NCBI GenBank assembly: GCA_944358825.1
Contig: CALVSA010000012.1
Span: forward strand, 1 to 36,251
Length of the DNA: 36,251 nt
Direction of reading: 5' to 3'
Source: an uncultured Bacilli bacterium
GTDB taxonomy: Bacteria; Bacillota_I; Bacilli_A; RF39; UBA660
Part shown: in pieces, positions 1-36,251 of the stretch
Layout: every line of letters begins with the position of its first letter
Numbering within the stretch: the stretch's first letter is position 1
Translations under genes and position numbers: made by a program
The notes under the pieces: model-generated
Told to the model about the DNA's origin: nothing
What the model saw: the letters and a program-made list of their open reading frames with translations, nothing else
The model's database searches: none

Positions 1-72
1 AACATGGTATATATTATACTATAATCAGACTAAATGCCGCAAATTTATTAAAACGGCATTCCAAATGAAAAT
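1..72. repeat. Left copy of terminal inverted repeat
   Basis: These 72 bases are the exact reverse complement of 36180-36251. Identity continues loosely for about five more bases (one mismatch) and then stops. The repeat contains a 7-bp stem (AATGCCG 33-39 with CGGCATT 54-60). The repeat probably continues outside the window, so positions 72/73 and 36179/36180 would mark the inner boundary of a longer dispersed element present in inverted orientation. It could also be a short REP- or MITE-like repeat. No transposase is visible. Confidence 0.9.
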
Positions 73-149
73 CAACATTTTTTTAAAAAATGTATTAAAG
101 CTCTATACTTTTTTAAAAAAAACATTTATAATTAAAGGGGTGATTATTT

Positions 150-1373
150 TTGAGTAAGATTAAAGATGTTTATGCAAGAGAAATATTAGATTCAAGGGGA
201 AATCCAACGGTTGAAGTTGAAATTACATTAAATAGTGGTATTAAAGCGGTGGCATCTGTTCCATCTGGAGCATCTGTTGGTAGTCATGAGGCTTTAGAAC
301 TTCGTGATTTAGATAAGAATAGATATAATGGTAAGGGTGTTTTGAAAGCTGTTAATAATGTTAATACAATTATTCGTAGTAATATTATTGGTCTAGATTC
401 ATTAGAGCAAGAAAAGTTAGATAAGTTATTAATTTCTCTAGATGGTACTGATAATAAAAGCAAGTTAGGCGCAAATGCTATTTTAGGTGTTTCTTTGGCT
501 AATTTAAAAGCTGCTAGTATGTTTTTAGGTAAAGAATTATATTCTTATGTTGGTGATGGAACTTTACTTCCTAGATGTATGATGAATATTTTAAATGGTG
601 GGGCGCATGCTTTTAATAATTTAGATATTCAAGAGTTTATGATTATTCCATCTAGTGATGATTATTTAGAAAATTTAAGAATGGGCGCAGAGGTATTTCA
701 TAGTCTAAAAGCTATTTTAAAAGATAAAAATTTATCTGTTGCAGTAGGAGATGAAGGTGGTTTTGCACCGATGATTGACTCGACTATTGAGGCTTTAGAT
801 TTAATTAAAGAAGCGATAAGTAATGCTGGTTATGAGCTTGGTAAAGATATATTTTTAGCTTTAGATGTGGCCGCTAGTGAGTTTTATAAAGATGGAATTT
901 ATTATTTTGAAAATAAAGAATATAAATCTAGTGATTTAATTAGTTTTTATAAAGAATTAGTCGCTAAATATCATATTATTTCTATTGAAGATGGTATGTC
1001 TGAAGATGATTATGAGGGCTGGCAGGCTTTGACTAGAGAATTATCTAATATTCAACTAGTAGGTGATGATTTATTTGTTACTAATAAAAAGTTATTACAA
1101 ATTGGTATTGATAAGAAAATGGCAAATGCAATTTTAATTAAGTTAAATCAAATAGGAAGTTATACAGAGACAATAGAAACTATTAAGCTAGCTAAAGATA
1201 ATGGTTATAAAATAATTATATCGCATCGTAGTGGAGAGACTGAAGATAATTATATTGCAGATATTGCGGTTGGATTAAATTTAGGACAGATTAAGACTGG
1301 TTCTTTATCAAGAAGTGAGCGTTTAAGTAAGTATAATCGTTTAATTAGGATTAATGAGATGATTAAGAAGTAG
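150..1373 (+). CDS. eno: Enolase (phosphopyruvate hydratase)
   Basis: Glycolytic enzyme converting 2-phosphoglycerate to phosphoenolpyruvate in the cytosol. The N-terminus reads [18 protein letters not shown]. Substrate-loop PSGAS, catalytic Glu in GDEGGFAP, Mg ligands in [20 protein letters not shown] and VGDDLFVT, catalytic Lys in ILIKLNQIG, and SHRSGETED and QIKTGSLSR are all present. The start is TTG at 150, preceded by AAAGGGG at 134-140. No in-frame ATG gives the conserved N-terminus. At 407 residues it is about 20 shorter than usual, because the C-terminal tail after RLIRI is cut to a few residues. The missing part lies outside the active site, so the enzyme should be functional. It is the first gene inside the left repeat; the usual glycolytic neighbours are not in view. 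Confidence 0.97.
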
Positions 1374-1380
1374 GTGAGTT

Positions 1381-1899
1381 ATGAAAAAATTATTTTTGAT
1401 ATTTGGCTTAGTTTTTATTTTAGCAGGTTGTAGCAATCAAGTTGAAATAGGTATTGATGAAGATGTTGAAGATAATAAACTAGCTTATTTAGATATAAAA
1501 GATAATTTAACTAATCAAGAAGATTTTTCTAATTTAGAAGATATTCCTTGTAATATTACTGCTTCTGTTGATCGTATTAATGAAGAAGAAATTAGTTATC
1601 GCATTATTATTGATGATCCTAAAGTGAATATGTATGATGTTGAGGCTTTACTTATTCATAATAATTTTACGGAAGATATTTTTCCTTCTATTGGTATTTT
1701 AGATGAGACTGAATCTTTATTAGTAGATGGTCAAGATGTTAAGGGTATAAGTTTAGTTGGTTATATTGAAACTACTAAAGAAATTAGTGAGTTAGATTTA
1801 GAACTTCGTCTTTGGCTAAAATATATAGATGAAGAGGGACTTGATCATGAATTTTATTATAAAGTAGATGATTTTTCGACTAATATTGATAATAATTAG
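1381..1899 (+). CDS. Small lipoprotein of unknown function
   Basis: 172 residues. The first 16 or so form a signal peptide ending in the lipobox LAGC, so Cys16 or 17 should be lipidated and the acidic mature protein held on the outer face of the membrane. The rest (many Asp/Glu, predicted beta-rich) matches no family I recognise. AGGTGA lies just before the ATG. It starts 7 bases after the enolase stop and may be read through from it. The order with the Cse60-like gene and sortase suggests an envelope-related role, but nothing more can be said. Confidence 0.8.
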   Translation: MKKLFLIFGLVFILAGCSNQVEIGIDEDVEDNKLAYLDIKDNLTNQEDFSNLEDIPCNITASVDRINEEEISYRIIIDDPKVNMYDVEALLIHNNFTEDIFPSIGILDETESLLVDGQDVKGISLVGYIETTKEISELDLELRLWLKYIDEEGLDHEFYYKVDDFSTNIDNN

Positions 1900-1923
1900 T
1901 GTTAATATAATACTGGTGATATT

Positions 1924-2100
1924 ATGAAGGTTAAGGTAATTGATGAGTCGCACGAGAAAGATTTAGAAAGTAGTATTAATGAATTTATTGTAGATAAAGA
2001 TATTATTGATATTAAATTTAGTTGTTCGGCTTCTGTTTTTAGTGAAGAACAAATATATTGTTTTTCAGCTTTAATTATGTATAAAGACAAAAAGGAGTAA
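1924..2100 (+). CDS. Cse60-like small protein (DUF2758)
   Basis: A 58-residue reading frame beginning MKVKVIDESHEKDLE and containing the segments IIDIKFS and EEQIYCFSALIMY. This layout (charged start, DIKF strand, QIYCFSA strand) is what I remember of the Cse60/DUF2758 family. In Bacillus, cse60 was described as an early sporulation gene under SigE, but homologues occur widely in Bacilli and the molecular role is unknown. GGTGAT at 1915-1920 precedes the ATG. The assignment is by recall of the family pattern. Confidence 0.75.
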   Translation: MKVKVIDESHEKDLESSINEFIVDKDIIDIKFSCSASVFSEEQIYCFSALIMYKDKKE

Positions 2101-2129
2101 TTTTTGTTTTTTTCTTAAAGGGGGAATTT

Positions 2130-2834
2130 ATGAAGAAAAAGTTAATTGTTTTATTAATTATAGTTTTTGTTATTATGTTGTGTTTATTGTTTTACTATAA
2201 GTATTATGAATATAAATATATTAATATAAATAATATTGATATTCCTAATGTAGAGATAGATGCCGATAAAGCTAGTTATTTTTTTGATTTGGACAAATAT
2301 ATAGATGAGTATAAAAACGATCAAATAATTGGTTTAATTACGATTATGGATACTGATTTTTCTATGTTGTTTGCTCAAAGTGATGATAATTCTTATTATT
2401 TAGATCATTTATTAAATCATGAGTATAATAAATTAGGTTCTACTTTTTTAGATTATCGAGTTGATATTGATAATAGTCGAAAAATTAATATATATGGGCA
2501 TAATAATAATGATGTTGGTGTTTCTTTTAATTATATTATGAATTATGAGAATAAAAGTTTTTTTGATAAATATGATAAGATTTATATTTATACTAAAGAT
2601 ACTAGTTATGTATATGAGGTTTTTTCTGTGCAAATAGTTGATAGTAATTATATTCATATGAAGGTTGATTTTAATAATGATTATGAGTTTTATGATTATT
2701 TAGATAATGTTTTAGCTAATTCTATTTATTATAGAGAAATTAATTATGATGAGGTTAGTCGTGTTTTAACTCTTCAGACTTGTACTAATAGAAAAGATTT
2801 AGAATATTTATTGGTTAATGCGAGATTAATTTAG
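2130..2834 (+). CDS. Class B sortase
   Basis: A membrane-anchored transpeptidase that cuts a sorting signal on secreted proteins and joins them to the cell wall. One N-terminal membrane segment (residues 4-22) is followed by the sortase barrel. The catalytic His is in YGHNN (about residue 124), the Cys in LQTCT (about 216) and the Arg in LVNARLI at the very end. The spacing and the long helix-containing insert before Cys fit class B rather than A. AAAGGGGG precedes the ATG. No protein with an obvious sorting motif is encoded in the window, so substrates must be elsewhere. Confidence 0.9.
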   Translation: MKKKLIVLLIIVFVIMLCLLFYYKYYEYKYININNIDIPNVEIDADKASYFFDLDKYIDEYKNDQIIGLITIMDTDFSMLFAQSDDNSYYLDHLLNHEYNKLGSTFLDYRVDIDNSRKINIYGHNNNDVGVSFNYIMNYENKSFFDKYDKIYIYTKDTSYVYEVFSVQIVDSNYIHMKVDFNNDYEFYDYLDNVLANSIYYREINYDEVSRVLTLQTCTNRKDLEYLLVNARLI

Positions 2835-2913
2835 TGTTTTTATATGTAAATAGACTTTTTATATATTGTATAATTTATAATTTTGTTATATAATTTTTTT
2901 AGGGTTGATTTAT

Positions 2914-3663
2914 ATGAAGAAGAGAGTTTTTGATACATTTGTTATCTTAATAATATTATTGATTGCCATTATTTATGGTTATAAATTTTTTGCTATGGCA
3001 ATGGGTATTTGTGCTGTTTTATCTTTTTTGGAGTTTTTTAAGTACAAATATAATAATGATTTAGATATTATAAAAGTTATTGGTATTTTATGTTTGCTTT
3101 TTATATTATTTAATAGTGTTTTTTATAATTTGCCAATTATTTTACCAGTAGTTATATCTTTATTATTATTAGTAATACCGATAGTTATATATGATAATTC
3201 AAAAAAATATAATATTAATGATGCTTTATATTTATTTGGTATTATTGTCTTTTTATCACTTGCTTATAATGTGTTAGTTTTAATATGCAAAATAGATGTT
3301 TTTAGATGTATTTATGTATTTTTAATTGCGTTTATGTTTGATATTTATTCTTATGTTGGTACTAGTTTAATAGGAAGACATAAGATTAATAAGACTAATA
3401 GGACTATTGAGGGAAGTATTGTAGGAATAGTTATGGCTTCTTTGATTGGTTCTGTATATCATTATAATTTTATTGGTGATGAGATATTAGTAATTATTGT
3501 AATTTCATTTATTTTATCGATTGCTAGTGTATTAGGAGATATATTATTTTATAATATAAAGAATTATTTTAATAAGGAAAAAAGACAAGTAAAAGTTATT
3601 GATCAGTTTGATAGTGTTTTACTAGCCGCTATTTTATATATAATTGTAATTAATATTTTATAG
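2914..3663 (+). CDS. cdsA: CdsA-like phosphatidate cytidylyltransferase (divergent)
   Basis: Polytopic membrane protein of about 249 residues. CdsA makes CDP-diacylglycerol from CTP and phosphatidate, the branch point of phospholipid synthesis. About seven hydrophobic segments come first. The C-terminal half carries DIYSYVGTSLIGRHKI, TIEGSIVG, SVLGDILFYNIKN and VIDQFDSVLLA, which line up with the family landmarks (D..AY..G...GKH, TxEG, GDL.ES, DRxDS). The usual KR and HGG residues are changed, so it is a divergent member. I chose the ATG at 2914 (AGGG at 2901-2904) over a TTG at 2905. rseP follows 8 bases later, the same order as in many Bacilli. Confidence 0.8.
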   Translation: MKKRVFDTFVILIILLIAIIYGYKFFAMAMGICAVLSFLEFFKYKYNNDLDIIKVIGILCLLFILFNSVFYNLPIILPVVISLLLLVIPIVIYDNSKKYNINDALYLFGIIVFLSLAYNVLVLICKIDVFRCIYVFLIAFMFDIYSYVGTSLIGRHKINKTNRTIEGSIVGIVMASLIGSVYHYNFIGDEILVIIVISFILSIASVLGDILFYNIKNYFNKEKRQVKVIDQFDSVLLAAILYIIVINIL

Positions 3664-3671
3664 GAGGATTT

Positions 3672-4706
3672 ATGACAATAATATTATTCATTTTAATTTT
3701 AAGTTTAATTATAGTTATTCACGAATTTGGACATTTTTTATTTGCTAAATTATATGGCGTTTATGTATATGAGTTTTCTTTAGGAATGGGAAAGAAACTT
3801 TGGAGTACTAAAAAAGGAGAAACTGAATATTCTATTAGGTTAATACCACTTGGAGGTTTTGTTTCTTTAGCAGGAGAAACTGTAGAAGAAGATAATGATA
3901 TTCCTAAAGATAGAAGATTACAATCTAAAAGTGTTTTTCAAAGATTTATGATTATGTTTGCGGGTGCTGGAATGAATTTTGTACTAGCATTAGTTTTACT
4001 ATTTTTTAGTTCATTAATATTTGGAAGTGTTACTACAAAACCGATTATTGGTAATATGGAAGATGAATATCCTGCTTATCAAGCTGGTATTAGAGAAAAT
4101 GATACTATTATTTCTATTGATGGAAAAGAAATTGATACTTGGGAAGATGCAATGTGGGAAGTACAAATGTCTAATGGTAAGACGCTTGATTTTGTTTTAG
4201 AAGATGAAAATGGAATAACTAAATATGCAAAAGTTACTCCAGAAAAACAAGAGACTGATGAGGGAACTACTTATATTTATGGAATAAGTAAATATAATGA
4301 GAAAGAGTATGGATTAGCACAAGCAGGAGTTTATGCATTTGAGAAATTAGGTTCCACTTTTAAACTTATGGGAAATACTATTAAAAGTTTATTTGTAGGA
4401 CAAGTAGGAGTAGATGATTTATCTGGTCCAGTTGGTATATTTACAGTAATTGATGCCCAGGCAAAAGCGGGTGTTGAGAGTGTTATTTATTTGATCGCCT
4501 TTTTAAGCGTTAACGTTGGTGTTATTAATTTGATTCCTTTTCCTGCTTTTGATGGGGGACGTATTTTATTCTTGTTTATTGAAAAAATCAAAGGTAGTCC
4601 AGTAGATTCAAGATTAGAAAATACTATTCATAATATTGGATTTATGCTACTTATGTTACTTATGATATATGTTACGTTTAATGACGTGTTTAGAATAATA
4701 AAATGA
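3672..4706 (+). CDS. rseP: Site-2 intramembrane metalloprotease RseP/RasP
   Basis: 344 residues. It cleaves membrane-embedded substrates such as anti-sigma factors and remnant signal peptides. The zinc motif HEFGH (residues 17-21) lies in the first membrane segment. A PDZ domain (about 125-200, with GIRENDTIISIDGK) sits in the middle, and the C-terminal membrane segment holds NLIPFPAFDGG, which supplies the third zinc ligand. TAGGAGG lies just before the ATG. It is directly downstream of the CdsA-like gene and 11 bases from the FtsW-like gene, forming an envelope operon. Confidence 0.96.
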   Translation: MTIILFILILSLIIVIHEFGHFLFAKLYGVYVYEFSLGMGKKLWSTKKGETEYSIRLIPLGGFVSLAGETVEEDNDIPKDRRLQSKSVFQRFMIMFAGAGMNFVLALVLLFFSSLIFGSVTTKPIIGNMEDEYPAYQAGIRENDTIISIDGKEIDTWEDAMWEVQMSNGKTLDFVLEDENGITKYAKVTPEKQETDEGTTYIYGISKYNEKEYGLAQAGVYAFEKLGSTFKLMGNTIKSLFVGQVGVDDLSGPVGIFTVIDAQAKAGVESVIYLIAFLSVNVGVINLIPFPAFDGGRILFLFIEKIKGSPVDSRLENTIHNIGFMLLMLLMIYVTFNDVFRIIK

Positions 4707-4717
4707 GGGTGATGTAG

Positions 4718-5860
4718 ATGCTTAAGAAAATAGATAAACCACTACTTATTATTAGTTTTGCATTATTTGTCTTTGGATTAATAATGATTTTAAGTGCATC
4801 ATCTATGGAATCTTATATGAGATATGATGCTAGTCCTTATCATTATTTTATTAGACAAGCTATTTTCTTGGGCGTTGGTTTTGTTGCTTTTATTTTTGTT
4901 ATTTTTTTTCCTACTAAAAATTATAAACCACTTGCTAATATTTTAATTATAATTATTAGTTTAATTTTATTTGCTCTAACTTTATGGGGATATAGTGCTA
5001 ATTCTGCTCAAAGTTGGTTTTCTATTGGACCTTTTAATATTCAACCGAGTGAATTTACTAAAGTAATAATTATTATATATTTAGCTATTTATTATGAAAA
5101 ACATAAAAATGAGTTAGATAATCCATGGATATTGATAAAACCAATTTTATTTTGTGTTGTAATTGCGGCTTTAGTAGCTATTCAACCGGATTTAGGAACG
5201 GCGGGAATTGTTGTTCTTATGTCGCTTATTATATTTTATTCTCTTCCTATGTCAAAGAAGGCAAAATCTACTTTTAATAAATTATTTTTAGTAATAATAC
5301 TTGTATTTTTAGCGGTTTTAGTTACTACAAAAGGATCTTTTTTAAAGGATTATCAGCTTCAAAGATTTAATTTTTTAGATCCTTGTGATAGATATCAGGA
5401 AGAATCAGGATATCAATTATGTAATAGCTTTATTGCGTTTAAAAATGGAGGATTAACAGGACAAGGTGTAGGAGAGAGTACTCAAAAATATTTATATTTG
5501 CCAGAATCTTATACTGATTTTATATTTCCAATTATAGTAGAAGAGTGGGGGTTAATTGTTGGTATTTTAATTATTGTATTATTATTTGTAGTTTTATATA
5601 GATTATTAAAAATTGCAACGCATGCTCCTAATATTAGATGTAGTTTAATTGCATATGGAGTGTTTAGTTATGTATTTTTACATATTGCAATTAATTTAAT
5701 AGGTGTTATGGGTCTAGGACCATTAACGGGTGTTCCACTTCCGTTTTTGAGTTATGGTGGATCTTATGCTTTATCTTTATGTATTGCTTTAGGTTTAGCG
5801 CAAAGAGTGGCTATTGAAAGTAATATTGTAAAGAAGAGTAAAAAGTTAAAAAAGAAATAA
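4718..5860 (+). CDS. ftsW: FtsW/RodA/SpoVE-family glycosyltransferase (FtsW-like)
   Basis: A peptidoglycan polymerase with about ten membrane segments that polymerises lipid II together with a class B PBP. The family signatures are present: SASSMESY in the first loop, GPFNIQPSEFTKV, AIQPDLGTA, ESYTDFIFPIIVEEWG and the C-terminal PLTGVPLPFLSYGGS. The loop sequences look closer to FtsW than RodA, but with no partner PBP nearby the exact role (division, elongation or sporulation) is not fixed. Length (380) is normal. It ends the run of genes from 2914, and a terminator follows immediately. Confidence 0.9.
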   Translation: MLKKIDKPLLIISFALFVFGLIMILSASSMESYMRYDASPYHYFIRQAIFLGVGFVAFIFVIFFPTKNYKPLANILIIIISLILFALTLWGYSANSAQSWFSIGPFNIQPSEFTKVIIIIYLAIYYEKHKNELDNPWILIKPILFCVVIAALVAIQPDLGTAGIVVLMSLIIFYSLPMSKKAKSTFNKLFLVIILVFLAVLVTTKGSFLKDYQLQRFNFLDPCDRYQEESGYQLCNSFIAFKNGGLTGQGVGESTQKYLYLPESYTDFIFPIIVEEWGLIVGILIIVLLFVVLYRLLKIATHAPNIRCSLIAYGVFSYVFLHIAINLIGVMGLGPLTGVPLPFLSYGGSYALSLCIALGLAQRVAIESNIVKKSKKLKKK

Positions 5861-5863
5861 GTT

Positions 5864-5895
5864 TTCTAATTTTGTGAAAATTGGAGACTTTTTTC
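5864..5895 (+). terminator. Intrinsic terminator after the ftsW-like gene
   Basis: TTCTAATTTT (5864-5873), loop GTG and AAAATTGGAG (5877-5886) form a 10-bp stem with two G-U pairs, followed by CTTTTTTC. The 17 bases at 5861-5877 recur exactly at 5927-5943 without the right arm, so the second copy cannot terminate. Confidence 0.7.
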
Positions 5896-6050
5896 TTTCT
5901 AAAAAAGTGATAAAATACAGTTGAAAGTTTTCTAATTTTGTGATTTGTTATAAAATATGGTATTAAACTATGTAATAAAAATATTGGTTTTAATAATAAA
6001 TTTTATACTTTTCCTTATTTTTTAGCATTTTTACTTAAAAGATATTTAAA

Positions 6051-6083
6051 AGAAAAATAGTACCTAATGGGTATTATTTTTCT
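6051..6083 (+). other. Long hairpin upstream of the DGR-type target gene
   Basis: AGAAAAATAGTACC (6051-6064) pairs with GGTATTATTTTTCT (6070-6083), 14 bp with one G-U pair and a 5-base loop. There is no separate T-tract beyond the stem. It may insulate the next gene from upstream transcription. The rest of 5896-6092 is AT-rich and shows no gene. Confidence 0.55.
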
Positions 6084-6092
6084 AATTATTAC

Positions 6093-6121
6093 TTGAATAT
6101 AAAAATTAAATATGTTAAAAT
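6093..6121 (+). promoter_or_regulatory. Candidate promoter of the DGR-type target gene
   Basis: TTGAAT (6093-6098), 17-base spacer, TAAAAT (6116-6121). Predicted start of RNA near 6128, just before the AGGGAGA ribosome site at 6130-6136. Confidence 0.5.
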
Positions 6122-6144
6122 TATATTGTAGGGAGAATAGATAT

Positions 6145-7917
6145 ATGGAAAAGAAAAAGAAGATAACAATCATTATTAGTGTGGTCGTATTTTTATTTAT
6201 TTTAGCAGTAGGTACAGTTGCTTTTTTTAGATGGAATAGTCCTACTAATACAGATGTTGGTTTTAATATAGATGGTTTAGATGCCTATATTATATATAAT
6301 AAAGGAACTGATGTATTAACAGGTTTATTAGAGCCAACTGATAGTTATGCTAATACGTCTATTAGTACAGAGATTACTTTATATAAAAATACAACTAAAA
6401 CATTATATGGACATATTTATTTAGATATAGAACAAATAGGAGCTAATTTAGCTAATGAACCTGCTTTAAAATGGGTAATAACATCAAATAATCAAGTATT
6501 AAATGAAGGTAATTTTGTAGGTAGTAAAGTAGGAGATTCAAAAGCATTAAAGATAAATATTCCTTTATCTCAAACAGAACAAAAATTTCAAATATATATA
6601 TGGTTAGATGAGAATATGGATATAAATGATGAAATAGAAGGAGAAACTTTATCTACAATAGTTAGAGCAGAAGCTAGTGAAGTTGAGTATCCGACAGATC
6701 CTAATCCACCAAAATTAGTGGATAACATGATACCAGTAATGTATAATGGAAGTAACTGGGTAAAAGCAGATAGTAGTAATACTAATTCAACATACAAATG
6801 GTACGATTATACAAATAAACAATGGGCTAATGCGGTACTAGTAAGTAGTACAAATAGAAATACATATGTAGAAGCAGAAGTAGGTACTGTAATACCAGAG
6901 TCTGAAGTGCTCGCATATTATGTATGGATACCAAGATATAAATATAAAGTATTTAATATAACTAAAACGATTGGAACGGATAGTTATAACGCTTCTACTA
7001 CTGGTATAGATATAGTATTTGAACAAGGTACAGCATCAACTGGAGAGATAAATTGTAATAACTATTCATTTGCAACTGCCACAAGTAGTGCAACAAACGA
7101 AACATGTAGTGGAACAAATGGACAGTATTATACACACCCAGCCTTTACATTTGGAGATACTGAACTAACAGGAATATGGGTAGGAAAGTTTGAAGTATCA
7201 GGAAGTACTACTCAAATAAAAACAGTTCCAAATGTATCAAGTTTAAGAAGGCAAACAGTAAGTAATTTTTATAGTGCAATCAAAAGTATGCAAAATAGTG
7301 GTAATGTATATGGTTTAAGTAGTGATACAAATAAAGTAGATTCACATATGTTAAAAAATTTAGAATGGGGGGCAGTAGCATATTTAACGCATAGTGATTA
7401 TGGAAGATGTAATGGAAGTAGTTGTGAAGAAGTAACAATAAATAATAATAGTAGTTATACAACAGGAGGAGGAAACTACGTATCTAATGTAGCCCAAAGT
7501 AGCACAGGAAATATATATGGAATATATGATTTATCAGGAGGAGCATTTGAATATGTAATGGGAAATATGTCAAGTGGAAGTGGGAGTTATACATATAATG
7601 CAAAATCAGCAGGAAGTAACTTTAGTTATAGCGCATCAACCGCTAAATATATAGATACATATGCCTATGGAACAAGTTCTGGTGATCAAACAGCGTACAA
7701 TCGAGCAAGATTAGGAGATGCGGCAGGAGAAGTAGTATCATCATCTTACACTGCATGGAATAATGATTACGCGGGCTTCGTCTACTCGTCTGCCCCGTGG
7801 TTCCGTCGCGGTGGCAACTGTAGCAATGGCTCTGGCGCGGGCGTGTTCTACTTCAACTACAGCGATGGTAATGCGGACTCTTTCTACTCGGCTCGTGCGG
7901 CTTTGCTTGCGCTTTAA
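6145..7917 (+). CDS. Membrane-anchored surface protein with a hypervariable C-terminal C-type-lectin/FGE-like domain (DGR target)
   Basis: 590 residues from the ATG at 6145 (AGGGAGA 8 bases upstream; an ATG at 6112 lacks a ribosome site and lies in the promoter). Residues 3-28 are a membrane segment or signal anchor. About 30-170 is a beta-rich region reminiscent of TasA/camelysin-type surface proteins. The middle contains VMYNGSNWVKAD and VLAYYVWIPRYKYKV. The C-terminus has GIYDLSGGAFEYVMGN and SAPWFRRGGN, typical of the formylglycine-enzyme/C-type-lectin fold used by DGR variable proteins. The last 48 codons are the variable region (separate entry). The catalytic Cys residues of true formylglycine enzymes are not recognisable, so a binding role is more likely than catalysis. 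A-rich codon use differs from the T-rich flanking genes and suggests the gene came from elsewhere. Confidence 0.85.
   Translation: MEKKKKITIIISVVVFLFILAVGTVAFFRWNSPTNTDVGFNIDGLDAYIIYNKGTDVLTGLLEPTDSYANTSISTEITLYKNTTKTLYGHIYLDIEQIGANLANEPALKWVITSNNQVLNEGNFVGSKVGDSKALKINIPLSQTEQKFQIYIWLDENMDINDEIEGETLSTIVRAEASEVEYPTDPNPPKLVDNMIPVMYNGSNWVKADSSNTNSTYKWYDYTNKQWANAVLVSSTNRNTYVEAEVGTVIPESEVLAYYVWIPRYKYKVFNITKTIGTDSYNASTTGIDIVFEQGTASTGEINCNNYSFATATSSATNETCSGTNGQYYTHPAFTFGDTELTGIWVGKFEVSGSTTQIKTVPNVSSLRRQTVSNFYSAIKSMQNSGNVYGLSSDTNKVDSHMLKNLEWGAVAYLTHSDYGRCNGSSCEEVTINNNSSYTTGGGNYVSNVAQSSTGNIYGIYDLSGGAFEYVMGNMSSGSGSYTYNAKSAGSNFSYSASTAKYIDTYAYGTSSGDQTAYNRARLGDAAGEVVSSSYTAWNNDYAGFVYSSAPWFRRGGNCSNGSGAGVFYFNYSDGNADSFYSARAALLAL
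7771..7917 (+). other. DGR variable region (VR) at the 3' end of the surface-protein gene
   Basis: At 7771 the sequence changes from AT-rich to GC-rich. By hand count the 48 codons to the stop have 86 of 144 G+C and only 16 A, and none of the 48 ends in A. Many codons are of NNC/NNT form at places where related proteins carry Asn runs (Cys-Ser, Gly, Tyr-Ser-Asp, Asp, Phe-Tyr), the pattern produced when template adenines in AAC/AAT codons are mutated by a DGR. Conserved frame residues (PWFRRGGN, AGVFYF, SARAALL) surround them. No template repeat and no reverse transcriptase is in the window. Confidence 0.75.
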
Positions 7918-7923
7918 GACTTC

Positions 7924-7959
7924 CGAGGGCTCGTCCCTCGTCGAACCACGAAGTGGTTC
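7924..7959 (+). other. Two tandem hairpins just after the variable region
   Basis: CGAGGG (7924-7929)/CCCTCG (7935-7940) with loop CTCGT, then GAACCAC (7943-7949)/GTGGTTC (7953-7959) with loop GAA. Known DGRs need a short hairpin or cruciform directly 3' of the variable region for efficient retrohoming; the second hairpin fits in size and place. The rest of 7960-8231 has no gene. Another GC-rich scrap lies at 8044-8075. Confidence 0.65.
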
Positions 7960-8231
7960 CCTTGTGAAACTGTCATTGAATTTCCCTCAAAATATAATAG
8001 AACAAGGGGAAGTAGTATAAAATTTTTGCAAGTTTTGGATATGCGTAGGCTCGCCCGAAGCGTGCTTTGTACCTTAACTTTTGTTGTTTTTATGGTATGA
8101 AAAATAAATATGTAGGATAATTATGACTATTAAATTTGATAATACATTATATAAATTCATGATGTCAAATTTTAGTAATTATATTGTAATTTATGTTTTA
8201 ATGTGTTAAATTATATTAAGAGGGTGATTAT

Positions 8232-8477
8232 ATGGAAGAAGATACTGTGGTGTCGATTGATACTAAAAAAATTAATGAAGAAGTTGTTAAGGATACTATT
8301 AAAGAGGTATATAAAACACTAGAAGAGAAAGGTTATAATGCTACTAGTCAAATAGTTGGTTATTTGCTTAGTGGTGATTTAGGTTATATTTCTAGTTACA
8401 AAAATGCTCGAAATAAGGTTGCTAATTTAGATAGGGCTGAAGTAGTTGAATTTCTTCTTAATAATTTTTTAAGATGA
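8232..8477 (+). CDS. ireB: IreB family regulatory phosphoprotein (UPF0297)
   Basis: 81 residues with the family pattern VSIDTKKINEEVVKDTIKEVYKTLEEKGYNATSQIVGYLLSGDLGYI (shown by its parts at residues 8-54) and a Thr-rich start. In Enterococcus, IreB is phosphorylated by the Ser/Thr kinase IreK and tunes cell-wall stress resistance. AGAGGGTGAT precedes the ATG. Its TGA overlaps the ATG of ruvX, and the order ireB-ruvX-DUF1292-mltG is the standard Bacilli cluster. No kinase gene is in the window. Confidence 0.95.
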   Translation: MEEDTVVSIDTKKINEEVVKDTIKEVYKTLEEKGYNATSQIVGYLLSGDLGYISSYKNARNKVANLDRAEVVEFLLNNFLR

Positions 8478-8902
8478 GATATTTAGGGTTAGATTTAGGC
8501 AGTAAAACGCTTGGAATTGCTATTAGTGATAGGACTAATACTATTGCTAGTGTTTATACAACTCTAAACTTTGTTAATGAAGATTATGAGAGTTTAATTT
8601 TACCTTTAAAAAAAATAATTGAAGAGAATTCTATTTCTACTTTGGTACTTGGTTTGCCTCTTAATATGAATAATACTTTGGGTCCTCGTGCTGATATTAC
8701 TTTATCTTTTAAGTCTTTATTGGAGACTAAATTAAATATTAAAGTGGAACTTATGGATGAGAGACTTACTTCAGTTATTTCTAATAATGTATTAATTGAT
8801 GCAGATGTTAGTCGTAAAAAAAGAAAAAAGAAAGTTGATGGAATGGCAGCAGTTATCATTTTACAAAGCTTTCTAGATAAGAAAGGAAATAGTTATGAAT
8901 AA
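8474..8902 (+). CDS. ruvX: RuvX/YqgF Holliday-junction resolvase-like nuclease
   Basis: 142 residues with an RNase H fold. GLDLGSKTLGIAISD (residues 5-19) gives the first catalytic Asp, VLGLPLNMNNTLGPRAD the central strand, and DERLTS and KKKVDGMAAVIILQ the later acidic residues. The family is linked to Holliday junction resolution and to 5' processing of pre-16S rRNA; the latter may be the main role. It overlaps ireB by 4 bases and the DUF1292 gene by 8 bases, so the genes are translationally coupled. Confidence 0.95.
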   Translation: MRYLGLDLGSKTLGIAISDRTNTIASVYTTLNFVNEDYESLILPLKKIIEENSISTLVLGLPLNMNNTLGPRADITLSFKSLLETKLNIKVELMDERLTSVISNNVLIDADVSRKKRKKKVDGMAAVIILQSFLDKKGNSYE

Positions 8903-9170
8903 AGATAATACATTTACAATAGTTGATAAAGATGGAAAAGAAATTGAGTGTGAGGTTTTATTTACATTTGAATCTGATGAGACGAAGAAAAATTATATAG
9001 TTTATACTGATAATTCTAAAGATGAAGAAGGTAATGTGAAAGTGTATGCTTCCATTTATAATCCAAATCGAGAAAATACTGAATTAATGCCAATTGAAAC
9101 TGATCGTGAATGGAAAGTTATTGAGACTATTTTAGATACTATTCAAGAAGAGAGTAAAAAGAATAATTAG
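8895..9170 (+). CDS. DUF1292 family protein (YrzB-like)
   Basis: 91 residues, acidic, with the family pattern FTIVDKDGKEIECEVLFTFESDETKKNYIVYTD (in parts across residues 6-40) followed by VYASIYNP and a C-terminal WKVIETILD helix. The function is unknown; it is a constant neighbour of ruvX and mltG in Bacilli. The ATG is within ruvX (8-base overlap), preceded by GAAAGGAAATAG. Confidence 0.92.
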   Translation: MNKDNTFTIVDKDGKEIECEVLFTFESDETKKNYIVYTDNSKDEEGNVKVYASIYNPNRENTELMPIETDREWKVIETILDTIQEESKKNN

Positions 9171-9178
9171 AGGTTTTT

Positions 9179-10252
9179 ATGAAGATAAAAAAAATGCTAG
9201 TTGTGTTACCAGCGGTCATTATTACTGTTTTAATTGGTGTTGTTATTTTTTATAATTATAGTATTTCTAAAGTATCGAATGATGATACTTTAAAAAAAGT
9301 TGTTATTGAACCTGGTAGTATTGAATCAATTGCTAAAACTTTGAAAGATCATAATTTAATTCGTGATCCTAAAATGTTTAAGGTTTATGTAAGTTTAAGT
9401 GGTAAGACTAATTTAAAGGCTGCTACTTATATGTTAAGTGAAAATATGGGTGTTAAAGAAATTGTCGATATTTTAGAAAAAGGAGAGTCTTATAATCCTG
9501 ATGAGGTTGTTTTAACTTTCAAAGAGGGAATTAATATGCGTGATGTTGTTTCTTTAATTAGTACTAATACTACTAATAATGAAGAAGATATTTATAGACT
9601 TCTTAATAATAAAGAATATTTAATTTCTTTAATTGATGATTATTGGTTTTTAACTGATGATATTAGAAATCCTGATATTTACTATTCTTTAGAGGGTTAT
9701 TTGTTTCCTGCTACTTATGATTATATAAATAAAAGTGTCGATGTTAAAGATATATTTAAAGATATGTTAGATAATATGGAAACTAAATTAGAGCCATATA
9801 AAGAAAAAATAGAAAATAGTAAATATTCTATTCATGAGATTATGACTATTGCTTCTTTAGTAGAATCTGAAGGAGCAAATGTTGAGGATCGTAAAAATAT
9901 TGCTGGGGTTTTTTATAATAGACTTGATTCTCATATAACTTTAGGTAGTGATGTAACTACTTATTATGGTTTGAAAGTAAATATGGGTGATAGGGCTTTA
10001 ACTCAAAGTGAACTTAGTGAATGTAATGATTATAATACTCGTTGTGCAAGCTTTTTTGGTCTTCCTATTAGTCCTATATCTTTACCTTCAATTGAGTCAA
10101 TTGAGGCTGCAATAGAGCCAAATGAACATAATTATTTATATTTTGTTGCTGATAAGAATAAGAAGACTTATTTTACTGAAACGATTGAAGAACATGAACA
10201 AAAAGTTCAAGAATTAAAAGATAATGATATGTTCTATGAACATGATGAATAA
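9179..10252 (+). CDS. mltG: Endolytic murein transglycosylase MltG
   Basis: 357 residues. It cuts nascent glycan strands at the membrane and sets their length. One N-terminal membrane segment (7-28), a LysM-like part, then the YceG domain with EGINMRDV, LEGYLFPATYDY, the catalytic Glu in ASLVESEG, NIAGVFYNRL and the C-terminal SPISLPSIESIEAAI and YFVADKNKKTYFTET. GAGG precedes the ATG. In Bacillus, yrrM (trmR) follows directly; here about 1.75 kb of extra sequence, including the ToxIN module, is inserted before trmR. Confidence 0.95.
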   Translation: MKIKKMLVVLPAVIITVLIGVVIFYNYSISKVSNDDTLKKVVIEPGSIESIAKTLKDHNLIRDPKMFKVYVSLSGKTNLKAATYMLSENMGVKEIVDILEKGESYNPDEVVLTFKEGINMRDVVSLISTNTTNNEEDIYRLLNNKEYLISLIDDYWFLTDDIRNPDIYYSLEGYLFPATYDYINKSVDVKDIFKDMLDNMETKLEPYKEKIENSKYSIHEIMTIASLVESEGANVEDRKNIAGVFYNRLDSHITLGSDVTTYYGLKVNMGDRALTQSELSECNDYNTRCASFFGLPISPISLPSIESIEAAIEPNEHNYLYFVADKNKKTYFTETIEEHEQKVQELKDNDMFYEHDE

Positions 10253-10294
10253 AAAGATTATTATGAATTTCTAAATATTTCATAATAATCTTTT
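10252..10294. terminator. Bidirectional terminator between mltG and the convergent gene
   Basis: AAAAGATTATTATGAA (10252-10267) pairs perfectly with TTCATAATAATCTTTT (10279-10294), 16 bp with an 11-base loop. Runs of A before and T after let it work on both strands. It overlaps the last codons of the minus-strand gene. Confidence 0.85.
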
Positions 10295-11013
10295 ATTTTG
10301 TTTTTTCCATTAATTGCTATTTCTTTTATATAAGAAAATCCGATATTTGCTTTATCTTTTATATTTGAAAATATTTCTTTAGCTTTATTACATTCTTCTT
10401 GGTTATTTGAACAAATACTAATAGTGGTATCTAGATATAACATAACTAATTTATCTTTGGCTTTATTATAAGTAGAAGATATACTTTCTTTATAATTTGG
10501 AATATATTCTTCTATTTTACTATCGATTTTTAAGGCAATACTAATTATTTTTAATTTAGCAGAATCTGTTAATTCACTAAATGTATATCCTTTTATTTCT
10601 TTATCATAAAAGATAAAATCTACTATAGTTATAAATGAATCTTTAGCTTTTGTCTTAATTTTATCTAAATTACTTTCATTTTCTATTTCACTTTCTAGGG
10701 CACTAACATAATTTATTACATCAGCTTCTGTACTAGGAGTGTTATTACTATTATTATTAGTATTGTTATTATAATTAGAATTATTTTTAGTATTAGGGTT
10801 ATTATCATTATTATTTGTATTAGTATTATTATTGCTATTATCGTTAGTATTATTATCGTTATTAGTGGTATTTAATACTTCGTTATTAGTATTTTTTTCG
10901 TTATTTATTTTATTTTCTTCTTTATTATTATTTAGAATAATAAATGCTACTAATATTATTATTATAACTATTAAGATAACAATACTTATATTTTTTATTA
11001 TATTTTTATTCAT
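10261..11013 (-). CDS. Asn-rich, membrane-anchored hypothetical protein
   Basis: 250 residues. A membrane segment at 7-28 is followed by a low-complexity Asn/Thr/Ser linker (about 30-95) and an alpha-helical C-terminal domain (about 97-250) with Lys-rich helices and a CSNNQEEC motif. The shape is an anchor, a flexible stalk and an extracellular domain. I do not recognise the family. It is the only minus-strand gene in the first 18.8 kb and separates mltG from its usual neighbour trmR, so it belongs to an inserted block. The ribosome site before the ATG at 11013 is weak. Confidence 0.7.
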   Translation of the reverse strand: MNKNIIKNISIVILIVIIIILVAFIILNNNKEENKINNEKNTNNEVLNTTNNDNNTNDNSNNNTNTNNNDNNPNTKNNSNYNNNTNNNSNNTPSTEADVINYVSALESEIENESNLDKIKTKAKDSFITIVDFIFYDKEIKGYTFSELTDSAKLKIISIALKIDSKIEEYIPNYKESISSTYNKAKDKLVMLYLDTTISICSNNQEECNKAKEIFSNIKDKANIGFSYIKEIAINGKNKIKDYYEIFRNS

Positions 11014-11077
11014 TTTGCATCACGTCTTATAGTTTAACATAAATGATAAAAAATAGCAACTATGAATATTTTTAATA

Positions 11078-11111
11078 AAAAAGTATTGCTTTTTTTATAT
11101 TTTTATTGTAT
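11078..11111 (+). repeat. 34-bp direct repeat, copy 1 (promoter-bearing)
   Basis: Identical over 34 bases to 11848-11881. It holds TTGCTT and most of a 17-base spacer. The two copies bracket the ToxIN module and are 770 bases apart. Confidence 0.9.
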
Positions 11112-11114
11112 ATT
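11086..11114 (+). promoter_or_regulatory. Promoter of toxI-toxN
   Basis: TTGCTT (11086-11091), 17-base spacer, TATATT (11109-11114), giving a transcript start near 11121, about 60 bases before the first ToxI repeat. Confidence 0.65.
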
Positions 11115-11181
11115 ATCAGTGATATGTAATTATGTTTTCATATTTACATATAATAATAATGCTACTTAAAGTAGTAAAAAA

Positions 11182-11290
11182 GCGAGTGAAGCCAGCTCTA
11201 TAAATGGCAATTAACAAAGTGAGTGAAGCCAGCTCTATAAATGGCAATTAACAAAGTGAGTGAAGCCAGCTCTATAAATGGCAGCTAAAA
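11182..11290 (+). ncRNA. toxI: ToxI antitoxin RNA repeats (type III toxin-antitoxin)
   Basis: Three tandem copies of a 37-base unit begin at 11182, 11219 and 11256; the third diverges after ATGGCA near 11285. Each unit can fold as an H-type pseudoknot: in copy 2, GAG (11221-11223) pairs with CTC (11233-11235) and GCCA (11228-11231) with TGGC (11242-11245), interleaved. In type III systems the toxin cuts such a precursor into single units, and these pseudoknots wrap the toxin in a closed ring that blocks it. The position (promoter, repeats, terminator, toxin) is diagnostic. Confidence 0.9.
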
Positions 11291-11293
11291 AAT

Positions 11294-11320
11294 AAGATTA
11301 GAGTTTGTCTCTAATCTTTT
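11294..11320 (+). terminator. Leaky terminator between toxI and toxN
   Basis: AAGATTAGAG (11294-11303), loop TTTGT, CTCTAATCTT (11309-11318), then TT. It is a 10-bp perfect stem. In ToxIN systems this terminator keeps antitoxin RNA in excess over toxin mRNA. Confidence 0.85.
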
Positions 11321-11339
11321 ATAAGTAGTGGGTGATATG

Positions 11340-11849
11340 ATGTATAGAAGATTTAAAATTGTAAAAGTAGATTATAAATATTGTGATTATTTACGAAAAT
11401 TTGATAAAAGAGTTATATATAATGCTGGTATAAAGAGTTTAAGACCTTTTATAGGTATACTTTTTAAGATAGATAATATTGAATATTTTGCACCATTATC
11501 AAGTCCTAAGCCCAAGCATAAGAAATTAAAAAATGCAATTGATTTAATAAAAATAGATGATGGAAATTACGGAGTAATTAATTTTAATAATATGATTCCT
11601 GTTTATAGTTTTAACTATGAAGAATTTGATTTTAATATGGATGGAAAGAGCGAGAAAGAAAAAGCTAGAATTAGATTATTAATTAATCAATTAAGATGGC
11701 TTAACTCTAATCGAAAAGAGATTTATTCTAAATCAATATTACTATATCATTTATATAAGTCTAATAATTTAGATAAAAGTGTTAGAGATAGATGTTGTAA
11801 TTTTCCATTACTAGAAGAAAAATGCAAAGAATATAATTTAAAAGCATAA
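11340..11849 (+). CDS. toxN: Type III endoribonuclease toxin, ToxN/AbiQ family
   Basis: 169 residues from the ATG at 11340 (GGTGAT upstream; ATG 11337 and GTG 11328 are alternatives). ToxN is a sequence-specific endoribonuclease held inactive by ToxI RNA; free toxin stops growth and aborts phage infection. The family pattern is clear: KIVKVDYKYCDYLRKFD at the start, RPFIGILFKID, YFAPLSSPKPKHKK (the conserved LTSPK-type catalytic segment), YGVINFNNMIPV, a Lys/Arg-rich helix with RLLINQLRWLN, and C-terminal CNFPLLEEKCKEY. Its coding strand is A-rich, unlike the T-rich trm genes beside it. It ends inside the second copy of the 34-bp repeat. Confidence 0.92.
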   Translation: MYRRFKIVKVDYKYCDYLRKFDKRVIYNAGIKSLRPFIGILFKIDNIEYFAPLSSPKPKHKKLKNAIDLIKIDDGNYGVINFNNMIPVYSFNYEEFDFNMDGKSEKEKARIRLLINQLRWLNSNRKEIYSKSILLYHLYKSNNLDKSVRDRCCNFPLLEEKCKEYNLKA

Positions 11850-11881
11850 AAAGTATTGCTTTTTTTATATTTTTATTGTAT
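11848..11881 (+). repeat. 34-bp direct repeat, copy 2 (promoter-bearing)
   Basis: Exact copy of 11078-11111. It begins in the stop codon of toxN and supplies the -35 and spacer of the next promoter. Confidence 0.9.
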
Positions 11882-11884
11882 TAT
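11856..11884 (+). promoter_or_regulatory. Promoter of the trmR-trhP1-trhP2 operon
   Basis: TTGCTT (11856-11861), 17-base spacer, TATTAT (11879-11884). The predicted start, near 11891, is at the 5' edge of the structured leader. Confidence 0.65.
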
Positions 11885-11890
11885 TATTAT

Positions 11891-11980
11891 GCAATCCTCT
11901 TATAGTTATGTTTGATTACACTATTTGTGTTTACGGTTAGACCGTTATATAGCAAGCTATTTAGAGGTTTGCTATTTTTA
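11891..11980 (+). ncRNA. Structured leader or small RNA upstream of trmR with competing helices
   Basis: ATAGCAA (11949-11955) and TTGCTAT (11969-11975) followed by five T make a terminator. The 5' end GCAATCCTCTTA (11891-11902) can instead pair with TTAGAGGTTTGC (11961-11972) with two mismatches, using part of the same right arm. Between them lie ACAC/GTGT and ACGGT-TAG-ACCGT hairpins. Mutually exclusive helices suggest attenuation of trmR, but a free-standing small RNA is also possible. No T-box or known riboswitch motif was recognised. Confidence 0.5.
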
Positions 11981-12009
11981 TTAATTTTAATTCGAATAGT
12001 GGTGGTTAT

Positions 12010-12597
12010 ATGATAGATGATTTAGAAAAGTATGCTTATTTGAATAAAATACCTATTATGCAAAAAGATGGAATTGAGTTTTTATGTAATTTTATTAAAA
12101 AAAATAATATTAAAAACATTTTAGAAATAGGTAGTGCAATTGGTTATTCTGCCATTAGGATGGCTTTAGTTGATAAAGATATAAAGATTGTTACGGTTGA
12201 GAAGGATATAAATAGATATAATATTGCTTTTAATAATATTAAGTCTTTTAATTCAGATAATCAGATAACTATACTAAATGAAGATGCTCTAAATTCTAAT
12301 TTTTCTGCTTGTTTTGATTTGATTTTTATTGATGCATCTAAATCACATAATATAGATTTTTTTAATAAGTTTAGTTCTAATTTATCTAAAGGAGGTTTTA
12401 TTATTACTGATAATTTATCTTTTCATGGTTTAGTTGAAGATAATAGTTTAGTTAAGACTAGAAATCAAAGGGGACTGGTTAATAAAATTAAAAAATATAT
12501 TGAGTTTTTAGATAATAATTATGATTTTGATACTAAATATATAAATGTTGGTGATAAAATATCTATATCAAAAAGAAGGGATGATATTTATGAATAA
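12010..12597 (+). CDS. trmR: SAM-dependent O-methyltransferase, TrmR (YrrM)-like
   Basis: 195 residues with the class I methyltransferase fold: NILEIGSAIGYSAIRMA (motif I, SAM binding), IVTVEKD (motif II), FDLIFIDASKSHNIDF (motif IV, metal-binding Asp) and GGFIITDNLSFHG. In Bacillus, TrmR methylates 5-hydroxyuridine at the tRNA wobble position to 5-methoxyuridine. The next two genes are the hydroxylation pair, which supports this over a small-molecule O-methyltransferase. It overlaps the next gene by 8 bases. Confidence 0.88.
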   Translation: MIDDLEKYAYLNKIPIMQKDGIEFLCNFIKKNNIKNILEIGSAIGYSAIRMALVDKDIKIVTVEKDINRYNIAFNNIKSFNSDNQITILNEDALNSNFSACFDLIFIDASKSHNIDFFNKFSSNLSKGGFIITDNLSFHGLVEDNSLVKTRNQRGLVNKIKKYIEFLDNNYDFDTKYINVGDKISISKRRDDIYE

Positions 12598-13417
12598 CTT
12601 TATTGTGGCTCCTAGTAGCAGGAATAATTTAGATTATTTGTTAAATAGTAGTTTTGATTATATTTTAATTGGTGTTGATGATTTTTGTATTACTCCTGCA
12701 TTTCGTCTTGATATAGATAATATTATTAAATTAGCTAGTAGTACTAGTAAGAAGATAATTGTATCTATTAATAAGATGATTCATAATAAAGATTTAGTTA
12801 AATTAGAAGATATTTTAATTAAAATTAATAATTCTTTAGTAGATAAAGTTATATTTTATGATCTTGGTGTTTTAAATATTGCAAAGAGGATTAATTTTAA
12901 TAAAGATTTAATTATTTCTTTGGAACATTTAAATGCTAGTACTATGACTAATGATTTTTATTATAAAAATGGAGTTAATTATAGTTTAATTACTTCAGAT
13001 ATTACTAAAGATGAGATTAATGATATAGCAAGAGATAGTAAGATGAATATAATTGTTAGTGTTTTTGGTTATTTAGCGATATTTTATTCTAGAAGATATT
13101 TGATTTCTAATTATTTAGATTATCATAATATAAAAAAAGAAGATGATATTTATTATATAAAACATGATTTAGATTATTATTTAATTAAAGAAGAAAAAGA
13201 AGGTAGTGTTATATTTAGTAAAAGAGAAATTAATTTAGTTAATGATTATAAATCGTTAGAAAATATAGCTTATTATTTAATAGATGGATCTTTTATTTCT
13301 GATGATGATTTTTTGTGTGTTTTGGATGAATTTTTAAATAATAAAAATAAAGGAAATGTTTATAGGGCATTTTTTGATAAGAAGACTGTATATAAGATAA
13401 GGGATGAGAATAAATGA
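12590..13417 (+). CDS. trhP1: Peptidase U32-family protein, TrhP1 (YrrN)-like
   Basis: 275 residues from the ATG at 12590, preceded by AAGGGATGA. A longer frame from 12545 would overlap trmR by about 50 bases without a ribosome site. It has the barrel-type repeats seen in U32 proteins (DYILIGVDDFC, LIISLEHLNAST, NYSLITSDITKDEI) but lacks the Cys-rich signature of its partner. In Bacillus, TrhP1 and TrhP2 together make 5-hydroxyuridine at position 34 of tRNA, using prephenate. It is slightly shorter than the roughly 300 residues usual. Confidence 0.82.
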   Translation: MNNFIVAPSSRNNLDYLLNSSFDYILIGVDDFCITPAFRLDIDNIIKLASSTSKKIIVSINKMIHNKDLVKLEDILIKINNSLVDKVIFYDLGVLNIAKRINFNKDLIISLEHLNASTMTNDFYYKNGVNYSLITSDITKDEINDIARDSKMNIIVSVFGYLAIFYSRRYLISNYLDYHNIKKEDDIYYIKHDLDYYLIKEEKEGSVIFSKREINLVNDYKSLENIAYYLIDGSFISDDDFLCVLDEFLNNKNKGNVYRAFFDKKTVYKIRDENK

Positions 13418-14616
13418 AAAAGAAAATTGAACTGCTTAGTCCAGCCGGTTCTTTGGAAAAGTTAAAAGTTGCTTTTATGTATGGAGCAGATGCTTGTTAT
13501 ATTGGAGGTACTTCTTATTCACTTAGGGCTAATGCGACTAATTTTAGTATTGATGAGATTAAAGAGGCTTGTCTTTATGCTCATGATTTAGGGAAAAAAG
13601 TTTATGTTACTGTTAATATTATATTTCATGATAGTGATATAGATGGTCTTTTAGATTATTTAAAAAAGCTTGCTAGTATGGGGGTTGATGCAATTATTGT
13701 ATCTGATCCATTAATTATTGATTTAGTAAATGATAATAATATTGATTTAAAAATTCATATTTCAACGCAGGCGAGTAATTTAAATTATGAGAGTGTTTTA
13801 TTTTGGAAATCTAAAAATGTCGAAAGGGTTGTTTTAGCTCGAGAACTTCATAAAGATGAAATAAGAGAAATCATTGAAAATACTGGTATTGAGGTTGAGA
13901 CTTTCATTCATGGAGCGATGTGTTCGTCTTATTCAGGGCGTTGTGTTTTGTCTAACTATTTTACTAATAGGGACGCTAATCGTGGGGGATGTGCCCAAAT
14001 ATGTCGTTGGAATTTTGATTTAGTTAATAGTAAAAAAGAAAAAGTAACTGATACTAATGATTTTAGTTTAGCGGTTAAAGATTTGTCTTTAATGCAGTGT
14101 TTAGAAGAGGTAATAGATTTAGGTATTACTAGTGTAAAAATAGAAGGTAGAATGAGATCTAACTATTATATAGCGTCCGTTGTTAGTACTTATCGTGAAG
14201 CAATTGATAGATATTATGATAATACTTTGACTGAAGATAAGAAAACAAAGTTTTTAAAGGTATTAAATAGAGTTGCTAATCGTGATTCTAAAGAACAGTT
14301 TTTTAATACATTTCCAAGAAGTGATGGTAATTATTATATCGGCAGAGATGAAGTGTCTAATCAAGATTATTTAGGTTTAGTAATTGGATATGATGAAAAT
14401 ACGAAATTAGCTACTATTTCTAGTCGTAATTATTTTAAAGTTGGAGATGTGGTTGAATTTTTTGGACCTAATATTGATACGTTTAGTTATAAGATAGATA
14501 AAATATATGATAGTGATGATAATGAAATATTAGTATGTAATCATCCGATGTCTATTATTAAATTAGAAGTTAGTAATAAATTATATGAAAATGATATTAT
14601 GAGAATAAATTTATGA
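13414..14616 (+). CDS. trhP2: Peptidase U32-family tRNA hydroxylation protein, TrhP2 (YrrO)-like
   Basis: 400 residues. It begins ELLSPAGSLEKLKVAFMYGADA and carries the U32 signature: FIHGAMCSSYSGRC, then NRDANRGGCAQICRW, giving four clustered Cys thought to hold an iron-sulfur centre, and KIEGRMRSNYYIA. The C-terminal part is a small beta domain. It acts with the preceding gene in wobble-uridine hydroxylation; no peptidase activity is expected. ATGA overlap with trhP1. No terminator is obvious before the greA promoter. Confidence 0.92.
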   Translation: MKKKIELLSPAGSLEKLKVAFMYGADACYIGGTSYSLRANATNFSIDEIKEACLYAHDLGKKVYVTVNIIFHDSDIDGLLDYLKKLASMGVDAIIVSDPLIIDLVNDNNIDLKIHISTQASNLNYESVLFWKSKNVERVVLARELHKDEIREIIENTGIEVETFIHGAMCSSYSGRCVLSNYFTNRDANRGGCAQICRWNFDLVNSKKEKVTDTNDFSLAVKDLSLMQCLEEVIDLGITSVKIEGRMRSNYYIASVVSTYREAIDRYYDNTLTEDKKTKFLKVLNRVANRDSKEQFFNTFPRSDGNYYIGRDEVSNQDYLGLVIGYDENTKLATISSRNYFKVGDVVEFFGPNIDTFSYKIDKIYDSDDNEILVCNHPMSIIKLEVSNKLYENDIMRINL

Positions 14617-14674
14617 AATAATTTTAATGTAATTGCATATATTAATATCGTCTTTAAAAATGTTTGTTTTTAGC

Positions 14675-14703
14675 TTGACAAACAATAAAAAAAATAGTAA
14701 AAT
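14675..14703 (+). promoter_or_regulatory. Strong promoter of greA-tig
   Basis: TTGACA (14675-14680), 17-base spacer, TAAAAT (14698-14703). A near-consensus housekeeping promoter, the best in the first half of the window. Confidence 0.8.
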
Positions 14704-14731
14704 TTTGAAATAGTGAGAGGTGAGTGAGAAA

Positions 14732-15199
14732 ATGGCAGATTCAAAAGTTTATTTAACTAGTGAAGGCTATTTGGAAATAGAAGAAGAATTAGATCATTTA
14801 AAAAATGAAAGAAGACCAGAAGTGATTAAGGCTTTAAAGGATGCAAGAGCTTTAGGGGATTTATCAGAAAATGCTGATTATGATGCTGCAAGAGCAGAGC
14901 AAGCACAAATAGAAGGAAGAATATTAGAATTAGAAAAAATATTAGAAAATGCTGAAATTATTGAGAATAATAATTCTGGTAAGGTAAGTTTAGGATCAAC
15001 TGTTGTAATTAGCTATGAAGATGATGATGAGAATGAAGAATATCGTATTGTTGGTTCTAAAGAAGCAGATCCTTCTGATAATAAGATTTCTAATGAAAGT
15101 CCAATAGCAAAAGCTATTATGAATGCTAAAGCTGGTGATATTTGCGAAGTTGAAAGTCCAAATGGTAAATATAATGTTAAAATAGTTGAAGTACGTTAG
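14732..15199 (+). CDS. greA: Transcription elongation factor GreA
   Basis: 155 residues. It enters the RNA polymerase secondary channel and triggers cleavage of backtracked RNA. The N-terminal coiled coil includes YLTSEGYLEIEEELDHLKNE and the tip acidic residues in GDLSENADYDAAR. The C-terminal FKBP-like domain ends NESPIAKAIMNAKAGD. The ATG at 14732 follows AGAGGTGA by 8 bases; a GTG at 14720 would lie in the ribosome site. It follows trhP2 as in Bacillus, but without udk. Confidence 0.96.
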   Translation: MADSKVYLTSEGYLEIEEELDHLKNERRPEVIKALKDARALGDLSENADYDAARAEQAQIEGRILELEKILENAEIIENNNSGKVSLGSTVVISYEDDDENEEYRIVGSKEADPSDNKISNESPIAKAIMNAKAGDICEVESPNGKYNVKIVEVR

Positions 15200-15209
15200 G
15201 GAGGAAAAA

Positions 15210-16451
15210 ATGAAAAAAGTAGTAAACGTAAAATTAGAAAAAGAAGAATGGGTAAAACAACAGGATAAAGCGTTTGAGAAGTTAAATAAAAAAGCTAAAA
15301 TAGATGGCTTTCGTCCTGGAAAAGCACCACGTGATGTGTATGAGAAACATTATGGTAAGCAAGAAATTATTTTTGAGGCCGCTAATAAGGTGATTAATGA
15401 TCGTTATGAGAGTGCTTTAGCAGAAGCTGGGATTGTTCCAGAAATGGAGCCAAAAATTGATTTAATTAAATGTGATGAGAATGAATTAGAGTTTAGTTAT
15501 ACTTTTATGGCTGTTACTAATATAGAACTTGGTGATTATAAAAATCTTGGTATAAAAAAAGAAGAAGCTAAAGTTACAAAAAAAGAAATCGAACATGAGA
15601 TTCATCACATTTTAGAGCGTTTTGCCGAAATAGTTGAGAAGAAAGGTAAAGTTGCAAATGGTGATATTGCAATTATCGATTTTGAAGGCTTTAAAGATGG
15701 TACTCCATTTGAAGGTGGAAAAGGAACTAATTATCAATTAGAAATTGGAAGTAATACTTTTATTCCTGGATTTGAAGAAGGAATTGTTGGTATGAGTAAA
15801 GGTGAAGAAAAGGATTTAGAACTAACTTTTCCTAAAGATTATCATGATGAATCTTTAAAGGGACAAAAAGTTGTCTTTAAAGTAAAAGTTAATGAAGTTA
15901 AACAAAGAAAAGTACCAAAGATGGATGAAGATTTCTTCTTGGATTTAGATATGCCGGGCGTTAATTCAAAAGAAGAATTAGAAAGAGAAATTGAAAAACA
16001 ATTAAAAGATCATAAACAACATCATTTAGATGAAGATTATACTTTTAAAGTATTAGATGAAGCTTGTAAGAATATGAAGATTGATATAGAAGATGAAATG
16101 ATTGATGTTGAGACTAACGCGATGTATGATAACTTTATTAATAATATGAAACAACAAGGTATTGATGAGGAATTATATTATAATTATTCTGGAACTACTA
16201 AAGATGATATGCTTAAGAAAATGCGTGATGAGGCTTTAAGAAGAATGAAATATCGTTATTTATTAAATGAAGTTGTAAAGCAAGAGAAAATTAAAGTAAC
16301 TGATAAAGAAGCTGAATTAAAAATTGATGAATTAACTAGTGCATATAATGTAACACGTGAAGAGGTTTTAAAAGAGCTTGGTAGTTTGGAAGCTGTTAAA
16401 TATGAAATTATGATGAATAAAGCAATAGAAGTTATTAAATCGAATAAATAA
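15210..16451 (+). CDS. tig: Trigger factor (ribosome-bound chaperone)
   Basis: 413 residues from the ATG at 15210 (GGGAGG upstream); an earlier in-frame start overlaps greA. The N-terminal ribosome-binding domain has the signature GFRPGKAP. A PPIase domain runs from about 145 to 235 (GDIAIIDFEGFKDG, FIPGFEEGIVGM), followed by a long helical arm domain. The N-terminus is about ten residues shorter than usual, with the first strand reduced. Co-transcribed with greA from the strong promoter at 14675. Confidence 0.96.
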   Translation: MKKVVNVKLEKEEWVKQQDKAFEKLNKKAKIDGFRPGKAPRDVYEKHYGKQEIIFEAANKVINDRYESALAEAGIVPEMEPKIDLIKCDENELEFSYTFMAVTNIELGDYKNLGIKKEEAKVTKKEIEHEIHHILERFAEIVEKKGKVANGDIAIIDFEGFKDGTPFEGGKGTNYQLEIGSNTFIPGFEEGIVGMSKGEEKDLELTFPKDYHDESLKGQKVVFKVKVNEVKQRKVPKMDEDFFLDLDMPGVNSKEELEREIEKQLKDHKQHHLDEDYTFKVLDEACKNMKIDIEDEMIDVETNAMYDNFINNMKQQGIDEELYYNYSGTTKDDMLKKMRDEALRRMKYRYLLNEVVKQEKIKVTDKEAELKIDELTSAYNVTREEVLKELGSLEAVKYEIMMNKAIEVIKSNK

Positions 16452-16474
16452 CTTCTTTTTTAACGGAGGTATGT

Positions 16475-17401
16475 ATGGTAGATAGACAGTTAGCAGAGGA
16501 TGTTATTTATAAGATTAATAAGGGGATTAATTTAGGTAATGGAAAAAAGGCAAAGTTTTTATTACTTGATTATTTGTTATTAACTGATGTTAGTTTGGAA
16601 GAGATGTATAATTATATTTTTAATAATTTTAGTTATAAATATTATGATATGTTTTTAAAGTTTTATATTTTAAATAAAAATAAGATGAAAGCGACTACTA
16701 AAAATAGTTTATTAGAAATTAATTATCATTTTGGTGATTTTTCTCTTAGTATTGATGATAAGAGGCGTATTATTGAGTTTATGAAGTTAAATAAGTTACC
16801 TATGTCTAAAGATTTATTTATACAAATTGCTAATAGGTATTTTGGTTCACATATTGATCTAAATATCGATTATACTTCTAGTTTGTATAAAAAAATTAAC
16901 ATGGATAAGAGTATTACTACTAAACAAATTGATAAAGTTTTAGATGGTATTAAAAACGGTGTTAAGAGAAAAGATAAAATTTATCCATTTGAATTACTTG
17001 ATTATTATCTTATTACTAGTATGCCTTTATTAGGTTTTAGAAGTAATATTAAAAAATATTCTGATAGTGATAAACGAGCTTTTTCTAAATTTTATAACGA
17101 TAATCATTTAAAAGAGACTAGTAGTAATAATAATCATATTATTAATTTAGAAATTGTTATTAAAGATCATCGTATTGATGAGGCTGAAAAGTGTAGGATT
17201 TTAGAATATATGATTGATAATAATGTTCCAATTTTTGTTTCTTTGTTTATGCAAATAGCTAGAAGATATGTAAATGGGGAAATTAAACTTAATAATGATA
17301 GTAAATTACTTGACACTACTAATAAGAAACAGATGCAAAGGATATTTACTAGATATAAAGAATATGATACAATTATAGAGAGTAAATCATGGAGGTATTA
17401 A
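16475..17401 (+). CDS. Hypothetical helical protein with an internal duplication
   Basis: 308 residues, no signal peptide or membrane segment. Residues about 9-130 and 155-273 are two copies of one unit: VIYKINKGINL / VLDGIKNGVKR, LLLDYLLLTDVSL / ELLDYYLITSMPL, SIDDKRRIIEFMKLNKLPM / IDEAEKCRILEYMIDNNVP, LFIQIANRYFGSHIDLN / LFMQIARRYVNGEIKLN. I do not recognise the family. It has a good ribosome site (ACGGAGG) and sits between tig and uppP; uppP starts one base after its stop, so it is in the same operon. Confidence 0.8.
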   Translation: MVDRQLAEDVIYKINKGINLGNGKKAKFLLLDYLLLTDVSLEEMYNYIFNNFSYKYYDMFLKFYILNKNKMKATTKNSLLEINYHFGDFSLSIDDKRRIIEFMKLNKLPMSKDLFIQIANRYFGSHIDLNIDYTSSLYKKINMDKSITTKQIDKVLDGIKNGVKRKDKIYPFELLDYYLITSMPLLGFRSNIKKYSDSDKRAFSKFYNDNHLKETSSNNNHIINLEIVIKDHRIDEAEKCRILEYMIDNNVPIFVSLFMQIARRYVNGEIKLNNDSKLLDTTNKKQMQRIFTRYKEYDTIIESKSWRY

Positions 17402-17402
17402 T

Positions 17403-18221
17403 ATGAGTATCATTGAAAGTATTATATTAGGAATTGTACAGGGAGTTGGGGAATTTTTACCCATTTCATCATCTGCTCATTTGATTTTGGTAAGATTTTT
17501 ATTTAATATGCAAGCTTTAGATCCAGCTTTTGAAAAGGCATTTGATGTTGCACTTCATTTTGGAACTTTAATTGCTGTTATCTTTGTTTTTTATAAAGAT
17601 TGGTTATCTTTATTTAATGGAGCCATTCAAAAAGTTACAAAGAAGAAAGATTCTTTTGAAGCTAAGATGTTTGGTTATATTGTACTTGCAACTATTCCAG
17701 GGGCATTAGTAGGTTTGTTTTTAGAAGATATTATTGATTCAGTTGTTAGAGGTAATGTTTTAATTATAGCTATTTTGCTTGCTTTGATGGGTGTCTTTAT
17801 TTATATTGGCGATAAATGGGCAGATAAATATTATAAGAATCAAACTGGTTATAAAGATTTAACATTAAGACAAACTTTTTTAATTGGTATGTCGCAGGCT
17901 TTGGCAATAATTCCTGGCTTTTCTCGTAGTGGAACAACCATTTTAGCGGCTCGTCTTATGGGAGTATCACGTGAGGGAGCAGCTAAGTTTACTTTCCTTT
18001 TGTCTACGCCAATTATTTTTGGAGCGGCTATTGTTAAAGTAGGAGATTTAATGGTTAATTTTGATGTTTCCATTATTGTTGGTGTTGTTACTTCTGCTAT
18101 TGTAGGTATTCTTAGTATTAAGTTTTTATTAAGATATATTAAAAATAATGATTTTGCAATATTTGCTTATTATCGTGTTTTTATTGCTTTAATTGTTATT
18201 ATTAAGCTAATAGTAAGTTAG
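17403..18221 (+). CDS. uppP: Undecaprenyl-diphosphatase UppP (BacA family)
   Basis: 272-residue polytopic membrane enzyme that dephosphorylates undecaprenyl diphosphate to recycle the lipid carrier for wall synthesis. Both active-site motifs are present: GIVQGVGEFLPISSSAHL (residues 8-25) and the PGFSRSGTTI segment (about 173-182). Length is normal. GGAGG ends the preceding gene and serves as the ribosome site. Confidence 0.97.
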   Translation: MSIIESIILGIVQGVGEFLPISSSAHLILVRFLFNMQALDPAFEKAFDVALHFGTLIAVIFVFYKDWLSLFNGAIQKVTKKKDSFEAKMFGYIVLATIPGALVGLFLEDIIDSVVRGNVLIIAILLALMGVFIYIGDKWADKYYKNQTGYKDLTLRQTFLIGMSQALAIIPGFSRSGTTILAARLMGVSREGAAKFTFLLSTPIIFGAAIVKVGDLMVNFDVSIIVGVVTSAIVGILSIKFLLRYIKNNDFAIFAYYRVFIALIVIIKLIVS

Positions 18222-18246
18222 TATTTGGATAAATATATGTAAGATT

Positions 18247-18277
18247 AAAAACTTTATCGTAAAATATAGTTTTTTAT
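18247..18277 (+). terminator. Probable terminator after uppP
   Basis: AAAAACT (18247-18253) pairs with AGTTTTT (18268-18274), 14-base loop, T-rich tail. Moderate quality. Confidence 0.5.
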
Positions 18278-18462
18278 TTACTTCTTTTTTTGTTAAATAG
18301 GAAAGTTCTCCGTTCAAGAACAAACAAAAAAGTCGCATCAGATTTAATTCTAACAAAACTGAATAGAGAACTGTAACAAAATAATCTTTTTAATTTTAAA
18401 AAAAGTATTGACAAACATATGTTTTGTATGCTATAGTTTAATTACAAGCGAGGTGATACGTT

Positions 18463-18745
18463 ATGAAGAGTTATAAAACTTATAAATTTAGATTATATCC
18501 TAGTGAAAAACAAACAATCTTAATTCATAAGACCTTTGGATGTGTAAGGTAAGTACTACTATTAAGTAGATACATATTACCCGAGTAGTCAGATTTGTTC
18601 CTATTGTGAACAAAAAGAGCCTAAATTAAAAGATTTAAGTATAAGAGAATATAAATGCACGAATTGTGGAAGAACATTGGATAGAGATATAAATGCTAGT
18701 ATAAACATCTTATTTGAGGGATTAAAATTACATTATCAAAGGTAA
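18463..18745 (+). pseudogene. tnpB: tnpB remnant with large internal deletion
   Basis: 18463-18552 encodes only the first 29 residues (KFRLYPSEKQTILIHKTFG, then a stop). 18566-18745 encodes the last 59, starting VDTYYPSSQICSYC and including a Cys4 zinc finger (CSYC and CTNC) and DRDINASINI, which holds the last RuvC Asp. About 300 residues between are missing, including the other two catalytic acids, so no RNA-guided nuclease can be made. The ATG has a good ribosome site (GCGAGGTGAT). Confidence 0.88.
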
Positions 18746-18865
18746 ATAATGTTAAAATAGTAAAAAGCAAAAAAAAGGAACAAATACGGTAGCGACTATC
18801 GGAATTTAAGCCTATGGAGACTAGTCAGAGACTATCTATGAAGTAGGAAACCTTGGAGGTAACGA
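18746..18865 (+). ncRNA. Right-end/omega-RNA region of the tnpB element
   Basis: Directly after tnpB, where the guide (omega) RNA scaffold of active elements is encoded. It is GC-richer than its surroundings and contains the short pairings GTAGCGACTATC-type and CTAGTC/GACTA. With TnpB destroyed it is probably a fossil, although it could act with a TnpB from another copy. Confidence 0.45.
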
Positions 18866-19649
18866 CAAGGAAGAAACAAAATTTATTTTGTTTCCTTTGT
18901 TCTAATTTATCGTATTCTTCATCACTAACAGGTTCACACCATTCATTTTTAGTATTTTCTCCTGGAACTTCAACAGCAATATGAGAAAACCAACTATCCT
19001 TCTGTGCACCATGCCAATGCTTTACATTAGCGGGTATAACAACAACATCACCAGCTTTTAATCTTTGAACTTCACGATTTTCTTCCTGATAAAATCCATG
19101 ACCTTCCGTGCAAATAAGTATTTGACCTCCGCCTTTGGAAGCAGTATGAATATGCCAATTATTGCGAGCTTTAGGCTCAAAAGTAACATTTGCCAATGAT
19201 ACTTCACTCTCACCCACTTTAGTTAAAGGTTTTAAATAAGAATTACCAGTAAAGTATTTGCTATAAGCAGTATTAGGCTCTCCTAACCCAAACATCCCAC
19301 CATGTGAACTAGCATCGCTTTCTTCATCATAAACTTCTTTTGCCATATTAAAAACAGCCCAAGCATTTGGCCAACCAGCATAAAAAGCAGCATGAGTAAT
19401 GATTTCAGCCATTTCTTCTTTAGTTATTCCATTATTTTTCGCATTTATCAAATGATGTTTTAAAGAACTATCAAATAATCCTTTACCCATAAATACACAT
19501 ATTGTTACTAATGATCTGTCTCTTAAAGACAACTTGTCTTCTCTAGACCACACTTCACCAAATAATATATCATCATTTAATTCAGCAAACTTTGGAGCAA
19601 AGTCTCCTAAATTTTTTTCTTCCTGCAGTTTGTTTTTCCATTTTATCAA
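18825..19649 (-). CDS. Carboxymuconolactone decarboxylase-cupin fusion protein
   Basis: About 274 residues. The N-terminal CMD/AhpD-like domain (10-110) has LRDRSLVTICVFM and HHLINAKNNGITKEEMAEII but no CxxC, so it is not a peroxidase of the AhpD type. The C-terminal cupin (about 145-245) has the metal-binding set NWHIHTASKGGGQ and GDVVVIPANVKHWHGA. Such fusions are common in stress regulons of gut Bacillota. The last 20 or so residues (after EEYDKLE) are read from a hairpin and the IS right end and are not native. The start is odd: TTG at 19649 touches its GGAGG, while the well-spaced ATG at 19641 is out of frame by one base. Expressed from a MerR-type promoter. Confidence 0.82.
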   Translation of the reverse strand: MIKWKNKLQEEKNLGDFAPKFAELNDDILFGEVWSREDKLSLRDRSLVTICVFMGKGLFDSSLKHHLINAKNNGITKEEMAEIITHAAFYAGWPNAWAVFNMAKEVYDEESDASSHGGMFGLGEPNTAYSKYFTGNSYLKPLTKVGESEVSLANVTFEPKARNNWHIHTASKGGGQILICTEGHGFYQEENREVQRLKAGDVVVIPANVKHWHGAQKDSWFSHIAVEVPGENTKNEWCEPVSDEEYDKLEQRKQNKFCFFLVVTSKVSYFIDSL

Positions 19650-19660
19650 CCTCCAAAAAC

Positions 19661-19691
19661 ATTATAACACTTAAACCTAACTTTAAGTCAA
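19661..19691 (-). promoter_or_regulatory. MerR-type promoter and operator of the CMD-cupin gene
   Basis: On the minus strand: TTGACT, 19-base spacer, TATAAT. The spacer holds a perfect dyad ACTTAAA-N6-TTTAAGT (19669-19688). A 19-base spacer with a centred dyad is the hallmark of MerR-activated promoters, and the half-sites resemble what I recall of the AdhR box of Bacillus. Confidence 0.8.
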
Positions 19692-19727
19692 TAATATGTC
19701 ATAAAAATGTCTAATTTTTAATAATTA

Positions 19728-19756
19728 TTGAAAATGCTACCCATAGATGATATAAT
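19728..19756 (+). promoter_or_regulatory. Promoter of the DedA gene
   Basis: TTGAAA (19728-19733), 17-base spacer, TATAAT (19751-19756). Confidence 0.7.
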
Positions 19757-19782
19757 TAGCCATGTAGAAAAGGAGAAAAATT

Positions 19783-20406
19783 ATGCAAGAATTAATTTTA
19801 TCAATAATGGAACAATATGGCTATATTGGTACATTTTTATTAATAACAATTGAAAACGTCTTTCCCCCTATTCCATCAGAAATAGTCCTTTTATTCGGAG
19901 GATTTATGACTACTTATACTTCATTAAATATAGCATTTATGGTAATCGCGGCCACTTTAGGATCATTACTAGGAGCCATTATTTTATATTATATTGGAAA
20001 AATACTAAATAAAGAAAGACTAAAAAAAATAGTATCAGGAAAAGTAGGAAAAGTATTACACTTGAAAAATGAAGATATAGATAAAGCAGACCAATGGTTT
20101 GACACTAAAGGAAATAAAACAGTATTTTTCTGTCGTTTTATTCCAATAGTTAGAAGCCTAATATCAATTCCTGCAGGAATGAGTGAGATGGATATGAAAA
20201 AATTTATCATCTATACTATCGCGGGTTCTCTTATTTGGAATACAGTCTTACTATTCATAGGAAGTAAAGTCGGTGAAAATTGGACAGATATTTTAGGAAT
20301 TTTTGATAATTATTCCCATATAACATTAATAGTATTAATAATATTATTCATAGTTGCTTGCATAATATTTTATATTAAAAAAATAAAAAAACCAAAAAAA
20401 GTATAA
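19783..20406 (+). CDS. DedA/SNARE-associated family membrane protein
   Basis: 207 residues. Family marks: YGYIGTFLLITIENVFPPIPSEIVLLFGGF at the start (in parts, residues 12-41), a re-entrant Gly-rich segment, then FCRFIPIVRSLISIPAGMSEMDMKKF with the conserved Arg-Pro-Gly pattern, and C-terminal membrane helices. DedA proteins are now thought to act as lipid flippases, including for undecaprenyl phosphate, and affect envelope stress. Single-gene unit with its own promoter and terminator. Confidence 0.92.
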   Translation: MQELILSIMEQYGYIGTFLLITIENVFPPIPSEIVLLFGGFMTTYTSLNIAFMVIAATLGSLLGAIILYYIGKILNKERLKKIVSGKVGKVLHLKNEDIDKADQWFDTKGNKTVFFCRFIPIVRSLISIPAGMSEMDMKKFIIYTIAGSLIWNTVLLFIGSKVGENWTDILGIFDNYSHITLIVLIILFIVACIIFYIKKIKKPKKV

Positions 20407-20424
20407 CTTTAAAGTTATATTTTT
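20397..20424. terminator. Terminator after the DedA gene
   Basis: The 18-base palindrome TATAACTTTAAAGTTATA (20402-20419), with A before and TTTT after, overlaps the stop codon. Confidence 0.7.
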
Positions 20425-20479
20425 ATTTAACCTAAAAAATCAACGCCAATAATTTTTCACACATTTCTTTTCTATTTTA

Positions 20480-20512
20480 TTGACATATATATTTACAATA
20501 TGCTAATATAAT
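20480..20512 (+). promoter_or_regulatory. Candidate promoter of the merR gene
   Basis: TTGACA (20480-20485) followed by overlapping -10 candidates TAATAT (20504-20509, 18-base spacer) and TATAAT (20507-20512, 21). The dyad operator found at the two target promoters is not present here. Confidence 0.5.
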
Positions 20513-20561
20513 GGTGCGACATGAAGCTTACTTTATATAATTATTTTAAGGAAGTGAAAAT

Positions 20562-21002
20562 ATGTTTTATACCATTGGAGAAGTATCAAAAAAATATAAT
20601 TTACCATTATCAACCTTAAGATATTATGATAATGAAGGATTAATCCCGAATTTAGAAAAAGATGCCAAGGGAAATCGTAAGTTTAGTGAAAATAATTTAG
20701 AAGCATTAAAAGTAATTGAGTGCTTAAAAAAATCAGGATTAGAAATAAAAGAAATTAAAAAATTTATGGAATGGACCCAAGAGGGAAATAAATCATTTAC
20801 AAAAAGAAAAAATCTTTTTCTAGAAAGAAAAAAGATTGTCGAACAAGAAATAGAACAACTAAATAGAGTATTAAATATGCTAAAATTCAAATGCTGGTAT
20901 TATGATGAGGCTATTAAATATAATGATGAAGAAAAAGTTAAAAATATAAAATTAGAAGAAATGCCAAAAGAAATAAAAAAAGCATATGAAAATACTTTAT
21001 AG
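20562..21002 (+). CDS. MerR-family regulator, NmlR/AdhR-like
   Basis: 146 residues. The N-terminal winged helix (1-70) has the family sequence YTIGEVSKKYNLPLSTLRYYDNEGLIP (in parts) and is followed by a coiled coil (about 75-115) with ERKKIVEQEIEQLNRVLNMLK. A single Cys at position 54 (IECLKKSG) matches the conserved reactive Cys of NmlR/AdhR regulators, which sense aldehydes and thiol stress; another Cys is at about 111. Two promoters in the window with 19-base spacers and matching dyads control just such stress genes (CMD-cupin; flavodoxin-AKR), so this is most likely their activator. AAGGAAGTGA precedes the ATG. Confidence 0.88.
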   Translation: MFYTIGEVSKKYNLPLSTLRYYDNEGLIPNLEKDAKGNRKFSENNLEALKVIECLKKSGLEIKEIKKFMEWTQEGNKSFTKRKNLFLERKKIVEQEIEQLNRVLNMLKFKCWYYDEAIKYNDEEKVKNIKLEEMPKEIKKAYENTL

Positions 21003-21050
21003 TTTTCAACATAAACTGTGGAAAAAGCCCGATAAACGGACTTTCACCTT

Positions 21051-21072
21051 AAGAGAAAAATCTCTTTATATT
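21051..21072 (+). terminator. Weak terminator after merR
   Basis: AAGAGA (21051-21056), loop AAAA, TCTCTT (21061-21066), then TATATT. An imperfect hairpin AAAGCCCG/CGGACTTT lies just before at 21024-21044. Confidence 0.4.
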
Positions 21073-21186
21073 AAACAGTAAATATATAAAATATTACTGT
21101 ATTATTATTGTGTAAAATAAAAACAAATTTATACATAAAATATGTGATTAATAAAAAATAATTACAACAATAAAAGAAGGAAAAAT

Positions 21187-21852
21187 ATGAAAAAACAAGA
21201 TTATGTAGTGTGTAGAAATAATATTTACGTAGGACATGTTGCTCGTGTTAATAAATACTTTATTAATAAAGTAAGTGATGACGAGGACAACGATGATTTT
21301 TCAGAAATATTAGTAAATGATTATACAATATATAGAAGTATATTATTTACTCCTAATCAAGAAAATCAAGCACAAGATTTATTATATGATAGTCCTAATT
21401 ATTCAATCATTAATAGTTTAGACGCAGAAGAAGCATATAACGTAAATGAAAATAGTATTATTATAATTGATGCATGCAATTTAAACCAATTACTAGAATA
21501 TTTTAATTACAATGATATATTAGCAATTGAAGATATAATAAAGCTTCGAAAAAAATTCTTCACAGGAAAATTTACTAAAGACAATGCACAATTATTCGGA
21601 TGGAAAGAAATAAAAGTAAATGATTTAAAAATATATAATATGAAAAATAAAAAAGAGTTTGTAAAAAGACAAAGAAAAGGTTATCGTCTGTTTTATAATA
21701 TAGAGAAAAATAATTGCTTTGAAGAATATTGGGATGTTTTAGATGAATATGGTAATAACAACATATTTGATATAATTAAAGGTAAAGAAAAAAGAATAGA
21801 TGTATTTAAACCGATAAAAGAAGAAGGAAAAATAAAGAAATTAATTAAATAA
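21187..21852 (+). CDS. Hypothetical protein
   Basis: 221 residues, soluble, mixed charge, no signal peptide or membrane segment. Visible pieces include YVVCRNNIYVGHVARVNKYF near the start, an acidic patch DDEDNDDFSE (about 35-44), ENSIIIIDACNLNQLLEYF and a Lys-rich C-terminus. I do not recognise the family. GAAGGAAAAAT precedes the ATG, and a very strong terminator follows, so it is a single-gene unit between the merR gene and a scar of two gene fragments. Confidence 0.7.
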   Translation: MKKQDYVVCRNNIYVGHVARVNKYFINKVSDDEDNDDFSEILVNDYTIYRSILFTPNQENQAQDLLYDSPNYSIINSLDAEEAYNVNENSIIIIDACNLNQLLEYFNYNDILAIEDIIKLRKKFFTGKFTKDNAQLFGWKEIKVNDLKIYNMKNKKEFVKRQRKGYRLFYNIEKNNCFEEYWDVLDEYGNNNIFDIIKGKEKRIDVFKPIKEEGKIKKLIK

Positions 21853-21857
21853 TCTAT

Positions 21858-21894
21858 AAAAAAACATTTTTTATAAATTAAAATGTTTTTTTTT
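21858..21894. terminator. Terminator after the hypothetical gene
   Basis: AAAAAAACATTTT (21858-21870) pairs with AAAATGTTTTTTT (21880-21892); T-run to 21894. 13-bp perfect stem, also usable on the minus strand. Confidence 0.85.
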
Positions 21895-21906
21895 CAACAA
21901 AAAATT

Positions 21907-22005
21907 TTATTTAGAAATCAAACCATCAACATATCCTTCGACTTTTGACATATCATTTTTTGACAACTTATTTATTTTTAATAATAATTTAAATTGTTGC
22001 TCATT
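21907..22005 (-). pseudogene. C-terminal fragment of an HTH (Xre-type) regulator
   Basis: The minus strand encodes about 33 residues ending INKLSKNDMSKVEGYVDGL then ISK and a stop, a typical tail of small helix-turn-helix regulators. There is no start or DNA-binding part; homology stops where the next fragment begins. Confidence 0.5.
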
Positions 22006-22010
22006 TATGT

Positions 22011-22157
22011 TACACAGGAACAACTGATTTAGGAATAGGAAGTGAATATATTACAACTACATACGGATGTAATGGAAGTGGTAGTGTTGGAGCAAATGCA
22101 ATTTTAATGTTCCAAGACGGTAAGTTATCTACCATGTCTCAATCTGGTCTTGAATAA
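22011..22157 (+). pseudogene. C-terminal fragment of a secreted/pilin-like protein
   Basis: An open frame without a start reads YTGTTDLGIGSEYITTTYGC and later ANAILMFQDGKLSTMSQSGL before TAA. The Gly/Thr-rich sequence with one Cys looks like the C-terminal part of a prepilin-like or exported protein. It abuts the HTH fragment on the other strand, so a deletion or recombination joined two gene ends here. Confidence 0.45.
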
Positions 22158-22169
22158 TAAATACTTAAC

Positions 22170-22199
22170 AGCAACTACATCAATTGTATGTTGCTTTTT
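22170..22199 (+). terminator. Terminator after the gene fragment
   Basis: AGCAACTACA (22170-22179) pairs with TGTA-T-GTTGCT (22185-22195, one bulge), followed by TTTTT. It marks the former 3' end of the truncated gene. Confidence 0.65.
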
Positions 22200-22225
22200 A
22201 ATCATATATAAATAAAGGAGTCATA

Positions 22226-22687
22226 ATGAAGAAAATATTATTAATTTTAATAAGTGAAATTTTATTATTTACTATTACTGGTTGTAACACTACAACAACA
22301 GTTAAAAACGATGCAGAATTAAATCAAATAAATGGAGTAACAATGACAATAAAAGAAAACACCTTAACAAGAAGTGGAGCAACAGTTGTTATTAATGATA
22401 CTAATAGAACTAAAACTTATTCATATGGCGAAGCCTATAGAATTGATAAAAAAGAAAATGGTCAATGGGAAGAATTAAAACCAATTCATGATGATTATGG
22501 ATTTAATGAAATGGCTTATTATACAGATGATGATGGAAAACTAGAATTTAACTATAATTGGGAATATATATATGGTCAATTAGAAAATGGAGAATATAGA
22601 TTAGCAAAAAGTGCTTATTTAGTATCTAATACTCCCGTAACAGAAGACGATAAATTATATTTTTCAGTCGAATTTAATATTGAGTAG
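22226..22687 (+). CDS. Lipoprotein with bacterial Ig-like domain
   Basis: 153 residues. A signal peptide ends in the lipobox ITGC (Cys20). The mature part (about 37-153) has the pattern VTMTIKENTLTRSGATVVIND, YSYGEAYRIDKKENGQWEEL and NWEYIYGQLENGEYRLAKS (in parts), which is the Big-type Ig-like domain found in many Bacillota lipoproteins and in some BlaR-type sensors. Role unknown; outer face of the membrane. AAAGGAG precedes the ATG. The next gene follows after 7 bases. Confidence 0.82.
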   Translation: MKKILLILISEILLFTITGCNTTTTVKNDAELNQINGVTMTIKENTLTRSGATVVINDTNRTKTYSYGEAYRIDKKENGQWEELKPIHDDYGFNEMAYYTDDDGKLEFNYNWEYIYGQLENGEYRLAKSAYLVSNTPVTEDDKLYFSVEFNIE

Positions 22688-22694
22688 GTGAACA

Positions 22695-22928
22695 ATGGGA
22701 CACATTATTTTAGATTGTGCTATTGTTATAATTAATACTGTAATATTTTATATAATTTTTGATATATTATATAATAAATTTAATATAAGAGAAAAATTCT
22801 TTGGTATTTTTGGTAAAAATAAAATTATTTATTATCTAACAATAATTTTTCTTATTTTAGTTTTAATTTTATTATTTATAATTTTACCAAGACTGATGTA
22901 TAATGATAAAAAATATATAGATTATTAA
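22695..22928 (+). CDS. Small two-helix membrane protein
   Basis: 77 residues with two hydrophobic segments (about 4-25 and 43-67) joined by a basic loop (KFNIREKFFGIFGKNK). No family recognised. AGGTGA lies 6 bases before the ATG, and it directly follows the Ig-like lipoprotein gene, probably as its operon partner. Confidence 0.65.
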   Translation: MGHIILDCAIVIINTVIFYIIFDILYNKFNIREKFFGIFGKNKIIYYLTIIFLILVLILLFIILPRLMYNDKKYIDY

Positions 22929-23077
22929 ATTTATAAATGATATAATTAAGAAGAGGTGGTAATATAGATAGTTATATAATATTTTTAGTAATTATAATAT
23001 TTATAATTTTATTTCTAAATAGAAGAGATAAGTTTTATTTAGGAATAATAAATAAAAAGAAAAGGAGAAAAAGAAAT

Positions 23078-23290
23078 ATGCCTAAAGAATTAATAAAAGA
23101 ATTTATGGACAAGAAATGCTTAATCGTGTTATTTAATGAATCATTTGGTATTCAAGGAAAAATAGTAGCAATTGAAGATAATTGGATAAAAATAGAAGAA
23201 AAAGATACTATTAGAATTGTAAATGGTGATATGATAAGAGATATATCTATACTACCAGAAAAACATCAAAATAAAAAGGAGAAAAAATAA
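23078..23290 (+). CDS. Small LSM-like protein (DUF6897-type), possibly with an N-terminal membrane extension
   Basis: 70 residues from the ATG at 23078 (GGAG 10 bases upstream). CLIVLFNESFGIQGKIVAIEDNWIKIE and TIRIVNGDMIRDISIL (in parts) form short beta strands of an Sm/LSM-like barrel. The frame is open for a further 38 codons upstream and would add a membrane helix (SYIIFLVIIIFIILFLNRR) and a basic stretch. A good ribosome site (AGAGGTGGT, 22952-22960) precedes codon ATA at 22964, as if an ATG start had mutated. Overlaps the start of the LiaF-like gene by one base. Confidence 0.7.
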   Translation: MPKELIKEFMDKKCLIVLFNESFGIQGKIVAIEDNWIKIEEKDTIRIVNGDMIRDISILPEKHQNKKEKK

Positions 23291-23979
23291 TGAATCAAAC
23301 TAAAAATATATTATGGGGAATAGTATTAATTATAATTGGATTAATATGGGGGCTTAATGCTCTAGATATTACAAATATTAATGTTTTCTTTGATGGATGG
23401 TGGACTTTATTTATAATTATTCCATGTTTTATCGGACTATTTAATCAAAAAGAAAGTAAAACAGGCAATATAATTGGTTTAATTATAGGTATAGTATTAC
23501 TTTTATGTTGTATGAATATACTTGATTTTGATATTGTGTGGAAGCTTACAATTCCTGTTATTTTAGTAGTATTAGGATTATCATTTATATTAAAAGATAA
23601 CTTAAATAATAAGATTAACAAAGAAATTAAAAAAATAAATCAAGAAGGTAATAAAGAAAATGAATATTGTGCAACATTTTCATCACAAAATATAGACTTT
23701 GACAAAGAAGAATTCAACGGTGCAAATTTAACTGCAGTCTTTGGAGGAGTAAAATGTGATTTAAGAAAATCAATTATTAAAGAAAATCAAGTAATTAATT
23801 GTTCAGCAATTTTTGGAGGAATTAGTATATATTTACCAGAAAATGTCAAAGTAAAAATAAAGTCAAATTCGATTTTCGGTGGAGTATCTAATAATAAGAA
23901 AAACATAGATACGGACAAAAAAGAAAAAATAATTTATATTAATGCTATGTGTATGTTTGGAGGAATTGACATCAAATGA
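23290..23979 (+). CDS. LiaF-like envelope-stress membrane protein
   Basis: 229 residues. Four membrane segments (about 8-25, 34-48, 57-75, 82-100) precede a cytosolic or surface C-terminal domain with FSSQNIDFDKEEFNGANLTAVFGG, AIFGGISIYLPENVKVKI and MFGGIDIK (in parts), the repeated FGG pattern of the LiaF/VraT C-terminal domain. LiaF holds back the LiaRS cell-envelope stress two-component system in Bacillus. No LiaRS is in this window. Its TGA overlaps the next ATG. Confidence 0.85.
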   Translation: MNQTKNILWGIVLIIIGLIWGLNALDITNINVFFDGWWTLFIIIPCFIGLFNQKESKTGNIIGLIIGIVLLLCCMNILDFDIVWKLTIPVILVVLGLSFILKDNLNNKINKEIKKINQEGNKENEYCATFSSQNIDFDKEEFNGANLTAVFGGVKCDLRKSIIKENQVINCSAIFGGISIYLPENVKVKIKSNSIFGGVSNNKKNIDTDKKEKIIYINAMCMFGGIDIK

Positions 23980-24791
23980 GTGAAGCACAAAAAATAATAA
24001 AATATATAGCTATTGCTTTAGCAATTTTTCTTACAATAACTATAATTTCAACAATAATAATTATAATATTATCATTAAGTGGCTTTTTAGGACTTACTAC
24101 TAACGATAATATTTCAAAAGAAAATATGGAGATAATAAGTACAGATACTCTAAACATAAACGAATTAAACATCTATTTATCTTTTACTAATTTAGAGATA
24201 AAAAAAGGTGAAGAATTTAGAGTAGAGACAAATAATCCTAAAATAGAATATGATAATAAAAATGGCAAGGTAACTATAAAAGAAAATAGTAGTTGGAAAT
24301 TTGATCCAAGTGCTAATAATAGTGTAATTATATATATTCCAGATAATATTCAAACTATACAAAAAGCAGAAATAGAATCAGGTGCAGGCATTGTTAATAT
24401 AAAAAATTTAAAAATAAATGAATTATATTTTGAACAAGATGCTGGTAAAGTATTAATAGATAATTTAGTAGTAAACAGAAACGCGAGTATCGAAAGCGGA
24501 GCTGGGAAAATGGAAATATTATCTAGTAGCATTAATAATCTTGATTTAGATTTAGGAGTTGGAGAGTTTATTTTAAATACAAAATTAACTGGAAATAATA
24601 AAATAGACGCTGGAGTAGGAAATGTGAGAGTAAAACTAGTCGATGGATTAGAAAATTATACAATAAAAGCAAGTAAAGGTTTAGGATCAATTAAAATAGA
24701 TAATAATGAAATATCTAATGATATAAATTATGGTACTGGCTCTACTTATATAAACGTTAACGGAGGAGTAGGAAACATTACAGTTGATTAA
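23976..24791 (+). CDS. DUF4097 beta-helix membrane protein (LiaG-like)
   Basis: 271 residues. A membrane anchor (about 9-35) is followed by a right-handed beta-strand repeat domain with rungs such as IESGAGIVNIKNLKINEL, FEQDAGKVLIDNLVVNRN, IESGAGKMEILSSS and IDAGVGNVRVKLV. DUF4097 proteins accompany LiaF-type proteins in envelope-stress operons. ATGA overlap with the upstream gene. Confidence 0.85.
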   Translation: MSEAQKIIKYIAIALAIFLTITIISTIIIIILSLSGFLGLTTNDNISKENMEIISTDTLNINELNIYLSFTNLEIKKGEEFRVETNNPKIEYDNKNGKVTIKENSSWKFDPSANNSVIIYIPDNIQTIQKAEIESGAGIVNIKNLKINELYFEQDAGKVLIDNLVVNRNASIESGAGKMEILSSSINNLDLDLGVGEFILNTKLTGNNKIDAGVGNVRVKLVDGLENYTIKASKGLGSIKIDNNEISNDINYGTGSTYINVNGGVGNITVD

Positions 24792-24796
24792 AATAA

Positions 24797-24825
24797 TTGA
24801 CAGCATAAATAATTTATTATATAAT
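24797..24825 (+). promoter_or_regulatory. Strong promoter of a candidate small RNA
   Basis: TTGACA (24797-24802), 17-base spacer, TATAAT (24820-24825): a perfect consensus promoter starting a few bases after the DUF4097 stop. No reading frame follows on this strand. Confidence 0.8.
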
Positions 24826-24831
24826 TTTGTT

Positions 24832-24928
24832 AGAAAGAAGTTAATTCTTTCTGTCATTGCTTTTGTAATGATTCATCCTTATTCGACCAATTGGTAATAA
24901 TCTGTGTTAAAACCAATTGGTTTTTTTA
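24832..24928 (+). ncRNA. Candidate free-standing small RNA (~97 nt)
   Basis: From the predicted start near 24832 a first hairpin AGAAAGAA-GTTAA-TTCTTTCT (24832-24852) is followed by a single-stranded middle (24853-24885) and a terminator ACCAATTGGT (24886-24895) / ACCAATTGGT (24912-24921) with seven T. A consensus promoter, a structured body and a strong terminator with no coding frame fit an independent small RNA. It does not match 6S, SRP or tmRNA motifs that I know. Confidence 0.65.
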
Positions 24929-24949
24929 ATTAACTGAATAAAAAAAGAA

Positions 24950-24976
24950 AATAAAAAGCTTTTTTTACTTTTTATT
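24950..24976 (-). terminator. Terminator of the flavodoxin-AKR operon
   Basis: AATAAAAAG (24950-24958) pairs with CTTTTTATT (24968-24976); on the minus strand a long T-run follows (24934-24949 is A-rich on plus). It overlaps the AKR stop codon. Confidence 0.65.
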
Positions 24977-25829
24977 TACCATATTTAAATACAGGAAAGG
25001 AATCATCTTTTCCATAATTGTCTAAAGGTTTAGCATTTTTTAATTTATCCATATCATCTTGTTCAATATCGAAATCCAAATCTAAATTATTTTCTAAATG
25101 TTTAGTAGAAGTTGCTTTAGGAAGAACGACTAAATCTAAATTTAAAATATATTTCAAACATATTTGTGCAACTGTCTTATTATACTTATCAGCAATCTTC
25201 TGAATTTCTTCTATTCTATTTGCTTCTCCATGAGCAATAGGAGAATAAGCCTCTACTAAAATATCGTTCTCTTTACAAAAGTCAATAAGTTCAAAAGGTG
25301 TATTACCAATATGTGTAAGAATTTGATTAACCATAGGCTTAATTCTACAATCTTCTAATATATTTTTTATATCATCAATAAGAAAATTTGATACTCCAAT
25401 TGCTTTAACTTTTCCTTCATTATATGCATCTTCTAATGCTCTCCATACTTCTTTATTTTCCTTATAATAATTATTATTTGATATTCTAAATTCATTCCAA
25501 GGTTGTGGACTATGAATAATCATTAAATCAATATAGTCTAAACCAAGCCTATTTAATGATTCATCAATAGATTTTTTTGCAGAATCATAATCTTTATATT
25601 TTGCTTTGATTTTAGAAGTAATAAATAAATCTTTTCTATCTATATTACTTTTTCTAATACCAATACCAACACCCTCTTCATTTTCATAAGCTTGTGCTGT
25701 ATCAATATGTCTATAACCAATCTCAATAGCGTCCTTAACGACATCACTAACCTTATCATTATCAATTAACCAAGTACCTAAACCAACACTTGGAATAGAT
25801 AGTCCATTATTTAAATTAAAATTTTTCAT
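24972..25829 (-). CDS. Aldo/keto reductase
   Basis: 285 residues with the AKR barrel: GLGTWLIDND, YRHIDTAQAYENE (catalytic Asp and Tyr), DLFITSKI (catalytic Lys), DLMIIHSPQPW (catalytic His), VKAIGVSNF, and an NADPH-binding C-terminus (VVLPKATSTKHLENN). It reduces aldehydes or ketones with NADPH. It is the second gene of a two-gene operon, 13 bases after the flavodoxin, under a MerR-type promoter, which suggests detoxification of reactive carbonyls. Confidence 0.94.
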   Translation of the reverse strand: MKNFNLNNGLSIPSVGLGTWLIDNDKVSDVVKDAIEIGYRHIDTAQAYENEEGVGIGIRKSNIDRKDLFITSKIKAKYKDYDSAKKSIDESLNRLGLDYIDLMIIHSPQPWNEFRISNNNYYKENKEVWRALEDAYNEGKVKAIGVSNFLIDDIKNILEDCRIKPMVNQILTHIGNTPFELIDFCKENDILVEAYSPIAHGEANRIEEIQKIADKYNKTVAQICLKYILNLDLVVLPKATSTKHLENNLDLDFDIEQDDMDKLKNAKPLDNYGKDDSFPVFKYGK

Positions 25830-25842
25830 ATATTCCTCCTTA

Positions 25843-26310
25843 TTAATTATTTAACCAATTATTTATAAAATTACTATCTTCTCTTCCAGTTAATCTCTTA
25901 CCACTTTTCCAATTATAATTAGGATAAGCCCTACGTAAATCAGCTTCGCTTTTTTCCATACTAGAACCACCAGAAGTACAAAAAGGAATTAAAGTAATAC
26001 CCGTAAAATCTATACTTTCAATAAAAGTACTAATAATAGTTGGAAAAGTATACCACCAAATAGGAAAGCCTATTAAAACAGTATCATAATTACTAATATT
26101 AATATTACTCTTCTCAATCTGTGGACGTGAACTTTTATCACTCATCTCAAGAGAAGATCTACTTTGAGAGTTATTCCAATCCAAATCTTCATCAGTATAT
26201 TTACAAACTGGTTTAATCTCAAATAAATCTCCATTTACTACCGTAGCAATATTCTCTGCAACTTTTTTAGTAACTCCACTGGCTGAAAAATAACAAACTA
26301 ATACTTTCAT
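25843..26310 (-). CDS. Flavodoxin (FMN-binding, stress type)
   Basis: 155 residues starting MKVLVCYFSASGVTKKVAE, the FMN phosphate-binding loop. Later FPIWWYTFPTIISTFIES and FCTSGGSSMEKSE complete the flavin site. The start is the ATG at 26310 with GGAGGG upstream; a longer frame runs through the promoter. Such short flavodoxins are electron carriers or quinone/azo reductases in carbonyl-stress regulons. First gene of the operon with the AKR. Confidence 0.9.
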   Translation of the reverse strand: MKVLVCYFSASGVTKKVAENIATVVNGDLFEIKPVCKYTDEDLDWNNSQSRSSLEMSDKSSRPQIEKSNINISNYDTVLIGFPIWWYTFPTIISTFIESIDFTGITLIPFCTSGGSSMEKSEADLRRAYPNYNWKSGKRLTGREDSNFINNWLNN

Positions 26311-26335
26311 TTCATCCCTCCTTTGTTCTAAAAAC

Positions 26336-26366
26336 ATTATAACACCTAAAGTCAACTTTAAGTCAA
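26336..26366 (-). promoter_or_regulatory. MerR-type promoter and operator of the flavodoxin-AKR operon
   Basis: Minus strand TTGACT, 19-base spacer, TATAAT, with the near-dyad ACTTAAAGTTGACTTTAGGT (26344-26363). It has the same geometry and half-sites as the promoter at 19661-19691. Confidence 0.8.
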
Positions 26367-26368
26367 TA

Positions 26369-26578
26369 CTATTTTTTTGTTTTCTTTATTAACGAATATA
26401 TCCCAAGTTCAATAGCAAGAACAAACATATAAAAAATAAACCAAATAAAGAAATTTAAAGCTTTAAGATCAATAGTTTGAACTACACCATGTCCATCTAC
26501 ATTTCTAATAAAAAGAAAAACACCGCCTAAAATAAATATCATAAATTGTAAAATATGTAACTTTTTCCAAAACTTCAT
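26369..26578 (-). CDS. Small two-helix membrane protein
   Basis: 69 residues from the ATG at 26578 (GGAGGGAG before it). Two hydrophobic segments (about 9-26 and 40-62) with a short loop containing a His, and a Lys-rich tail. No family recognised. It lies upstream of the flavodoxin promoter on the same strand, its stop touching the -35 region. Confidence 0.65.
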   Translation of the reverse strand: MKFWKKLHILQFMIFILGGVFLFIRNVDGHGVVQTIDLKALNFFIWFIFYMFVLAIELGIYSLIKKTKK

Positions 26579-26620
26579 ATCTCCCTCCATATTAATATTT
26601 TAACATATTAAACAAAAAAA

Positions 26621-26649
26621 TTGTGAGTTTTTTTAAGTTGTGTTATAAT
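26621..26649 (+). promoter_or_regulatory. Promoter of the large repeat-protein operon
   Basis: TTGTGA (26621-26626), 17-base spacer, TATAAT (26644-26649). Confidence 0.65.
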
Positions 26650-26683
26650 AAATTGCAAATATTATTTTTAAAGGGGTGATAAC

Positions 26684-29600
26684 TTGGATAATAACATATC
26701 AACAATTAAACTTTTAATAAATAATAAAATATCATTATCAGATTTAAATAAAGAAGAGCAAGAATTTATAAACATACTAAATTTAGATAACATAAAAAGA
26801 TTTGAACAAGAAACAGGATTTTTTTCTCATAAAGAACAAGATTTAGAAATGTTTGATATTTTTGTAAATTATTTTAAATCTAATCAAGATACTTTAACAA
26901 AATTAATTGATTTAAAAAATGATAAATTATCATATAAAGAATTTAAAAAACTAATCATAACATATATAAATATAATGATAAAATCAGATATATTTGCAAA
27001 TTTTTCAAGTTATGATTGGATAGAAGAAAATCTTATAGAAGAATACAAAGAAATATTTATAGATAAAAACGCTCCAGAAGAATTAAAAAATGCCTTTTAT
27101 TCAAATAGTATTAATTTAAACTTTATTTATCAACATAAAGAATATTTACCATATTTAGTAGATAAAAATATAAAAAGTATAATTAAAGCAGATATTAAAC
27201 TAAACATTCCAAATCTAAACAATAAAACTAAATTTAATCAAATAAATTTTATTAGTGAGTATACAAATATTTATGGCAATAAAATGTTTTTAGAACTATG
27301 TGCCAAATATGGTAATATGTTATCAAATATTCAAATTACAAGCATTAATGATGAAATAAATAATCCTAAATTAATAGAAAAACTAATCAGAAAAGCAATT
27401 GTAAATAAGATTATAAATGGTTATTTTTCCTATCGATATTTAGAAAATATAGAAGAGTTTAAATTAGAATATCCAGATATGTTTATAAATTTAAGTAATT
27501 TAAAAACAATACCAAAAGAAGAACAAGAAAGATTAACAGAAGCTTTTTATAAAAGACAACTAACATTTATGGACATAAAAAAATATAAAGAATTAGCAAA
27601 ATATCTTAAAACTAAAAATTTAAAGATTGCTTTTGGAATTCAAAATAGCATAGATCAAATAAAATCAGCAAGACAAAAAAGAACCCATGATTATTTTACT
27701 CAAGTAAAAGAAGAATACAGTGATCTTGAACTATTAGATGCATTTGGTAATGATTTTTTCTTAAGCCTATGTTTTGAATATGGTAGATACTTAGAAGGAA
27801 TAAGCCTAGAATTACATAAAATACTAACATTAAAAAATAACCAATATATAGATAAAAATAATAATGTTGTATTTGAGAATGAAATAAAAACAATAATAGA
27901 AACAATTATTGAAAGACAAGTAATTCTAGGAAAAATAGAATATTTTGAACAAGATGCTCCACAGTTTTTAATAAAAAAACATCCAGAAATATTTTTAGAT
28001 AAAAACGCTCCAGATGAATTAAAAAAATATTTTTATAATTATAATAATAATTATCCACTAACATTTAAACTATTAAAAGAACACAAAGAGTGGCAAAAAT
28101 ATTTAAAAGAAAAATCGATTAAAACAGCTATTTTAAGATCAAGTTATTATAAAGAAGAAACCGTAAAATATTTTAATCTATTTGGAACAGATAAAGCAAT
28201 TAAATTAGGAATTAATAAAGCTGAAACAGTTATGGAAATGATTACATCAAAAAAAGTTGAATTAATGAAAGAATGGTATGATAAAACAGGACAAAAATTT
28301 ATCCCTGATTTTACAATAATGAAAAACTTTCCCCAAGAACAAGCTGATAAGTTTTTATTATCTGCCTTTAATTGGAGTAAAATAGCCAAAAATAAAAACT
28401 TTTTCAATAGTGTCGAATCAAAAGATGCAATATTAAAATTATCTTATTCATTTGGAGTATTTGAAAGTGATAAACGAGGCTATAATAAGGTAGAAGAATT
28501 ATTAACTAGTATACCAAAAGTAATTAATTTTCAACAAGGTTATATAATTGAACAAATTGATAATAATATAGCTTTTTTAACTAATAAAGATAAATTTTTA
28601 AAAGAATCAAAAACAAAAGAGGAAGCATTTTTTAAAATTATTAATTATCTAAATGATGAGAAAATTAAAACAGATAACAATACCAAGAATATCACTAAAT
28701 TATTAGAGGCCATAAAAAAAGAAAAAATAGATATTGATTTTAGTCAAAATATATTTGAACAAATATATAGAAAAAAAGAAGATAATGCATATTTCCTAAC
28801 AATTAGTCAACAAGAGTATCCAAAAACTACACAGGCTATTAGAAATATTTTAGAAGAATATATAGAATTACCTATATTAACACCAAACATAGCACATCAA
28901 CTATTTGGAGGTTTTGAATTAAAATACGATCCTGATTTTAGAGAGTTCTTATTAAAAAACATAGAAGAAATTTTAACACAACCAAAATATGCTAGTTTTA
29001 TATCAAACATACAAAAGCAGTTTTCAGAAATAAAAAGCAATAATAGTAATAGAACTCTAACCCTAGATTTAGCAGTTAGTTATGTACAAAATAATAAATA
29101 TGAATCAGTTAATATAGGCAACGAAAATGTCGCAACAATATCAGCAATCGCAGGTTATAGCCAAGAAGACTTTAATATATTACAACAAATATATAATTAT
29201 GGTAAACAAAGAACATTTAGTAGTATACCAAGAATAGAAAAAACAATTGGTAAATATAGCTATGAAATGTTAAGATTAGATAATCCTCTTGCCATGGCAA
29301 TCGGAACACTTACAGATTGTTGTCAAGCACTAGGAGATATGGCAGAGATGTGTATGCAACACAGTATGATTGATAACAATGGACGAGTATTCGTTATAAA
29401 AGACAGTGAAAATAATATTGTCGCGCAAAGCTGGGTATGGAGAAATAAAGATGTATTATGTTTTGATAACATAGAAATACCTACTAGAGCACTAAAAAGA
29501 GCAACAAGAAGCGCTAGATTACAAGATAAAGAAGAGTTTACTGAAGAGATATTTAACATTTATAAACAAGCTGCTCACCAATTAATAGAAAAAGACGAGC

Positions 29601-30346
29601 AAGTTTATAAACAACTATTAGAAGACAAAAAAATAACACAAGAACAATACGAAGGATTAAGACTTGGCAAAATAACCGTAGGTATAGGATACAACGATAT
29701 TGCGAAATCAATAAAAGAAAAAGCAATTCTTGACAAAAATAAAGTAACAAGACCGCTACCATTTGAAGAAAAAGTCGAACTGACTAATGGATTATACACA
29801 AAAGATTCCACTACACAATATATTTTAGAAAAAAGAGATAATCGAAAGGAATATGAACTTAACACTTTATCAATATATAATGATTTATACATTGAATATA
29901 ATGATGATAATTTTAAAGAAAAAAATCTTCTTACTTTAGAAAAATTAGAAATTATAACTAAAAAAAATCCACAAATATTAGAAATTAATGCTGATTATTA
30001 TAGTGATAAAAAACAATTAGTAACAGAAATAGCCCATACGTATAGTCTTAATCCTAAAACAACAAAAATTATAATGAATTCAAATTTTGCAATTATATAT
30101 GAAATTAATAAAAATAAGTTAAAAATTGCTGATTTATTTTTTAACACAAAAGTTGATAATAAAGAACAACAAATAGATATTACAAACAAAGTTATAATAC
30201 AAATCAGATTAGCATTAGATCAAATAAGAAATAATAGACAAATAGATATAACTAATTTAAATAAACGACAAAAAGAAATATATTATAAAGCACTAAATTT
30301 AACTAATGAAATAGATATAGAAAGGGGTATATCCCATGGAAGGTAA
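26684..30346 (+). CDS. 1220-residue cytosolic repeat protein of unknown function
   Basis: Start is TTG at 26684 after AAAGGGGTGAT. No signal peptide or membrane segment. The N-terminal half holds at least four diverged helical repeats, near residues 122-215, 264-372, 434-520 and 541-600. Each combines an [EI]F[IL]DKNAPEELK-type turn, a KEY/KEWxxYL helix, a KxIKxAI helix and an FGxxxxLxLxxxYG helix. The C-terminal domain (about 849-1010) has PRIEKTIGKYSYEMLRL, TDCCQALGDMAEMCMQHSM, NNGRVFVIKD, VAQSWVWRNKDVLCFDNIEI and QYEGLRLGKITVGIGYND: a compact, strongly patterned module with paired Cys and a His that could be an enzyme. I know of no characterised member. The next gene overlaps it by 11 bases. 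Confidence 0.75.
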   Translation: MDNNISTIKLLINNKISLSDLNKEEQEFINILNLDNIKRFEQETGFFSHKEQDLEMFDIFVNYFKSNQDTLTKLIDLKNDKLSYKEFKKLIITYINIMIKSDIFANFSSYDWIEENLIEEYKEIFIDKNAPEELKNAFYSNSINLNFIYQHKEYLPYLVDKNIKSIIKADIKLNIPNLNNKTKFNQINFISEYTNIYGNKMFLELCAKYGNMLSNIQITSINDEINNPKLIEKLIRKAIVNKIINGYFSYRYLENIEEFKLEYPDMFINLSNLKTIPKEEQERLTEAFYKRQLTFMDIKKYKELAKYLKTKNLKIAFGIQNSIDQIKSARQKRTHDYFTQVKEEYSDLELLDAFGNDFFLSLCFEYGRYLEGISLELHKILTLKNNQYIDKNNNVVFENEIKTIIETIIERQVILGKIEYFEQDAPQFLIKKHPEIFLDKNAPDELKKYFYNYNNNYPLTFKLLKEHKEWQKYLKEKSIKTAILRSSYYKEETVKYFNLFGTDKAIKLGINKAETVMEMITSKKVELMKEWYDKTGQKFIPDFTIMKNFPQEQADKFLLSAFNWSKIAKNKNFFNSVESKDAILKLSYSFGVFESDKRGYNKVEELLTSIPKVINFQQGYIIEQIDNNIAFLTNKDKFLKESKTKEEAFFKIINYLNDEKIKTDNNTKNITKLLEAIKKEKIDIDFSQNIFEQIYRKKEDNAYFLTISQQEYPKTTQAIRNILEEYIELPILTPNIAHQLFGGFELKYDPDFREFLLKNIEEILTQPKYASFISNIQKQFSEIKSNNSNRTLTLDLAVSYVQNNKYESVNIGNENVATISAIAGYSQEDFNILQQIYNYGKQRTFSSIPRIEKTIGKYSYEMLRLDNPLAMAIGTLTDCCQALGDMAEMCMQHSMIDNNGRVFVIKDSENNIVAQSWVWRNKDVLCFDNIEIPTRALKRATRSARLQDKEEFTEEIFNIYKQAAHQLIEKDEQVYKQLLEDKKITQEQYEGLRLGKITVGIGYNDIAKSIKEKAILDKNKVTRPLPFEEKVELTNGLYTKDSTTQYILEKRDNRKEYELNTLSIYNDLYIEYNDDNFKEKNLLTLEKLEIITKKNPQILEINADYYSDKKQLVTEIAHTYSLNPKTTKIIMNSNFAIIYEINKNKLKIADLFFNTKVDNKEQQIDITNKVIIQIRLALDQIRNNRQIDITNLNKRQKEIYYKALNLTNEIDIERGISHGR

Positions 30347-31325
30347 CATTAATGAGAAAATAACCAAAGCTATGCTTGTAAATAAAGAAAATTTAATTAA
30401 TATAAAATGGGTAATTAAACAAATAAAAAACGCTATTAATAATAATGAGAAAATAATAAAGCACGCTAATGAAATAGATAAAAAAAATAATAATGGTTTT
30501 ATTTTAGATTTTAACATTATTAATAATATATTTAATAATATTGAAAAAGAAAAGATTATATATAAAAATGTAACATTATCACAAAAAGATAATGAAAAGA
30601 AAATAATATATGGAAGACAAATAATGGACATAGGAAACGTAGTAGTAATTAATGATGGTAGTCCATATATAATAGTAGAAATGATTTTAAGAAACATACT
30701 AGCGGGTAATAGTACTATATTTGTAAATAATGGTTTTATGTATGGAACAAATAATTTATTAGTTCAAATAGTACAAAGTATATTAGAACAATGTAATATT
30801 TCTAAATATTTAATTCAAATACATATAACAGAAAATTATGATGAAATATTATCTAATTATTCAAATATTGATTTGGTTATATGTATAGCTGATCATAGCT
30901 TACAAACTTTAATTTTACAAAAAAGTAAAGTAAAAACTATAGTAAGTGGTTATGAAAATTTTGATTTATATATTGAAGATGCAACTCATCTAGATTTAAT
31001 AGATACAATTATAAATACTAAACTAAATATTCAAATTTATATTAATAATCAGCTAAAATTAGATTATGATAATGCAATATATGTAGATAATCTCGATGAA
31101 GCAATTGCTAAAATAAATTATAATGGTAATAAATATAGTAGTTCTATATTTACAGCATCCCCTAATAATGCGTCTAAATTTATCAAAGAAGTAAAATCAA
31201 AAATAGTTACAGTAAATACTAGTCCCACTATTGAAAGAATAATTGATATAAAACAAAATGATTTAGTCAATGAAAAAACAATTATTTATCCACTTACTTT
31301 TAAATTTAGTAAAAATAATAAATGA
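30336..31325 (+). CDS. Aldehyde-dehydrogenase-superfamily (ProA-like) protein lacking the catalytic Cys
   Basis: 329 residues. After a helical N-terminus, IYGRQIMDIGNVVVINDGSPYII and EMILRNILAGNSTIFVNNGF (in parts, 91-133) match the NADP-binding region of gamma-glutamyl phosphate reductase. IDLVICIADHSLQTLILQ and TIVSGYENFDLYIEDATHLD match the strand leading to the active site. Where ProA has the TQRPSVCNA catalytic Cys, this protein has TKLNIQIYI, so it cannot form the thioester. The C-terminal SSSIFTASPNNASKFIKEVKS and VTVNTSPT also fit. It is a pseudoenzyme by inference, translationally coupled to the 1220-residue protein and perhaps its partner. Confidence 0.7.
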   Translation: MEGNINEKITKAMLVNKENLINIKWVIKQIKNAINNNEKIIKHANEIDKKNNNGFILDFNIINNIFNNIEKEKIIYKNVTLSQKDNEKKIIYGRQIMDIGNVVVINDGSPYIIVEMILRNILAGNSTIFVNNGFMYGTNNLLVQIVQSILEQCNISKYLIQIHITENYDEILSNYSNIDLVICIADHSLQTLILQKSKVKTIVSGYENFDLYIEDATHLDLIDTIINTKLNIQIYINNQLKLDYDNAIYVDNLDEAIAKINYNGNKYSSSIFTASPNNASKFIKEVKSKIVTVNTSPTIERIIDIKQNDLVNEKTIIYPLTFKFSKNNK

Positions 31326-31410
31326 TTAAAAAAGAGGTGAAGGTTGAAAAATAAAACTTAAAAATTAGTACGCAAAAAAGATTTTGTGAAAAAACGCAAA
31401 ATTTCAAGTT

Positions 31411-31416
31411 TATAAT
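31411..31416 (+). promoter_or_regulatory. Candidate -10 element of the structured RNA
   Basis: TATAAT at 31411-31416, placing an RNA start near 31423, about ten bases before the closing helix. No good -35 at 16-18 bases; TTGTGA lies 21 bases upstream. A 7-bp hairpin TTTTGTG/CGCAAAA (about 31383-31401) lies just before it. Confidence 0.4.
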
Positions 31417-31422
31417 AACTAA

Positions 31423-31640
31423 AATAAAAATACGTTGAGGCATTGACTGTAAATTCCCACTAGAAATCGGAATAATGATTTAACCATAGATAAGGTTACG
31501 TGCTCGACAGTATTGTACTGTTATCGGCTACACTCATATGTACACAATGAATAAACGACACATATAAAAATACGGGTTTAGAATCAAGTTCTAACACCAC
31601 TCACCTCCGCGTGCTCTGTAGTGTACCTGCAACGGATAGT
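31423..31640 (+). ncRNA. Unidentified structured RNA of about 200 nt
   Basis: A 410-base gene-free stretch whose central part is much richer in G+C than its surroundings. CGTTGAGG (31433-31440) pairs with CCTGCAACG (31626-31634, one bulged G) to close the whole domain. Inside are ATTCC/GGAAT (31453-31473), AACC/GGTT (31482-31497), ACAGTA-TTG-TACTGT (31507-31521) and TTAGAA-TCAAG-TTCTAA (31578-31594), plus a possible long-range TACACT/AGTGTA pairing. CGTGCTC occurs twice. No reading frame of note. It lacks riboswitch, tmRNA, RNase P and SRP motifs that I know; size and host group would fit the raiA class, but I cannot confirm this. It could be a leader of the next gene or stand alone. Confidence 0.6.
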
Positions 31641-31735
31641 TATTATAAACCAAAACTAATTAAAAGTAAAATTTTTCATATCAATGTGTGCCTTTCAGAG
31701 GACTGAAAGGACGAAGAAAGGAATGTTAGTTAAAA

Positions 31736-32164
31736 ATGAAAAAAAGTTATATAGTAGTAGTTATAGTATTAATACTAGTAATAGTAGTAAGTATTTTATT
31801 TATAAATACTCAAAATAAAGAAAAAATAGAAAATAATGGACCCAAAGAATTATTATATGAAATAACATATACTGGAATTGATTGTCTGACTCCAAGAGTA
31901 GTTTTATATAGTGATAATACATATGAATATTACAACAACTATAGTGTAGATGGAAATGTAGAATATAATACAGGAACTTATGATTATGATCTAAATAAAA
32001 TAATAGAAAGTGCCAATAACAGTGAAGAATTATTATCATATTATACAATAAATGATAGTAAAAATAGTACAAGATATATAGTAGAACAAGATAATGTAGA
32101 ATTAAATGAATTTTTAAATACAATAAATGCTAGACTAAATACATGTATAGAATATAATAACTAA
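31736..32164 (+). CDS. Membrane-anchored hypothetical protein
   Basis: 142 residues. One N-terminal membrane segment (5-24) and an outside domain with LLYEITYTGIDCLTPRVVLYSD and ENNTYEYYNNYS-like acidic, Tyr/Asn-rich sequence and a second Cys near the C-terminus (NTCIEY), possibly disulfide-bonded. No family recognised. AAAGGA is 14 bases before the ATG, and a hairpin CCTTTCA/TGAAAGG (31691-31710) lies just upstream. It is the first gene after the structured RNA, so it could be regulated by it. Confidence 0.65.
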   Translation: MKKSYIVVVIVLILVIVVSILFINTQNKEKIENNGPKELLYEITYTGIDCLTPRVVLYSDNTYEYYNNYSVDGNVEYNTGTYDYDLNKIIESANNSEELLSYYTINDSKNSTRYIVEQDNVELNEFLNTINARLNTCIEYNN

Positions 32165-32184
32165 AAAGATATTTTTCTTTTTAG
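32161..32184 (+). terminator. Terminator after the membrane-anchored protein
   Basis: CTAAAAAG (32161-32168) pairs with CTTTTTAG (32177-32184); loop is AT-rich. Overlaps the stop codon. Confidence 0.55.
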
Positions 32185-32188
32185 ACGA

Positions 32189-32218
32189 TTGATATAAGAC
32201 ATTCATTATATTTATAAT
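32189..32218 (+). promoter_or_regulatory. Promoter of the VWA protein gene
   Basis: TTGATA (32189-32194), 18-base spacer, TATAAT (32213-32218). Confidence 0.65.
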
Positions 32219-32275
32219 AATATTACTCTCATAAAATAAAATGAGCTTATAAAAAGTTCGGAAAGAGGTAATATT

Positions 32276-33646
32276 ATGGGTATAGTTAATTCCAACAAAG
32301 AAATAAATAAAGCCAAAATAAATTGTAAAGAAACATTCAATGTAAAACTATCCATTACAGCAGCACCAGATATTGCAAATAATCCGACAGATATTGTTTT
32401 AGTTCTTGATAGATCAGGTTCAATGACTGGTAGTCCGCTTCTTAATTTAAAAAACGGAGCAAAAAAATTTGTAGAAATTATTGATGAGGCAACAGATAGT
32501 ACACAAGATGGACAAATAGGAAATGGAAGTCATATTGGTATTGTAAGTTTTTCTACTACTGCTACAAAAGATACTGAATTAATAACTTCAGTAGCAGATT
32601 TAGATTCAGCAATTGATAATTTAACAGCGGGAGGTTCTACCAATCACGCTGATGCATTTACAAAAGCAACAGAATTATTTGATACGACTTCAAGTAACAC
32701 TAAAGTTATAGTTTTATTTACTGATGGTGTTACTACTGCCGGATCAGATCCAACTGTAGTAGCAGATTTTGCAAAATCACAAGGAATTATTATTTATTGT
32801 ATTGGTCTAGCAGGTGATACTGGATTAGATGTTAATGCCCTAAATGATTGGGGCTCAGATCCAGATTCTGCTTATGTTGCAATAACTCCAGATGATGCAG
32901 AGTTAGAAGACCTATTTGAAGAACTTGCTAAAAACATCTCTAATCCAGGAGCAACAAATATAGTCATAACTGATACTCTAAATTCTTGTTTTAAATTAAC
33001 AGGAGTTATTGATATAACAAAAGGTAGTGCTAATATCCAAAATGATAACGTTATAACATGGGAAATAGAAGAACTTGGAACAACTTCAAGCGAAGGCGCA
33101 ACCCTTGAGTTTTCTGTAGAACATGTTGGAAGTTGCACAGGAATAGTAGAAGTAAATGAAAGTATAGATTATGAAGATGATGAAGGCAACATAGCTTTAT
33201 TTGCAAACCCTACTATTGAAATTGAATGTGATACACCAATTTGTATTGATGAATGTCCAACTCCAGTCGATATTGAAATTATTGGATGTAATGATACTTT
33301 AGAATACGATGCAGGAGATTTATACATGTATTCTTTAGGAAGAATTTTAGAATTAAGTGTTAAAATCAAAAATGTATGTCCTAATAGAAGAGTAGCCTTA
33401 GCAGTTATGTTATCAGAAGTTGATGCAAATGATGTAGAATATCAAAGAGGTATGAAAACAATGGTAATACCTGCTCATTATAATTCTTCATGTAAAGATG
33501 TTAAAGTAGAATGTATTAAGTTCGTTCTTCCAGAAGAATTAAATGTTGGTGGATACTCTTTATGCAATGAGAGAAACTTTAAAGCAAGATTTATAGTGCA
33601 TTATATCGACAATGATTTTTGTTGTTGCGATAATCAAGTATTATAA
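32276..33646 (+). CDS. VWA-domain protein with Cys-rich C-terminal domain
   Basis: 456 residues. A von Willebrand A domain (about 36-225) has an intact metal site: VLDRSGSMTG (DxSxS), GGSTNHADA (Thr) and LFTDGVTT (Asp). A DUF11-like beta domain with NIVITDTLNSCFKLTG follows (about 230-315). The C-terminus (about 330-456) has many Cys (CIDECPTP, NVCPNRRVALAVMLSEVD, CKDVKVECIKFVLPEEL, DFCCCDN) and resembles the tail of uncharacterised clostridial proteins. There is no signal peptide, membrane segment or sorting motif, so it is cytosolic, released otherwise, or packed into a structure such as a coat. GAAAGAGG precedes the ATG. Confidence 0.88.
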   Translation: MGIVNSNKEINKAKINCKETFNVKLSITAAPDIANNPTDIVLVLDRSGSMTGSPLLNLKNGAKKFVEIIDEATDSTQDGQIGNGSHIGIVSFSTTATKDTELITSVADLDSAIDNLTAGGSTNHADAFTKATELFDTTSSNTKVIVLFTDGVTTAGSDPTVVADFAKSQGIIIYCIGLAGDTGLDVNALNDWGSDPDSAYVAITPDDAELEDLFEELAKNISNPGATNIVITDTLNSCFKLTGVIDITKGSANIQNDNVITWEIEELGTTSSEGATLEFSVEHVGSCTGIVEVNESIDYEDDEGNIALFANPTIEIECDTPICIDECPTPVDIEIIGCNDTLEYDAGDLYMYSLGRILELSVKIKNVCPNRRVALAVMLSEVDANDVEYQRGMKTMVIPAHYNSSCKDVKVECIKFVLPEELNVGGYSLCNERNFKARFIVHYIDNDFCCCDNQVL

Positions 33647-33667
33647 ACTAGATAAACTTATTATGTT

Positions 33668-33705
33668 AAGACTATTGACAAAGTTAATTTGTTAATAGTC
33701 TTTTT
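33668..33705 (+). terminator. Strong terminator after the VWA gene
   Basis: AAGACTATT-G-ACAAA (33668-33682) pairs with TTTGT-T-AATAGTCTT (33688-33702) with one mismatch, followed by TTT. Confidence 0.85.
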
Positions 33706-33827
33706 AGTGTAAAAAATTAACATTAATTAAATTAATATTATAACTAGTATATATTATTTGTTGTTTTAATGGTATAATTATCATGACATACAAATTGTTA
33801 AATAGTAATTTGTGGAGGGGATTTAGT

Positions 33828-34774
33828 TTGAAAAGCATAATTCCTTTTATAGTAAAATATAATCCAATAAAGAAATTAGCAATTATTCAATTTGAGAAAA
33901 AAACTGATAAAATATATAAAAGTTTTGAATTGCAATATATTGATGGTGAATCATATGGTAAAGGATATAGAATAGTTGCATATAGAAAAGATAATCATGT
34001 TGATGTTTATGATGATTCTTCTTTGCACTTTCTAGAAGACGAAAAGTTTAATGTTGCTGAAAGAGGATTAAATAAACATATACAAGTTCCTATAAAAAAA
34101 GCATATTTAGAAAAACAAAATAATTGTGAATATATATCTTTTAGTTTTAAGGATTTAGAAAATAGAAAAATAGATTTTTTTATAAAATAATTTTCAAGTA
34201 AAAAGTCTATACCTATGAATTTACTAGCCCCTATAGGTTATGGATCAAAGAGCCCTAATTTTTTACCTTTATTTTTTATGTATAGTTTTGATTTTATAAG
34301 AAAAAAGCATACACAAATAGAATGTAAAATTGAAGATAAGAAAGTTGTAATAAAGTTGTAATAGATAAATTTCCTATACCTATAAACATGCAATTCAGAT
34401 ATTATGCAAGATATAGTAATCAGTGTGAATTATTGGAATTTGCTAATACAGATTCTTTATCTTTTATCGAAGTAGATTTAGATAATAATTCTTATATAGA
34501 TAAAAATATAGAATATATTTTTGAAAATTCTAATTCTTTGAGTAAGATAATAATTTATTTAGAGGGTATATATGAAATTAATAGAGAACAGGATAAAATT
34601 TACATAAAATTAGTACCACAAAAAGGTTGGAATTCTGTACCTAACTCATTTATAACAAAAATAATATTAAATCCAAAATCTATATTTTGTAAATGGTGCA
34701 AGAATTATGAATATATAGAAGAAATTGATATTCAAAAGAAGCTTGTTAAAGCAAAGTGGAGTAACAACAATTAA
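33828..34774 (+). pseudogene. Broken gene: nonsense codon plus 11-bp tandem duplication
   Basis: Three open pieces join into one protein of about 310 residues. Piece 1 starts at TTG 33828 (GGAGGGG at 33814-33820; an upstream ATG at 33783 lies against a TATAAT and has no ribosome site) and ends at TAA 34188-34190. The same frame continues as SSKKSIPMNLLAPIGYGSKS to TAA 34358-34360 region. There AAAGTTGTAAT is repeated exactly in tandem (34341-34351 and 34352-34362); removing one copy joins DKKVVI to DKFPIPINMQFRYYARY, which runs to 34774. The product is soluble and of no family I recognise. The last piece might still be translated from ATG 34388. Confidence 0.75.
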
Positions 34775-34805
34775 TAAATAGTAATTTAAAAGTAGGAGGT
34801 ATTGT

Positions 34806-35012
34806 ATGTTAATTACAGGGATTTTAATCATAATAGTTGCAATTTTTATGTTATTAGTTCCTCAATTTTTTATGAAACTTAAAAGCCCTAGAATCCCAGA
34901 TAGATTGTTAAAAAATCCTAAAATGAAAATTGTTCTAAGAGTGTGGGGTGGCATTTTTGTTATAGTTGGAATTTTATTAATTATTTTTCAACTATTTAAT
35001 AACAAATTTTAA
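34806..35012 (+). CDS. Small two-helix membrane protein (DUF6199-like)
   Basis: 68 residues. Hydrophobic segments at 3-18 and 47-63 flank a basic loop with PQFFMKLKSPRIPDRLLKNPK. The layout (membrane segment, Pro-rich basic loop, RVWGGIFVIVGI) resembles the DUF6199 group of small membrane proteins of unknown function. GTAGGAGG precedes the ATG. It follows the broken gene by about 30 bases. Confidence 0.65.
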   Translation: MLITGILIIIVAIFMLLVPQFFMKLKSPRIPDRLLKNPKMKIVLRVWGGIFVIVGILLIIFQLFNNKF

Positions 35013-35081
35013 TGAAAGTAGTTATATTGGGAGCTGAAATTAATTTTTAATAGAATAATAAAATAAAAGGAAAAAATTGAA

Positions 35082-35285
35082 ATGAACAAACTAAAAACAG
35101 GAGTTTTCTTAATAATATTAGGAAATATATTATATTTATCATATATATTTTTTACTGGTAATGAAATAAGTTCGTTTGGAGAATTTACAAAAGGACTATT
35201 ACTAGGATTATCGGTAGGCACTAATTTAGTAGGAATAATATTATCAATTATTTATGTAGTAAAAGATAAGAATGAAAAAAAATAA
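35082..35285 (+). CDS. Small two-helix membrane protein
   Basis: 67 residues: hydrophobic segments at about 5-24 and 37-60, with a short acidic loop (GNEISSFGEFTKG) and a Lys-rich end. AAAGGAAAAAA precedes the ATG. No family recognised. A DUF4177-like gene and a flavodoxin follow on the same strand. Confidence 0.6.
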   Translation: MNKLKTGVFLIILGNILYLSYIFFTGNEISSFGEFTKGLLLGLSVGTNLVGIILSIIYVVKDKNEKK

Positions 35286-35314
35286 AAATTTTAATAAAAT
35301 TTGGAGGTGAGAAG

Positions 35315-35494
35315 ATGTATAAAACAGTAGTTATAGAGTATTCGCCAAAAGCAGACGATATGGCACAAAAAGTAGAAGAAAAAGCAAATGAAATGCTAGA
35401 AGATGGTTATGAATTAATTACAATGTCAATTACTGGAACAGCAAAAGCAATTTTAGTGTTCAAAAAAAATATAAATGGAGGACGTTATGAGTAA
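35315..35494 (+). CDS. DUF4177-like small protein
   Basis: 59 residues from the ATG at 35315 (GGAGGTGAG upstream). MYKTVVIEYSPKADDMAQKV, a helix rich in Lys/Glu, GYELITMSITGTAKAILVFK: the strand-helix-strand pattern with G(Y/W)EL and a late ILxFK strand is that of the DUF4177 family, function unknown. It overlaps the next gene by 8 bases and carries that gene's ribosome site, so the two are coupled. Confidence 0.7.
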   Translation: MYKTVVIEYSPKADDMAQKVEEKANEMLEDGYELITMSITGTAKAILVFKKNINGGRYE

Positions 35495-36029
35495 TATTAT
35501 TATATATGGTTCTTGCTATGGAACTACAAAACAATATGCAGATGAGCTTTCAAAAAGAACCAATATAGAAGCAATTTCTTTTAAAAGTGTAAAAGAAATA
35601 AATAATTATAATAACATTATTTATTTAGGTGGCCTGTATGCTGGTGGAGTATTGGGAATGGCAAAAACGATAAAGAAATTAAATAATATTGCAAACAAAA
35701 ATATTATTATTGCAACAGTTGGTCTTTCGGATTCAACAGACGAAGTAAATAAAAATAATATAAGGAACAATATAAAAAAACAACTACCAAAAGAAATATT
35801 TGAAAAAGCAAAAATATTTCATTTAAGAGGAGGAATAGATTATTCAAAATTAAACTTTACACATAAAACTATGATGAAATTACTTTATAATGCCGTTAAA
35901 AATTTACCGAAAGAAAAACAAACAGTGGAAGATAGAGCGATGATAGAAACTTATAACCAAAAAGTTAATTTTATTGATTTTTCTAGTTTAGATGAGATAA
36001 TTAATGAAATACAAAAGTTAATGTTTTAG
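35487..36029 (+). CDS. Flavodoxin-domain protein
   Basis: 180 residues. The ATG at 35487 has GGAGGA 5 bases upstream; an ATG at 35475 lies inside it. The start NIIIYGSCYGTTKQYADELS is the FMN phosphate-binding loop, YLGGLYAGGVLGMAK the second loop and ATVGLSDST the third, as in Flavodoxin_5 proteins related to protoporphyrinogen oxidase HemG. The C-terminal helices are basic. Likely an FMN-binding redox protein; partner unknown. Coupled to the DUF4177-like gene. Confidence 0.85.
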   Translation: MSNIIIYGSCYGTTKQYADELSKRTNIEAISFKSVKEINNYNNIIYLGGLYAGGVLGMAKTIKKLNNIANKNIIIATVGLSDSTDEVNKNNIRNNIKKQLPKEIFEKAKIFHLRGGIDYSKLNFTHKTMMKLLYNAVKNLPKEKQTVEDRAMIETYNQKVNFIDFSSLDEIINEIQKLMF

Positions 36030-36038
36030 GATATCAAG

Positions 36039-36068
36039 CAAAAGGAAGAGCAAAAACTCTTCCTTTTG
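36039..36068. terminator. Bidirectional terminator between the flavodoxin gene and the minus-strand RNA
   Basis: CAAAAGGAAGAG (36039-36050), loop CAAAAA, CTCTTCCTTTTG (36057-36068): 12 perfect pairs. It ends the plus-strand operon and also the small RNA transcribed from the right. Confidence 0.8.
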
Positions 36069-36114
36069 AAATACTTCTACCAAGTGTATAAATACACCTG
36101 CAACAATCTAAAGT
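36039..36114 (-). ncRNA. Candidate small RNA on the minus strand
   Basis: From a predicted start near 36114 the minus strand reads GGTACTT..., a perfect hairpin GTGTAT-TT-ATACAC (36085-36098 region), then AAGTATT, which can pair back to the 5' end, and the 12-bp terminator at 36039-36068. There is no reading frame and no gene downstream on this strand, so it is either a short independent RNA or an abortive leader cut off from its gene. Confidence 0.5.
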
Positions 36115-36120
36115 ACCTTA

Positions 36121-36148
36121 ATTATACCATTTTTAGTGGCTAAGTCAA
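36121..36148 (-). promoter_or_regulatory. Promoter of the minus-strand small RNA
   Basis: On the minus strand TTGACT (36148-36143), 16-base spacer, TATAAT (36126-36121). Confidence 0.65.
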
Positions 36149-36179
36149 TACTTTTTCGCGATTTTCTTTAGATTTGTTA

Positions 36180-36251
36180 ATTTTCATTTGGAATGCCGTT
36201 TTAATAAATTTGCGGCATTTAGTCTGATTATAGTATAATATATACCATGTT
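36180..36251. repeat. Right copy of terminal inverted repeat
   Basis: Exact reverse complement of 1-72. Read outward it contains TTGCGG, 18 bases, TATAAT, a possible outward promoter, and the 7-bp hairpin at 36192-36219. The spread of this sequence outside the window cannot be seen. Confidence 0.9.

Follow-up and report, generated by a model that had tools for sequence, protein, structure and literature searches.

The window, by which we mean the entire stretch of 36,251 nucleotides that was analysed, has a G+C content of 25.6% and carries, between an ftsW-like gene and ireB, an open reading frame for an anchored variable protein of 590 amino acids (6145–7917, plus strand, as are all features of the gene given here). 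At least 11 further genes or gene ends that bear a variable repeat (VR) elsewhere in this genome are homologous to it. The frame begins with a hydrophobic N-terminal anchor read from the sequence (MEKKKKITIIISVVVFLFILAVGTVAFF, 6145–6230), with similar anchors in paralogues, continues into a C-type-lectin/FGE-type domain with a variable face (6745–7914), and ends in its own VR (7771–7901). The invariant G+C-rich 3′ end of the VR (TCGGCTCGTGCGGCTTTGCTTGCGC, 7888–7912), which is identical in the template repeat (TR) described below, is a candidate initiation-of-mutagenic-homing site by analogy with phage BPP-1. Two hairpins are predicted to fold after the VR: GAGGG-CTCGT-CCCTC (7925–7939) and GAACCAC-GAA-GTGGTTC (7943–7959), the latter within a dispersed repeat that has copies elsewhere in the genome.

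The switch in base composition at 7771 that the initial annotation had pointed out was borne out by our counts. Positions 7771–7917 have 58.5% G+C, contain 18 A among 147 nucleotides, and include no A-ending codon among 48 sense codons (22 end in C, 15 in T and 11 in G), whereas the rest of the gene (6145–7770) has 31% G+C and 248 A-ending codons out of 542. When a 144-bp frame was moved along the whole window, G+C content peaked at 7769–7770 (60.4%), and the next best value elsewhere was 45.8%. The G+C-rich stretch extends about 45 bases beyond the stop codon, into the dispersed repeat with its two short hairpins, and is therefore not strictly limited to the coding end. Elsewhere in the window, an intergenic 37-bp tandem repeat was seen at 11175–11283 (2.9 copies, 97% matches).

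The C-type-lectin/FGE framework previously read from the translation was supported by structure prediction and by profile comparison, both of which lead to known variable proteins of diversity-generating retroelements (DGRs). An AlphaFold2 model of the variable domain (pLDDT 93) matched TaqVP (PDB 5vf4) best, at E=2e-9, followed more weakly by PorKN (7e-3) and then by Mtd, TvpA and FGE; the TM-scores of these matches were moderate (best 0.43), which places the domain in the same fold family with large differences. A profile built from homologues of the window protein also matched 5vf4 (E=3.7e-5), an entry confirmed to be a DGR variable protein of Thermus aquaticus (PMC6328139). FGE-sulfatase was weakly matched by 10 of 34 homologues, and Pfam, NCBIfam and PHROGs gave no curated domain with a meaningful score for the window protein. 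According to the model, the VR would form the 3′ end of a gene with a C-type-lectin fold, as in DGRs. The protein is presumably displayed at the cell surface, and its lectin/FGE-type face probably has a binding role.

We searched the genome to which the window belongs (1.27 Mb in 53 contigs, 91% complete) with the 3′ end of the target gene and obtained 19 matches. The near-identical, A-rich repeat anticipated by the initial annotation was found on contig C51, and a DGR-type reverse transcriptase (RT) was found on contig C5. The TR is present on C51 as two identical tandem copies of 156 bp (493–648 and 913–1068), 420 bp apart and outside the listed genes; it reads AACGCGAACTTCGTCAACTCG..., with framework codons and with AAC or AAT at the variable positions. 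The VR of the window differs from this TR at 23 of 38 template-A sites and at 6 of 96 others (p=7e-11). For the nine closest VRs pooled, 185 of 342 template-A sites were changed, as against 52 of 864 other sites (odds ratio 18, p=1.7e-73). A further VR on C21 was changed at 13/30 template-A and 0/73 other sites, and two that look older, on C13 and C23, at 17/30 and 13/27 template-A sites and at 14/74 and 9/58 others, respectively. Together, the nine closest VRs and these three bring the number of present or past target genes to at least 12. The trace of adenine mutagenesis proposed from the window alone thus has its counterpart in a non-coding TR, from which the VRs deviate chiefly at its adenines.

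The RT on C5 is the only intact RT in the genome. It is of DGR type (phrog_1423, E=3.5e-119), and its translation contains YMDD and GNYTSQ; the SQ motif is a mark of DGR RTs (PMC3521204). The earlier statement that no RT lies nearby therefore holds within the 36,251-nt window but not genome-wide. Upstream of the RT, in one apparent operon, are genes for a bAvd protein (PF22296 above cut-off; phrog_3206, E=2.4e-20; NF033474 at 55 bits, below its cut-off of 80) and for a MutS domain I-like protein; our literature search found no work joining MutS-like proteins with DGRs. In a related locus, L175 (4303–5016), a single frame of 237 amino acids combines a MutS-I-like with an Avd part; the two accessory proteins appear to be naturally fused there. 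Behind the C5 RT is a cassette whose trailer is 81% identical over 157 bp to those on C51 and whose template core comprises only 26 bp, followed by a target gene truncated by the contig end. A second RT relative on contig C10 (L023; 4773–5198, minus strand), with GSVINQ replacing the SQ motif and adjoining a transposase-like frame, was rejected as the DGR RT, as it is degraded and of another type. A degraded RT relative in synteny with this copy occurs in a sister species of the same genus, G004 (contig C54, L134; 5687–6478, minus strand).

In four relatives (L182–L185), cca, a lipoprotein gene, ypmB, dnaD and nth are contiguous. The end of C5 has the order cca-lipoprotein-MutS-Avd-RT-cassette-target, and C51 starts with a repeat known from behind some VR genes, then TR-TR-ypmB-dnaD-nth. 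Given this synteny, the simplest reading is that a single DGR has been inserted between the lipoprotein gene and ypmB, that C5 and C51 carry its two ends, and that the assembly breaks within its local target. The contiguity in the four relatives led us to reject, as the likely reading, a template acting far from its RT; the targets alone, and not the template, would therefore be remote from the RT, and the window gene is such a remote target. Target genes or their repeats are cut by the ends of several contigs of the genome (C3, C5, C19, C27, C30, C42 and C51), a picture that would arise if the assembly were interrupted by these paralogues or by cell-to-cell variation.

The TR trailer has conserved blocks that are ordered as in the cis DGRs of related Bacilli (L173, L174 and L170). 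One 5-bp helix in the trailer is kept in 29 of 30 cells across six cassettes or sequences, with compensatory change at two pairs. Such covariation points to a structured trailer RNA, and with six sequences it is supportive and not conclusive. In BPP-1, the spacer recruits the RT-Avd complex (PMC12875486). An Rfam search of the template contig C51 gave no match.

The sister species G004 carries an orthologue of the window gene that adjoins ireB, and the IreB proteins are 90% identical. Between the two VRs, 20 of 40 template-A sites differ and all 94 other sites are the same (p=4e-13); the differences are thus not evenly spread but, in this comparison of two species, confined to A sites, as the initial annotation had predicted. 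The adjoining 1.1 kb from ireB onward are 85% identical, an identity that by itself would yield 0/94 with a probability of about 4e-7, a value that serves as a guide only, because constraint on the protein also acts on the VR framework. The pattern is as would be predicted from repeated overwriting by a template, and the orthologue pair provides a clean natural record of a remote target overwritten around or after the species split. About 15 VRs occur in G004, and a TR cassette (91% identical) precedes ypmB-dnaD-nth there. Beside the intact cassette, two emptied ones were seen on contig C61 (L133; approximately 4870–5090, minus strand), in which the 5′ hairpin is fused to trailer-like sequence without a template core. 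No RT was found in the G004 assembly, which is incomplete and also lacks the expected neighbour cca.

In both species, the dispersed repeat (CTTCCGAGGG...GAACCACGAAGTGGTTCCCTTGTG..., 7918–8060 in the window) directly follows several VRs; copies occur on contigs C36, C3, C51, C49 and C13 of the window's genome and at L141 and L138 in G004. It may be a small mobile element, or it may assist homing. One of the two hairpins after the window VR folds with a 3-nt loop, and the G+C-rich version of the post-VR hairpin follows only three of the nine closest VRs of the genome.

We consider it highly probable that a chromosomal DGR, with its core elsewhere in the same genome, between cca and ypmB-dnaD, has the window gene as a remote target. 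This core locus would comprise the MutS-I-like protein, bAvd and the RT, together with a local target gene and TR cassettes in tandem. The TR transcript, with its conserved and partly structured 3′ trailer, would be reverse-transcribed by RT-Avd with errors at adenines, and the cDNA would overwrite the local gene's VR and also, in trans, those of dispersed paralogues via the common G+C-rich 3′ end. The membrane-anchored protein would then present a lectin/FGE-type binding face on which scattered residues keep changing.

An intact RT frame, two clean TRs, and an orthologue VR with 0/94 non-A differences next to flanks that differ by 15%, which points to rewriting after or near the species split, make it unlikely that the DGR is frozen, with VRs written formerly and now evolving as ordinary paralogues. 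Such a state would, however, agree with the lack of most of the template core in the RT-side cassette and with the many non-A changes in the C13 and C23 VRs, and our comparison is one between species. That no retroelement is involved, and that the pattern arose solely through diversifying selection or through conversion between paralogous genes, is very improbable: there are many paralogues able to convert one another, and the variable sites encode exposed residues, but the changes coincide with adenines in a distinct non-coding template, both A positions of AAC codons among them, and occur almost nowhere else, conversion alone cannot create new bases solely at such sites, and DGR machinery is present in the genome. 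Foreign G+C-rich DNA, or an assembly artefact, joined to an AT-rich gene end can practically be dismissed despite the abrupt change in composition and a fragmented assembly with many contigs breaking inside target genes, since the frame runs on to the conserved end and the same arrangement recurs beside ireB in G004 and in at least 11 paralogues of the genome.

Returning to the DGR as a system writing remote targets, some paralogue VRs have five or more non-A differences each, and these need either a second, unassembled template or age; the VRs on C3, C19 and C21 have few such differences. The non-A differences are often common to several VRs (GGTAATGCG for GGAGATTCT, AAC for AGG), and some agree with the template of G004, which suggests at least one further template absent from the assembly. 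At linked non-A positions, the VRs of the genome fall into at least two types (e.g. GGAGATTCT versus GGTAATGCG; AGG versus AAC), whereas the assembled TR cassettes on C51 are two identical copies of one type; the same place in G004 holds one intact and two emptied cassettes. Tentatively, and with slightly more doubt than belief, we propose that one RT uses an array of several different tandem TRs to write a dozen or more dispersed surface genes, the targets switching or recombining template types over time.

Among 145 genomes of the taxonomic family, 68 contain the target protein family, with up to 26 matches per genome. Its presence was not associated with that of a DGR-type RT (phrog_1423, E≤1e-30, a profile that covers phage DGRs too), which was detected in 32 of the 68 genomes with the family and in 43 of the 77 without it. 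Five genomes (G029, G035, G050, G122 and G137) have 20 to 26 target-family matches, and none of them is listed with a strong match to a DGR RT. Expansion of the fold family seems to have been independent of DGRs. In G080, one local and three further VRs were changed at 15/39, 23/39, 19/39 and 18/38 A sites, versus 0/97, 1/97, 8/97 and 14/96 others, respectively, and G112 has one clear VR for its TR; remote targeting therefore occurs elsewhere in the taxonomic family. Among the four genomes looked at, that of the window and G004 stand out by the number of their VRs. The relatives are named in public records as uncultured Bacilli, and our literature search found no work treating RF39 together with DGRs.

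With these findings, an uncultured, small-genome lineage of Bacilli joins those bacteria in which a single retroelement apparently rewrites an entire group of anchored surface proteins. Surveys of metagenomes that consider RT-adjacent targets only, a stated limit of such work (PMC8144416), would miss most of these genes.

The nearest RTs that we found (54–56% identity) belong to cis DGRs of related uncultured Bacilli (L173–L175). These loci, which were compared by their cis arrangement, have Avd in all three cases, a MutS-I-like protein in L173 and L175, a TR trailer of the same design and the same target protein family, but unlike in the window's genome, the operon is immediately preceded by the target and TR. 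BPP-1 (PMC3240598, PMC12875486) shares the RT, Avd, a TR, adenine mutagenesis and a G+C-rich VR 3′ end, and its structured TR trailer and post-VR hairpin may have counterparts here; its single local target is a phage tail protein and its hairpin has a 4-nt loop, whereas here the targets are chromosomal and many, and only some are followed by a hairpin. The TvpA DGR of Treponema denticola (PMC4891356) is also chromosomal and non-phage, with one TR and several dispersed surface genes of FGE-type C-type-lectin fold. Isolates of T. denticola have two to seven targets (seven in ATCC 35405; PMC4891356), compared with at least 12 in 1.27 Mb here, and the present system differs further in its signs of more than one template and its non-lipoprotein anchors. 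In Thiohalocapsa PB-PSB1, which has 15 DGR targets (PMC10907252), and among cyanobacterial remote variable proteins (PMC7517822), remote targets match a TR elsewhere and action in trans is deduced as it is here; those systems involve several RTs and classes, or conflict-type multidomain targets, in contrast to the single intact RT and the one family of anchored surface proteins in the present genome. Trichodesmium has 18 TR/VR loci (PMC8867640), and distant VRs have been described in Pseudogulbenkiania (PMC3521204). Remote DGR targets are thus already known, and what may be new in the present case is how many targets such a small genome contains, together with its possible use of several templates.
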